Shown one piece after another: positions 1 through 52,062 of a stretch of 52,062 nt of DNA (within the stretch, counting starts at the first letter, position 1; every line of letters starts with the position of its first letter). Both the position numbers and the translations under genes were made by a program. Source of the DNA: Gemmatimonadota bacterium. GTDB taxonomy: Bacteria > Gemmatimonadota > Gemmatimonadetes > Longimicrobiales > Gaopeijiaceae. Where the stretch lies: the NCBI GenBank assembly GCA_009838975.1, contig VXQO01000099.1:1-52062 (forward strand), read 5' to 3'. Under the pieces are notes generated by a model that made no database searches, was not told where the DNA came from, and saw nothing but the letters and a program-made list of their open reading frames with translations.

Positions 1-1130
1 AAGATCAGGAGGCGTGCGGTGCGCGACGTCGCGGCTTCGACCAGCCCGGCGGTGGACCCGTCCACGCCCATCGCCACCACCATCTCGGCCCGGCGCATGA
101 GGCGCTCCATGGCGGCCTCGTCGATCGCGGCGGTGTTGCCGGAGGCTCCGGCGTCCATGGGGTGGTAGCGGCCGGGGCCCGTGCGGAGGAATCCCCGCAC
201 CGGAAGGCCCGTCACCTGGTCGAGCACGGGGAGGAGGAAGCGCGGCTCCCAATCGGGCGCGAAGGAGACTAGGAGGACACCGGTCTCCTCGGGATCGACC
301 TGAACGACCGCGGTGCGCTCGTCGTCCGCTTCGAAGGCGTCGGGGCGGTCGAGGCGCGCGGTGACCAGGTGGGTGCCCGCCTCCAGACCGGTTCCGAAGG
401 TGAAGTCGGCGCCGCTCGTGCCCCCTCCCTGCGGCGCTGCCAGGCGGAGGGTCTGGTGCGGCTGGCCGTCGACGCTGATCGCCACCGTGACCGTGTCGGC
501 GCCGGACGCGCCCTCGACCTCCACCCTGCCCCGCACCTCGTCTCCGCTCGCCGCCGAAGCCGGCAGGATCAGGCGGCCGATGCCGAGATTGTCACCCGCC
601 TCCGCGAGGGTGTCGACGGCGAGGCTTACGCCCAGGCGGCGGGCCGCGAGTGCGGTCGCGACCGGATCGTGCAGCCTGCGGTCGGTGACCAGGACGACCT
701 CGCGGGCACCGGCCTCGGCCGCGACGGCCACCGCCTCGGCCAGGAGCGACTCCACGCCCGACGGGGCGAGCCCGTCGAGAGAGTCGGGATCGACCGCGCG
801 GATTCCCCGGTCGGCCACCATCACGCGGGCGCCGTCTTCGGCCTCCGCCAGGGCCCGCTGCACGGCGGTCTCCCAGAGCACGGTTCCGTCGGCGGCGCGG
901 GCGCCCATGGACGCGCTCGCGTCGAGGATGACGTAACGGTCGGGGGCGTCGCCGCGCGGTCCGGTGGTGAGCACCGGGTTCCAGAGGAGGGCCACCACGC
1001 CCGCCACGGCAATCAGCCTCGCGGCGAGGAGAATGGGGCGGCTCCGCACGTCGAACTCGCGGCGGTAGTACACCCAGGCGCAGAATCCTCCCGCGAGCAG
1101 GAGGGTGACGACCAGCAGAAGAGCGGCCAC
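1..1130 (-). CDS. vWA/BatA-like membrane protein, 3' end beyond the window
   Basis: The frame read leftward from GTG 1130 stays open to the window edge (about 376 codons), so the C-terminus is missing. It opens with two hydrophobic segments (about residues 2-21 and 31-52), the pattern of BatA-type membrane proteins. A von Willebrand A-like region follows, starting LDASASMGA, which has the DxSxS metal-site signature. The middle is rich in Ala, Val and Asp and looks like an Ig- or vWA-type beta fold, ending near a GATase-like stretch. Its start lies 45 bases after the M23 peptidase stop with only a weak ribosome site, so the exact start is uncertain. It may be co-transcribed with the division cluster. 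Exact function is unknown. Confidence 0.7.
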   Translation of the reverse strand, partial: MAALLLVVTLLLAGGFCAWVYYRREFDVRSRPILLAARLIAVAGVVALLWNPVLTTGPRGDAPDRYVILDASASMGARAADGTVLWETAVQRALAEAEDGARVMVADRGIRAVDPDSLDGLAPSGVESLLAEAVAVAAEAGAREVVLVTDRRLHDPVATALAARRLGVSLAVDTLAEAGDNLGIGRLILPASAASGDEVRGRVEVEGASGADTVTVAISVDGQPHQTLRLAAPQGGGTSGADFTFGTGLEAGTHLVTARLDRPDAFEADDERTAVVQVDPEETGVLLVSFAPDWEPRFLLPVLDQVTGLPVRGFLRTGPGRYHPMDAGASGNTAAIDEAAMERLMRRAEMVVAMGVDGSTAGLVEAATSRTARLLI

Positions 1131-1175
1131 GTGTTGCCCGTCAGGAGCCCGCGGGAGGGGTTTCCGCCACGGGCG

Positions 1176-2441
1176 TCACTGATCCGCGCGGCGGCTGCGT
1201 ATCCGGTCGGGGCCGGGAGCCTTCATCAGCAGCGCGAACCGCGCGTTCTTCTCGATTATCCAGCGATCGAAGGCGTCGCCGGGAACCGGGTCGTCGGCGG
1301 GCAGCTCGATGGCGAGCGGATCCACCGGGCGTCCCCCCACGTGCATCTCGTAGTGCAGGTGGTACCCGGTCGCCATCCCGGTCATGCCGACGTAGCCGAT
1401 GGTCTCTCCCTGGCGTACGCGCGAGCCCACGGCGGTGCCGGGGCCGAATCCCTGCAGGTGGGCGTACCGGGTCAGAAAGCCGTTGCCGTGGCGCACGTCG
1501 ATGACGCGGCCGTAGGTGTCGCTCCATCCCCTGCGCGCGATCACGCCGTCGGCGGTGACCTCGACGGGTGTGCCCGGATCGGCCGCGTAGTCGACGCCGC
1601 GGTGCGCCCGCCAGGTGCGCAGGATCGGATGGAAGCGGCTGTTGGTATAGCGCGACGAAATGCGGCTGAACCGCAGCGGCCGCATGAGGAAGGCGCGGCG
1701 CACCGACTCGCCCTCGAGGTCGTACCAGGTGCCCTGGCCGTCGCCGTTCGGGTCGAAGAGGATGGCGTAGTAGGGATTGCCGGCGTTGACCAGTTCCGCC
1801 GCCAGCAGGCTCCCGGAGCGCATGCTCCCGTCGGGCCGCTTCTCGCGTTCGAAGACGAAGCGGTAGGTGTCGCCCACCCGGATGCTCCGGAAGAAGTCGA
1901 TCCGCCACTGGAAGACGCGGTCCAGGCGATCGACGAAGTTGACCCGGTCGTTCTGGGGCATTTCGGAGAGGACCGGATCGGTCATGACCGCGGTCCAGAG
2001 GTCGGTCGTGATCTCGCCGGCCGCGTAGACGGTGTCGACCGTCGTGGGCAGAACCGCCACCGACGAATTCCATTGGCCCCCGGAGGTGCGGTTGAGGATC
2101 AGCGTGTTGTCCCTGTCGAGACCGACGCTTATCCCGTGCGGAAGGTCGGCATCCGGGCGCCAGCGCAGCCGTATCTCGGTGCCGCCACGAAGCCGCCTGG
2201 GGCTGTGGTGCTCGCGGAAGGCCAGAAGGATGTCCTGCTGTTCCGTCGCGCCCAGGCCGGCGTCATTCAGGATCTGCCCGAAGGTCATGCCGAAGGAGAG
2301 CTCGCGCACCTCCTCCCTGAAGGGCGCAAGGGCGAACACTCCATCCAGTTCGGCCGACTCGGGGACCCGGTTCGAAAGGCTGACGACCCCGATGGCCGCG
2401 GCAAGGGCCGTTCCGGCGGCGGCCACGAGGGCCATCCGCAT
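1176..2441 (-). CDS. M23 family peptidoglycan endopeptidase
   Basis: This 421-residue protein probably hydrolyses peptidoglycan cross-links in the periplasm. It has an N-terminal signal or anchor segment (residues 3-24), then a middle region with an OapA/LysM-like look (FGMTFGQILNDAG). The C-terminal LytM domain shows the zinc ligands in HRGVD and HLHYE, so it appears catalytically intact. The layout resembles MepM/Csd3-type endopeptidases. It begins 29 bases after the ftsZ stop and is probably the distal part of the dcw transcript, tying wall cleavage to division. The start ATG 2441 is chosen because it precedes the hydrophobic segment; ATG 2435 is equally possible. Confidence 0.9.
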   Translation of the reverse strand: MRMALVAAAGTALAAAIGVVSLSNRVPESAELDGVFALAPFREEVRELSFGMTFGQILNDAGLGATEQQDILLAFREHHSPRRLRGGTEIRLRWRPDADLPHGISVGLDRDNTLILNRTSGGQWNSSVAVLPTTVDTVYAAGEITTDLWTAVMTDPVLSEMPQNDRVNFVDRLDRVFQWRIDFFRSIRVGDTYRFVFEREKRPDGSMRSGSLLAAELVNAGNPYYAILFDPNGDGQGTWYDLEGESVRRAFLMRPLRFSRISSRYTNSRFHPILRTWRAHRGVDYAADPGTPVEVTADGVIARRGWSDTYGRVIDVRHGNGFLTRYAHLQGFGPGTAVGSRVRQGETIGYVGMTGMATGYHLHYEMHVGGRPVDPLAIELPADDPVPGDAFDRWIIEKNARFALLMKAPGPDRIRSRRADQ

Positions 2442-2470
2442 CGCGGTCGGCCTGATGACGGCATTGCTCT

Positions 2471-3823
2471 TCAGGCGTTGAACCTCCTGATGAAGGTCGG
2501 CAGCTCCAGTTCCCTGACTCCAAACATATCACGGGTCCTCCCGTGCGCGCTTCCTTCGCGGCTCACCGCCCTCGGCATCGGGGTGCGGGACACCGCCGCG
2601 CTTCCGATGCCTCCGGACCGGACGGGGCCTCCCGGAGCCGCTGCGTTGGACTCCAGGGGCGCCCGGAAGGGCGTTGGAGCCGGGGTTTGCATTCGCGCCG
2701 GTTGCCGAGCGGGCCGGGGAGCCGCGAGCGGGGAGCGCTCGACCATGCGTGTCTGTCCGGTGTCGCCTACGGCCCTGGGCATCACCTGGCGGGCGTCGCC
2801 CACTCCCCGGGCTTCTTCCTGAAAGCCGAATTGCGGGCTGATCATCGGCTTCGTCCTTCTTTCGGCGTCGTCGAATCCCGTGGCGATGAGGGTTACCCTG
2901 ATCTCGCCCTCCATGGCCGAGTCCTGTACCGCGCCGAAGATGATCTCGGCATCGTCGCCGGCTTCCTCCTGGATCATTGTCGAGATGTCGGTCACCTCGT
3001 CGATCGCCAGATCCGATCCCCCGGTGATGTTGATCAGCACGCCCTTCGCCCCGCGGATGGACACGTTGTCCAGGAGCGGAGAGGTGACCGCGTCCTGCGC
3101 CGCGGTCAACGCGCGGTTTTCGCCCTGCCCCACGCCGGTGCCCATGAGTGCGGCCCCGCACGAGGACATGACCGTGCGCACGTCCGCAAAGTCGACGTTG
3201 ACTTCCCCGCTCACGCGGATCAGGTCGCTGATCCCCTGGGTCGCGTGCAGGAGCACCTCGTCGGCCTTCTTCAGAGCATCCTGGAAGGACGTGCCCTTAC
3301 CGACGACCGAAAGAAGGCGATCGTTCGGCACAACCACCGTGGTGTCGACGGTGCGGCGAAGCTCGGCCAGCCCCTGATCGGCCTGGCGCATGCGCTTCTT
3401 CCCCTCGAACGAGAACGGCTTCGTCACCACCGCGATGGTCAGCGCGCCCAGCTCCCTGGCCATCTCCCCGATCACCGGCGCGGCTCCCGTGCCCGTGCCG
3501 CCGCCCATCCCCGCGGCGATGAAGATCAGGTCGGCCCCGTCCAGCAGACGGCGCACCTCGTCGGAGTCCTCAGCCACGGCCTGGCGGCCGATCCCCGGGC
3601 GTGCTCCTGCTCCGAGGCCACGCGTCAGCTTCTTGCCCAGCTGAATCACGTTTTCGGCCCTGGACATGGCCAGCGCCTGCGCATCCGTGTTGGCCGAGAT
3701 GAACTCGACCCCTTCCAGGTTCTCGTCGATCATCCTGTTGACGGCGTTGCCGCCGGCTCCACCGACACCGATCACCCTCATCAGGGCGCCCTTGCGGGGA
3801 GCGTCGTCCAGTTGGAACATCAT
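2471..3823 (-). CDS. ftsZ: Cell division protein FtsZ
   Basis: FtsZ is the tubulin-like GTPase that forms the division ring in the cytoplasm. The 450-residue protein has the nucleotide-binding signature GGGTGTG at residues 107-113, the early glycine loop VGGAGGNAVNRM, and the T7-loop region further on. After a variable Pro/Arg-rich linker (about residues 325-430) comes the C-terminal conserved peptide ELPTFIRR, which binds FtsA and other partners. The start ATG 3823 has AGGAG eight bases upstream; a second ATG follows directly. A longer frame extends upstream to 3928, but that part is not FtsZ-like. ftsZ lies 61 bases after ftsA. Confidence 0.98.
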   Translation of the reverse strand: MMFQLDDAPRKGALMRVIGVGGAGGNAVNRMIDENLEGVEFISANTDAQALAMSRAENVIQLGKKLTRGLGAGARPGIGRQAVAEDSDEVRRLLDGADLIFIAAGMGGGTGTGAAPVIGEMARELGALTIAVVTKPFSFEGKKRMRQADQGLAELRRTVDTTVVVPNDRLLSVVGKGTSFQDALKKADEVLLHATQGISDLIRVSGEVNVDFADVRTVMSSCGAALMGTGVGQGENRALTAAQDAVTSPLLDNVSIRGAKGVLINITGGSDLAIDEVTDISTMIQEEAGDDAEIIFGAVQDSAMEGEIRVTLIATGFDDAERRTKPMISPQFGFQEEARGVGDARQVMPRAVGDTGQTRMVERSPLAAPRPARQPARMQTPAPTPFRAPLESNAAAPGGPVRSGGIGSAAVSRTPMPRAVSREGSAHGRTRDMFGVRELELPTFIRRFNA

Positions 3824-3884
3824 CGCGTCATCTCCTCTGGGACCTCCGTCCCGGTTGGCAACCTTCGGTCGTACATCCGAATCG

Positions 3885-5111
3885 CTAGAAGAACTCCTTG
3901 AGCCATGCGCCCACGCGGGTGACCACACCCGAAGCCAGAGTGGACGCTCCCTCGCCCGTATCTATGAAGTAGTCGGCCCCGTAGAGGGCGAGCCCGGCGG
4001 CGGTGGCGAACCCCGGGCGCGCCACGAGATCCGCCAGACCCTGAAGTCCTTCCCCGGGAACCCCGATCCGGGCCGCCACCCCGAGGCATTCGCTCGCCAG
4101 CCTGGCGATTCCCGGGGTGGCCGTGACACCGCCCGTGATCACGACGCCCGCCCCCAGGGCCTGTGGATTGCACGTCCGGCTCAGCCTGCGTTCGATCTGC
4201 AGGAACATGTTCTTCAGCCGCTCCTCGATGAGCTCGGCAACGTACCTGCGCGCCACTCTTTTGGGACGGCCGTTACCCGTCGGCACTTCGATCACCTCGA
4301 CCGGGTCCACCGAACGCGGACGGGCCGATCCGTTTTCTTCCTTGATTCTCGCCGCCTGCGCGAAAGGAACCGACAGGCCTCGGATCAGGTCGCTCGTGAT
4401 GGCCGATCCGCCGAACGGGAACACCGTCAGATCGCGGATCTTCCCTTCGTAGTAGAGGCCCATTCCCGTGGACGCAGCCCCCATGTCGATCAGGACGACG
4501 CCGAGCTCCCTCTCGTCCTCGGCGAGCACGGCACGAGCGGCCGCCAGCGGCTCCAGCAGCCGATCCTGCACGCGGTAGCCCGCCCTCTCGACCGCCCTGG
4601 TGAGGTTGCCTACGACCGCGGAACAGCCGGTAACGATGCAGAGTTCGGTCTCCAGGCGGGTGCCGGCCATCCCGACCGGATCCTGTATCCCGCCGTAGTG
4701 GTCGACCGAGTAGTCCTGCGGGATGGCATGGATCAGTTCCCGATCGTGGGCCAGCGGCACGGCCTGTGCGACCTCGTTCACGCGGTCCACGTCGTCCAGC
4801 ACGATTTCCTCGGCCGCAACGGCCACAACCCCTTCGGAGCGTCTCACCTCGATGTGATCGCCGGCGACCCCGACGTACACGCGATCGACCCGGACGCCCG
4901 CCATCACCTCCGCCTCGGTCACCGCCCCCCGAATGCACTCCGTGGCGGCGTCCAGGTCCGTGATGACGTCCTTGCGGACGCCGACTGTGCCGGTGGCTCC
5001 GACTCCGAGAACCCGCAGTTCGGGCCGTCTGTACCTGGGCACGTACTCGCCGATGACCGCGCGGGTGTGCGTCGAGCCCACGTCGAGCCCCGCAATCAGC
5101 GCCGATCTCAT
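3885..5111 (-). CDS. ftsA: Cell division protein FtsA
   Basis: FtsA is an actin-fold ATPase that tethers FtsZ to the membrane. The 408-residue product starts with the phosphate-1 motif GLDVGSTHTRAV, has a second phosphate motif LIDMGAASTGM, and an adenosine motif VVITGGVTATPG. The C-terminus VGAWLKEFF is the amphipathic membrane-targeting helix. The start ATG overlaps the ftsQ stop in ATGA, which indicates translational coupling. An open frame continues upstream of this start, but it overlies ftsQ and is a shadow. Confidence 0.97.
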   Translation of the reverse strand: MRSALIAGLDVGSTHTRAVIGEYVPRYRRPELRVLGVGATGTVGVRKDVITDLDAATECIRGAVTEAEVMAGVRVDRVYVGVAGDHIEVRRSEGVVAVAAEEIVLDDVDRVNEVAQAVPLAHDRELIHAIPQDYSVDHYGGIQDPVGMAGTRLETELCIVTGCSAVVGNLTRAVERAGYRVQDRLLEPLAAARAVLAEDERELGVVLIDMGAASTGMGLYYEGKIRDLTVFPFGGSAITSDLIRGLSVPFAQAARIKEENGSARPRSVDPVEVIEVPTGNGRPKRVARRYVAELIEERLKNMFLQIERRLSRTCNPQALGAGVVITGGVTATPGIARLASECLGVAARIGVPGEGLQGLADLVARPGFATAAGLALYGADYFIDTGEGASTLASGVVTRVGAWLKEFF

Positions 5112-5650
5112 CGGGTCCTCACCACGACCTGGTCCTCGAAACGAAGATCGATCTCGCGCGGCTGGCCCTCGCCCAGGCGCTCGACCGCGTCGTTGAGGGC
5201 GACGATGCCCTCCCGCAGCCGCGCTTCGGTGATCGGGGGCACGTACCGGATCCGGATCCCCGAGTCGCCGAGCAGGAGCGCGATTTCGCGGTCGGCGACC
5301 CGGGCCTCGGAGATGACGGCGAAGACTTCGGGAGCCATCTCGGCCATGTGGCCGACATCGTGCGCGAGGATGCGCAGTCCCCAGAGGGACTCCGCCTTCG
5401 GCGTCTGCACCGACAGCACGGGGAGGTCGAGCACCGGGTCCGCCGGGTCGACGGGCATGACGTTGCCGCGCCGGTCGACCGCCACAACGAGGGGCGAGGC
5501 CACCAGGCCGACCGGAGCCCGGTCGTCGTCGGTGCGACGCGCCTCGGGTGCGGGGGTTTCCGCCAAAAGAAGCAGGCAGGCGGCAAGCGCAACGAGACCG
5601 GTGGCGCCCGATGCCAGGGCGAGCCTTCGTCCGCGAGAGCCGGTCCTCAT
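5108..5650 (-). CDS. ftsQ: Short FtsQ/DivIB-like division protein without a visible POTRA domain
   Basis: FtsQ links the cytoplasmic and periplasmic parts of the divisome through FtsL and FtsB. The product has 180 residues, against roughly 250-280 in most bacteria. One membrane segment (residues 10-30) is followed by only about 20 residues before a region matching the FtsQ beta domain (PVGLVASPLVVAVDRRG, then the terminal EIDLRFEDQVVVR). The POTRA domain, about 70 residues that normally sits between them, is not seen in any frame. The assignment rests on position between murC and ftsA and on the beta-domain pattern. Both ends overlap their neighbours by 4 bases (ATGA), so an assembly deletion would have to be in frame. 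Confidence 0.8.
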   Translation of the reverse strand: MRTGSRGRRLALASGATGLVALAACLLLLAETPAPEARRTDDDRAPVGLVASPLVVAVDRRGNVMPVDPADPVLDLPVLSVQTPKAESLWGLRILAHDVGHMAEMAPEVFAVISEARVADREIALLLGDSGIRIRYVPPITEARLREGIVALNDAVERLGEGQPREIDLRFEDQVVVRTR

Positions 5651-7068
5651 GCGGGTTCCCCCTTCCGAGCGGGCCGTTGCCGGAGGAGAGCCAGAACCTC
5701 GGGACCCGTGGACTCGATCGACCCCGCACCCATGAGAACGCACAGATCTCCCTCGCACAGGTCGGCCGCAACCGCCTCGGCCAGCGTCGCCAGCACGGGA
5801 TGGTACGACACCCTCGACGCCGGCCCGGCGACTGCGGACGCGACCAGTTTCCCGGTGACCCCGGCGAGCGGCTCTTCCCGGGCCGGGTACACGTCGGTCA
5901 CCCAGATCCGGTCGGCCGCGGCGAGGGCGCGCCCGAATTCGCTGTAGAAATCGCGCGTGCGCGTGAACAGGTGCGGCTGGAAGACCGCCACGACGCGCCG
6001 GTCCGGGTTGGCCGCGCGCGCCGCGGCGAGGGTGGCTGCGATCTCGGTGGGGTGATGCGCGTAGTCGTCGACGACCTGGACGCCTGCCGCGGTCCCCAGG
6101 ACGTCGTAGCGGCGACCCACGCCCCGGAACGCCTTGAGCCCTGCGTGTACCGCACCCCACCCGGCGCCGAAGCTGCGGGCCACTCCCGCCGCCGCCAGCG
6201 CGTTGCGGACGTTGTGAACGCCCGGGGCGGCAACGGTGAACCGGCCCGCGAACACCCCGTCCTCGACCACGGTGAACCGGCTCCCGCGGCCGTTGGCGTG
6301 CACCTCGACCGCGCGCAGCCGGGAGCCCGCGGCAAGGCCGTAGCTGCGGGTCCGGGAGCCCCCCTGCACGCCGATCCTTGCGGCCCCGGCGTCGTCGCCG
6401 CACACCCACAGCGTTCCCTCGGGCAGCAGCCGGTCGACGAAGCTCGCGAACGAGGCGCGGACTCCGTCGAGGTCGCGGTATATGTCCAGGTGGTCGGCTT
6501 CGAGGTTGTTGACGACCGCCACCTCCGGCTTGAGTGAGAGAAACGAGTGGTCGTACTCGTCGGCCTCCACGACGAAGACGCGGGACTCGCCCGCCCGCAG
6601 GTTTCCGCCCCACGCCGGAACCGCGCCGCCCACCACGCCGGTCGGGTCCAGGCCGCCCTCCTCCAGGATGTGGGTGGCCATCGCCGTCGTGGTGGTCTTG
6701 CCGTGCGTGCCGGCGATCCCGGCGACACGCCCGTCGTTGACCCACTGTCCCAGCGCCTCCGCACGCTTGATCACGGGAATCCCGGCGGCCCGTGCGGCGG
6801 CCAGCTCCTCGTGGTCCGGCGGCACGGCCGAAGTGACCACGACCGCGGCCACGCCTTCCACGTGGGCCGGGTCGTGGCCGCGCGTATACGCCATCCCCAT
6901 GCGCGCCAGCGCTTCGGCTGCCTGGCCGTCCGCCAGGTCGCACCCGGTGACCGTGGCGCCACTGCGGAGCACCATCTCGGCCAGCGGCGCCATCCCGGCA
7001 CCTCCGACCCCCATGAAGTGGATCGGGCCGCGTTCGGCTAGCGCGCGCAAGCCGGTCCGGGCGCTCAC
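5647..7068 (-). CDS. murC: UDP-N-acetylmuramate-L-alanine ligase
   Basis: MurC adds L-alanine to UDP-MurNAc in the cytoplasm, the first step of stem-peptide assembly. The 473-residue protein shows the N-terminal dinucleotide-like loop MGVGGAGMAPLA, the ATP-binding P-loop GTHGKTTTT, the conserved EADEYDHSFL segment, and the C-terminal ligase motif DDYAHHPTEI. I use GTG 7068, which overlaps the murG stop (GTGA) and directly precedes the conserved domain; an in-frame extension to 7194 lies inside murG and is unlikely. murB, often found next to murC, is not in this cluster. Confidence 0.97.
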   Translation of the reverse strand: MSARTGLRALAERGPIHFMGVGGAGMAPLAEMVLRSGATVTGCDLADGQAAEALARMGMAYTRGHDPAHVEGVAAVVVTSAVPPDHEELAAARAAGIPVIKRAEALGQWVNDGRVAGIAGTHGKTTTTAMATHILEEGGLDPTGVVGGAVPAWGGNLRAGESRVFVVEADEYDHSFLSLKPEVAVVNNLEADHLDIYRDLDGVRASFASFVDRLLPEGTLWVCGDDAGAARIGVQGGSRTRSYGLAAGSRLRAVEVHANGRGSRFTVVEDGVFAGRFTVAAPGVHNVRNALAAAGVARSFGAGWGAVHAGLKAFRGVGRRYDVLGTAAGVQVVDDYAHHPTEIAATLAAARAANPDRRVVAVFQPHLFTRTRDFYSEFGRALAAADRIWVTDVYPAREEPLAGVTGKLVASAVAGPASRVSYHPVLATLAEAVAADLCEGDLCVLMGAGSIESTGPEVLALLRQRPARKGEPA

Positions 7069-8216
7069 CCGATCAACTCCGCGATCGCCGCCGCCACCTG
7101 GCGTGCCGCGCCGGGGCGGGCGCGCCGGCCGGCCCCGCGAGCCATTTCCGCGAGGACGCCAGGGGTATCGAGAAGCCTGGTGACCTCGCCCCACAGCCTC
7201 TCGCCGGTGAGCTCCCGACCCTTCGGATCCTTCTCCGGCAGGTGCACGGCCGCGCCGGCGGCTTCAAGGGAACGCGCGTTGACCGTCTGGTGGTCTGCGG
7301 CGGCCGTCGGCAGCGGGACCAGGATCGCCGGCAGCCCCCATGCCAGGAACTCGGAGGTGGCCATCGCGCCCGCGCGCGAGACGGCGACATCGGCCGCGGC
7401 CAGTGCCTGGTACATCCGCTTCGGCTCCAGGTAGGAGACGACCAAGTAGCGTGCGCCCCGCACCGCACCCAGTTCGGCGGCGACGGCGTCGTAGTGCGCC
7501 GGCCCGGTGATCCACAAGACGAACTGTCCATCGATCGGCCGATCGTCTTGCAGAATCTCCATCGTTGCCCGGTTCATCTTGCGGGCACCCTGGCTGCCGC
7601 CCACGACCAGCACCACCTTGCCGTCCACCGGCAGCCCCAGCGCGCGCCGGGCATCGGCGCCGGCGCGGGCTTCCGGGGCCGGAAGCGGGCGGATCGGATT
7701 GCCGGTGTCCAGAACCCTTGCCCTGGCGCGCGCCGGGAGCGCCGACGCCGCTTCCGGGTAGGCGACGTGGATCTGCCGGGCCCAGCGTGCGACCAGACGC
7801 GTGGTCTTCCCCGGATGGGTGTTCTGCTCCTGGAGGACCACGGGCAGCCCGAGCAGCCGGGCCGCGATCCCGGCCGGCGCGCACACGTATCCGCCCGTGA
7901 GCACCACGGCCCTCGCGCGGCGCCTGCGGAAGTCGGGTACGAGTCTGCAGACGGCCAGGAAGAGCAGCCACAGGGCTCTCGCATTCGCCGCGGCCGCGGA
8001 AAGCGGACGCCCGGCCCGGAACGGATGACTCAATCCCGCCACGGGCAGCAGCCGGTAGGAGTAGCCCAGATGCGGCAACTCGCGGGCCTCGATCCGTCCC
8101 TCTGTCCCAACGAAGTATGGCTCCGCCCCTGGAAGCACGTCGACGAGGGTCTCCGCAATGTTCCGGGCGGGATGAAAGTGCCCTGCGGTTCCGCCGCCGG
8201 AGAAGACCACCACCAC
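7065..8216 (-). CDS. murG: UDP-GlcNAc:lipid I N-acetylglucosaminyltransferase
   Basis: MurG converts lipid I to lipid II at the inner face of the membrane. The 383-residue GT28 protein has the glycine loop FSGGGTAGHFHPA (GGTAGH in place of the usual GGTGGH), the second loop GGSQGARKMN, and the donor-binding segment SRAGAMATSEFLAWGLPAI. The start GTG 8216 follows the ftsW stop by one base. The C-terminus overlaps murC by 4 bases. Confidence 0.96.
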   Translation of the reverse strand: MVVVFSGGGTAGHFHPARNIAETLVDVLPGAEPYFVGTEGRIEARELPHLGYSYRLLPVAGLSHPFRAGRPLSAAAANARALWLLFLAVCRLVPDFRRRRARAVVLTGGYVCAPAGIAARLLGLPVVLQEQNTHPGKTTRLVARWARQIHVAYPEAASALPARARARVLDTGNPIRPLPAPEARAGADARRALGLPVDGKVVLVVGGSQGARKMNRATMEILQDDRPIDGQFVLWITGPAHYDAVAAELGAVRGARYLVVSYLEPKRMYQALAAADVAVSRAGAMATSEFLAWGLPAILVPLPTAAADHQTVNARSLEAAGAAVHLPEKDPKGRELTGERLWGEVTRLLDTPGVLAEMARGAGRRARPGAARQVAAAIAELIG

Positions 8217-8217
8217 G

Positions 8218-9444
8218 TCACCCTCCCACCGTCGCGGCTCGGCCGGTGCGGCCTTCCGGCATTTCGCGCGCGACGGCCAGCAGGATTCCCACGGCGGCGA
8301 GCATGGTCACCAGGTTGGTCCGCCCGAACGAGATGAATGGAAGCGAGAGCCCGGTTGTGGGAAAGACGCCCAGCCCCACCCCTATGTGCAGAAAGGCCTG
8401 CAGGCCGATGAGCGTGCCGACGCCGATGGCCAGCAGCTCGCTGAACAGGTTCCTGGCGCGGCGAGCGACCCGGAACGCCATCGCAATCAGGGCCACGTAG
8501 CAGAGGATCACGGCCAGGGCGCCCACGAGTCCCCACTCCTCGCCGATCATGGCGAAGATGAAGTCGTTGTGAGCCTCGGGCAGAAACCCGAACTTCTGCC
8601 GTCCTTCGCCGAATCCCACCCCGGTCACACCCCCCGAGCCGATGGCGACCAGGCTCTGATAGCTCTGGTAGGTGGCCCCGTCCGGAACCGTCCCGGGCTC
8701 GAGAAGGATCGACTCCCAGCGTGACCTGCGGTAGCCCGAGGTCACCGCGGGCGCGATGAACGGCGCCGCGAGGAGACCCAGAAACACGAAGTGGGCCGGC
8801 CGCGCGCCCGCCACGACGACGATGGTCGCGCCCATGGCGGCGATGAGGACGGCGGTGGACAGATCGGGTTCGAGCAGGACCAGAACCACCACGACCGACC
8901 ATGCCACGAGGAAGGGCGCCAATCCCCTTCCCAGACTGTGGAAGTACTCCCGCTTCCGCACGGCCAGCGCGGCGGTCCAGATCAACACGGCCAGCTTGGC
9001 GAGATCCGACGGCTGGACGGTGATGCCCAGTCTCAGCCATCTGCGCGCGCCGTTGATGCTGGGAGCGATCGCCTCCGTGAAGGGAAGCACCACGATGATG
9101 AGGAGCAGAATCGAGGCGAGCAGGATGTGGTGGGCCATCTGCCTCCACCACTCGGTCGGCACGCAAGCGCAGACGACCATGATCGCCAGGCCGATCATGA
9201 CGCCGATTCCCTGCCGCGCGACATAGTGGTAGTGGGGAAGGTCTCCCTGCTGGGCCATGACCGAGCTGGCGCTGTGCAGGGTGATGAGCCCGAAGACGAG
9301 CAGCGACACGGTGATGAAGACGATCGCGGCCGGCTCCCACCCCCTTCCGAGACCGGTTTCCGGGAGGGACCGGGGAATCCGGGCGGCGACGTCGACGGCC
9401 CAGGGACCGCTTCGCAGCCGACGTCGGTGCCGGGCGGCCCTCAC
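8218..9444 (-). CDS. ftsW: FtsW, SEDS-family peptidoglycan polymerase
   Basis: FtsW polymerises lipid II into septal glycan strands together with FtsI. The 408-residue protein has about ten membrane helices. It carries SEDS landmarks: the SINGARRWLRLG segment, PSDLAKLA, the LEPDLSTAVL loop with its conserved Asp, and the EAHNDFIFAMIGEEWG signature. It starts at GTG 9444, overlapping murD by 4 bases (GTGA). The first 35 residues are Arg-rich and cytosolic. Confidence 0.97.
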   Translation of the reverse strand: MRAARHRRRLRSGPWAVDVAARIPRSLPETGLGRGWEPAAIVFITVSLLVFGLITLHSASSVMAQQGDLPHYHYVARQGIGVMIGLAIMVVCACVPTEWWRQMAHHILLASILLLIIVVLPFTEAIAPSINGARRWLRLGITVQPSDLAKLAVLIWTAALAVRKREYFHSLGRGLAPFLVAWSVVVVLVLLEPDLSTAVLIAAMGATIVVVAGARPAHFVFLGLLAAPFIAPAVTSGYRRSRWESILLEPGTVPDGATYQSYQSLVAIGSGGVTGVGFGEGRQKFGFLPEAHNDFIFAMIGEEWGLVGALAVILCYVALIAMAFRVARRARNLFSELLAIGVGTLIGLQAFLHIGVGLGVFPTTGLSLPFISFGRTNLVTMLAAVGILLAVAREMPEGRTGRAATVGG

Positions 9445-10862
9445 GCCGGCGCCTCCGCGCTAGCACGGGCCAGCGCGCGAAACGCGTCGCCGCGCCGCTG
9501 GTAGTTGTCGAACATGTCGAAGCTGGAGCACGCCGGCGCCAGCAGCAGTACATCGTCGCGCCGTGCCAGCTCCTGCCCGGCGGCGACCACCTCTTCGAAC
9601 GGGCCGTCGACCCGATGCACCGGAAACGCCGGCGCTGCTTCCGCGATCTCCCGCGCGGCCCGCTCCCCGGCGGCTCCGTAGGTTATCACGGCCCGGACCC
9701 TGCCGCGCATCGATGGGAGAAGGCCTCGAAAGTCCTCGCCCTTGTCGGTCCCGCCCAGGAGGAGAACGACCGGGCCGTCGAGGCTGCGCAAGGCACTCGC
9801 CGACGCGGCGATGTTGGTCGCCTTCGAGTCGTTCACCCAGCGCACGCCGCCCACCGCCCCTACGGGTTCGAGCCGATGGGGAAGCGGCGGAAAGGAGCTG
9901 AGCGCCGGTGCGGCGGCCCCCGGCTCCAGGAGGGCATCGGCCGCCCCCGACGCGATGGCGGCAAGGAGCGCGGCCAGGGCATTCGCGATGTTGTGACGCC
10001 CCAGCAGCGCCACGTCGCCGGCGTCGGCCACGCGGCAGGGAGTCCCGGTATCGCCCAGGTCCACCATCAGGCGCCCTTCCTCCAGCCACGCGCCGGGTAC
10101 GAGAGGCTCGTCCAGGGAAAAGCGGAGCCGGGTGCCCGGGAACGGGGCCGCCATCGCGAGGACCGCGGGGTCGTCGCCGTTCAGTACCCAGGTCGTGTGC
10201 CCGTCACCGGCCTCGAAGAGCCGCCGCTTGTCGCTGTGGTAGTCGTCCACGGACTCGTAGCGGTCCATGTGATCGACGCCGAGGTTGGTCATGACGCCCA
10301 CGTCGGGTGTCAGGTCGCGGATGTCCGCAAGCTGGAACGAGGACATCTCCATCACCATCCGCTCCGGGGCGGGGTCGACGAGCGCCAGGGCGGAGGCGGG
10401 CGGACCCAGGCCTCCGCCGATGTTGCCGCCCAGCGCCGCGTCCACACCCCCCGCGCAAAGCAGATGCGCGCACAGGGCGGCGGTGGTGGTCTTCCCGTTC
10501 GTCCCGGTCACGATCGTCAGTGGACTCTCGATGAACCGACCGGCGAACTCAGGTTCCGATATCCAATCGACGCCCCGAGCACGTAGGGCAGCGAGAACGG
10601 GTACTCCGGGCGGGATTCCGGGACTGACGACGACGGTGTCCGCCCTGGCGATCTCCTCCACGGCGTGTCCTCCCAGCCGGACATCGGCTCCGAGATCGCG
10701 GAGGGCTGCACCACGGGCTGCAATTGCGTCGTGACCGTCCGAGTCCGTGCCATGCTTGTCTGTGACATGTACCTGTGCTCCTTTCGCCAGGGCCAGCCGC
10801 GCCGCGGCCTCACCGCTCTCGCCGAGCCCGATGACAGCAACTTTTTTCTGTTTCTCCTTCAC
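9441..10862 (-). CDS. murD: UDP-N-acetylmuramoylalanine-D-glutamate ligase
   Basis: MurD adds D-glutamate to UDP-MurNAc-L-Ala. The 473-residue product begins with the substrate-binding fold VAVIGLGESGEAAA, has the P-loop GTNGKTTTA, a conserved central stretch NLGVDHMDRY, and the C-terminal NDSKATN segment. The start is taken as GTG 10862, 4 bases after the mraY stop and just before the conserved fold; a longer open frame upstream lies inside mraY. It overlaps ftsW by 4 bases. Confidence 0.97.
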   Translation of the reverse strand: MKEKQKKVAVIGLGESGEAAARLALAKGAQVHVTDKHGTDSDGHDAIAARGAALRDLGADVRLGGHAVEEIARADTVVVSPGIPPGVPVLAALRARGVDWISEPEFAGRFIESPLTIVTGTNGKTTTAALCAHLLCAGGVDAALGGNIGGGLGPPASALALVDPAPERMVMEMSSFQLADIRDLTPDVGVMTNLGVDHMDRYESVDDYHSDKRRLFEAGDGHTTWVLNGDDPAVLAMAAPFPGTRLRFSLDEPLVPGAWLEEGRLMVDLGDTGTPCRVADAGDVALLGRHNIANALAALLAAIASGAADALLEPGAAAPALSSFPPLPHRLEPVGAVGGVRWVNDSKATNIAASASALRSLDGPVVLLLGGTDKGEDFRGLLPSMRGRVRAVITYGAAGERAAREIAEAAPAFPVHRVDGPFEEVVAAGQELARRDDVLLLAPACSSFDMFDNYQRRGDAFRALARASAEAPA

Positions 10863-10866
10863 GCCT

Positions 10867-11973
10867 TCAACGCAGCTTGAGGGTCGCAAAGCCGACCATC
10901 GCGCAGAGGATTCCGAGGATCCAGAACCGCACCACGATCTGCTCGTTCTTCCATCCGAGCATCTGGAAGTGGTGATGAACGGGCGCGCACCTGAACACGC
11001 GCCGACCCTCTCCATATCGCCATTTCGTGTATTTGAAGTACCGCGTCTGGACGATCACCGAGGCCGCCTCCACGACGAACACGCCGCCAACCGCCAGCAG
11101 GAGGAGTTCGGCCTTGAGCAGAACCGCGATCGCGCCGATCGCCCCTCCCAGCGCGAGCGACCCCGTGTCGCCCATGATCACGCGGGCGGGCTGGGCGTTG
11201 AACCACAGGAACCCCAGCGCCGTGCCCATGATCGCGGCGGCGAAGACCGCCAGCTCTCCCGCGCCGGGCAGGTAAAGCAGGCCCAGGTAGTCCGAGGTGT
11301 CCACGCGCCCGATCACGTAGGCGAAGACGCCGAAGGTTCCGACCGCGATCGCGACGAGCCCCGGGGCCAGGCCGTCGAGGCCGTCGGTCATGTTCACGCC
11401 GTGCGTCGAACCGTTGATGACCAGCGCAACCCACAGCAGGTAGGCAGGAGGCCAGATGACGAGCTGCCACTCGTCGAACACCGGAAGGTTGGTCGTCGTG
11501 GGGCCCACCGGCGAATCAGGGCCCCAGAGGACCAGATAGAGCCCGAGCGCGAGGCTCAGCACGATCGAACCCGCCCACTTGTAGCGCTGCACGAGCCCGC
11601 GGGGCGAGCGCCGCACCACTTTCAGGTAGTCGTCGAGGAACCCCAGCGCTCCCATCCACAGCATCACCACCAGGGCGATCAGCGTGTAGGGGTTGGTCAT
11701 CTCGGCCCACAGGACGGTCGTCGCCGCAACCACGCCCACGACGAGCAGGCCGCCCATGTTGGCCTTCCGGCCCGTCGCGTCCTCCTCGTCGGCGGCGCTC
11801 CTGGGGGCGTCGACGATCCCGCGGCGCTTCAGCCAGGCGATGAAGCGGCCGCCCAGGAGGAGCGTCAGGATCAGACCCGTGGCCATCGCCCCCGCCGACC
11901 GGACGGTAAGGTAGTTGAAGAGGTTGAAGACGATGTGGAGGTCTTCCAGGCTGGGCAGAAGGTGATAGAGCAT
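10867..11973 (-). CDS. mraY: Phospho-MurNAc-pentapeptide translocase
   Basis: MraY transfers phospho-MurNAc-pentapeptide to undecaprenyl phosphate, making lipid I in the inner membrane. The 368-residue, roughly ten-helix protein has the signatures FLDDYLK, NMTDGLDGLA, MGDTGSLALGG and the HHHFQ loop, all needed for Mg and substrate binding. One point differs from most family members: the early motif reads KANMGG where KPTMGG is usual. The start ATG shares one base with the murF stop (TGATG). Confidence 0.98.
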   Translation of the reverse strand: MLYHLLPSLEDLHIVFNLFNYLTVRSAGAMATGLILTLLLGGRFIAWLKRRGIVDAPRSAADEEDATGRKANMGGLLVVGVVAATTVLWAEMTNPYTLIALVVMLWMGALGFLDDYLKVVRRSPRGLVQRYKWAGSIVLSLALGLYLVLWGPDSPVGPTTTNLPVFDEWQLVIWPPAYLLWVALVINGSTHGVNMTDGLDGLAPGLVAIAVGTFGVFAYVIGRVDTSDYLGLLYLPGAGELAVFAAAIMGTALGFLWFNAQPARVIMGDTGSLALGGAIGAIAVLLKAELLLLAVGGVFVVEAASVIVQTRYFKYTKWRYGEGRRVFRCAPVHHHFQMLGWKNEQIVVRFWILGILCAMVGFATLKLR

Positions 11974-13340
11974 CAGTCGGCCCGTCCCCCATAGCTGGAC
12001 TCAAGCGCCGGAATCGCCCGTTCCAGTCGGACGCCGCGTGAGGCCTTCAGCAGCAGCGTGTCACCGGGCCGGGCAAGACCCGGAAGGCGCTCGGCCAGCT
12101 CGTCCACGCCCTCGACCAGGTCGATCCGGTCGTCCGGGTAGCAGCGCGCGGCGTGGGCGAAGGCGCCGGTCAGGACGTAGCGGTCGATCCCGGCTCGCAG
12201 CACGCGGGCAAGCGTGTCGCAGTGGATCGCGGCCGAGCGCTCGCCCAGTTCCAGCATGGTGCCCAGGACGGCGACGCGGCGGCCTGGCGCCGCCATCTCC
12301 TCGAGCGTGCGCACCGCGGCCTCAACCCCGGCCGCGTTGGCGTTGTAGCAGTCCACGAGCAGGGTCAGGCCTCGCAGCCTGCGCACTTCACCGCGCATCG
12401 GCCCCGGCCCCACGGCCGACACGCCCGCCGCCGCGTCCGCGGGATCGACTTCCAGCAGGTGTGCGACGGTCAGGGCCAGGAGCGCGTTGTAGAGGTTGTG
12501 CGCGCCGGGGATCCGCAAGGAGATCGGCTGGCCCATCCACGTGAAGTCGTACGTGCCGCCGTCGCGCAGCCGGGCGTCGCGAGGGCGCAGTTCGTGATCG
12601 GCCCGCCGGGAACGGCCGGCCACCGCGACGCCCGGGTGGATGCCGCGGGAGGCCACCGCGAGATCGGGGGGCTCGTCGCCGACCACGGCCCGGCCGCCGG
12701 GGTGCATGCCGCGCAGCAGGTCGAGCTTTTCGGAGAGAACGCCCTGGAAGTCGCCGAGGCGTTCGACGTGCGTTTCGGATACGGTCGTGACGACGCCGAT
12801 CGTGGGCCGCGCGATGCGGGCCAGTTCGGCGATCTCGCCCGGTTCGTTGGTGCCGAGTTCCAGCACCAGGGCACCGGCGGTTTCGGGCGTGGACAGGATG
12901 GTGAGCGGTGTGCCGACGCGGTTGTTCTCGTTGGCGGTCGTGCCGTGTGGACGGAGCGCCGCGCCGAGGGCGCCCAGCGTGAGGTCCTTGACGGTGGTCT
13001 TGCCCGATGAACCGGTGATCCCCACGACCGGCACGTCCAGCTGCTTGCGGCGGTGGAGAGCGAGGTCGCCCAGCGCCTTCAGGGTGTCGGGCACCCGGTA
13101 GACGGCGACGGGCAGGTCACCGGGCGCGCGCGATGCCACAACGGCCGCGCATCCCGCCCGCACCGCGCGAGGGATGAAGTCGTGACCATCGAAGCGATCG
13201 CCGGCGATCGCCACGAAGATGTCGCCGGGGCGCAGCGTTCGGGTGTCGGTGGAGACGCCGCGGTAGCGCACGGTGGAGTCTCCCCCCGCCAGGCCCAGCG
13301 CGTGACGCACCTCCGCGTCGGTCCAGTGGAAGCCGCTCAC
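11973..13340 (-). CDS. murF: UDP-MurNAc-tripeptide-D-Ala-D-Ala ligase
   Basis: MurF adds the D-Ala-D-Ala dipeptide, completing the UDP-MurNAc-pentapeptide. The 455-residue protein has the N-terminal domain motif SDTRTLRPGDIFVA-like (VSTDTRTLRPGDIF), the P-loop GSSGKTTVKD, the adjacent TTANENNRVGTPLT segment, and DCYNANAAGVEAA in the C-terminal domain. The start GTG 13340 overlaps the murE stop (GTGA). Confidence 0.97.
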   Translation of the reverse strand: MSGFHWTDAEVRHALGLAGGDSTVRYRGVSTDTRTLRPGDIFVAIAGDRFDGHDFIPRAVRAGCAAVVASRAPGDLPVAVYRVPDTLKALGDLALHRRKQLDVPVVGITGSSGKTTVKDLTLGALGAALRPHGTTANENNRVGTPLTILSTPETAGALVLELGTNEPGEIAELARIARPTIGVVTTVSETHVERLGDFQGVLSEKLDLLRGMHPGGRAVVGDEPPDLAVASRGIHPGVAVAGRSRRADHELRPRDARLRDGGTYDFTWMGQPISLRIPGAHNLYNALLALTVAHLLEVDPADAAAGVSAVGPGPMRGEVRRLRGLTLLVDCYNANAAGVEAAVRTLEEMAAPGRRVAVLGTMLELGERSAAIHCDTLARVLRAGIDRYVLTGAFAHAARCYPDDRIDLVEGVDELAERLPGLARPGDTLLLKASRGVRLERAIPALESSYGGRAD

Positions 13341-14809
13341 GACGCGACCCTCCCCGCGAGGCGCTTCTCCACGATGCGCCGCTCTTCGAAGGGGAGCTTT
13401 TCCGTGCCCACGACCTGGTAGGTCTCGTGCCCCTTCCCGGCGAGAATCACGGTGTCGCCGGGCCGGGCCGCCTCAAGCGCCCAGTGGATGGCGCTCAGGC
13501 GATCCACGATCTCGACCGATTCGCACCCTCGCACGCCGGCCGAGACCTCCGCCGCGATCGCCACGGGGTCCTCCGTGCGGGGGTTGTCGGATGTGACCAC
13601 CGCGATGTCGGCGTGCCGCGCCACGGCGGCTCCCATCGCGGGCCGCTTGGTCGGGTCGCGGTCGCCGCCCGCGCCGAAGACGACGATCAGCCGCCCCGCG
13701 ACCAGCGGCTTCATGGTCTTCAGGATCTGCTCCAGGGCGTCGGGGGTGTGGGCGAAGTCGACCAGTACGTCGAAGGGGTCGCTGGCGATGCGTTCGAGGC
13801 GCCCCGGCACGGGGGACACGTCCCGCAGGCCGGCTGCGACGGCCGCGAGCGGGCGCCCGAGGGCCAGGGCGCCGGCGGCCGCGCACAGTGCGTTCGAGAC
13901 GTTGAAACGGCCTGGCAGAGGCAGCTCGACGGGCTCCCGCTCCCCCCGCGCGACGAGTTCGAAGCGGGAATGGCGCGCCGACAGTTCGAGCCGCTCCGCG
14001 CGAACGTCGGCGTCGGGGGCCAGGCCGTAGGTGAGCGTCGCACCGGCCGGACGCAACGCGTGCCACGCGGGGTCGTCGGCGTTGATCACCGCCGTGGAGC
14101 CTTCCTTGCCCAGCTCCAGCAACCGGGCCTTGGCCGCCAGGTATCGATCCAGGGTGCCGTGATAGTCCAGGTGGTCGCGCGTCAGGTTGGTGAAGGCCAT
14201 GACGTCGAAGCGCACTCCGTCGAGCCGGAACTGGTCCAGCGCGTGGGACGAGGTCTCCAGCACCACGCCGCGGACCCCCTCGCGCGCGAGTTCAGCCAAC
14301 CGGGCCGCAATCTGGACCGGGCCGGGGGTCGTGAGCCCTTCGGTACCGTCCAACACCCGGCCATCCGCGCCGACAACGCCCAGCGTGCCGATCGCCGCGG
14401 CAGGTCCCTCCGGCGCCAGCAGTTCACGCAGCAGGAGCGCGGTTGTGGTCTTGCCGTTCGTGCCGGTCACGCCCACGGTGCGCAGCGACCGCCACGGCGA
14501 GCCCGCCACGAGTCCGGATGCGATCGCAGCGGCCAGTCTGGCGTTGTCGACCTGGAACTGAGGCAGCGGCGTATCGGTGACAGGCCTTTCGACGATTGCA
14601 GCGGCAGCCCCTGCCGCCGCCGCCGCGGGCAGGTAATCGTGCGCGTCGTGCGCGTGCCCCGACCACGCCACGAAGAGGTTGCCCGGCTCCACCGCGCGAG
14701 AGTCCTGCTGCACGCCGTTCACCGCGATGTCCGCGAGGGCGCCATCCGCCGGGATCATTGCCCTGACGCCGACCCCCGCATCCTCCAGCGCGGCGACCAC
14801 CCGGTCCAT
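13337..14809 (-). CDS. murE: UDP-MurNAc-tripeptide synthetase, meso-DAP adding
   Basis: MurE adds the third stem residue. The 490-residue protein has VQQDSRAVEPGNLFVA, the P-loop GTNGKTTTALLL, THDHLDYHG-like NLTRDHLDYHG, and DNPRTEDP. The DNPR sequence is typical of enzymes that add meso-diaminopimelate, which is informative for the wall type. I take ATG 14809 because GGAGGTGA (14818-14825) sits 8 bases upstream; GTG 14821, overlapping the ftsI stop, is the alternative. The much longer upstream frame lies within ftsI. Confidence 0.97.
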   Translation of the reverse strand: MDRVVAALEDAGVGVRAMIPADGALADIAVNGVQQDSRAVEPGNLFVAWSGHAHDAHDYLPAAAAAGAAAAIVERPVTDTPLPQFQVDNARLAAAIASGLVAGSPWRSLRTVGVTGTNGKTTTALLLRELLAPEGPAAAIGTLGVVGADGRVLDGTEGLTTPGPVQIAARLAELAREGVRGVVLETSSHALDQFRLDGVRFDVMAFTNLTRDHLDYHGTLDRYLAAKARLLELGKEGSTAVINADDPAWHALRPAGATLTYGLAPDADVRAERLELSARHSRFELVARGEREPVELPLPGRFNVSNALCAAAGALALGRPLAAVAAGLRDVSPVPGRLERIASDPFDVLVDFAHTPDALEQILKTMKPLVAGRLIVVFGAGGDRDPTKRPAMGAAVARHADIAVVTSDNPRTEDPVAIAAEVSAGVRGCESVEIVDRLSAIHWALEAARPGDTVILAGKGHETYQVVGTEKLPFEERRIVEKRLAGRVAS

Positions 14810-14817
14810 GCTCACCG

Positions 14818-16815
14818 TCACCTCCCCCGCCCCACCACGCGGATGGTGTCCCCCGCGCCAATCGCAGTCCCGCCCCTCGGATCCGTTGCGGCGACCGTAC
14901 CACCCCCCTCGAGATGCACCCTCAGGCCCATCTTGTGGAGTCTGCGCAGCGCTACCCTCAGGGAAGCTCCCTGCAGGTCGGGCACGATCATCTCGCGGTC
15001 GCGGGCGGCCGGGGAGGCACCTGCAGCGGTCCACGCCCTCATCTCCCCCGGCTGCTCCTCCACAGCCTGCTCCGTCGCCACGGCGAAGCGAACCAGCGGC
15101 TCGGCAGGCGGCGGTTCCCGTCGGTCGCGCTGCGCTCGGGCCAGCGCGGCTCGATCGATCGGCGATTGCCGGGCCGAAAGCAGGCTCTCCAGCGTGGCGC
15201 GCGTGACCGGCGCCGCGGTCGCACCCCCGTAGTAGACGCCGGAGGGCCGGTCCAGCTTGACGAAGAAGAGCAACTGCGGATCGTCGGCAGGAAACCAGGC
15301 TCCAAAAGAGGCGTAGTAGGCTCCGTTCTCGTAGCGCCCGCCGCGGCCGGTGGCTCGCGCGGTGCCGCTCTTGCCGGCCACCTGAAACGAGGACATGCGC
15401 GCGCGGGTACCGGTGCCGTTATCGACCACCTCCACCAGGACGGGTGTCAGCGTCTCGCTGACCCACTCCGGCATCACCCGGCGGATCGCCCGCGGTCTGC
15501 CGAAGCGTACCGGTTCTCCCGCCCGGTTGTGAACCTCCTTGATAAGCAGCGGCTCCATGAGAACACCGCCGTTGGCGAGCGCACCGAACGCCATGGCCAT
15601 CTGGAGCGGCGTCACCGAGAGCTCGTATCCGAACGCCAGGGAATGGGCGGACTGCTCGGTCCACATTTCCGGCCGGCGTAGCAGACCGGTCGCCTCGGCC
15701 GGCAGCGGGACGCCCGTCGGAGTCCCGAACCCGAAATCCCGCAGTGTCGTGTATTGCTGGCCGCGCGTCAGCCGGTCGGTGAACTTCGCGATGCCGACGT
15801 TGGACGACTCGATGACCACATCGTGCAGCGACATCCACCCACCCCTCTGAATGTCGGTGATCGTGCGCCCGTTCACGACCCAGCTGCCGTCGCCCGTATC
15901 CACCGAATCGTCGAGCGAAGCCACGCCGTGCCGCAACAGCGCCGCCGTCGTGAACGGCTTGATCGTGGACCCTGGCTCGTAGCTCGTGTTCACGGCTGAA
16001 AGAGCGCCGGCGGAACCGTTGACGACCGAGGTCATCGCGAGGATTTCACCCGTCCGGGGATCGGTGACGATGAGATCGCCGCCACGCGCTCCGGTGGACT
16101 CCAGCGCGTTGGCGAGCATCTCCTCGCTGATCTCCTGCAGATCCTGATCGATGGTGAGAACCACGTCCCGCCCGGCGACCGGGGGCTCCATCGTTACGAC
16201 CTGCCCGGGGATCTCGCGGCCGCGGTAGTTGCGCGCCACGATCTCGCGGCCGCTCTGCCCGGCCAACACTGAATCCATGGACTGCTCGACCCCTTCCCTG
16301 CCTGTTCCGTCGAGCACGATGCCAAGCAAGCCCCGGGCCAACCCCTCACGCGGGTAAAGACGGCGCAGTTCGCCCTCGACGTGTACTCCGCGGATCCCCC
16401 GCAGTGCCGCCACCTGTGTCATGGAGTACCTGCCCGGGACTACGTGCCACGTTCGTGTCGGCCCGGACACCCGCCGGGCTTCCGTGCGAGACAGGCCCAG
16501 GTTCGCGAGCAGCGCCTCGGCGACATCGTCACGGTCGAGGATCTCGTTGGGCGCGACGGCGACTCGGGCCCTCCAGTGACTGACCGCGAGTTCACCCCCG
16601 TTGCGGTCGAGAATGCGTCCGCGCGGCGCCGGGACGACCCGCGTCATGCGGTGCTGCCTGAGCGCGTCCTGCACCCAGGCGTCCCGCTCGATCACCTGCA
16701 CCTCGACCGAGCGGGCGATCATCAGGGCGGCCAGCACGAGCCAGAACACCAGCAGCAGCCGACGCCGGGCACGGACGTTGTGCCGCTTGCCGCCGGGCCT
16801 GCGCACGGGCCTCAC
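14818..16815 (-). CDS. ftsI: FtsI/PBP2B-type transpeptidase with a C-terminal PASTA domain
   Basis: This septal transpeptidase cross-links new peptidoglycan in the periplasm. The 665-residue class B penicillin-binding protein has an N-terminal anchor (about residues 18-36) and a dimerisation region starting PAPRGRILDRNGGELAV. The transpeptidase domain carries S283-TIK286, S337-S338-N339 and K482-S483-G484-T485, so all three active-site motifs are present. A single PASTA-like domain follows a Pro/Ala linker (about residues 609-663, IVPDLQGASLRVALRRL). PASTA is more typical of monoderm homologues. The start GTG 16815 overlaps ftsL by 4 bases. Confidence 0.96.
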   Translation of the reverse strand: MRPVRRPGGKRHNVRARRRLLLVFWLVLAALMIARSVEVQVIERDAWVQDALRQHRMTRVVPAPRGRILDRNGGELAVSHWRARVAVAPNEILDRDDVAEALLANLGLSRTEARRVSGPTRTWHVVPGRYSMTQVAALRGIRGVHVEGELRRLYPREGLARGLLGIVLDGTGREGVEQSMDSVLAGQSGREIVARNYRGREIPGQVVTMEPPVAGRDVVLTIDQDLQEISEEMLANALESTGARGGDLIVTDPRTGEILAMTSVVNGSAGALSAVNTSYEPGSTIKPFTTAALLRHGVASLDDSVDTGDGSWVVNGRTITDIQRGGWMSLHDVVIESSNVGIAKFTDRLTRGQQYTTLRDFGFGTPTGVPLPAEATGLLRRPEMWTEQSAHSLAFGYELSVTPLQMAMAFGALANGGVLMEPLLIKEVHNRAGEPVRFGRPRAIRRVMPEWVSETLTPVLVEVVDNGTGTRARMSSFQVAGKSGTARATGRGGRYENGAYYASFGAWFPADDPQLLFFVKLDRPSGVYYGGATAAPVTRATLESLLSARQSPIDRAALARAQRDRREPPPAEPLVRFAVATEQAVEEQPGEMRAWTAAGASPAARDREMIVPDLQGASLRVALRRLHKMGLRVHLEGGGTVAATDPRGGTAIGAGDTIRVVGRGR

Positions 16816-17096
16816 CGTTCACCTCCGGGCGCGATCACCACCTCGTTCTCGGTCGGCGCGCGCATCCCCAGGCGCCTCGCAGCCTCCGCGCCGATCCACG
16901 GGCGCGTCTCCATCGCCGACAGCTCGCGGGACAGCTCTTCCCGCTCGTCGATGGCGATCGCCAGCTCACGTTCGGCCGCTGCCAACTCCTCCATCGTCTC
17001 CCGGGTCGTGGACTGGCGCCACGCCACCGTAGTGAGAGAAACCAGCACGACCGCGAGCAGGAGTATCGCCCTCGGGAGCAGCCCTCCGGTCTTCAT
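16812..17096 (-). CDS. ftsL: FtsL-like division protein
   Basis: The 94-residue protein has one membrane segment (residues 8-25) and then a heptad-like helical stretch rich in Glu, Leu and Ala (about residues 33-62), ending PWIGAEAARRLGMRAP. This is the FtsL pattern of a bitopic coiled-coil protein that works with FtsQ and FtsB to activate FtsW-FtsI. Sequence identity in this family is low, so position between rsmH and ftsI carries much of the assignment. The start ATG overlaps the rsmH stop (ATGA). Confidence 0.85.
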   Translation of the reverse strand: MKTGGLLPRAILLLAVVLVSLTTVAWRQSTTRETMEELAAAERELAIAIDEREELSRELSAMETRPWIGAEAARRLGMRAPTENEVVIAPGGER

Positions 17097-18019
17097 GCCG
17101 CCCTCCGCCATGCCCTGAGCCGTGCGGGGCGCGCCCGCGGGTTGGCCGCGATCTCCGCGGCGGCCGGCTTGACCGGCTTCCTCGTCAGCACGGTCCCCAG
17201 CGCGGTCAGTTCGGAGTCGCGAACCGGCAGCCGCGGCGGCAGGCCGTGCGCAGGGTCGCTCCACTCCCGAAAGGCACGCTTCACCAGCCCGTCCTCGACG
17301 GAGTGGTAGGAGATGACGACCAGCGTGGCCCCCGGGCAGAGCAGCTCCCGGATCGCCGGGAGCGCGACCGTGAGGGCCTCGATTTCGTCGTTTACCCGGA
17401 TTCGCAGGGCCTGGAAGAGACGCGCCTTCTCCGCGTGGGTGGCGCGGCGCGCCAGTACCGACTCCAGGACTGCCACCAGGTCGTCGCTGGTCCGGAGGGG
17501 ACGCTCCGCGCGGCGCCGCACGATGCGGTTGGCCAGTGACGCGCATCTGGGCGCCTGTCCTGCGCGGAGCGCCGCCATCAGTTCCCCTTTCGGCGCCCTG
17601 GCCAGAAACCCCTCGGCCGTGAGCGCCCCCTCCGGATCCATCCTCATGTCGAGCGCGACCCCGCGGCGGAAGGTGAAGCCGCGACGATCGCTGTCGAGTT
17701 GCCGCGAACTCACTCCCAGGTCGAGAAGTGCTCCCGCCAGCCCCTCAACGCGCAGTTGTAGGTCGTGCCCCACCTCGCTGAAGGACATCCGCACCAGCCG
17801 GACCCGACCTTGAAAGCCCGAGAGCCGGGCGCGCGCCGCCTCGAGCGCCTCGCCGTCGCGGTCGAGACCCACCACTCGGCAGCCCGGGCACCGTTCGAGA
17901 ACGGCGTGTGCGTGCCCCCCTCCCCCTACTGTCCCATCGAGGTAGAGACCGCCCTCACCGATCAGGTACCGCATGGCTTCGTCCACCAGCACCGGGCGGT
18001 GGTATTCGGGGGTACGCAC
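17093..18019 (-). CDS. rsmH: 16S rRNA m4C1402 methyltransferase
   Basis: RsmH (MraW) methylates N4 of C1402 in 16S rRNA using S-adenosylmethionine. The 308-residue product starts with the EYHRPVLVDEAM motif, then the SAM loop DGTVGGGGHA, LLDLGVSSRQLD, RRGFTFR, and the late VVISYHSVEDGLVKR. I use GTG 18019, 7 bases after a GAGGGGGG ribosome site; GTG 18025 is the other option. The frame is open further upstream inside mraZ, but this is not conserved sequence. Confidence 0.96.
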   Translation of the reverse strand: MRTPEYHRPVLVDEAMRYLIGEGGLYLDGTVGGGGHAHAVLERCPGCRVVGLDRDGEALEAARARLSGFQGRVRLVRMSFSEVGHDLQLRVEGLAGALLDLGVSSRQLDSDRRGFTFRRGVALDMRMDPEGALTAEGFLARAPKGELMAALRAGQAPRCASLANRIVRRRAERPLRTSDDLVAVLESVLARRATHAEKARLFQALRIRVNDEIEALTVALPAIRELLCPGATLVVISYHSVEDGLVKRAFREWSDPAHGLPPRLPVRDSELTALGTVLTRKPVKPAAAEIAANPRARPARLRAWRRAA

Positions 18020-18032
18020 ATCCACACCCCCC

Positions 18033-18461
18033 TCATCCGAAGATCTGTGCGGCGAATCCGTCGTCTTCCGCCTCGCGTGCGAACTGCTCTTCGAAGCGAG
18101 CGGGGTTCCATATCTCGATGCGGTCCAGGGCCCCGATGAACAGGGCGACATCCTCGAGTCCTACGCGCTCACGCAGACCCGGCGGAATGCGGATGCGGCC
18201 GTGGGCGTCGGGTTCGACTTCGGCCGCGTTCGACGAGACGGTCCGGATGTAGGCGCCGCGGTCCTCACGCCCCCTTCGGTGGGCAATGAGGTTCTCCTGG
18301 ATCTCCGCCCACTTTTCGGGTGGAAACAGGTCCAGATGGGTGGTCTGCCATTGGAGCAGGACGAGCGGTCCCCCGGACACAACCCGGCGGAACGGAGAGG
18401 GAAAGCTGACCCTCCCCTTTCCGTCGATCTGGTACTCGTGTCGGCCAAGGAACCCGGACAT
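18033..18461 (-). CDS. mraZ: Transcriptional regulator MraZ
   Basis: MraZ is an AbrB-type DNA-binding protein that represses its own dcw operon and can affect RsmH. The 142-residue product has two SpoVT/AbrB-like repeats, each with the DxKGR core: IDGKGRVSFP in the first and PDAHGRIRIP in the second. It is the first gene of the cluster, followed 13 bases later by rsmH, and four MraZ-type boxes lie directly upstream. Confidence 0.95.
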   Translation of the reverse strand: MSGFLGRHEYQIDGKGRVSFPSPFRRVVSGGPLVLLQWQTTHLDLFPPEKWAEIQENLIAHRRGREDRGAYIRTVSSNAAEVEPDAHGRIRIPPGLRERVGLEDVALFIGALDRIEIWNPARFEEQFAREAEDDGFAAQIFG

Positions 18462-18469
18462 GTTGTGCG

Positions 18470-18515
18470 CCCCATTTCATCCCACTGGACCCCATCTTAC
18501 TACAGTTTTATCCCA
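18470..18515 (-). promoter_or_regulatory. MraZ-binding repeats and likely dcw promoter region
   Basis: Read on the minus strand, TGGGG, TGGGA and TGGGG occur at 18490-18494, 18480-18484 and 18470-18474, each separated by exactly 5 bases. A fourth TGGGA at 18511-18515 is 21 bases further out. Repeats of TGGGN with 10-base spacing upstream of mraZ are the known MraZ operator. A possible -35 TTGCTT lies just outside. Autoregulation is inferred from this arrangement. Confidence 0.8.
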
Positions 18516-18579
18516 CCCGCAAGCAATACTATGGGACTGGGACCGGCTTTTGCAATGGGTGAACGCCAACTTCGGGCGC

Positions 18580-18625
18580 AAAAAACGGGGGCGCCGCGGG
18601 CTTAATCCCCTACGGCGCCCCCGTT
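18580..18625 (-). terminator. Rho-independent terminator of the TPR gene
   Basis: Arms 18586-18596 and 18613-18623 are perfect 11-base complements (13 if flanking AA/TT are counted). On the minus strand the hairpin is followed by six T residues. It ends the TPR gene transcript and insulates mraZ from upstream reading. Confidence 0.9.
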
Positions 18626-18657
18626 GCCCGGGAGGCGGTGCCTGGCCGTGTGCGGTA

Positions 18658-20412
18658 TCAGAGACCGCGCTGGATGATCGCCTCCTGAATCTCGATGTAC
18701 TGCTGGGTGGCGTCGCGGAACTGCTGAAGGTTGATCGACCTGCCTTCCGCGTAGGCGGCTACCCTGGGAAGGGCGAAGAGCCGACCAGCCTGCTGGAACT
18801 TGGGCAGGGTCAGTTGCGCCGTCTGCAGGTTCTGGGGCTTCTCCTGTTCCAGTGCCTGCTGGTAGAGCGCGTAGGCGTGCCAGAAATCAATCTCGCCGGC
18901 GGATCCGTCCGAGAGCTCGTTCTCGAAGGCCTTCGCCAATCCGATGAGCCGCAGGCCATAGTCGAGGTCGGGAGGCTCGGCGTTGATCCCGTTGTTGACC
19001 GCTTCCGCAAAGAAGATCCTTGCCGCGTCGTCGGCAGATCTGCCACCGTTCTCGACAGCCTGCTGCAGGTAGGGAAGCGCCTCTTCCGCACGCCCCAGTT
19101 CGACCAGCCAGTTGCCCTGGCGGAACTCCACGTCCCGGGTGCCCGGGTCGCGCGTCTGGGCTTCGCTGAGGGCCGTGATGGCCTCGTCCACGCGACCGAC
19201 ATCCTTGAGAAGGTCGGCATAGACCGACCACAGCGGCGCTTCCTCATCGTGCGTTTGCAGCACCCGCTCGGCCATATCGACGGCTTCCTCGACCTGACCC
19301 AACTCGTTGAAGATCGCGATCATGTTCCTGAGGTGCCCGATATCCATCTCTATGCCGCGTTCCCGGTAGGCAGCCTGGTAGGACTGTTGGGCCTTGCGGT
19401 AGAGTTCTGCGGCTTCGGCCGAAAGCGGACTTCCGGGTGCCACCTCGCTCATGCGGTCCTGGGCCGCGCGCGTGGCGAAAGAGGCGTGCTGCAGGAGAAG
19501 GTCTACATTGTCCGCCTCGATATCGAGCCCCTCCTCCGCGAGGAGCATGGCACCCTCGGGGTCACCCGCCTGGGCCAGTTCGAAGGCGATGCGCATCCGT
19601 ACCTGCGCATTGCCCGGGTTCAACACCAGGTACGCGGAGTAGTGCTCGCGGGCCTCGTCGTCCAGGCCAAGGGTCGCGGCCAGGAAGCCAGCCAACTGGA
19701 GCGCGCCCTCGTGAAGCGGATCGAGCTCGATCACCTGCAGGGTTTCCGTGTACGCCTCCTGAGGCCGTTCCGTCTGTCTGAGGACGTTGGCGTAGATGAA
19801 CCGCACCTGGGCATGGTCCGGGTTCATGTCCAGGGCCCTGGTACAGTTGTCCTCGGCGCTCTCCCAATCCTGCGAGTCGAAGTATTGGGCGCAGAAGTCG
19901 GCCGCGAGAGACTGCTGCACGAAGGTCTGGAACGCCCCCATGATCTCCTGCGCGGCCATTTCGGGATCGTCCCTGCTCCAGGTCTTGTCCTCGATGTTCA
20001 GGGCGGTACCGCCGGGGGCCGCGAACTGAACGCCCGCCAGGGTGAACGTCCTGTCGTCGCGGTTTTCCGTGGACGTTCCGCAGAAGACGATCGCGGCGTT
20101 GACCAGACTGGCCAGCTGGAGCGACTGGGTGCAGTCCAGGTCGTCATACTCGATGTCGTACTGCCTGGTGGCGTCGCGAACATCGCCCTCGTCCACCGGC
20201 TGGTGTCGGGGGGACTGGTTGATCAGGTCCCGCAACTCCTTCGCGAGATCCCGGCCGAAGTTCTTGTTCGCATCGTCGATGGGCTTCAGGTTGGTGACCA
20301 TTACCCGCGCGCGCTCCGCGACCTGCGCACCCGCGTGCGCCGTCAGGAGAGGGCCGCCTGCCAGCGCAAGCAGACCCAGACTCAGAATTCCGATCCGTAG
20401 CCGACTCCTCAT
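18658..20412 (-). CDS. Secreted tetratricopeptide-repeat protein
   Basis: The 584-residue product begins with a typical signal peptide (residues 1-28, cleavage near AGAQV) and contains many TPR-like helical pairs between about residues 170 and 560, for example the segments around ALDMNPDHAQVRFIYANVL and LEVNPGN-like LVLNPGNAQVRMRIAFELA. The N-terminal 150 residues lack TPR units and start ARVMVTNLKPID, recalling curli-biogenesis or CsgG-like ATP-independent fold openings, but I cannot identify that part. The start ATG 20412 follows AGAGGA and precedes the signal peptide; the frame is open to 20532 without conserved sequence. Function is unknown, probably protein-protein contact in the periplasm. 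Confidence 0.85.
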   Translation of the reverse strand: MRSRLRIGILSLGLLALAGGPLLTAHAGAQVAERARVMVTNLKPIDDANKNFGRDLAKELRDLINQSPRHQPVDEGDVRDATRQYDIEYDDLDCTQSLQLASLVNAAIVFCGTSTENRDDRTFTLAGVQFAAPGGTALNIEDKTWSRDDPEMAAQEIMGAFQTFVQQSLAADFCAQYFDSQDWESAEDNCTRALDMNPDHAQVRFIYANVLRQTERPQEAYTETLQVIELDPLHEGALQLAGFLAATLGLDDEAREHYSAYLVLNPGNAQVRMRIAFELAQAGDPEGAMLLAEEGLDIEADNVDLLLQHASFATRAAQDRMSEVAPGSPLSAEAAELYRKAQQSYQAAYRERGIEMDIGHLRNMIAIFNELGQVEEAVDMAERVLQTHDEEAPLWSVYADLLKDVGRVDEAITALSEAQTRDPGTRDVEFRQGNWLVELGRAEEALPYLQQAVENGGRSADDAARIFFAEAVNNGINAEPPDLDYGLRLIGLAKAFENELSDGSAGEIDFWHAYALYQQALEQEKPQNLQTAQLTLPKFQQAGRLFALPRVAAYAEGRSINLQQFRDATQQYIEIQEAIIQRGL

Positions 20413-20775
20413 TGTTCCTCTTTCTCCATTCAGATTTGCACGGTCGGGTATAGCGACAACGCAAAACCCAGCGCCGCGTGTCGAATCCCGGTCATTCCAA
20501 CGGGGCTCGGCACGACAGTGCCAGGGTTCCACGCAATCCTCGGACGGCAGACTTGGTAATGTATGGACCCCTTTTGGGCAAGGTCAAGGAAGAGCGGGGC
20601 TTTACCCGCCCCCGCTCCGCCGGTTCCATGTTTCACTGTTACCGCGTTTCGCCCGAAAGGGTCCATCCCGATCTGGACGCACCGGCTCCCCCATTGCAGA
20701 TTCCGGTTGCACGCAGCGGGGTGGGCCGAGCCGGCGCCCCCGCGAATCCGCATGAATCCAACAGGAGAATGAAGA
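20413..20775. other. Intergenic region with nested inverted repeats
   Basis: This divergent gap must hold the promoters of the TPR gene (minus) and the DUF2911 gene (plus). It contains an outer imperfect inverted repeat, 20563-20579 (ATGGACCCCTTTTGGGC) with 20651-20666, and nested inside it an 8-base perfect hairpin, 20592-20599 with 20610-20617. No convincing sigma-70 boxes, tRNA or small coding frame was found. Confidence 0.5.
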
Positions 20776-21354
20776 GTGGAGAGTATGAAGAAATCCGTTT
20801 TTGCGACGATCGCTCTCGTATCGGCGTTTGCGGTGGCCCCGGCTGGGCTTGAAGCTCAGGGTTGCTGGGTCGCGCGCGGCGACGCGTCCGATCGCCCCAG
20901 CCCGCTGGACTCGGCGGTGGTCAGCATGGGTGGAGACATGGTGAAGGTCTGCTTCGGGGCTCCCTCAGCGAGGGATCGGACCCTCGTGGGCGGCGACATC
21001 CACCCCTTCGGCGCGCCGTGGCGGACGGGAGCCAACGAGGCGACCTCCATCCACCTGCCCTTCGCGGCGACGGTTGCGGGCGCGGCGGTCCCCGCGGGAT
21101 CCTATTCCCTGTACACCGTCCCGGGCGCGGATTCCTGGGGCATTCACCTGAACTCCGTCGTGGAGCGGTGGGGAATCCCCATTACCGACGAAGTCATGGC
21201 CAACGATGTCGCATCGGGCACGGCGCCGGCGTTCGGCAACGACCACACGGAGACGATGGACATGACCTTCGAGAACGCCTCCGCCGACGCGGCCACGCTG
21301 GTGCTGCGCTGGGAGGGCTACAGGGTCGAGATCCCGGTCGCGCGGCAGAACTGA
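20776..21354 (+). CDS. DUF2911 family secreted protein
   Basis: The 192-residue protein has a signal peptide (to about AGLEAQG) and matches the DUF2911 pattern: PFGAPWRTGANEATSI, PAGSYSLYTVPG, and WGIHLNSV followed by a C-terminal beta region ending LRWEGYRVEIPV. The family is common in Bacteroidota and Gemmatimonadota; its biochemical role is not known. GTG 20776 has AGGAG 8 bases upstream; ATG 20785 is the alternative start and sits directly before the Lys-Lys of the signal peptide. Confidence 0.9.
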   Translation: MESMKKSVFATIALVSAFAVAPAGLEAQGCWVARGDASDRPSPLDSAVVSMGGDMVKVCFGAPSARDRTLVGGDIHPFGAPWRTGANEATSIHLPFAATVAGAAVPAGSYSLYTVPGADSWGIHLNSVVERWGIPITDEVMANDVASGTAPAFGNDHTETMDMTFENASADAATLVLRWEGYRVEIPVARQN

Positions 21355-21378
21355 CCGGAACCGACCGGCTGTTGATTC

Positions 21379-21417
21379 GCGGCGGAGACCGGTAGCAGCG
21401 CCTCCGGTCTCCGCCGC
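21379..21417. terminator. Bidirectional terminator hairpin between convergent genes
   Basis: Arms 21379-21392 and 21404-21417 are perfect 14-base complements around an 11-base loop. The hairpin lies between the stop codons of the DUF2911 gene (plus) and the DUF4097 gene (minus). T-tracts are weak on both sides. Confidence 0.75.
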
Positions 21418-21422
21418 GCGTT

Positions 21423-22529
21423 TCAGCTCCGGCGCAGGGTGATTCCGCCGGACCCCGTGTCGATCACCACCCGGCCGTCGCCGTCCCCTACGCTACCACG
21501 GAAATGGCGGCGCTTCGACTCCACGGTTTCCACGTCCGGGACGTCGACCGAGACCCGGCCACTGCCGGAACTCAGATCGAGCGCGGCGCCGAAACCTGCG
21601 GGCACCGCCACCACCACCGATCCGGATCCCGTATCCACCATCAGGCGGTCCACGTCTTCGGCCAGATCGAGCCGCACCGCACCGCTGCCGGTGTCGCAAC
21701 TGATGCGGACCGAAGACACATCTTCGAGGTCGATCCTCCCCGACCCGGTGTCCACCACCAGCTCCTCCACGGTGAGGCCCATTCCCCCAATGCGCCCGGA
21801 GCCCGTGTCGACGGACACGCGCGCACCGGTGAGCTGCTCCAGAACGACGCTTCCCGAGCCCGTGTCGACGGTGACATCACCACGCACGTCGGAGATCGCC
21901 ACCGCCCCCGAGCCGGTATCGACCTCGACCCGGCCCTCGACGTCGGCGACATCGACGTCACCAGCCCCGGTCCTGAAGGTCACGCCGGCCTCGAGGTTGC
22001 GAACACGCCCTTCGCCGACCCCCAGGTTCACCGCAACCTCGACCCCCCGCGGCACCCTCACGGTCAGGTCCGCGTGAGCCTCCAGTCCGCCACCCCTGCC
22101 AGAGATCCGGACCCGGTCCCCACCTCCACGCCCACCGAAGAACGTCCCGTCCCGGCGGACACGCATGGTCGTGTTCGACCCCCGGCCGCCCTCGCGGTAT
22201 ACCACCCTGTCATCGGGATAGAGGATGCGGAGGGTTTCGTGATCGCCGATCCGCCCGGTCTCGACCGTCAGCCGGGCAGCGTCGGCACCGCCGCGCGACA
22301 CCTCGACCACGACCTGCGATCCGTTCCCCGAAACGACTTGCACCGTGCCGGCGAGGTTGTAGATGGCCACCCGGGAACCATCCAGCCGATGGACTTCCTG
22401 CGCGGCGAGCGGGGCCGGGACAACGGTGCCGGGCACCGCGCCGGCCGGCGCCCACGGGATGGCGGGGAGCAGGAGGGCGGAGGCGGCAAGCAGGCCGGCC
22501 TGGAACCGCGAGGTCGTGGATTTCGTCAT
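21423..22529 (-). CDS. DUF4097 family secreted repeat protein
   Basis: The 368-residue product has a signal peptide (residues 1-43 or so, ending LAAQEV) and a long beta-solenoid-like body. From about residue 190 the motif VDTGSG or a close form (VDTGSG, CDTGSG, IDTGSG) recurs at least seven times at intervals near 20 residues. This is the DUF4097 (putative auto-adhesin) pattern. The usual role is unknown; a surface or periplasmic structural role is inferred. The start ATG 22529 has AAGGA upstream; a GTG two codons earlier is possible. It ends at the shared hairpin. Confidence 0.88.
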   Translation of the reverse strand: MTKSTTSRFQAGLLAASALLLPAIPWAPAGAVPGTVVPAPLAAQEVHRLDGSRVAIYNLAGTVQVVSGNGSQVVVEVSRGGADAARLTVETGRIGDHETLRILYPDDRVVYREGGRGSNTTMRVRRDGTFFGGRGGGDRVRISGRGGGLEAHADLTVRVPRGVEVAVNLGVGEGRVRNLEAGVTFRTGAGDVDVADVEGRVEVDTGSGAVAISDVRGDVTVDTGSGSVVLEQLTGARVSVDTGSGRIGGMGLTVEELVVDTGSGRIDLEDVSSVRISCDTGSGAVRLDLAEDVDRLMVDTGSGSVVVAVPAGFGAALDLSSGSGRVSVDVPDVETVESKRRHFRGSVGDGDGRVVIDTGSGGITLRRS

Positions 22530-22646
22530 CGTCACATATCCTTCGGGATTGGGAGAGAGGAAGCGTCGGGGCAAACTACGGTCCCCGCCGCAGGGAAGGT
22601 TTCGCGAACCAGTGGTAAAAGGCGCAGATAGCCAGGAGGGGAAGCC

Positions 22647-22979
22647 ATGGAAGTGCTGCCGGTCGACATCATAGGGCTCGTTGCCGTGATCATGGGGATA
22701 TCGGTCGTGCTGATCCCGGTCATGGGCTTGACCGCGCGCTACGCGCTGAAGCCGATCGTGTCGGTGATGGACCGCTACCTGCACGGCAAGGACACGGAGG
22801 AGTCCGTCCAGATCGTCGAGCGCCGCCTGGCCCTGCTGGAGCAGCAGCTCGACGACGTGCAGGGGTCGCTGCAGCGCCTGGTGGAGGTTTCGGAGTTCGA
22901 CGCCCAGCTGCGGGCGGGCTCAGACCTTGAGGAAGATCCCCCGCAGATACATGCCCCAGGCGACTCCGAGCCAGAGTAG
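22647..22979 (+). CDS. Small membrane protein with a coiled-coil tail
   Basis: The 110-residue product has one N-terminal membrane span (residues 7-32) and then a charged helix with heptad spacing (residues 52-85, RRLALLEQQLDDVQ). A strong AGGAGGGG ribosome site lies in front of ATG 22647. It is not recognised as a named family. Its last 60 bases overlap, tail to tail, the 3' end of the acyltransferase gene on the other strand. Confidence 0.75.
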   Translation: MEVLPVDIIGLVAVIMGISVVLIPVMGLTARYALKPIVSVMDRYLHGKDTEESVQIVERRLALLEQQLDDVQGSLQRLVEVSEFDAQLRAGSDLEEDPPQIHAPGDSEPE

Positions 22980-24047
22980 AACCATGGCGACCGCAAACGC
23001 CAGCGAGCCGTTCAGCGGTCCCGCCCACGAGGCGAAGGCGGTCTGGTAGATCAGGTTGTAGGCCGATGTGGTCTCTCCTGCACCGCGGGTCACTCGCCAC
23101 AGCACAAGGCTCTTCGCGACCAGCCCCGACGCCACGAACACCGTGATCGCGTTCATGCCGTAGACCACCAGTGGGCGGGTCCACGCGCACCAGCCCCGCA
23201 CGTCCACGATCCAGTACAGCGCCCCCAGCGCCACCAGTGCCCATCCGGTCGTGTAGGCGACGTACGAACTCGTCCAGATCGGCTTGTTGATCGGGAACAC
23301 CACGTCCCACGCATGGCCGAGCAGGATCAGGACCACGCCCAGCCCCAGCAGGCGGCCGGTCGCGGCGCCGCCCGACCGCAGGTAGTCGCCTACAAACAGC
23401 CCGGCCAGCGTGCTCGACACCGCCGGCAGCGTGCTCAGCAGGCCCTCCGGGTCGTAGACGCCGCCTCCGCCGCTCCACATGTGCGCCCCGAGCACCGCCC
23501 GGTCGATCCAGGCGGCCAGATTGCCCTCGGGCGACAGGTCACCCGCGCCGAAGCCGGGGACGGGCACCAGCGTCATCAGCGCCCAGTAGCCGAAGAGCAG
23601 CGCCAGCATCGCCGCGAAGACGGCCCGCCGCGACAGAAACAGCACGAGCGTGCCGGCGACCAGGTAGACCATGGCGATGCGCGCAAGCACGCCGACCAGG
23701 CGAACCGTGGCCAGGTCGAAGGAGGGCCACGCGGCCCCGAGAAAGCCGAGTCCGTACAGAACGAGCGCGCGCGTCGCGACGTGGCGCAGCAGTTGGGAAC
23801 GAGTGTGTCCCCTGGCCGCGCGGGACGCGAACGAGAACGACATGGCCACGCCGATCGCGAACAGGAAGAAGGGGAAGACCAGGTCGGTCGGCGTGGCTCC
23901 GTGCCAGGTCGCGTGGAGGAGTGGCGGATACACGTGCGCCCAGCTGCCCGGGTTGTTTACAAGGATCATCCCGGCGATCGCGAGGCCACGGAAGGCGTCG
24001 AGCGAGGTGAGCCGCCCAGGTACGGACCCGCTCCCGGCGCCGGTCAC
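22920..24047 (-). CDS. NagX/HGSNAT-type membrane acyltransferase
   Basis: The 375-residue polytopic protein matches the DUF5009 or heparan-alpha-glucosaminide N-acetyltransferase-like family. The N-terminus carries the signature LTSLDAFRGLAIAGMILVNN, then HATWHGATPTDLVFPFFLF, with the conserved His and Asp used in transmembrane acetyl transfer. About ten helices follow. Substrate is probably a cell-surface or periplasmic sugar, by family analogy. The start GTG 24047 overlaps the mobAB stop (GTGA), but a functional link to molybdenum cofactor work is not evident and the overlap may reflect only compact packing. Confidence 0.88.
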   Translation of the reverse strand: MTGAGSGSVPGRLTSLDAFRGLAIAGMILVNNPGSWAHVYPPLLHATWHGATPTDLVFPFFLFAIGVAMSFSFASRAARGHTRSQLLRHVATRALVLYGLGFLGAAWPSFDLATVRLVGVLARIAMVYLVAGTLVLFLSRRAVFAAMLALLFGYWALMTLVPVPGFGAGDLSPEGNLAAWIDRAVLGAHMWSGGGGVYDPEGLLSTLPAVSSTLAGLFVGDYLRSGGAATGRLLGLGVVLILLGHAWDVVFPINKPIWTSSYVAYTTGWALVALGALYWIVDVRGWCAWTRPLVVYGMNAITVFVASGLVAKSLVLWRVTRGAGETTSAYNLIYQTAFASWAGPLNGSLAFAVAMVLLWLGVAWGMYLRGIFLKV

Positions 24048-25120
24048 AACAGCCACCCCTCCACGAGGTCGGCGACGCGCGCCGCGACATCGGGCGCGTC
24101 GGCGTCGAAGACGGGCACCTTCCAGGGAAGATCGGGGCGGTCGGTGACCACCCCCAGCACGCGCCGGTCCTGTCCCTCCTCCGGCGGCACGACCGGCTCC
24201 GGCTGCGCTTCGGCGCGGTAGATCTCGATCTTGGGCACCGGAGCGTCGCGGAATCCCTCCACCACCACGATTTCGGCTTCCGCCAGGTGGCGGGTCAGGA
24301 GCAGGTCGAGAGAAGGGTCTCCCTCCGGGCCCCAGTCCCCCACGAGGGCGAACTCGGTGGGCCCGGCCAGCAGCACGCGTTCGGCGCGCCCCTCGTGCCG
24401 GTGCCTCCAGGAATCCGTCCCGGGTGTATCCAGGCGGAAGTGGTGCCCGTGCTTCACCGACATGACCCGCCGGCCGCGCGCCGCCAGTTCGGCGATGACG
24501 CTCACGCTCAGCGTCGTCTTCCCCGACTTCTTGTTCCCGATGATCGAGAAGCTCGGCGGAGGCAGGTCCCGGGGCCGGTTCACGCTGCGGAAGCAACTGC
24601 TGGTGAGTCCCGTGTCGATCACGACCGGATCGAGAGACCGCGCGAAGGGTCCGCTCTCGAGCCTTCGCATGTTCATGGCGTCGGTGATTCGGTGGAGGGT
24701 TTCCAGCGGGTAGACCGCACACAACGGGTGAAAGCCCCACGGCGGTCCGGTGCGCGGGACGCAGGGCCGGCCGTGCGCGCGCCACTCGTCCGCAAGACGG
24801 CGCAGCGCGTCGGTGCTCACCCACGGCATGTCGACCGCCAGCGCCAGCACCGCCTTGTGGCCGTCGCGCAGCGCACGCCCGAGTGCCGCGTCGATCCCCC
24901 CCAGGGGGCCCATCAGCGGGCGCCGGTCGGGGAGCGTCTCCAGTTCCACCTCGTCGGCCACGCGAGGGTGGTTGACCACGGCCACCACGTCGTCGCACAC
25001 CGCCTGGAGCCGCTCGGCCGCGACCTGCCAGAGCGGCTGGCCGTGGAGGCGGGCCACAGTCTTGGGCGAACCGAAGCGCCGACTGCCGCCCCCGGCCAGG
25101 ATGGCACCCAGCAGACTCAT
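24044..25120 (-). CDS. mobAB: Fused MobA-MobB molybdenum cofactor protein
   Basis: One 358-residue chain joins two cofactor enzymes. Residues 1-190 are MobA-like, transferring GMP to molybdopterin: ILAGGGSRRFGSPK, LMGPLGGIDAAL and LAVDMPWVS are the nucleotide and metal motifs. Residues 195-358 are MobB-like, a P-loop GTPase with GNKKSGKTT and SVKHGHHFRLDTPGTDSW. The product is needed to make the bis-MGD cofactor of the neighbouring formate dehydrogenase. The start ATG 25120 overlaps fdhD (ATGA), indicating co-translation. Fused MobA-MobB genes are known in other bacteria. Confidence 0.95.
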   Translation of the reverse strand: MSLLGAILAGGGSRRFGSPKTVARLHGQPLWQVAAERLQAVCDDVVAVVNHPRVADEVELETLPDRRPLMGPLGGIDAALGRALRDGHKAVLALAVDMPWVSTDALRRLADEWRAHGRPCVPRTGPPWGFHPLCAVYPLETLHRITDAMNMRRLESGPFARSLDPVVIDTGLTSSCFRSVNRPRDLPPPSFSIIGNKKSGKTTLSVSVIAELAARGRRVMSVKHGHHFRLDTPGTDSWRHRHEGRAERVLLAGPTEFALVGDWGPEGDPSLDLLLTRHLAEAEIVVVEGFRDAPVPKIEIYRAEAQPEPVVPPEEGQDRRVLGVVTDRPDLPWKVPVFDADAPDVAARVADLVEGWLL

Positions 25121-25977
25121 TCCGGGTTCCCTCCCAGGCCGGCGATCCGCTCGCCGCCGCTGTAGACGTTGTAGCCGTCGCGCTTCGCGAAGCCCACCAG
25201 CGTCATGTTGAAGCGCCGCGCGAAGGACACCGCCAGGCTCGACGGCGCCCCCACCGCCACCACCATCGGGAACCCTGCCATGGCGGCCTTCTGGAGGATC
25301 TCGAATGACGAGCGCCCCGAGACGACCAGCCCGCGCTGCGATCCCGGCAGGGAACGCGACAGCACCAGCGCGCCGACCACCTTGTCGACGGCGTTGTGGC
25401 GCCCCACGTCCTCCCGGACCAGGACGATCCGCCCCTCCGCGTCGAAAAGGCCGGCCGCGTGGATGCCCCCCGTCCGGTCGAACACGTGCTGGGCGGACCG
25501 CAGCCGGTCCGGCAGCGCGCGCACCTCGGCCTCCTGGACTGACAGTGTGCCGTCCGGGACCGCGGCGCACCCCATCACCTCGACCGATTCGAGCGAAGCC
25601 TTCCCGCACACTCCGCAGGACGACGTGACGTAGAAGTTGCGGGTCAGGCTCGACGCGTCGAAGGCGCCGGGGTCGCGCAGCGACGCGGTCACCACGTTGT
25701 ACTCCTGTGGGTCGACGTCGCGGCAGTACCTCACGTCGCCGAGCGCGTGCGGGTCGGTGATCACCCCCTCGGTGAAGAGGAATCCGGCAGCCAGCTCGAA
25801 GTCGTCGCCGGGTGTCCGCATGGTCACCGACACGGGGTGCTCGCGCTTTCCCTCGTCGCCGCGCACCTCGAGACGGACCTCCATGGGCTCCTCCACGGCG
25901 ACGCTGTCGCTCCTCTCCGTGATCCACCCACTCCTCATCCGCCGCACACGAACCCTGGCCGCCCTGCGCCTGGACAT
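25117..25977 (-). CDS. fdhD: Formate dehydrogenase sulfurtransferase FdhD
   Basis: FdhD passes sulfur from IscS to the Mo-bisMGD cofactor, a step required for active formate dehydrogenase. The 286-residue product has the catalytic cysteine pair SSCGVCGK, ELAAGFLFTEGVI near the front, REDVGRHNAVDKV and SGRSSFEILQKAA, all characteristic. The start ATG 25977 is preferred over GTG 25986, which is equally in frame. It is divergent from the dehydrogenase operon, and the 157-base gap between them holds both promoters. Confidence 0.95.
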   Translation of the reverse strand: MSRRRAARVRVRRMRSGWITERSDSVAVEEPMEVRLEVRGDEGKREHPVSVTMRTPGDDFELAAGFLFTEGVITDPHALGDVRYCRDVDPQEYNVVTASLRDPGAFDASSLTRNFYVTSSCGVCGKASLESVEVMGCAAVPDGTLSVQEAEVRALPDRLRSAQHVFDRTGGIHAAGLFDAEGRIVLVREDVGRHNAVDKVVGALVLSRSLPGSQRGLVVSGRSSFEILQKAAMAGFPMVVAVGAPSSLAVSFARRFNMTLVGFAKRDGYNVYSGGERIAGLGGNPE

Positions 25978-26052
25978 GGTTGTCACGTGAGCACCCCCGG
26001 ATTCGTCGCGCGCGGTCCTTCTCGCAGCACGCCTGCCGCTCGCGCGCCGCAC

Positions 26053-26081
26053 TCGCCAAATGTTTACCATCCCTGTATCTA
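26053..26081 (+). promoter_or_regulatory. Tentative promoter of the formate dehydrogenase operon
   Basis: TCGCCA (26053-26058) and TATCTA (26076-26081) are 17 bases apart. The -10 is fair but the -35 is poor. GTTTAC (26062-26067) lies in the spacer, the same half-site that forms the palindrome in front of fhs. Offered as a weak call. Confidence 0.3.
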
Positions 26082-26134
26082 TTGTGGCGCACTTTCCATC
26101 GCGGCGCACTTCGAACCCGAAACCCGGCCACTCG

Positions 26135-27811
26135 ATGCCAGACCCGACCAACGCTGAACTCGTCGCGCGCTGGAAGGACGAGCAGGCACCCCTGCTGCCA
26201 CTCCTCCACGACTTCCACGAGCGCGACGGCCACCTCTCGGAGGAGGCGTTACGGGCGGTTTCGAAGGGACTGCGGATCCCGATCGCCGATCTCTTCGGCA
26301 CGGTCACCTTCTACCATCACTTTTCGCGGGACGTCGGCGGCCTGGACCGGCCGCGAGTCTGCAACGGCCCCGTGTGCACCATGCGCGGCACCGAAGTCCT
26401 GATCGCGAGCCTGCGGGCGGCGGGCCACGACCCGCACGTCATGCCCTGCCCCGGCCGCTGCGACCAGCCGGTCCCCGTCATCCACGGCGGTACCGTGCTG
26501 ACCGGCCGGACGGCGAGCACGCTCGTCAGCGGGCCGTCGCCGCTGCCGCCTCCGGCACCCGCGGGCGTGGAGGAATGCGTCTTCGCGGGGATTCGCAATC
26601 CGGACCGCGCCACGCTGGCCGGATACCGGAGCGATGGCGGCTACCAGGGGCTGACCCGGGCTGTCACCACGATGTCACCCGGCGAAGTCATCGACGTGAT
26701 CGACGCCAGCGGGTTGGCGGGCCGGGGAGGCGCGGGGTTCCCCACCGGGCGGAAGTGGCGGGCGGTGGCCGACGCGCCGGGCGGCCCGAAGACGATCGTC
26801 TGCAACGCCGACGAGGGCGAGCCCGGCTGCTTCAAGGACCGGGTGCTGATGGACCACGACCCCCACGGCACCATCGAGGGAATGGCGCTCGCCGCCTACG
26901 CGACGGGTGCCGTTCGCGGCTTCATTTACCTCCGCTACGAGTACCCCGAGACCTTCGACATCCTGGAAGGCGCGATCGCGGAGGCGGAGGCGGCGGGGCT
27001 GCTGGGCGACGGAATCCTCGGCACGGACTTCGCGTTCGACCTGATGGTGCGGCGCGGCGCCGGCGCCTACATCTGCGGTGAGGAGACGTCGCTGCTGAAC
27101 TCGCTCGAGGGCACGCACCCCTTCCCTCGCAACCGCCCCCCCTTCCCCGTGACGCACGGCTACGAAAACCTGCCCACGGTGGTAAACAACGTCGAAACGC
27201 TTGCCTCCGCGCCCCCGATCGTGGTCCACGGCGCCGACTGGTACCGCGGGCTCGGTCTGGGGGACCACGCGGGCACCAAGGTGATCAGCCTCTCGGGCGA
27301 CATCGCTCGCCCAGGCAACTACGAGGTGCCGATCGGGCTGCCGCTGCGGGATCTGCTCCACGTCCTGGCAGGGGGACCGCTCCCCGGGCGCACGATTCAG
27401 GCGGTCACGATGGCGGGCCTCTCGGGCGGCTTCCTGGCCGGCGCCGACCTCGACGTCACACTCGACGAGCCGTCGATCCGCTCGAAGGGGAGCTTCCTGG
27501 GCGCAGGCGGGATCATGGTCTTCGACGACTCCCGCGACATGATCCGGGTGACCCGCGAATCCATGGAGTTCTTCGCCGAGGAGTCGTGCGGCAAGTGCTT
27601 CCCGTGCCGGATCGGAACCCAGCGCCTGGTAGAGCGCCTGGAGGGTGACGGACCCCGCTCCGTCGAGGCGTGGGTTGACGAAGTCACCGACCTGAACGAA
27701 GTCATGAAGAAGACGAGCGCGTGCGGACTGGGCCAGGCTGCCCCACTTTTGACCGAGAGCCTGATCCGGTATTTCCCGGACCGTGTTCGGAGGCACGTAG
27801 AGAAAGGATAG
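26135..27811 (+). CDS. Fused NuoE/NuoF-type NAD-linked diaphorase subunit (FdsG-FdsB fusion)
   Basis: This 558-residue protein should pass electrons between the formate dehydrogenase subunit and NAD. Residues 1-155 are NuoE/FdsG-like, with the thioredoxin-fold [2Fe-2S] cysteines in CNGPVC and CPGRC. Residues 175-558 are NuoF/FdsB-like: GRGGAGFPTGRKW binds NADH and FMN, then YICGEETSLLNSLEG, and the [4Fe-4S] motif SCGKCFPCRIGT with a later SACGLG cysteine. The two subunits are separate in most FdsGBA systems, so the fusion is notable. I take ATG 26135 because the longer frame to ATG 26060 would begin inside the promoter region. It is 6 bases from the next gene. Confidence 0.93.
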   Translation: MPDPTNAELVARWKDEQAPLLPLLHDFHERDGHLSEEALRAVSKGLRIPIADLFGTVTFYHHFSRDVGGLDRPRVCNGPVCTMRGTEVLIASLRAAGHDPHVMPCPGRCDQPVPVIHGGTVLTGRTASTLVSGPSPLPPPAPAGVEECVFAGIRNPDRATLAGYRSDGGYQGLTRAVTTMSPGEVIDVIDASGLAGRGGAGFPTGRKWRAVADAPGGPKTIVCNADEGEPGCFKDRVLMDHDPHGTIEGMALAAYATGAVRGFIYLRYEYPETFDILEGAIAEAEAAGLLGDGILGTDFAFDLMVRRGAGAYICGEETSLLNSLEGTHPFPRNRPPFPVTHGYENLPTVVNNVETLASAPPIVVHGADWYRGLGLGDHAGTKVISLSGDIARPGNYEVPIGLPLRDLLHVLAGGPLPGRTIQAVTMAGLSGGFLAGADLDVTLDEPSIRSKGSFLGAGGIMVFDDSRDMIRVTRESMEFFAEESCGKCFPCRIGTQRLVERLEGDGPRSVEAWVDEVTDLNEVMKKTSACGLGQAAPLLTESLIRYFPDRVRRHVEKG

Positions 27812-27817
27812 AGGGAG

Positions 27818-30607
27818 ATGAAGCAAAACGGTTCCCCCTCGAAGAACGGTACCGCGCTGACCCTGACGCTGGACGGAGAGAAGGTCACCTTCTCACGCGG
27901 CGAGACCCTGTACGAAGTCGCGGAGCGGCACGGCAGGGAAATCCCGACGCTGTGCTACGACCCCCGCCTTGAGCCCTTCGGAGGCTGCCGGCTCTGCGTG
28001 GTCGAGCTGGAGGGCGCGCGCAATCCGGTGGCCTCGTGTACAATGGAGGCCCAGCCGGGGATGCGTGTGCGCACCCGCACGGCCGCGCTCGAGGTGCAGC
28101 GGCGCATCCTCATGGAGATGGTCGCGTCGGAGAACCGCGACACCGATGTCGATCCCATGCACGGCTACGCGTCGCAGGAGATGGCCGACCTGCTCGACCG
28201 CTACGACGCCCGCACGGGCCGCTTTGCGGGCGCCACGTCTGGCACGAGCCGTCCCGACGACGACAACCCCTTCATCAAGCGCGACTACGAGAACTGCATC
28301 TCCTGCTACCGCTGCGTGCGCGTCTGCGCCGAGCAGGAGGGCGACTACGCGATCAGTGTGATGAATCGCGGTTTCCACACCCAGATCACCACCGAGTTCG
28401 GCGGCCTTCTGAAGGACTCGGCGTGCACCTTCTGTGGGCAGTGCATCCAGACCTGTCCCACGGGGGCGCTCGGGGACCTCAAGGCACTGGCCAACAAGGA
28501 CGTTCCGGGCGAGACCGAGACGACGCGCACGGTATGCCCCTACTGCGGCGTCGGCTGCTCGGTCGACATCATGACACGCGGCGAGAAGATCGTCGGCATC
28601 CTCCCCGCGATGGACGGTCCCGCCAACGAGGGGTCGCTCTGCGTGAAGGGGCAGTTCGCCTTCGACTTCGTGGGGCACCCCGATCGCCTTTGCACTCCGT
28701 TCCTGCGCGACGAGGCGTCGGGTGAACTGCGCCCCGCGTCGTGGGACGAGGCGCTGGACTTCGCGGCCGGCAAGCTGCGCAAGGTGGTGAAGGACCACGG
28801 GCGCCGCGCCGTGTACGGAATCGCCTCCGGACGCGCCCCCCACGAAGCCGCCTACATGATGCAGCGCTTCATCCGGGCGGGATTGGGGACGAACCACATC
28901 GACAACTGCAGCCGTGCCTGACACGCTCCCACAGTCGCCGGTCTGGCGGCAACAATCGGAAGAGGGGCGATGTCGAACCCGCTCGCCGACATGGACAAGC
29001 CCGATGTGATCTTCTGCATCGGCACCAACATGACCGAGTGCCACCCCGTGGCGGCCACGCGCCTCAAGCGGGCGCTCGCGCGCGGGGCGAAGATGATCGT
29101 GGCGGACCCGAGGCGGATCGGGCTGGCCGAGATCGCCGATGTCCACCTGCCGCTACGCGTGGGCTCGGACGTCTCGCTGCTACTGGCGATGGCGCATGTG
29201 ATCGCCCGCGAGGGGCTGATGGACCAGGCCTTCATCGACGAGCGCACCGCCCACGGCGAGGACTTCATGCAGCACGTCGCCCAGTACACGCCGGAGTGGG
29301 CGGCCGAGATCTGCGAGTGCGACCCGGAGGACATCGAGAAAGCCGCGCTGCTCTACGGAGGGGCCGACCGGGGCGCGATCTACTACACGGTCGGCGTCAC
29401 CGAGCACATCTGCGGCGTCGACAACGTGCAGAGCCTCTGCAACCTGGCCCTGATGACCGGCAACCTGGGCCGCGAAGGCACGGGGGTGAACCCCATGCGC
29501 GGGCAGAACAACATCCAGGGCGCCGGCGACGCGGGCGCGCTGCCGAACAACTATCCCGGCTTCCAGACCGTCACCGATCCCGCCCACCAGGAGAAGTTCC
29601 ACAAGGCATACGGGCGCAAGGTCGACCTCGAGACCGGCATGACCAAGGTCACGGCGCTGGACCTGTGCGGCGACGGCATCCACGCGATGATCATCGACGG
29701 CGAGAACACGCTCGTCACCGACCCGGACCGCCACCACTGCGAGCACGCGCTCAAGAGTCTGGACTGCCTGGTCGTCATCGACATCTTCATGACCGACACG
29801 GCGAAGGTGGCCGATGTGGTTTTCCCGGCCACGGCCTGGGCCGAGACCGACGGCGTCTGCACCAACACCGAGCGCCGCGTGCAGCGGTTGCGGGCCGCGG
29901 TGCCGCCGCCAGGCGAAGCGAAGCCCGATTGGTGGATCCTCTCACAGCTCGCTCAGCGAATGGGCTGGCAAGGGTTCGATTTCGGGTCTTCCAAGGAGGT
30001 CTTCAACGAGCTCTGCGCCCTCTCACCCCTCTACAACGGCCTCGACTGGGACCGGATCGACCGGGGCGAGTACCAGTGGCCCGTGCCGACGCGCGATCAC
30101 CCCGGGACGCCCCGGCTGCACGAGAAGCGCTTCGAAAACGGGCGCGGGATCTTCAAGATGCTCGAGTACCGCGACCCCGAGGAGACCATTTCGGACGAAT
30201 ACCCGATGTGGCTCACTACCGGCCGGCGGCTGCCCCAGTACCACACGCGGACGCAGACCGGGCGTTCAGACGGGATCGACTACCTGCTGTCCGAGGAAAC
30301 GCTGGAGGTGCACCCCGAAGACATCGTGCGCCTGGGGCTTGAGGACGGCGGCTGGGCCGAGATGAGCAACCCGCGCGGGTGTCTGCACGTCAAGGTGCGG
30401 GCGACGACCAAGTCGCCGAAGGGGACGGTGTTCGCGTCGTTCGCCTTCGAGGACGTGCCGGTGAACGTGCTGACCGGGGGTGGGTACGACCCGGTGACGC
30501 AGACTGCGGCGTTGAAGGCCTGTCCGGTGGCGCTGAAGCCGGTGGGACCGCCGCCGGTGTTGGGGCAAGTGGGAGCGGGGTCGCCGCTGGGAGCACCCGT
30601 TTTGTAA
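27818..30607 (+). CDS. fdhA: Selenocysteine-containing formate dehydrogenase catalytic subunit
   Basis: This 929-residue enzyme interconverts formate and CO2 at a Mo-bisMGD site in the cytoplasm. Order: N-terminal [2Fe-2S] domain (CYDP, then GGCRLCVV), a NuoG-type segment with MHGYASQEM, two [4Fe-4S] clusters (CISCYRCVRVC, CTFCGQCIQTCPTGA), the cofactor-proximal CPYCGVGC cluster, then the molybdopterin domain. An in-frame TGA (28919-28921) is residue 368 in NCSRA-Sec-HAPTVAGLAATIG, exactly where FdhF of E. coli has NVDCCARV-Sec-HGPSVAGL. Sequence after the TGA continues the same domain without a gap, and a SECIS-like hairpin follows. The Sec call rests on this homology. Annotation pipelines would split it into 27818-28921 and 28970-30607. 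It needs selA, selB, selC and selD elsewhere in the genome. Confidence 0.93.
28919..28969 (+). promoter_or_regulatory. UGA selenocysteine codon and SECIS-like hairpin
   Basis: The TGA at 28919-28921 is followed by a two-part hairpin. Lower stem: 28924-28929 pairs with 28964-28969 (one G-U). Upper stem: 28934-28939 pairs with 28945-28950 (one G-U). The apical loop is GGTCT (28940-28944), the same GGUCU as in the E. coli fdhF SECIS, with the G codon at the same +7 position after the TGA. This would recruit SelB. Confidence 0.85.
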
Positions 30608-30614
30608 ATCGTAG

Positions 30615-30645
30615 TTGACAATGTGTAAACTATTGTTTACATAAT
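30615..30645 (+). promoter_or_regulatory. fhs promoter with an overlapping palindromic operator
   Basis: A perfect -35 TTGACA (30615-30620) is followed 17 bases later by TACATA (30638-30643), or 19 bases later by CATAAT. Inside is an 18-base perfect palindrome TGTAAAC-TATT-GTTTACA (30624-30641), which lies across the spacer and -10, a normal place for a repressor site. The surrounding DNA is far more AT-rich than the neighbours. The regulator is unknown. Confidence 0.75.
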
Positions 30646-30782
30646 TGCTCCCCGGTGACCCGGAGTTGTACGATGGGCCCGTCTCTGCCCTTGCCTTGCC
30701 TCGTCCGACCGTTTCTCCCCAGACTTCGGACGCGTTTTGCCCTGCTTCGACTCCCCCTACCTCGTTCCCGCACAGGACACCC

Positions 30783-32450
30783 ATGCGCTCCGACATTGAA
30801 ATCGCACAAGCCCACGAAATGAAGCCCATCGCCGGGATAACCGCCACGGTCGGTCTCGGTGAAGACGAGATTCTGCAGTACGGCCACTACAAGGCCAAGG
30901 TCCCCCTCGACGTGGTGCAGGCGCGGCCGGACCGCGGCGCCAGGCTGGTGCTGGTGACCGGGTGCAGCCCGACCGCTGCCGGCGAAGGCAAGACGACCAC
31001 TTCGGTGGGGCTGGCCGACGCCCTCAACCTTCGCGAGCGGAACCCGGTGCTGTGCATCCGTGAGGCGTCGCTGGGTCCCGTGTTCGGGATCAAGGGCGGG
31101 GCGGCCGGCGGGGGCTACTCGCAGGTCGTGCCGATGGAGGACATCAACCTCCACTTCACCGGCGACTTTCACGCGATCACGTCGGCGCACTCGCTGCTGT
31201 CGGCCATGCTCGACAACCACCTGTTCCGGCCCAACAGCACGGGGCTGGACCACCGCCGCATCACCTGGGGCCGCGCCGTCGACATGAACGACCGGGCGTT
31301 GCGCAACGTGATCGTCGGCCTGGGCGGACCCTTCGGCGGGATCCCGCGCGAGGACGGGTTCATGATCACGGCCGCGTCCGAGGTCATGGCGATCTTCTGC
31401 CTCGCGCGCGACCTGGCCGACCTCGAGCAGCGGCTGGGCAACATCATCATCGGGTACACGCGGAGCCGCGACCCGGTGCGCTGCCGCGACATCGGCGCCC
31501 ACAGGGCGATGACCATCCTGATGCGCGACGCCCTTCACCCCAACCTCGTGCAGACGCTGGGCGGCACGCCGACGTTCATCCACGGGGGTCCGTTCGCCAA
31601 CATCGCCCACGGCTGCAACTCGCTCATCGCGACCCGCGCGGGGCTCAAGCTCGGCGACATCGTGGTCACGGAGGCCGGGTTCGGTGCCGACCTGGGGGCC
31701 GAGAAGTTCTTTGATATCAAGTGTCGCCTAGGCGGGCTCAGCCCCGATGCCGTCGCAATCGTCGCGACGATCCGCGCGCTCAAGATGAATGGGGGAGCAT
31801 CGAAGGACAGTCTGGCGACCGAGGACGTGGAGGCGCTCGGGCGCGGCCTCGAGAACCTCTACGGCCATGTCGAGAACGTGGCGAAGTTCGGCGTCCCGGC
31901 GGTGGTCGCGCTCAACCGGTTCGCCAGCGACACGCCCGCCGAGGTCACGGCCGTCCTGGACGGCTGCGCGGCGCGCGGGATCCGTGCCGTGGAGGCCGAC
32001 CCGCACGGGGGCGGGGGCGCGGGGTGCGTCGACCTGGCCGACGCGGTCTGGGAGATCGCGAACAGCGGGGATGCCGACTTCCGGCCCCTCTACCCCGACA
32101 AGATGCCTTTAAGGGAGAAGATCGAGACCGTAGCGACCGAAATCTACGGTGCGTCCGGAGTTGACTTTGCGCCCGCAGTCCCCGGCGAACTCGAGCGCCT
32201 CGAGTCGTTCGGCCTGGCCAACGCCCCCGTCTGCATTGCCAAGACGCAGTACTCCTTCTCGGACAACCCGGCGCTGCTGGGGCGCCCGCGCGGCTTCCGG
32301 ATCACGGTCCGCGAGGTCACGCCGTCGGCCGGCGCGGGCTTCGTGGTAGTGAAGACCGGCTCGATCATGACGATGCCGGGGCTGGCTGCCAGGCCGGCCT
32401 CGCTCAACATGACGATCGACGAGGACGGGGTGATCTCGGGGCTGATGTAG
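30783..32450 (+). CDS. fhs: Formate-tetrahydrofolate ligase
   Basis: Fhs joins formate to tetrahydrofolate with ATP, making 10-formyl-THF in the cytoplasm. The 555-residue protein is of family length and shows the ATP loop PTAAGEGKTTTSVGLADAL, the ITWGRAVDMNDRALR segment, FMITAASEVMAI, and TEAGFGADLGAEKFFDIK. The start ATG 30783 has AGGA a few bases upstream. It leaves a pyrimidine-rich leader of about 130 bases after the promoter, in which I see no THF riboswitch. Its place after formate dehydrogenase suggests formate entry into C1 metabolism. Confidence 0.97.
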   Translation: MRSDIEIAQAHEMKPIAGITATVGLGEDEILQYGHYKAKVPLDVVQARPDRGARLVLVTGCSPTAAGEGKTTTSVGLADALNLRERNPVLCIREASLGPVFGIKGGAAGGGYSQVVPMEDINLHFTGDFHAITSAHSLLSAMLDNHLFRPNSTGLDHRRITWGRAVDMNDRALRNVIVGLGGPFGGIPREDGFMITAASEVMAIFCLARDLADLEQRLGNIIIGYTRSRDPVRCRDIGAHRAMTILMRDALHPNLVQTLGGTPTFIHGGPFANIAHGCNSLIATRAGLKLGDIVVTEAGFGADLGAEKFFDIKCRLGGLSPDAVAIVATIRALKMNGGASKDSLATEDVEALGRGLENLYGHVENVAKFGVPAVVALNRFASDTPAEVTAVLDGCAARGIRAVEADPHGGGGAGCVDLADAVWEIANSGDADFRPLYPDKMPLREKIETVATEIYGASGVDFAPAVPGELERLESFGLANAPVCIAKTQYSFSDNPALLGRPRGFRITVREVTPSAGAGFVVVKTGSIMTMPGLAARPASLNMTIDEDGVISGLM

Positions 32451-32460
32451 GGGGGCACGC

Positions 32461-33243
32461 ATGAGCAGGGGCGTTCGCGTCGCCAGATGGATGGCGGGGG
32501 TGATCATGATCGCCTACGGCTTCGCGAAGCTGACCGGGTCCCAGTTCACGGTGCTGGACTCGGAGCTCACGCGGCCGATGGGCGAAGTCAGCGGGTTCTG
32601 GCTGACCTGGTACTACTTCGGATTCTCCTCCGTCTACAGAACGATCATCGCCCTGGTCGAGATCGGCGGCGGGCTGCTGCTGATCTGGCCGCGCACCTCC
32701 CTGATCGGCGCACTCGTGCTGTTGCCGGTCGTCGGCAACATCATCCTGACCGACATCCTTTTTCTTGTCGGCGCCCTGCCGGCCTCGGTAACGGTCCTGA
32801 TCTGTCTGATGATCATCCTGCGGCCGCACGCGCAACGGCTGGCGGACGCCGTGTTGCTCGACATCAAGTCGTCCAGAAGAGGCGTTACGCTTCGAGCCGC
32901 CGCTGTTGTGGCCGTACTCGTTGGGGCATGGGGACTGGGGTACTGGTTCGCCAACTACAACAACCGCGAACCCACGCCGATCGATGGCGTCTGGACGGTC
33001 GAGGACGGCGGCGCGCCGCTCGAGCAGGTGTTCTTCGAGTACAATCGCGCCTACATGGCCGTCTTCCGGTTCGCCGACGGGGATGCCGTCCACCACTTCG
33101 AGGTCGACTCCGGTCGGGTGCGCGTGTGGGCAGACTGGATGGAAAAGGGCCGGCTGATTTACGAAGGCGAGATCGTCGACCCGGGACGAATCGAGTTGCG
33201 GCCGAGCGGAGGCGGCTCCCCGGTCGTGCTGGTCAAGGAGTAG
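32461..33243 (+). CDS. DoxX-like membrane protein with an extracytoplasmic domain
   Basis: The 260-residue product has about five membrane segments (residues 9-150), with a DoxX-like opening GVIMIAYGFAKLTGSQF, followed by a C-terminal beta-rich domain of about 90 residues beginning around NNREPTPIDGVWTVED. The tail resembles the small lipocalin or DUF-type domains seen in secreted proteins, but I cannot name it. It begins 10 bases after fhs and is probably in the same transcript, though nothing shows a link to formate metabolism. Confidence 0.75.
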   Translation: MSRGVRVARWMAGVIMIAYGFAKLTGSQFTVLDSELTRPMGEVSGFWLTWYYFGFSSVYRTIIALVEIGGGLLLIWPRTSLIGALVLLPVVGNIILTDILFLVGALPASVTVLICLMIILRPHAQRLADAVLLDIKSSRRGVTLRAAAVVAVLVGAWGLGYWFANYNNREPTPIDGVWTVEDGGAPLEQVFFEYNRAYMAVFRFADGDAVHHFEVDSGRVRVWADWMEKGRLIYEGEIVDPGRIELRPSGGGSPVVLVKE

Positions 33244-33277
33244 TTCGCCCGCGTGGTTCCGCGGGGATGACGCGGGT

Positions 33278-33384
33278 CACGGCCATGCTTCGATGGGACA
33301 CGGGGCCCGCCGACCGGCCCCGACGACGGTGAGACCCGGTCCCGCAGAAACGGGCAGGGACACGGCGATGCTCGATTGGGACAC
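33278..33384. repeat. Pair of imperfect direct repeats and a weak hairpin between convergent genes
   Basis: CACGGCCATGCTTCGATGGG-like sequence at 33278-33301 recurs, slightly shuffled, at 33361-33384, 83 bases on. Between them is a 7-base stem (33301-33307 with 33316-33322) without a T-tract. This could be a terminator or a deletion scar. Confidence 0.4.
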
Positions 33385-33399
33385 CCGCTGCCGGACCCA

Positions 33400-34311
33400 T
33401 CAACCGACCGTCGCGTCACGCGCGATCCTGATCGCGTCCTCGAACGCTCGCCTCTGAATGCCGGCGAACAGGCGCACCAGCGGCCGAAGGTTGCCTGCAT
33501 CCGCCAACTCCAGAGCATCGATGTACTCCGGCCGACCGGCATCGGTCACCACGAGCGGAAACCACCCGGCGCGGATCACTACCAGGGTCGCCAGCGCGCG
33601 GGCGACGCGGCCGTTGCCGTCCTGAAAGGGATGGATCTGTACGAACCGATGATGAAGCCAGGCGGCTTCGACCTCGGGCGCCACTTCCCGCTCCTCATGC
33701 TCCAGGTGCATCGCGAGCAGGCGGTCCATTTCCGACGCCACCTGCTCCGGGGGACAGTACTCGTGGACCAGGCCGTCCGACCGCACAGGGTTGTTCGGTC
33801 GCTGCTTGTAGTCGCCTCTCGTCAACGGCATTTCCACGCGACGCCCGAAGACGTCCCGGGCACTTGCTGTCTCCTGGTTGGCCAGAAGTACCGCATGGAG
33901 TTCCTTGACATAGCTGGTCGACAACCGGCGCCGCTGCTTCACGAAGTCGAATAGCCCGTCCACCGCGGCGGCATGGTCCTGGATCATGTCGCAGACGAGC
34001 GCCGGGTCCCTGTCCGTGGCCGAAGACGGGATCAACTCCTCGCGCAGGCCGTGCTCGATCAGGACTTCGGTCGTGCCGCGAGTCAGAGTGTAAACCCGTT
34101 CGATCAGCCCCGTCTCGATCGCCCACTCGCGCTTCAAGCGCTCGTTGAAATCAGCGATGGCTCCCTCTGCGCCAAGCTCTTCGCGGCTCTCCCTACAGTA
34201 GTCGGCCACCTGGTGGAGATCAGAGTCGACGAGCCGTCGCCAGTCTTCGGGGAGATCGTCGATGGGTCGCCAGGAGTGGCTCACCGGGACGCTCCGCGAG
34301 TCCTCTGGCAT
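33400..34311 (-). CDS. Fic domain protein, likely AMP transferase
   Basis: The 303-residue protein contains the Fic core HPFQDGNGRVAR (catalytic His at residue 227), matching HxFx(D/E)GNGRxxR, so it should transfer AMP or a related group to a target hydroxyl. An N-terminal IETGLIERVYTLT lies where class II Fic proteins carry the inhibitory helix; the Glu is there, but the usual Gly/Asn after it is Arg. The start ATG 34311 has GGAG 5 bases upstream. No antitoxin gene is adjacent, so a solitary Fic regulator or a toxin is possible. Confidence 0.88.
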   Translation of the reverse strand: MPEDSRSVPVSHSWRPIDDLPEDWRRLVDSDLHQVADYCRESREELGAEGAIADFNERLKREWAIETGLIERVYTLTRGTTEVLIEHGLREELIPSSATDRDPALVCDMIQDHAAAVDGLFDFVKQRRRLSTSYVKELHAVLLANQETASARDVFGRRVEMPLTRGDYKQRPNNPVRSDGLVHEYCPPEQVASEMDRLLAMHLEHEEREVAPEVEAAWLHHRFVQIHPFQDGNGRVARALATLVVIRAGWFPLVVTDAGRPEYIDALELADAGNLRPLVRLFAGIQRRAFEDAIRIARDATVG

Positions 34312-34486
34312 GTCCACTCCATGTGAATTGGGGCAACCGATGCGGGAATATAGCAGGCCGCACCGTACCCGACGCCGGAGTCCCGCTCACATGCCCCCCG
34401 CCGCAGGGCTGGCGAACGCCTCCGCCCTGGCCCAAGTTGGGGGCTGCCTTCACTTCGCCGGCCTCCTCCCCCCCAATCCCTCCCCC

Positions 34487-34744
34487 ATGTCCGACTCCAA
34501 CGCCTACTGGGCCCGCAACCTCCGCTACCTCGGGATTCTGCTCTCGATCTGGTTCGTGGTGTCGTACGGGTTCGGGATCCTCTTCGCCGACGCGCTCAAC
34601 GCAATTCGGATCCCGGGCACCGGGTTCAAGCTCGGGTTCTGGTTCGCGCAGCAGGGATCGATCTACGTCTTTGTGGTGCTGATCTTCGTGTACGCCCGGC
34701 TGATGAACCGGCTGGACAGGGAGTTCGGGGTGGCCGAGGAATGA
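34487..34744 (+). CDS. DUF4212 small subunit of a sodium/solute symporter
   Basis: The 85-residue protein has two membrane segments (about residues 14-34 and 47-70) and the family start YWARNLRYLGILLSIWFVVS. DUF4212 proteins pair with SSS-family transporters, and one follows 31 bases downstream. The start ATG 34487 is placed just before the conserved region; frame upstream is not conserved. Confidence 0.85.
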   Translation: MSDSNAYWARNLRYLGILLSIWFVVSYGFGILFADALNAIRIPGTGFKLGFWFAQQGSIYVFVVLIFVYARLMNRLDREFGVAEE

Positions 34745-34775
34745 GGCCGGCCGGATGAGGCAGCGGGACTAGCCG

Positions 34776-36467
34776 ATGGACGTCCGCCTCTGGACTTTCA
34801 TCATGGTGGGGGTTTCGTTCGCCCTCTACATCGGGGTGGCCATCTGGTCGCGGGCGAGTTCGACGAAGGACTTCTACGTGGCCGGCACGGGGGTGTCGCC
34901 GCTGGCCAACGGCATGGCCACCGCGGCGGACTGGATGTCGGCGGCCTCGTTCATCTCGATGGCGGGGCTGATCTCGTTCATGGGGTACGACGGGTCGGTC
35001 TACCTCATGGGATGGACGGGCGGCTACGTGCTGCTGGCCATGCTGCTGGCGCCCTATCTGCGCAAGTTCGGGGCCTACACGGTGCCGGAGTTCGTGGGGC
35101 AGCGGTACTACTCGCAGGTGGCGCGGGTGGTGGCGGTGGCGTGCGCGATCTTCGTCTCGTTCACGTATGTCAGCGGCCAGATGCGCGGCGTGGGCATCGT
35201 CTTCAGCCGCTTCCTCGAGGTGGACGTGACCGTCGGGGTGGTCATCGGGATGGGGATCGTCTTCTTCTACGCGGTTCTGGGCGGGATGAAGGGAATCACC
35301 TACACCCAGGTGGCGCAGTACTGCGTGCTCATCTTCGCCTACATGGTGCCGGCGTTCTTCCTCGCGATCATGCTGTCGGGGACGTTCATCCCGCAGCTGG
35401 GCTTCGGCGGGGCGGATCCCGAGACCGGCGTCTTCCTCCTCGACAAGCTCGACGGGCTGCACCGCGAACTGGGCTTTACGGCCTACACCGACGGGACGAA
35501 GTCGATGATCGACGTGTTCTTCATCACGGCCGCGCTCATGGTGGGCACGGCCGGGCTGCCGCACGTGATCATCCGCTTCTACACGGTGCCGAAGGTGCGC
35601 GACGCGCGGATTTCGGTGGGGTGGGCGCTGCTGTTCATCGCGATCCTGTACACGACCGCACCCGCCGTGGCCGTCTTCGCGCGTGCCAACCTGCTGGACA
35701 CCGTCGCCGGCCAGCCGTACGCGGAGATGCCCGAGTGGTTCAGCAAGTGGGAGGACACCGGGCTCATCACCTTCGACGACAAGGACGGGGACGGCAACAT
35801 CAACTACGTGGGCGACGCGGCCGAGAACGAACTGACGATCGACCGCGACATCATGGTGCTCGCCAACCCCGAGATATCGCGCCTGCCGAACTGGGTGGTG
35901 GGGCTGGTGGCGGCGGGCGGGCTGGCGGCGGCGCTGTCGACGGCGGCCGGGCTGCTTCTGGTCATCTCGTCGGCGATCAGTCACGACCTGCTGAAACGGG
36001 CGTGGAAACCGGACATATCGGAGAAGGGCGAACTGCTGGCCGCCCGGATCAGCGCGGCCTTCGCCGTTGTGATAGCTGGACTGCTGGGCATCTACCCGCC
36101 GGGATTCGTGGCCCAGATCGTGGCCTTCGCATTCGGCCTGGCGGCATCTTCCTTCTTCCCCGTGATCATTCTGGGCACGTTCACCCGCACGATGAACCGC
36201 GAGGGGGCGATCGCCGGCATGCTGTCGGGGATCACCCTGACGGCTGCGTACATCATCTACTTCCGCTTCGTGAACCCCGCGGCGGACTCGCCGGAAAACT
36301 GGTGGTTCGGCATCTCCCCCGAAGGGATCGGCACCGTCGGAATGCTGCTCAACTTCGCGGTCGCGTTCACCGTGTCGAAGTTCACTCCGTCGCCGCCGGC
36401 CAGCGTTCGCGAACTCGTCGACCGCATTCGCGTGCCGGGAACAATCGGGCCCCGAGACCAGTCGTGA
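34776..36467 (+). CDS. SSS-family sodium:solute symporter
   Basis: The 563-residue transporter has about 13 helices and SSS landmarks such as TAADWMSAASFISMAGL and VPEFVGQRY. It is close to the acetate or dicarboxylate-type (VC_2705) branch that pairs with DUF4212. A soluble loop between helices carries DDKDGDGNINYV, which has the spacing of an EF-hand calcium loop. The substrate is not known from sequence. It overlaps the next gene by 4 bases (GTGA). Confidence 0.92.
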   Translation: MDVRLWTFIMVGVSFALYIGVAIWSRASSTKDFYVAGTGVSPLANGMATAADWMSAASFISMAGLISFMGYDGSVYLMGWTGGYVLLAMLLAPYLRKFGAYTVPEFVGQRYYSQVARVVAVACAIFVSFTYVSGQMRGVGIVFSRFLEVDVTVGVVIGMGIVFFYAVLGGMKGITYTQVAQYCVLIFAYMVPAFFLAIMLSGTFIPQLGFGGADPETGVFLLDKLDGLHRELGFTAYTDGTKSMIDVFFITAALMVGTAGLPHVIIRFYTVPKVRDARISVGWALLFIAILYTTAPAVAVFARANLLDTVAGQPYAEMPEWFSKWEDTGLITFDDKDGDGNINYVGDAAENELTIDRDIMVLANPEISRLPNWVVGLVAAGGLAAALSTAAGLLLVISSAISHDLLKRAWKPDISEKGELLAARISAAFAVVIAGLLGIYPPGFVAQIVAFAFGLAASSFFPVIILGTFTRTMNREGAIAGMLSGITLTAAYIIYFRFVNPAADSPENWWFGISPEGIGTVGMLLNFAVAFTVSKFTPSPPASVRELVDRIRVPGTIGPRDQS

Positions 36468-37231
36468 GGGTCAGGCCCGGTCCGCGCGCCGCCTTCGCCG
36501 CCATCCTGCTGGCGGCCGCGCCGAGTGTCGCCCAGGCCCAGACCGAGATGCACTTCCAGTACGGGAGCATCACCAACCCGTTCGCCGAGACCTCGACCGG
36601 CACCGTCGTGCTCACCTTGCAGCACGCGTCCTTCTGGAGGTTCGGCGACAACTTCTTCTTTGTCGATTTGATGGAGGACGGCGTTGGCGATGGCTTCAAC
36701 GACAAGGACGCCTACGGGGAGTGGTACTCGAACTTGAGCCTGCGGAAGCTGGGCGGACGCGACCTCGGCTTCGGCCCGTTCGCGGACTTCGGCATCTTCG
36801 CGGGCGTCGCGTTCGGCGCCGACGCCAATGTCCTCCAGTGGCTGCCGGGCGCCCGCATCGCCTGGAACCTGCCGGGGTTCGTCTTCCTCAACACCGACTT
36901 CATGATGGCCGTCGACGGGACCGACGGCCTGGACGGCGGGAGTCCGCCCGAGCGGGACAGCCGCTTCGGGATCGACATCAACGGACTGTTCCCGTTCGAC
37001 CTCGGCAGTCAGTCCTTCTCCATCACGGGCCACGCGGAGTACTTCGTCGCCACGACCGACGAACTGGGCAACGACGTGCCGGCATCGATCCTGGCGCAGC
37101 CCCAGCTCCGCTGGGACATCGGTGCCGAGAACGGACTGTTCGTCGGGATCGAGTACCAGTACTGGAGCAACAAGCTGGGGACGGAGGTCAGCGAGAGCGT
37201 CGTGCAGGCGCTGGGGGTCTGGCAGTTCTAG
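36464..37231 (+). CDS. Tsx-like/DUF5020 outer-membrane protein
   Basis: The 255-residue product has a signal peptide (to about SVAQAQT), then a beta-barrel-like body with alternating hydrophobic residues and the terminal aromatic VWQF. The FGDNFFFVDLMEDG and GIEYQYWSNKLG segments fit the nucleoside-channel (Tsx/DUF5020) pattern. The start GTG 36464 overlaps the symporter stop. Together with DUF4212 and SSS it may form an uptake route: outer-membrane pore plus sodium symporter. Confidence 0.8.
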   Translation: MRVRPGPRAAFAAILLAAAPSVAQAQTEMHFQYGSITNPFAETSTGTVVLTLQHASFWRFGDNFFFVDLMEDGVGDGFNDKDAYGEWYSNLSLRKLGGRDLGFGPFADFGIFAGVAFGADANVLQWLPGARIAWNLPGFVFLNTDFMMAVDGTDGLDGGSPPERDSRFGIDINGLFPFDLGSQSFSITGHAEYFVATTDELGNDVPASILAQPQLRWDIGAENGLFVGIEYQYWSNKLGTEVSESVVQALGVWQF

Positions 37232-37425
37232 CTTGGCCACGCTGGATCGCGATCCCGAACGGCCTATGGCCCTCCTCCGTGATCCGCCCGGCCAGATACC
37301 GGGGGTTATTGCGGGATCCGCCAGCTGACGCTTGGTTAAGCCGAGTATCGCCGTTTTGGCACTCGCATCGGATTCAGCGGGGCCATTTTGTCGCGGATTA
37401 CCCCACGATTTCACGGCCCCAAGGT

Positions 37426-37467
37426 TTGACACCTACATTAGCCGCAGAAATATCATGTATGGTGTCA
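37426..37467 (+). promoter_or_regulatory. Candidate promoter and inverted repeat before the 37487 gene
   Basis: TTGACA at 37426-37431 is followed by TATCAT at 37451-37456 (19-base gap, a little long). The arms TGACACC-TACAT (37427-37438) and ATGTA-T-GGTGTCA (37455-37467) are inverted repeats with one extra base, so an operator or hairpin covers the promoter. The rest of the 255-base gap (37232-37486) shows nothing else recognisable. Confidence 0.5.
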
Positions 37468-37486
37468 TAAACGGAAGGGCCGCCAG

Positions 37487-38299
37487 ATGACTGTGGACAC
37501 TGAAACAAAGATCCTGCTGGGAATGATCGTGCTATTCTCTGGCGGGGCTGCCCTGTCACTTGTGTATGCTCTTCCGCCGGTGCTGACGGCGGCGTGCGTA
37601 TGTCTGGTCATCACTGCCACGCTCTACCGGTTTCTCGGAGGCGTGGAAGGCAGCCGTTTCGCGGTGGCCTCGTTTCGGGCGGGTGGCAGCGTCGCGGTTT
37701 TCGCTGCCGCGATGTGGTATGTGAACGGCGAACTGGTTGCAAGGAATCCGCCAATTCAACCCGGTCCGGAGGGCTGGGTCGCGATCGGACGGGACGGTGT
37801 CCCCGTCGATCTCCGTATCGGTGGACAATCTGTGAATCCGGACGCGTCGGAGTTCCTGCGGAACACGAGTTGGGACGTTCGCAGCGATTCCAACGCGGTC
37901 CGGGTGCAAGCGGGAGCGCACGACCTGGCCCTGATCGGCTTGCCCTCGTTCGGCTCTCTCGGCCTTTTCGACCATATCGAAATGGTTGAGGGACGCGGCC
38001 TGCGCTACACCGACGACCTCACCGAGGGGATGGAGGCCAGCCTCTCTCCACCGTACCCGTTCCGTATCCGCGCCGATGGATTCGGTGATAGTTACAACGG
38101 GTTTTCCATCCTCGACGCGGAAGATGCCGTCTTGATCGGTGGCTCTTTGCTCAGCAAGAGTTTCCTTTTCTTCGAACACGCGGGGAGCCACTTCATGGTC
38201 TTCGTGTCGCGGGCAGTCCACAACGATGCGGATCGTGCACCTTTCGCCGCGTTCGGGTTCGCGCAGGTGAGGCTGTCGTTCAGGGGATCCACCCCGTAA
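37487..38299 (+). CDS. Membrane protein of unknown function
   Basis: The 270-residue product has two to three N-terminal membrane segments (residues 8-30, 32-49, 65-82) and an extracytoplasmic domain of about 185 residues, probably beta-rich. No family was recognised. GGAAGG lies before the ATG. The gene stands alone between the symporter cluster and the lipoprotein cluster. Composition is slightly less GC-rich than the dcw cluster. Confidence 0.7.
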   Translation: MTVDTETKILLGMIVLFSGGAALSLVYALPPVLTAACVCLVITATLYRFLGGVEGSRFAVASFRAGGSVAVFAAAMWYVNGELVARNPPIQPGPEGWVAIGRDGVPVDLRIGGQSVNPDASEFLRNTSWDVRSDSNAVRVQAGAHDLALIGLPSFGSLGLFDHIEMVEGRGLRYTDDLTEGMEASLSPPYPFRIRADGFGDSYNGFSILDAEDAVLIGGSLLSKSFLFFEHAGSHFMVFVSRAVHNDADRAPFAAFGFAQVRLSFRGSTP

Positions 38300-38480
38300 G
38301 CCGACGGATCAGCCAGCCGTGCAGCCGGATGGCCTCGTTACCAACTCGGGCCTCGCCCCCCCTCTTTGGCTGCCCCGACGTCAACCCTGCCAATCTGCCA
38401 GACAGGATCTGTCATTTCGGCGGACTTGGCCGGGCCATCGGGGCAGGCGAGGCCGGTGGTGCGGTCCACGGGGAACCATA

Positions 38481-40655
38481 GTGACAAAGGAAACGCTAGC
38501 ATTCTGTGCCGCCGTGGCCATTCTCTGGGCCTCCGCCTGCGGAGACGAAGGGACAGCACCGGTCGCACCTGATCCGCCTCGGCCCACAACCGTCGTCGTT
38601 ACTCCGTCGACGGCAGAACTGACGACACTCGGCACCATAGTCCGCTTCTCTGCCGAAGTGCGGGACCAGAACGGACAGGTGATGACACGGGTCGCCGTAA
38701 CCTGGTCGAGCGCCGACGCTTCGGTCGCGACGATAGACGCCTCCGGGCTTGCGACGGCCGTGGGCAACGGCACGGCCACGATCACAGCCGCAGTTGGGAG
38801 CGCCCAGGGAACCGCCCGAATCACCGTGGACGCCCCATCCCACGCTCCGCCCTATCACGGAACCGTCTTCCTGGACCCCGATATCATTGTTCCATCGGAT
38901 CCAACGGATTTCGTGGGTCTTGAGGCGGCTGGCCGCGGCGAGCGGCTCGTCTATGACCGGCGGTCCGCGGCGTGGATCACGATCCAGGCCTACCTGTTCG
39001 ACGCCGTTTTCGCCAACGGCCCTTCCGTCGAGTTTCAGGTCAATCCGGAGTTCGGAACATGGGCGGAGGCCGAAGCGGCAGCCCGCGACTACGCCCCCGC
39101 GATCGGCCAGATTCCGACCGCATTGCGGGAGGACATGGACGCCGTCTGGATACACCGGGGCGACGAGGCGTTCGGAGGCGGAAACCGCTCGCTACTCGTA
39201 CACACGGATCGCGGCGAACAGTACCGGCAGCAGGGGGTCCTCCCGGAGGTGTTCGTGCACGAGGGTGTCCACACGTCGCTCGATTCAACCCATGCGGACG
39301 CGCCCGGCTGGCTTGCGGCGCAAACAGCCGACCCCACGTTCATCTCGACCTATGCCAGGGACTACCCCGACCGGGACGACCTGGCCGAGAGCTTCAGCGC
39401 CTGGCTGGCCGTCAGACACCGCAGGGACCGCATCACGGAGGGCATGGCGGACACGATTACGGCGGCGATCCCCAACCGCCTGGCCTACTTCGACAGCCTG
39501 GACCTCAACCTCTGCCCCGTCGTCAATGGAGGCGCGTGCGGGGCTCCGGCGCAGTGGACACTGTCAGGCACCGTCAGTCACGGATGGGCCGACCCCGAGT
39601 CGGGGCCCTCAGTGGCGAACCCCGGGGGCCGAGTCGTTGGCGCCGTCGCTGAAGTCGTCGACGGCCCCGATGCCGGACGAAAGGCGACCACGGACGATAA
39701 CGGTCGCTACCTGCTGGAATCGCTGAAAGAGGCGCAGTTCACCGTTCGTGTTGCGGCGGAAGGGTTCGCGCCGGTCGCCCGAACTCTGATTCTGGGTTCG
39801 GACACGACCTTGGCGTTCGCCATCTCCCGTGCGCTGCCGGCCCGGAGACCGCCGGCCCCGTTCCCCGACACGGATCCCGAATGGCTTCGGACGGTGTCCT
39901 CCGACTATCCGCACGCGCATCGCGTAGCCAACGTGCGCGTGTTCTCCGACATCAGCCCGGCCTTCAGCGAGGAACATGCCGAGCATCTGAGCCGGGTGTG
40001 GGACTTCTTCGACGCCCTCTACGCCGAAAACCGCGGCGCTTTCGTCGATGCCTACTACACATCGGATCCGACCGTCTTCAACAAGGTCGCACCGCACTGT
40101 CCAACGATCTTCATCCCCGGCGCCAGGAACGTAACGGGCTGCTATTTCGACTACCCGCGCTGGTTCATCATGCCCTACCAGATCCCGGACCTGGGCACCC
40201 AGTTGCATGAGATAGGCCACGACTTCGCCTTCGCGACATGGCCCGAGATCGAAGCCTCTCAATGGTTCAGGGAAGGGACGGCCCAATACTTCGAGGGCGG
40301 TGCGTTCACCGACGCCGGCTCGCTCCGAGTCCCGGCTCCTTTCCACTGGTGCACCGATCTCTTCCTGCGGTTTGACCGGGAAGACCGCCTCATACCCCTC
40401 GGGCAACTCCTGCGCCTCGCGAAGGTCGATTTCCTCGCGGACAACTGGCGCACCTACTCGCAGTCGTGCATGCTGTTCGACTACCTGGAGCGTCATGAAC
40501 CAGGCGCTCTGTACGCGCTTATCCAGGGAATCAACGCTGGCCGGATCACGTCCAATGACGAGTTGATCGCCGCGCTCCTCGCACTGACCGGCCGGTCCGT
40601 CGGCGAGCTTGAGGAGGCGTACGAATCCTATGCGCGAATCGCCGGCGGAAGATGA
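38481..40655 (+). CDS. Big_2 lipoprotein with two HExxH metallopeptidase regions
   Basis: The 724-residue protein starts with a lipoprotein signal ending in lipobox ASAC and an Ig-like Big_2 domain (about residues 35-115). A first zinc motif HEGVH lies at residues 260-264, followed by a DLAESFSAWL segment that could give the third ligand. A carboxypeptidase-regulatory-like beta domain covers about residues 350-435 (DDNGRYLLESL). A second motif HEIGH lies at 576-580, with a later WFREGTAQYFEGG typical of gluzincins. Two peptidase domains in one chain are unusual. The start GTG 38481 is directly before the signal peptide; an open frame to 38319 lacks one. It overlaps the repeat at its 3' end. 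Confidence 0.85.
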   Translation: MTKETLAFCAAVAILWASACGDEGTAPVAPDPPRPTTVVVTPSTAELTTLGTIVRFSAEVRDQNGQVMTRVAVTWSSADASVATIDASGLATAVGNGTATITAAVGSAQGTARITVDAPSHAPPYHGTVFLDPDIIVPSDPTDFVGLEAAGRGERLVYDRRSAAWITIQAYLFDAVFANGPSVEFQVNPEFGTWAEAEAAARDYAPAIGQIPTALREDMDAVWIHRGDEAFGGGNRSLLVHTDRGEQYRQQGVLPEVFVHEGVHTSLDSTHADAPGWLAAQTADPTFISTYARDYPDRDDLAESFSAWLAVRHRRDRITEGMADTITAAIPNRLAYFDSLDLNLCPVVNGGACGAPAQWTLSGTVSHGWADPESGPSVANPGGRVVGAVAEVVDGPDAGRKATTDDNGRYLLESLKEAQFTVRVAAEGFAPVARTLILGSDTTLAFAISRALPARRPPAPFPDTDPEWLRTVSSDYPHAHRVANVRVFSDISPAFSEEHAEHLSRVWDFFDALYAENRGAFVDAYYTSDPTVFNKVAPHCPTIFIPGARNVTGCYFDYPRWFIMPYQIPDLGTQLHEIGHDFAFATWPEIEASQWFREGTAQYFEGGAFTDAGSLRVPAPFHWCTDLFLRFDREDRLIPLGQLLRLAKVDFLADNWRTYSQSCMLFDYLERHEPGALYALIQGINAGRITSNDELIAALLALTGRSVGELEEAYESYARIAGGR

Positions 40656-41038
40656 CGAGACCCCAACTTGGTCTACCCTCCGGTAGCCAGCATCGGCACT
40701 CACCACAGGAGTCAATGCGGCGCGGTTGCCGACCGTTGAACCGGCTGTGCCTGCTGCTGGCGGCCCTGGCCGTGACCAAGGGGTGCGGTGACGGTGCAGC
40801 CACCGTTACGCCGCCGCCGGATCCGCCTCGTCCCACAACGCTGGTGGTAAGCCCTGCCACGGCGGAGTTCTCCACGCTCGGCGCGTCCGTTCAACTGACG
40901 GCGGAGGTTCGCGACCAGAACGGTAGCGTGATGACCGGCGCGGCGGTGTCGTGGTCGAGCAGCGCCGCGTCCGTCGCGACGGTGGACGCGGCCGGCCTGG
41001 TGACGGCGGTTGCCGGTGGGGCTGCGACAATCACCGCG
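40644..41038 (+). repeat. Direct repeat, copy 1 of 2 (395 bases)
   Basis: This copy starts in the last codons of the metallopeptidase gene (GGCGGAAGATGACGAGACC) and covers the 5' leader, ribosome site, signal peptide and Big_2 domain of the dipeptidase-like gene. It is similar, with no net length change, to 42161-42555. Confidence 0.85.
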
Positions 41039-42094
41039 ATGGCCGCTGAGGCGTCAGGGACCGCCGAGGTCTCGGTGATCGATATGGAGTGGGCCGCCGC
41101 GTTCGTCGCGCGGCAGCATGTCGTCGACGTCATGAACGTCGGGGTGCGGGTCGACCCGGACTGCATCGTGGACTGCGAACGGACGCTCTTTCCCGGAGAC
41201 GGACGGCGCGACCTGGGAGGCATCAAGGAAGTCACCGGAATCGACATGAGCATGACGAATCCGGGTCAGGGAGACTACCCCGAGCAGTTCAGCGACGGGA
41301 GAGTCGCCAACGTCCGTGTCGTCCGCACATATGCGGACATCGAGGTCGCTCAGCAGGACGGCGACTTTGCGATCATGTGGTATTTGCAGACCCGGCCGGC
41401 CACCGGCCGGTGGCAGCTTGGCGGGGATGTTGCAGCCCTGCGCGATTGGTATGACGATGGACTTCGGGTCTTGCAGATCGCCTACGGCAGTCACCGGGAA
41501 GATGCGCGAGGACCCGACGAGCGGCTCGGGTACGGCGCCGGGGAGGGAGAGGAAAGGGGTGTCACGGATCTCGGCCAACGCGCCATCGCAGAAATGAACC
41601 GACTGGGCATGGTTGTGGACTGTTCGCACTGCAACCGGCAGACGACGCTCGACGCGGCGGCCATCTCGACGCAGCCGATCCTCGCCAACCACGCGAACGC
41701 CGAGGCTCTGACCGATGACCCCTACGACCGCAACAAGACCGACGAGGAATTGATGGCCGTCGCGGCCACCGGTGGCGTGATCGGGGTCACAGCGATCAGG
41801 CTGTTTCTCGACACCGACGGCGACGGCGTCACAGGCATGGACGATATGATCGTCCACATCGAGTACATTGCGTCGCTGGTCGGCATCGACCATGTCGGAA
41901 TCGCGACGGACACTTATGTGGACGGTTGGGAACCGAGCTCGCATCACTACGCGAGCGCTGATCTCGCCGCTCTCGATCGCTGGATGCGGCTCACCGCCCG
42001 GCTGCGGGCCCGTGGCTGGAGCGAGGAGGACTTGGCCAAGCTGCTCGGTGGCAACTTCCTTCGGGTGTTTCGGGAAGTCCTCCCGCGGCAGTAA
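40715..42094 (+). CDS. Big_2 lipoprotein with an M19 dipeptidase-like domain
   Basis: The 459-residue protein has a lipoprotein-type signal (Cys at residue 24) and a Big_2 domain (about residues 35-120), then a membrane-dipeptidase-like domain. C-terminal features match M19: MVVDCSHCNRQT, PILANHANAEALTDDPYD, YIASLVGIDHVGIATD and LLGGNFLRVF. However, the N-terminal HxD metal pair and the bridging Glu of renal dipeptidase are not visible; the corresponding stretches read VMNVGVRVD and AIMWYLQTRP. The enzyme may be inactive or use another metal arrangement. ATG 40715 has AGGAG in front; an alternative ATG 40652 overlaps the previous stop (ATGA) but adds non-signal sequence. Confidence 0.82.
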   Translation: MRRGCRPLNRLCLLLAALAVTKGCGDGAATVTPPPDPPRPTTLVVSPATAEFSTLGASVQLTAEVRDQNGSVMTGAAVSWSSSAASVATVDAAGLVTAVAGGAATITAMAAEASGTAEVSVIDMEWAAAFVARQHVVDVMNVGVRVDPDCIVDCERTLFPGDGRRDLGGIKEVTGIDMSMTNPGQGDYPEQFSDGRVANVRVVRTYADIEVAQQDGDFAIMWYLQTRPATGRWQLGGDVAALRDWYDDGLRVLQIAYGSHREDARGPDERLGYGAGEGEERGVTDLGQRAIAEMNRLGMVVDCSHCNRQTTLDAAAISTQPILANHANAEALTDDPYDRNKTDEELMAVAATGGVIGVTAIRLFLDTDGDGVTGMDDMIVHIEYIASLVGIDHVGIATDTYVDGWEPSSHHYASADLAALDRWMRLTARLRARGWSEEDLAKLLGGNFLRVFREVLPRQ

Positions 42095-42097
42095 GGG

Positions 42098-42172
42098 ACA
42101 TGGCCACAGGCGTGGGACACCTCCAACTGGTTGGTCGGAGGGACCGCCACGTACTTCGAGGGCGGAAGATGA
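42098..42172 (+). pseudogene. Remnant of a metallopeptidase gene
   Basis: Twenty-four codons in frame with the preceding gene read TWPQAWDTSNWLVGGTATYF and then EGGR before TGA. The intact peptidase upstream has TWPEIEASQWFREGTAQYFE and then GG, so this is the tail of a lost paralogue. It is fused at its stop to the second copy of the 395-base repeat. Confidence 0.8.
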
Positions 42173-42555
42173 CGAGACCCGAACCTGGTCTACCCTCTGG
42201 TAGCCAGCATCGGCACTCGCCAGAGGAGTCAATGCAGCCCAGTTGCCGGCCGCTGACCCGGCTGTGCGTCCTGCTGGCGGCCGTGGCCGTGACCAAGGGA
42301 TGCGGTGACGGTGGAACCACCATTGCTCCGCCGCCAGACCCGCCACGTCCCACAACGGTGGTGGTGAGCCCTGCCACGGCGGAGCTCTCCGTGCTCGGCG
42401 CAGCCGTTCAACTGGCGGTCGATGTGCGCGACCAAAACGGCAACGTGATTGCCGGCGCGGCGGTGTCGTGGTCAAGCAGCGCGGCATCCGTTGCGACGGT
42501 GGACGCGACGGGGCTGGTGACCGCGGTGGCCAACGGCAACGCGACGATCACCGCG
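42161..42555 (+). repeat. Direct repeat, copy 2 of 2 (395 bases)
   Basis: It covers the leader, AGGAG ribosome site, lipoprotein signal and Big_2 domain of the beta-lactamase-like gene, and matches 40644-41038 over the whole length at roughly 85 percent by eye. The copies are 1517 bases apart and could recombine to delete the dipeptidase-like gene. Confidence 0.85.
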
Positions 42556-43752
42556 AGCGCCGGGTCCGCGTCCGGGTCTGCGGCGGTGAGAGTCGCCGAC
42601 TTCACGGATTTGCTGCAGGGATTCATCGACGCGCACGGCATCGGAGCTGCCGCGCTTGGGATTATGAAACAGGGCAAGATCGTCTACGACCAGGTGATCG
42701 GCCACATGGATGCCGGGCGCCAGGTGCCGGCACGGCAGGACATGGTGATGAGGCTCGCGAGCGTGACCAAACCGATCACTGCTGCCGCCATCCATAAGCT
42801 GGCAAGCGACGGGATGCTGGCGCTGAATGACCGTGTCTTCGATTTGGGGCAGACCGGAGGCGGCCTGCTGGAGATTGATCCATTCCCACAACTGGGCGAT
42901 ACGCGGCTGGCAGACATTACCCTGCTGCACCTGCTTCAGCACCGAGGCGGCTGGGACCGCGAAGTCACATCGGACTTCGCGTTCCGGGAGATAGAGATCG
43001 CGTCGGCGCTGTCGGTCGCGAGTCCCCCGGGACGGAAGAACACTGTCCGGTTCGTCCTGGGTCAGCCCCTCCAGTTCAGCCCCGGTTCGCGGCGCGCGTA
43101 CTCGAACATCGGATACCTTGTGCTCGGCCTCGTTATCGAGGAAGTGTCAGGCCAGGACTACATGACCTATCTGCTTGAGAACATCTTCGACCCTCTCGGC
43201 GTTCCTCGGGACGATGTCATTCAAGGCCGTACTTTCCCCGATGACCGGAGCGACCGGGAGCCCTGGTATGACGGCATACGGAGATGCCGAAACGTCTTCG
43301 ACCCGCCTGGACCTGATGTTCGCTGCCCGGAAGGAGGGTGGGATCACGAGGCCAAGATCGCCCATGGCGGTCTAGTAGCGTCCACTCGGGCGGTTTTGGC
43401 GTTTGTCGAGGCCTACCAGGTCGCTGGCGACGACATTGGTCGCCGTCGCAGAGGGGGAGAGGGGCCTGGGTGGTGGTGGTATCACACGGGAAGCCTCGAC
43501 GGCACCAACACGCTGGTGCTCCAACGCGGCACCGGAATCGGCTACGTCGTTCTCTTCAATCGCCGACTCCGACCATCGTCAGGTCCCAGCTACGTAGAGT
43601 TGTTCATGGAAGTCATTGAGGACCAACTGGCCGCCCTGGCGTCGGCAAGATACTCCGTAGCGGTGGCTGTCGCCGGCGAGACGGGTCCCGACAGCGGCGA
43701 TGTGCTTCTCGACCGGGGTGTTCCGGTCGCTGCAGGACGGGGGCCCCGCTGA
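42232..43752 (+). CDS. Big_2 lipoprotein with a serine beta-lactamase-like (S12) domain
   Basis: The 506-residue protein has a lipoprotein-type signal (Cys at residue 24), a Big_2 domain and then a class C beta-lactamase-fold domain (about residues 125-500). The three active-site motifs are present: S177-VT-K180, Y290-S-N292, and H418-T-G420. This fold covers beta-lactamases, D-amino-acid peptidases and esterases; an esterase or peptidase role is at least as likely as lactamase. The start ATG 42232 has GAGGAG upstream. The first 400 bases are the repeated cassette, so the signal and Ig module were joined to this domain by duplication. Confidence 0.88.
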   Translation: MQPSCRPLTRLCVLLAAVAVTKGCGDGGTTIAPPPDPPRPTTVVVSPATAELSVLGAAVQLAVDVRDQNGNVIAGAAVSWSSSAASVATVDATGLVTAVANGNATITASAGSASGSAAVRVADFTDLLQGFIDAHGIGAAALGIMKQGKIVYDQVIGHMDAGRQVPARQDMVMRLASVTKPITAAAIHKLASDGMLALNDRVFDLGQTGGGLLEIDPFPQLGDTRLADITLLHLLQHRGGWDREVTSDFAFREIEIASALSVASPPGRKNTVRFVLGQPLQFSPGSRRAYSNIGYLVLGLVIEEVSGQDYMTYLLENIFDPLGVPRDDVIQGRTFPDDRSDREPWYDGIRRCRNVFDPPGPDVRCPEGGWDHEAKIAHGGLVASTRAVLAFVEAYQVAGDDIGRRRRGGEGPGWWWYHTGSLDGTNTLVLQRGTGIGYVVLFNRRLRPSSGPSYVELFMEVIEDQLAALASARYSVAVAVAGETGPDSGDVLLDRGVPVAAGRGPR

Positions 43753-44109
43753 GGTTCACGGATTCGGCCCTCCCCGCCAGTCCCGCTCGCGGATCCGAGA
43801 AGCCTGACTCAGTGGGCAGAACAGCTCCCCGGCGTTAAAGGGCGTCCGACAAGCCCGTCCGACGCGCCGCCCAAGCTGCCGGTCGCGCTGGACGCGCCCC
43901 GCGTGGCCCGAGCTTCCCCTTCTCAGCGCGTTTTGCCGTTCCCCGCGCCTGAGACTCCGCCCTTCAGAGGTAATTAGATCGTGATACACTCATGTTATTC
44001 TGCCTTGACATCGCCGAAATATCGCAATTTGTCCTTGTGTTGTGATCAATCGGACACAAAGATGATGCGATCCCAACGGCGACGCTGACAGCGCTCAGGA
44101 GAAACGGAC
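43753..44109. other. Intergenic region, probable promoter of the LRR gene
   Basis: The first 220 bases are GC-rich with no clear hairpin beyond a repeated GTCCGAC. From about 43970 the DNA turns AT-rich and has TTGACA at 44005-44010, without a good -10. TTGTGT (44035-44040) and ACACAA (44054-44059) form a small inverted repeat. AGGAG lies 8 bases before the LRR gene start. No gene was seen. Confidence 0.4.
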
Positions 44110-47100
44110 ATGCAATCGCGACGGCTCCGAGAAGATGGTGGTGGTCAGACGCGTCGGCGCGGGCACGTTTTCGGAACCATGATCCGGCTTTCCGCAGTGC
44201 TGGGCCTCGCGTTGGCGTGCGGAGACGACGGTTCAACCGGACCTGCGATACCCGTGCCCGCAAGGGTTGTGGTAAGCCCGGCAGAGGTGCTGTTGGACAC
44301 GCGCGGTTCGACCGTGCAGCTAACCGCCGAGGTGCTCGCCCGAAACGGACAGCCAATGACTGGCGCCGCCGTGACGTGGTCGAGTGGCGGCATCGCGGTG
44401 GCGACCGCGGATTCGACCGGGCTTGTGACGGCAATGGCCGACGGAACGGTGACCGTCACGGCCACGTTTGGGGGGATCACGGGCACGGCGACCGTGAGCG
44501 TGGCGGCAACCGACAGTGCATCGACGGACCGTGCGGCACTGGTGGCGCTCTACGAGGCAACCGGTGGGCCGAACTGGCTCAACAGCAACAACTGGTTGAC
44601 CGACGCGCCGCTGGGTGAGTGGTTCGGCGTGACGACGAATCATGAGGGACGCGTCGTCGCCTTGGAGATGACTTACTACGATTGGGATACCGGGCAGTGG
44701 ATCGACAACAACATATCGGGCCCGATCCCCCCCGAACTCGGCAATCTGGCCAACCTGGAGCGGATGCAGTTCTATGCCAACAGCCTAACCGGATCGATCC
44801 CGCCGGAGCTCGGCAACCTGGCCAACCTCACGTTGTTGGACTTCAACGCAAATGATGTGTCAGGCCCGATCCCGGCGGAGCTCGGCGAGCTGGCCAACCT
44901 CACCACTCTGACTCTCTACGGCAACAATCTTTCGGGTCCGATCCCGCCCGAGCTCGGCAACCTCGGCAACCTGACGGAGCTATGGCTGGGGGACAACCGA
45001 CTCACCGGCCAGGTCCCGTCCGAGTTGGGGAATCTCAGCGGCCTGGTGTCGCTGTTCCTGAATGACAACATCCTGATCGGACCGATCCCACCGGAACTCG
45101 GTAACCTGGCCAACCTGGAACACCTCGACTTCCGTAACAACAGACTTACGGGTCCGATCCCGCCAGAACTCGGCAACCTGTCGCGCCTGGAACAACTCTA
45201 CGTCCGCAACAACAGGTTTTCAGGTTCAATCCCGCCCGAACTCGGCCACCTGACCAACCTGGTGCGCCTGGAACTGCACAGTAACAGGCTGTCGGGGTCG
45301 ATCCCCACAAGCTTCTTGCAACTTGCCAATTTGACGGACATCGAGTTTGCTCGGAATGATGGCCTGTGTGCGCCCGGTACGCGAGAGTTCGTAGCGTGGA
45401 TTCAGGGGATAAACCGGGCGGACGGGCCATTCTGCGATGTCGCGGCGCTCAAGCAGCTGTTCGAGACCGCGGGTGGATCGGAGTGGACGAACTCCACCGG
45501 ATGGCTAGGCGACCCGGTCCTGGCCGACTGGTACGGGATCCGGACCGACTCGTCCGGCCGTGTAACCGAGGTCGATCTCAGCAACAATGGACTCTCCGGA
45601 CGTCTGCCCGCCGGTATCGGTGAATTGGCGTACATGACCGCGCTTGGAATCGCGGGCAACACGGACCTTGCGGGCCGTCTTCCGGTGTCGCTGAGCGGTC
45701 TCGGTCTCCAGACCCTTCACTACTCCGGAACGGCTCTCTGTGTCCCGTCCTATACTTCCTTTCGCGATTGGCTGGGTACCATCCCGTCTCACGATGGCAC
45801 CGGCGCCGAGTGTCCTCCCTTGTCGGACCGCGAGATTCTGGTCATGGTCTACGAGAACACAGGCGGGCCAGGCTGGCGCCGCCGGGACAACTGGTTGACT
45901 GACGCGCCGCTCGCCGATTGGCACGGCGTGCAAGTGGATGCCTCCGGCCGAGTCGAGCGGCTGTACCTGGACGACAACGAGCTTTCCGGATCGATCCCGT
46001 CCACAATCGGTGACCTGGCCGATTTGGAGCGGCTGTACCTGGACGACAACGAGCTTTCCGGGCCGATCCCGTCCGCAATTGGTCACCTGGCCAGCCTGGA
46101 GCGGCTGCGGCTGAACGAAAACGAGCTGACAGGCCCGATTCCCCCTCAACTGGGCGATCTCGCAAGCTTGACCCAGCTCCGGATGGCGGTCAACCAGCTT
46201 TCGGGCCGATTGCCCCAGGAGCTTGGAAACCTTGCGGCGCTCGAACAGATGTCTCTCGGCGCGAACAGACTGGAAGGTCCGATACCCCCCGAATTCAGCG
46301 GCATGGCAAACCTGACGGAACTCGAGATGGGGAACAACGCCGGGATGACCGGGCAGCTGCCGATGAGCATTACGGGTCTCCGCCTCAACGTGCTCACGGC
46401 TGGAGGCACGGACCTGTGCGCTCCCTCGGACCCCGATTTCCAGACCTGGCTCGAGGCGGTGCCCAGCCGACGGATCAAGCCCTGCACGGAAGCGGAGCCG
46501 CCTGCGGCCTACCTCACCCAGGCGGTGCAGTCGCGGCAGTTCCCCGTGCCGCTCGTGGCGGGCGAGAGGGCGCTGTTGCGCGTGTTCCCGATTGCCCGGC
46601 AGACGACCAGCGAGGGCATTCCACCGGTTCGTGTCCGCTTCTATCTGAACGACCGAGAGACGCATGCGGTGAGTATTCCCGCCAAGCCCTCGCCCATCCC
46701 CACCGAGGTGAACGAAGCGAGCCTGTCAACGTCCGGCAACGTTGAGATTCCCGGAAATGTCGTACAACCGGGCCTCGAAATGGTCGTCGAGATCGACCCG
46801 GACGGCACGCTGGACCCGGCGCTCGGGGTCGCAAAGCGCGTCCCTGATGCGGGCCGCCTGACGGTGGAGGTGGCGGCAATGCCGCCGCTTGACCTGACGC
46901 TGATCCCGCTGCTGTGGACAGAGAATGCGGATTCGTCGATCATCGGCCTTATCGACGACATGGCCGCCGATCCCGAAAACCACACCATGTTGAGCGACAT
47001 TCACACGTTTCTGCCGGTGCGTGACCTTGCGGTGACAGCCCACGAGCCCGTGTTGACTGCCACAAACAATGCGAGCGATCTGCTACGCCTGACCAGCATG

Positions 47101-47964
47101 ATCCAAGCCATGGAAGGCGGTACCGGCCATTACATGGGCATGATGCCAAGGCCTCCCGCCGTGGGTTCCTACGGGGTCGCGTATGTTGAGGGCCGAGCGA
47201 GTTTCTCGCGCCCTGACGCAGGGACGATGGCCCACGAGTTGGGACACAATCTGAGCCTGCACCACGCGACGCGCTGCGACGGCGGGTTCGACAGTGACCC
47301 GTCGTACCCGCATCCCCATGGAGTCACGGGAGCCTGGGGATTCGACTTTCGCAACGGGACACTGGTGCCTCCGACCGCGTGGGACTTGATGGCGCCCGGG
47401 GGGTGCCGACCGCGTTTGATCAGCGACTATAGCTTCACCAACGCGCTTCGCTTCCGTCTGCACGACGAGCCGACGGCGGCGGCAGCCGTCGTCAGGTCCC
47501 TTCTCGTCTGGGGCGGGATCAGTGGCAACACGGTGCCGTTCCTGGAACCCGTCTTCGTTGTCGACGCGCCAGCCGCGTTGCCGGATTCAACCGGAGAGTA
47601 TCTGGTGGTGGGACGAGATGTCGACGGCACCGAACTCTTCTCGCTCAGCTTCTCCATGCCCGAGACAGCGGATGGCGACGGGAGCTCATCCTTCGCGTTC
47701 GTGCTGCCGGTACAGCCTCATTGGGAAGGGAGCCTCAGCAGTGTAACGCTCTCAGGCCCAGCGGGATCGGTCGCCCTGGATCAAGGCAGCGACCATCCCA
47801 TGGCCGTCTTGCGCAATCGGCGCAACGGGCAGGTGCGCGCCATCCTCCGGGACTTGCCGCTCCAGAGCCAGGCCGCCCTGGATGCGGTTGGTCAGGCCAC
47901 AGGTTCACCGCTGAGAGTGCTGTTCAGCCGAGGGATTCCGGGCGCTGAGGCTTGGCGACGGTGA
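44110..47964 (+). CDS. Giant lipoprotein: Big_2, three leucine-rich-repeat modules and a metzincin protease
   Basis: The 1284-residue protein has a lipoprotein-type signal (Cys at residue 37) and a Big_2 domain (about residues 50-137). Three LRR modules follow, each opened by a cap ending in WL.D..LA.W-like motifs (about residues 141, 445 and 575). The repeats use the plant-type pattern L..L.L..N.L.G.IP, about 24 residues each; the first module has some nine. The C-terminal 480 residues include a metzincin site HELGHNLSLHH (residues 1042-1052) with a Met-turn DLM at about 1094, like M66-type proteases. The Gly usual in HExxHxxGxxH is Ser here. The start ATG 44110 has a strong AGGAG; ATG 44179 is the alternative before the signal. 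Likely role: adhesion and protease at the cell surface. Confidence 0.9.
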   Translation: MQSRRLREDGGGQTRRRGHVFGTMIRLSAVLGLALACGDDGSTGPAIPVPARVVVSPAEVLLDTRGSTVQLTAEVLARNGQPMTGAAVTWSSGGIAVATADSTGLVTAMADGTVTVTATFGGITGTATVSVAATDSASTDRAALVALYEATGGPNWLNSNNWLTDAPLGEWFGVTTNHEGRVVALEMTYYDWDTGQWIDNNISGPIPPELGNLANLERMQFYANSLTGSIPPELGNLANLTLLDFNANDVSGPIPAELGELANLTTLTLYGNNLSGPIPPELGNLGNLTELWLGDNRLTGQVPSELGNLSGLVSLFLNDNILIGPIPPELGNLANLEHLDFRNNRLTGPIPPELGNLSRLEQLYVRNNRFSGSIPPELGHLTNLVRLELHSNRLSGSIPTSFLQLANLTDIEFARNDGLCAPGTREFVAWIQGINRADGPFCDVAALKQLFETAGGSEWTNSTGWLGDPVLADWYGIRTDSSGRVTEVDLSNNGLSGRLPAGIGELAYMTALGIAGNTDLAGRLPVSLSGLGLQTLHYSGTALCVPSYTSFRDWLGTIPSHDGTGAECPPLSDREILVMVYENTGGPGWRRRDNWLTDAPLADWHGVQVDASGRVERLYLDDNELSGSIPSTIGDLADLERLYLDDNELSGPIPSAIGHLASLERLRLNENELTGPIPPQLGDLASLTQLRMAVNQLSGRLPQELGNLAALEQMSLGANRLEGPIPPEFSGMANLTELEMGNNAGMTGQLPMSITGLRLNVLTAGGTDLCAPSDPDFQTWLEAVPSRRIKPCTEAEPPAAYLTQAVQSRQFPVPLVAGERALLRVFPIARQTTSEGIPPVRVRFYLNDRETHAVSIPAKPSPIPTEVNEASLSTSGNVEIPGNVVQPGLEMVVEIDPDGTLDPALGVAKRVPDAGRLTVEVAAMPPLDLTLIPLLWTENADSSIIGLIDDMAADPENHTMLSDIHTFLPVRDLAVTAHEPVLTATNNASDLLRLTSMIQAMEGGTGHYMGMMPRPPAVGSYGVAYVEGRASFSRPDAGTMAHELGHNLSLHHATRCDGGFDSDPSYPHPHGVTGAWGFDFRNGTLVPPTAWDLMAPGGCRPRLISDYSFTNALRFRLHDEPTAAAAVVRSLLVWGGISGNTVPFLEPVFVVDAPAALPDSTGEYLVVGRDVDGTELFSLSFSMPETADGDGSSSFAFVLPVQPHWEGSLSSVTLSGPAGSVALDQGSDHPMAVLRNRRNGQVRAILRDLPLQSQAALDAVGQATGSPLRVLFSRGIPGAEAWRR
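45955..46098 (+). repeat. Near-identical tandem 72-base LRR-coding units
   Basis: Units start at 45955 and 46027 with GAGCGGCTGTACCTGGACGA; a third, more diverged unit begins at 46099. Each encodes one 24-residue LRR, and the first two are almost identical at DNA level, which points to recent unit duplication. Confidence 0.85.
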
Positions 47965-47979
47965 AGGGCGTGGTAGGCG

Positions 47980-48249
47980 CTAGACACTATCGTCCCCCGG
48001 AAGGGACCGCCTCTTCGGGCGCTCCTCCAACAATCTCTCGAGGAAGTCGATCCGCTCTTCGAGACGTTGCAACTCGTCGGCCTGGTGGAAGTCGTCCCGC
48101 CTTGTCGGGCCCCCGACCGCCAGCCGGTCGATTCTCTCTTCGAGCCGGTTGACCCGCTGCAGCAGCCGGGTGCCCCACGATCGCTGTTGCCGGGTCCCCG
48201 CGAGCAATGCCGCGACCATCAGCAGAACGAAGATTGTTGCCACGCTCAT
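47980..48249 (-). CDS. Small membrane-anchored coiled-coil protein
   Basis: The 89-residue product has an N-terminal membrane span (residues 4-19) and two helical heptad stretches (RLLQRVNRLEERIDRL and LQRLEERIDFLERLLEE), which recall PspB-like or tail-anchored scaffold proteins. No family was named. AGGAG precedes ATG 48249, and it lies 9 bases after the APC permease gene, probably co-transcribed. Confidence 0.75.
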   Translation of the reverse strand: MSVATIFVLLMVAALLAGTRQQRSWGTRLLQRVNRLEERIDRLAVGGPTRRDDFHQADELQRLEERIDFLERLLEERPKRRSLPGDDSV

Positions 48250-48258
48250 GCCACGCTC

Positions 48259-49551
48259 CTACGCGTTCGAATGTCTTGCGGTGATCGCTCCGGCCAAGGC
48301 CAGCCCACCCAGAATGATCGCGCCACCGACGGCCAGCAACGGCTGGGTCCCCACGATGATGCCGAGGATGACAAGATAGAGCAGGATCGTCAGCCCCGCC
48401 GTCCAGGCGCCGCCCGGCACGCGGACGGGGCGCTCGAGGTCGGGGCGGGTGCGGCGCAGCCGGAAGAAGGCCGACAGCACCAAGAGGTCGACCGAGATCG
48501 CCACGAGCATCATGAACTGGATGAGGAATTCCAGCGCGGCGGTCGAGGCGAGGCCGAGGATGACCACCCCCACCAGCAGCAGGCCGGCGACGGGCGTGCC
48601 GCGCGGCGACACGTGCCGGAAGACCTTCGGCGCCAGACCGGAGCGCGCAAGGGCGAACGCCACCCGGGGCATGCCCAGGAAGTTCACGTTCAGCGAGCTG
48701 ATCAGGATCATCAGGCTGGCGACGACCACGAAGGTCGCCGCGGTGTTGCCGAAGACGCCCTGGACGGCGTCGCGCGCGACCAGCTCCGAGCCCGCCATCT
48801 CGTCCGGGGTGAGGGCCGCGAGATACGCCGTGTTGACCAGCAGGTAGAGGATCGCGACCGCTACCGCGCCGCCGATGAGGATTCGGGGCAGCGCGCGGCC
48901 CGGGTCGCGGATCTCCTCGGCCATCTTGGCCGCGTCCTCCCAGCCGTAGTAGGCGAAGGCCACCGATTGGTAGGCGAGCGCGAAGCCGAGGAGCGACGCG
49001 CGCTCGACCGTCGGCGCCGCTAGCAGGCCGCTGCCGTCCCCCGCCGCGATCCCGGCCGCCGCGATCGCGACAAGCACCACGACCTTGATCGCCGTGGTGA
49101 TGTTCTGGAAGGTGGTGCCGATCTTGAGGCCGCCCATGTGGATGATCACGTAGCCGACCACGACCCCGACCGCGAGAATCCGCACCGACCCGCTGCCCGC
49201 GAGGATGATCAGGTATTCCGCGATGGCGACCGCCTTGATCGCGCCCGAGAAGGCGCGGCTCACCAGCAGCTCCGACCACCCCGCCACGAACCCCGCAACC
49301 GGGCCGTAGGCCTCGCGGGCGTAGACGTACTTCCCGCCAGCCTTCGGGATCGCGGTGGCCATTTCGGCCAGCACGAGGGTGCTGAGTCCGGCCACCACCC
49401 CACCCAGCGCCCAGACCCCGAGGATCAGCCACCCGTTGCCGAGGTACTCCGCGATCAGCCCCGGCGTGCGAAGGATCCCCGCGCCGATGATGATCCCCAC
49501 CGTGATCGCGAGCCCGTCGCGCACCCGCAGCACCCGGTTCATTTCGCTCAT
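48259..49551 (-). CDS. APC-family amino acid permease
   Basis: The 430-residue protein has 12 membrane segments. It opens with LRVRDGLAITVGIIIGAGIL, the APC superfamily glycine-rich substrate motif, followed by PKAGGKYVYAREAYGPVAGF. It probably takes up amino acids or polyamines with protons; the substrate is not determined. The start ATG 49551 overlaps the stop of a 36-codon ORF (ATGA); ATG 49542 is an alternative. Confidence 0.93.
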   Translation of the reverse strand: MSEMNRVLRVRDGLAITVGIIIGAGILRTPGLIAEYLGNGWLILGVWALGGVVAGLSTLVLAEMATAIPKAGGKYVYAREAYGPVAGFVAGWSELLVSRAFSGAIKAVAIAEYLIILAGSGSVRILAVGVVVGYVIIHMGGLKIGTTFQNITTAIKVVVLVAIAAAGIAAGDGSGLLAAPTVERASLLGFALAYQSVAFAYYGWEDAAKMAEEIRDPGRALPRILIGGAVAVAILYLLVNTAYLAALTPDEMAGSELVARDAVQGVFGNTAATFVVVASLMILISSLNVNFLGMPRVAFALARSGLAPKVFRHVSPRGTPVAGLLLVGVVILGLASTAALEFLIQFMMLVAISVDLLVLSAFFRLRRTRPDLERPVRVPGGAWTAGLTILLYLVILGIIVGTQPLLAVGGAIILGGLALAGAITARHSNA

Positions 49552-49658
49552 GGCGATCGGGCCGCCTCCAGCTGCGCGAGAATGTCCCGTGCCGTCTGGT
49601 CCCCGGGGCGAAAGTCGACGACCGGCAGCACGGTCGCGTCCCGGAAGACGGGCCTCAT
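49548..49658 (-). CDS. 36-residue ORF locked between two genes
   Basis: The frame from ATG 49658 runs 36 codons (MRPVFRDATVLPVVDFRPGD and on to LEAARSP). Its ATG overlaps the cytochrome c stop by 4 bases and its TGA overlaps the APC start by 4 bases, the same linkage as the other genes here. There is no membrane segment and no known family. It could be a real small protein or a coupling leader. Confidence 0.5.
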   Translation of the reverse strand: MRPVFRDATVLPVVDFRPGDQTARDILAQLEAARSP

Positions 49659-51004
49659 CGGCTCCGGCGCCCGTCGCGGGACCAGGCCGGGCCCTCGCAG
49701 CGGCACAGCGTTCGGATGTACGCGACCAGCGCGCGCTTATCGCCGTCGTCGAGCGACGCGCCGAACGCCGGCATGCGATGGCTCTTTCCGAGGATCCAGC
49801 CGCCGGCGTGGATGCCGTCGTAGAGGGTGTCGTCGGGCCTGAGCGACATCGCCGCCGAGTCGGCGTGGACGGTGGGCGTGACGGGCAGGAAGGGCGCGTT
49901 GAAGCCGTCGCCCGCGCCGCCGACACCGTGGCAGGGCGCGCATCGGGCCGCGTAGAGTGCCGCTCCGGGAGCCGTCGCGGTGGGCGGCGCGGGGAGGTCG
50001 GGCACCGGCTCGCTGCCCGCCCATTCGCTGTTGCGCCCGAGCAGGAAGGAGGCGATGAGGTCGAGCCGGTCCGGCTGTGCGAGCGAGGCGGGCATGATCG
50101 TGCCGGGAGCGAGGTGCGCGGGATCCTGCATGATCGCGCGCACATACCCCGGGCGCAGCCGCTGCGCGACGCCGTCGAGACCCGGGCCGATGCGGCCGCC
50201 GTCTTCCCCCAGTTGGTGGCAGCCCAGGCAGCTCCAACGGTTGCGGAGGAGGGTCCCGGCCTTCTGCATGGCGAAGGGGGAGAGCGCCTGCGGCTCCCAG
50301 TCGGCCACCTCGGCCGGGGGGTCCGCACCGTCCGGCCCCTCCAGCTCCAGCAGGTAGTCGGCGATCGAGGCCGCCTCCGCCGGATCGAGTCGGAAGTCGG
50401 GCATCTGGCCGCCTTCGCCGGGCGCGGGACCGGCCGGGCGAATGGTCACCGGGTTGGCGAGATAGCCCGTCAACCACTCGGGGCGCACGCGCAGCCCCGT
50501 CAGGCTCAGGTCGGGCGCCGTCACCCGCGACTGCGCCTCGGGGTGGACATGGCAGCCCGCGCAGTTCAGCGTCTCGAAGAGCGCCGCCCCTTCCGCCCGG
50601 TCGGCGTCCGCGTGACGCGCCATCGCCTCGCGCAGGGCGTCGTCCACGCCGCGCATCTCGCGGTCGTTGGTGACGAAGAGCGCGAGCGCCACCCGCTGCC
50701 GTTCGTCGAGTTCATAGCGCGGCATCCGCGCCGGCGCGATGTCCGGCCTCACGGTCTGCGGATCGGCCATGTAGTGGAAGATGTAGGCCGGCGCCATCGG
50801 GGCGGCGCCGTCACCGAACGGGGGCGCCACCTCGCGAATGGCCTCGCCGCCAGGCACCCCTGCGTGGCACGCCGCGCAGCCGAGCGCCTCGACCAGGACC
50901 TGACCTTCGTGGGCCTCCTGGGCAGCCGCCTCCCTCGCCGCCGCGCCCGTCGCCGCCCACCAGAAGCCGGCCAGCGCGATCGCTGCCGCCGCGCGCGCGT
51001 TCAA
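49655..51004 (-). CDS. Tetraheme cytochrome c
   Basis: The 449-residue product has an N-terminal signal-like segment and four CXXCH haem sites (CAACH, CAGCH, CLGCH, CAPCH), each with downstream Met-containing stretches typical of class I folds. It should carry electrons in the periplasm. The start is not an ATG: I use TTG 51004, which overlaps the Yip1 gene stop by 4 bases (TTGA) and directly precedes the signal sequence. The longer frame upstream lies inside the Yip1 gene. The partner oxidoreductase is not in the window. Confidence 0.85.
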   Translation of the reverse strand: MNARAAAAIALAGFWWAATGAAAREAAAQEAHEGQVLVEALGCAACHAGVPGGEAIREVAPPFGDGAAPMAPAYIFHYMADPQTVRPDIAPARMPRYELDERQRVALALFVTNDREMRGVDDALREAMARHADADRAEGAALFETLNCAGCHVHPEAQSRVTAPDLSLTGLRVRPEWLTGYLANPVTIRPAGPAPGEGGQMPDFRLDPAEAASIADYLLELEGPDGADPPAEVADWEPQALSPFAMQKAGTLLRNRWSCLGCHQLGEDGGRIGPGLDGVAQRLRPGYVRAIMQDPAHLAPGTIMPASLAQPDRLDLIASFLLGRNSEWAGSEPVPDLPAPPTATAPGAALYAARCAPCHGVGGAGDGFNAPFLPVTPTVHADSAAMSLRPDDTLYDGIHAGGWILGKSHRMPAFGASLDDGDKRALVAYIRTLCRCEGPAWSRDGRRSR

Positions 51005-51513
51005 TGCAACACCAGGGCCAGCACGAGCCAGTACGGGATGATCCCGAGCACCGCGGTCAACAGCGCGCGCCAGATCCCGAAGTCCAGCGCCTGGCGGATC
51101 GCGACCACCCCCGCCACCAGCATCCACAGCTGCACGATGAGTCCGACCCCTCCCACCACCGGATCGAGAAGGAGCAGAACGCCGGGCGCGCGCGCGAATC
51201 CCAGGGTCCGCAGCAGCTCGCCCCAGGTGGCCGTGCCGCCGAGAAGCCTGTCGCCGACCAGCAGGGTGATGCCGGCCCACACCAGCCAGTGCAGCAGGCT
51301 CGTCGCCACGGCCGCCCCCATCGCCAACCATCCGAGCGGGTAGTCCGGCATGCCCGCGATCAGCGAGACGAGCACCACCACCAAGGCCGCCTGGACGGTC
51401 GCACCGGGATCCGCCTCGACCTCCTCGTAGACCTCCGGCCTGAGGAGGGCGGCGCCCAACATCCTGGCCGGCAGACCGCGTGCAGCCCCGTCGCTCGCAG
51501 CCTCGTCGCTCAT
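51001..51513 (-). CDS. Yip1-like membrane protein
   Basis: The 170-residue protein has four to five membrane segments and the Yip1/YIF1-like pattern RPEVYEEVEADPGAT, then HWLVWAGITLLVGDRLLGG. A ribosome site GGGAGG lies before ATG 51513. It heads the minus-strand run cytochrome c, small ORF, permease, coiled-coil protein. Bacterial Yip1 proteins have no settled function. Confidence 0.8.
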   Translation of the reverse strand: MSDEAASDGAARGLPARMLGAALLRPEVYEEVEADPGATVQAALVVVLVSLIAGMPDYPLGWLAMGAAVATSLLHWLVWAGITLLVGDRLLGGTATWGELLRTLGFARAPGVLLLLDPVVGGVGLIVQLWMLVAGVVAIRQALDFGIWRALLTAVLGIIPYWLVLALVLH

Positions 51514-51599
51514 TGTGCCTCCCGGGGGTTGGCGGGTCGATTGCGCGAAAGATGTGACCAGGCCGCTACCCGCGCCAAGTCGGGTTGTCGCAACGCAGC

Positions 51600-52062
51600 A
51601 TGCCGCTGCACCTTTCCCGCTGCTCCCGCGCCCGCCCGATTCCCCCCGACCGGAAACCGACGATCAGCGACAGCAATCCCAGCCTTCTCGACCGCGTCGG
51701 CCGCTCGTCCGTGGCGGGCCGGACCGCACTGGTGGACGACGGAGGGAGTTGGAGCTACGCCGAGCTGGCGGCCGAGGCCGCGATGTGGCGCGACCGGCTG
51801 GCGGAAGCACGCTGGGGAGCGGGCGACAGGGTCGCGTACCTGGTGCAGCCGGGCCGGTCGCACGTGGCGGCCCAACTCGGCATCTGGGCCGGGGGCGCGA
51901 TCGCCGTGCCGCTCGCGCTCACGCATCCGCGCCGCGAGCTCGAGTACGTGCTGGACGACGCGCGCCCCCGCGCGGTGGTGGTGGACTCCTCCCTCCCCCG
52001 TGCCGACGACCTCGCGGGCTCCGCGACCGCGCGCCGGGTTGAGGTGGTCGCGCTCCCTCCCC
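51600..52062 (+). CDS. AMP-dependent acyl-CoA synthetase, 5' part
   Basis: The frame from ATG 51600 is open to the window end (154 codons). After about 35 poorly conserved residues it reads like the start of an ANL-family synthetase (malonyl-CoA or fatty-acyl-CoA synthetase type): DGGSWSYAELAAEAAMWRDR, then GDRVAYLVQPGRSHVAAQLG and GIWAGGAIAVPLALTHPRRE. The catalytic part lies outside the window. No ribosome site was found before ATG 51600, so the start is tentative. It is divergent from the Yip1 gene. Confidence 0.75.
   Translation, partial: MPLHLSRCSRARPIPPDRKPTISDSNPSLLDRVGRSSVAGRTALVDDGGSWSYAELAAEAAMWRDRLAEARWGAGDRVAYLVQPGRSHVAAQLGIWAGGAIAVPLALTHPRRELEYVLDDARPRAVVVDSSLPRADDLAGSATARRVEVVALPP

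What the first reader, a model, noticed from the sequence alone, without database searches (positions are those of the whole stretch)
44110..47964. Plant-type leucine-rich repeats joined to a metzincin protease on a bacterial lipoprotein
Three LRR modules, each with its own N-terminal cap, precede HELGHNLSLHH with a Met-turn. The LRR sequences follow the L.G.IP..LGNL pattern typical of plant receptors. An LRR-guided surface protease would be an unusual architecture; it might recognise a eukaryotic or bacterial partner and cut it. The DNA of two units is almost identical, so the array is still evolving.
Basis: partly seen in the sequence, partly recalled or inferred. Interest (0 to 1): 0.7.

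Follow-up and report, generated by a model that had tools for sequence, protein, structure and literature searches.

The report
LRR-guided surface protease gene family
This gene encodes a probable bacterial surface protease fused to plant-receptor-like recognition repeats; it is one of 27 such proteases in its genome (10-50 per genome across its genus), and in relatives the presumed binding face of the repeats evolves faster than neutral, which suggests a diversified set of 'aimed' proteases in sponge-associated bacteria.

Summary
ORF 44110-47964 encodes a lipoprotein-like signal, one Big_2 domain, three capped plant-type LRR modules (9+2+6 units) and a C-terminal metzincin (HELGHNLSLHH at aa 1042, Met-turn DLM at 1092). 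AlphaFold models are confident. The protease superposes on ADAM-8 (Z 14.8) and on StcE/M66 (Z 12.8, 335 residues). The LRR module, cap included, superposes on plant receptor kinases (Z about 27).

The gene is not a one-off. Its genome holds 27 full-length paralogs, 21 with LRRs; all 23 genomes searched in the genus hold 10-50 copies, and named relatives are mostly sponge-associated Gemmatimonadota MAGs. The window gene lies in a 10.8-kb block of surface enzymes that three sister species lack. A sibling gene is 86-89% identical in DNA to a copy in another family, although recA and rpoB are 73-79%, so genes have moved laterally.

In nine paralog/xenolog pairs, concave-face LRR positions have pN/pS of about 1.1-1.2, against 0.37 for the protease and 0.14 for buried positions; in same-locus orthologs about 0.5. 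Whole 24-residue units are gained and lost.

Best reading: an expanding repertoire of LRR-aimed surface metzincins. Targets are unknown; proteolysis and outer-surface location are inferred.

The parts
44110..47964 (+). Whole gene: 1284-aa LRR-metzincin lipoprotein-like protein
   Evidence: ORF, translation, Pfam; family orthologs show strong purifying selection (pN/pS 0.28 in the protease), so the family is translated
44110..44217 (+). Signal peptide with long n-region; hydrophobic core LSAVLGLALA before Cys37 (lipobox-like ALA|C, +2 Gly, then Asp)
   Evidence: Sequence; matches the PROSITE lipobox pattern as remembered, not run through a predictor
44269..44496 (+). Big_2 bacterial Ig-like domain (aa 54-129)
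   Evidence: Pfam PF02368, E=1.5e-9
44527..45432 (+). LRR module 1: N-cap (aa 140) plus 9 units of 24 aa
45436..45822 (+). LRR module 2: N-cap (aa 443) plus 2 units
45823..46482 (+). LRR module 3: N-cap (aa 572) plus 6 units; the first two units are 86% identical in DNA
   Evidence: AF2 model Z 27.7 to plant receptor ERL1, 222 aligned residues, N-cap included
46483..46866 (+). N-terminal beta domain of the protease region
   Evidence: AF2 pLDDT mostly 92-98; covered by the StcE superposition, model residues 3-448
46867..47478 (+). Metzincin catalytic domain (aa 920-1123)
   Evidence: VIA-align Z 14.8 to ADAM-8, 169 residues, rmsd 3.0
47233..47265 (+). Zinc-binding motif HELGHNLSLHH (H1042, E1043, H1046, H1052)
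   Evidence: In alignment A1 (87 rows) H251, E252 and H255 are invariant; third His in 117 of 118 sequences that carry the motif
47383..47391 (+). Met-turn D-L-M (aa 1092-1094); a conserved Cys follows
   Evidence: D[LVIFM]M then C in nearly all relatives; the window copy has DLMAPGGC instead of DLMSYC
47479..47961 (+). C-terminal beta domain of the protease region
   Evidence: AF2 pLDDT mostly above 90; invariant G377, F404, P409
37232..48016 (.). Accessory block holding the gene and three other Big_2 surface enzymes; absent at this site in three sister species
   Evidence: Flanks lie within about 0-215 bp of each other in L251, L252 and L259
38319..40655 (+). Neighbour in the block: Big_2 plus CarboxypepD_reg protein with HEGVH and HEIGH motifs
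40652..42094 (+). Neighbour in the block: Big_2 plus M19 dipeptidase-like protein
   Evidence: Pfam PF01244, E=1.5e-60
42100..43752 (+). Neighbour in the block: Big_2 plus beta-lactamase/serine-hydrolase-fold protein
   Evidence: Pfam PF00144, E=1.9e-47
40639..40938 (+). Leader DNA (start region and signal) shared between neighbours, copy 1; second copy at 42156-42455, 86% identical

Best explanation
The protein is one member of a large, duplicating and laterally moving family of envelope-anchored metzincin proteases. The LRR solenoid is the recognition part: its concave face binds a protein or glycoprotein on or near the cell, and this brings the C-terminal zinc protease to the bound target, which it cleaves. 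After duplication the concave face is changed by substitution and by gain or loss of whole 24-residue units while the protease is conserved, so the genome holds a set of proteases aimed at different targets. Shown here: the folds (predicted), the zinc ligands and Met-turn, the family size, purifying selection on the protease, concave-face diversification between paralogs, whole-unit indels, lateral transfer of one sibling gene, and the block missing in sister species. Inferred: export and lipid anchoring, catalytic activity, that the LRR binds the substrate, and that targets lie in a sponge host or its microbial community.
For: Folds. HExxH invariant in 87 aligned homologs; third His in 117 of 118. 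Protease pN/pS 0.28 in orthologs and 0.37 in paralogs. Family size: 27 full copies in the own genome, 2.2% of its bases, 21 with at least 2 LRR units; 10-50 matches in each of 23 genus genomes. Concave positions in 9 independent paralog/xenolog pairs: pN/pS 1.14 [0.97-1.37] on their own pS and 1.24 [1.06-1.45] on all-unit pS; side-exposed 0.71-0.79, buried about 0.14. In the 54 best-matched units concave pN is 0.38 against concave pS 0.25, so saturation or misaligned units do not explain it. In same-locus orthologs concave is 0.44-0.55, like side positions. N-part indels are often 24 or 48 aa. G171 tandem array: 73 units, 69 different concave haplotypes, framework pS 0.18 against 0.74 expected from codon usage, concave pN 0.64. 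Lateral transfer: sibling gene 86-89% DNA identity to G076, against recA 78.6% and rpoB 73.5%. Empty site in three relatives.
Against: No assay, expression data or known substrate. The lipobox was matched by pattern only. pN/pS comes from pairwise counting, not a codon-model likelihood test, and the confidence interval on the stricter measure just includes 1. The pairs were chosen by me among close copies. The window gene itself has no close relative (best 68-69% DNA in the genus), so selection was measured on family members, not on this gene. The distance and angle between the LRR concave face and the active site could not be measured (no coordinates or PAE returned). Two full-length relatives show no HExxH motif.
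Confidence: 0.6

Rival explanations
1. Nutrient scavenging: the proteins are general digestive ectoproteases that dock on abundant host or community glycoproteins through the LRRs and feed peptides to the cell. Diversity reflects many food substrates rather than conflict.
For: The missing-in-sisters block also encodes an M19 dipeptidase, a second HExxH protein and a serine-hydrolase-fold protein, all with Big_2 leaders. The M66-like fold is shared with StcE, a mucin-cleaving protease (own knowledge).
Against: Faster-than-neutral change confined to the concave face is more than generalist digestion needs; conservation in orthologs suggests fixed, specific targets.
Confidence: 0.2
2. Contact-dependent antagonism or defence: the LRRs recognise surface proteins of competing bacteria, predatory protists or phages, and the protease destroys them.
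For: Diversification after duplication, lateral transfer and accessory location are usual for conflict systems.
Against: No toxin, immunity or known defence genes were identified beside it (Pfam only; PADLOC was not run); an anchored lipoprotein reaches only close targets.
Confidence: 0.12
3. The LRRs are only a stalk or adhesin; concave diversity is relaxed constraint and the protease acts on whatever is near.
For: Repeat counts vary widely (0-30), and some members have a protease without LRRs.
Against: Concave positions evolve faster than other exposed positions of the same units (no bootstrap replicate reversed this) and slightly faster than synonymous sites, yet are constrained in orthologs. 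Relaxation alone gives about 1 at most and should also show in orthologs.
Confidence: 0.08

Closest known systems
Peptidase family M66 (StcE of enterohaemorrhagic E. coli; PF10462)
   Same: Metzincin with HExxHxxxxxH and a Met-turn; AF2 model aligns to StcE 3ujz over 335 residues, Z 12.8; Pfam M66 hit in 86 of 87 members
   Different: Only 15% identity; Gly of HExxHxxGxxH replaced (Ser here); N-terminal Big_2 plus LRR modules instead of StcE's arrangement; multi-copy
ADAM/adamalysin (M12B) metzincins
   Same: Closest catalytic-domain fold: ADAM-8 Z 14.8, 169 residues
   Different: 17% identity; sequence family is nearer M66 by Pfam; no ADAM accessory domains were hit in Pfam
Plant LRR receptor kinase ectodomains (ERL1, PXY, FLS2, PEPR1)
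   Same: L.G.IP 24-residue units and N-cap fold; Z 25-28, 24-32% identity
   Different: No kinase; N-caps lack the plant cysteine pair; effector is a protease
Ralstonia GALA LRR effectors (PMC2244805)
   Same: Bacterial plant-like LRR proteins with reported positive selection
   Different: Injected F-box proteins; selection reported on the convex side, not the concave side as here
Jawless-vertebrate variable lymphocyte receptors and plant resistance proteins (own knowledge)
   Same: Constant LRR framework with variable concave residues
   Different: Here the variety is between germline gene copies of a bacterium and is joined to a protease; no somatic assembly shown
Eukaryotic-like LRR proteins of sponge symbionts (enriched in Ircinia metagenomes, PMC9531527)
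   Same: LRR proteins of sponge-associated bacteria, including MAG sets (jk18x) in which the family occurs
   Different: No LRR-metzincin family is described in the passages read

Membership tests
Metzincin clan | HExxH plus third zinc ligand six residues on | tested here: met
   H1042/H1046/H1052; ligands invariant or nearly so
Metzincin clan | Met-turn downstream of the zinc motif | tested here: met
   DLM at 1092-1094
Metzincin clan | Metzincin fold | tested here: met
   AF2 pLDDT 93.8, Z 14.8 to ADAM-8
Metzincin clan | Glycine in HExxHxxGxxH (usual but, across this family, variable) | tested here: not met
   Ser1049 here; S 55, N 22, G 21, D 6 across the family. The clan assignment rests on fold, ligands and Met-turn
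Peptidase family M66 (StcE) | Pfam PF10462 above curated cut-off | tested here: met
   23.7 bits against 20.6 for the domain; 86 of 87 members hit at E<0.1
Peptidase family M66 (StcE) | Fold shared beyond the catalytic domain | tested here: inconclusive
   335 residues aligned but rmsd 7.7, Z 12.8
Peptidase family M66 (StcE) | Cleavage of mucin-type glycoproteins | not testable with these tools
   No assay
Plant-type (PS) LRR proteins | 24-residue units with L.G.IP | tested here: met
   17 units
Plant-type (PS) LRR proteins | Plant-like N-cap fold | tested here: met
   Alignment starts at model residues 1-2
Plant-type (PS) LRR proteins | Cysteine pair in the N-cap | tested here: not met
   The three caps have no such pair (sequence)
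Bacterial lipoprotein | Signal peptide with lipobox | tested here: inconclusive
   ALA|C by eye and pattern; no predictor available
Eukaryotic-like protein of sponge symbionts | Occurs in sponge-associated bacteria | tested here: inconclusive
   jk18x MAGs are Ircinia symbionts (PMC9531527); other MAG prefixes judged from names; window's own source not known

The most novel reading that the evidence does not exclude
Sponge-associated Gemmatimonadota carry a germline-encoded, horizontally shared repertoire of LRR recognition proteins whose binding faces diversify under positive selection, comparable in logic to plant resistance genes or lamprey VLRs, but wired directly to a protease so that recognition means cutting.
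Probability: 0.35. Interest if true: 0.88.

Novelty: new variant of a known kind. Interest (0 to 1): 0.74.

Why it matters
If right, these bacteria own tens of differently aimed surface proteases each, made by fixing one catalytic part and varying a receptor-like part. That gives a concrete molecular candidate for how sponge symbionts recognise and modify host or community proteins, a long-open question usually answered only with lists of 'eukaryotic-like' domains. It also offers natural libraries of LRR binders attached to a protease, and a bacterial parallel to LRR diversification known from plant and lamprey immunity.

Tried and rejected
1) 'One-off fusion': rejected; 27 full-length paralogs in the genome. 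2) Diversity-generating retroelement as the source of concave variation: considered because the G171 concave codons look like a library; concave codons are not built on AAY and third positions are mostly C/G with first and second positions mixed, so an adenine-directed process is not indicated. A reverse transcriptase was not searched for. 3) LRR-specific positive selection between same-locus orthologs: not found. 4) Saturated or misaligned repeats as the cause of the high concave ratio: tested by restricting to units with at least 85% identity outside the concave codons, and by using the concave codons' own pS; the ratio stayed above 1. The still higher ratios (up to 2.2) use a pS biased low by that filter and are not quoted as evidence. 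5) Codon bias as the cause of uniform framework codons in G171: rejected (0.18 observed, 0.74 expected). 6) Plasmid or phage carriage: only a Thermus M66 protein at 31% on plasmids and two short matches in viral contigs. 7) In one search I searched with a wrong reading frame of the neighbouring transporter; it was used only to find the locus, and synteny was then shown by DNA. 8) The copy counts are capped at about 3 per genome and were replaced. 9) PDB profile search gave only short metzincin-motif hits. 10) Papers found describe LRR enrichment in sponge symbionts but no LRR-metzincin family was seen in the passages read; most subscription papers are not held.
Full report
What was claimed and whether it is there. 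The ORF at 44110-47964 (+) encodes 1284 aa. It begins with a long, basic n-region and a hydrophobic stretch ending ALA|CGDD, then a Big_2 domain (aa 54-129), three LRR modules whose N-caps start at aa 140, 443 and 572 with 9, 2 and 6 L.G.IP units, and a C-terminal region with HELGHNLSLHH at 1042-1052 and the Met-turn DLM at 1092-1094. Two LRR units are 86% identical in DNA, not almost identical.

The protease. A profile of 87 relatives keeps both HExxH histidines and the glutamate invariant. The third ligand is His in 117 of 118 sequences that carry the motif, while the metzincin glycine position is Ser (55), Asn (22), Gly (21) or other residues. Ser1049 is therefore a natural variant of a structural position, not a catalytic residue. 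Pfam puts the region in M66, weakly but in 86 of 87 members. AlphaFold on the alignment gave pLDDT 93.8 and pTM 0.92. VIA-align matched model residues 131-332 to ADAM-8 (Z 14.8, rmsd 3.0, 169 residues) and model residues 3-448 to StcE (Z 12.8, rmsd 7.7, 335 residues).

The LRR part. A 714-residue model of LRR module 3 plus the protease gave pLDDT 91.6 and pTM 0.87. The LRR part, N-cap included, matched plant receptor ectodomains at Z 25-28 (ERL1 27.7, 222 residues, 29% identity). Coordinates and PAE were not available, so the geometry between the binding face and the active site is untested.

A family, not an oddity. The own genome holds 27 full-length copies of the protease region, the other 26 being about 34-63% identical to the window copy, in ORFs adding up to 98.6 kb (2.2% of the genome); 21 carry at least two LRR units. 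Every one of the 23 genomes searched in the genus has 10-50 matches. Other genera have multi-copy sets: g4 9-31, g73 6-21, g16 14, g3 9, g6 7. Many Gemmatimonadota have none or 1-4 distant copies; three such copies that were read (614-670 aa) lack LRRs. Named relatives are 78 loci from 39 assemblies, mostly Gemmatimonadota MAGs with sponge-study names (tally). The jk18x MAGs come from Ircinia sponges (PMC9531527), and Palauibacter includes sponge species (PMC10469786). Several titles say Gammaproteobacteria although the genome collection places at least one of them in the window's family; a few loci are labelled Acidobacteriota, which I could not verify. The protease tree needs about three changes between LRR and no LRR, with LRR-less forms near the base, though long branches make this unsure.

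A mobile, accessory gene. In two sister species with recA 98.4-98.6% identical to this genome (rpoB 98.2% where measured), and in a third at 87%, the DNA on the left of window position 37231 is joined almost directly to the DNA on the right of 48017; the intervening 10.8 kb is absent. That block holds this gene and three other Big_2 enzymes, with leader and Big_2 DNA shared among the genes. No close copy of the window gene exists in the genus: the best DNA identity is 68-69%. A sibling gene in the same genome (L048) is 86-89% identical in DNA to the copy in G076, which belongs to another family, while recA is 78.6% and rpoB 73.5%; similarity stops about 75 bp past the gene. This is best explained by lateral transfer. 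No integrase or transposase was recognised in the block.

How the LRR part evolves. In same-locus orthologs everything is under purifying selection: protease pN/pS 0.28, concave LRR positions 0.44. Between paralogs or laterally moved copies the picture differs. In nine independent pairs concave positions reach 1.14 [0.97-1.37] on their own pS, or 1.24 [1.06-1.45] on the pS of all unit codons; other exposed positions stay at 0.71-0.79, buried ones at about 0.14 and the protease at 0.37. In the 54 best-matched units concave pN is 0.38 against concave pS of 0.25. N-part insertions and deletions are often exactly 24 or 48 residues. Some paralogs have 90% identical proteases and 53% identical N-parts; others have alike N-parts and unlike proteases. 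The extreme case is the tandem array of genome G171: 73 units with framework codons nearly uniform (pS 0.18; 0.74 expected from codon usage), but 69 different concave haplotypes and concave pN 0.64.

Mechanism. Duplication, change of the concave face, then constraint is the pattern expected if that face binds something and each copy binds a particular thing. Joined to an apparently intact metzincin on a probable envelope lipoprotein, the simplest working model is a set of surface proteases each aimed by its LRRs. That the protease is active, that it faces outwards and that the bound partner is the substrate are inferences. Whether targets belong to the sponge, to other microbes or to food protein is open; the neighbouring dipeptidase and hydrolases would also fit nutrient scavenging.

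What is known. The parts are known: M66-like metzincins, plant-type LRRs in bacteria, LRR enrichment in sponge symbionts (PMC9531527). Positive selection in a bacterial plant-like LRR family has been reported for Ralstonia GALA effectors, but on the convex side (PMC2244805). I found no description of this fused, expanded and concave-diversified family; the library is incomplete, so this is not proof of novelty.

Limits. Pairwise pN/pS counting with pairs chosen among close copies; MAG assemblies, in which repeats can misassemble; no codon-model test; no signal-peptide predictor; habitat of the window genome inferred from its relatives.

Noticed in passing
window 37232-48016: A 10.8-kb block of four Big_2 surface enzymes is absent at the same site in three sister species; leader and Big_2 DNA are shared between its genes (300 nt at 40639 and 42156, 86%; a 107-nt piece four times).
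   Followed up: partly
window 38319-40655: The 778-aa Big_2 protein has two HExxH-type motifs (HEGVH and HEIGH) and a CarboxypepD_reg domain but no peptidase family hit in Pfam.
   Followed up: no
L205, L206 (G171:C2:1741149-1766378): Tandem array of LRR-metzincin genes whose LRR framework codons are nearly uniform while concave codons are hypervariable (69 haplotypes in 73 units), like a natural binder library.
   Followed up: partly
L254:2453-5209 and L253:1854-3764 (own genome): LRR proteins with lipoprotein-like starts and similar caps but no protease (919 and 637 aa), so LRR modules also occur alone in this genome.
   Followed up: no
L076 ORF at 6570 and L080 ORF at 8325: Two full-length relatives, sisters in the tree, show no HExxH match in the protease region; possibly inactive members.
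   Followed up: no
L045:8017 against L045:1758 and L202:3630: N-parts 61-63% alike while proteases are only 42-44% alike, which suggests module exchange between family members.
   Followed up: partly
L084 and L088 (contigs CATOST010000009 and 015): Two LRR-metzincin genes on long contigs of a MAG labelled Acidobacteriota; either transfer to another phylum or a label or binning error.
   Followed up: no
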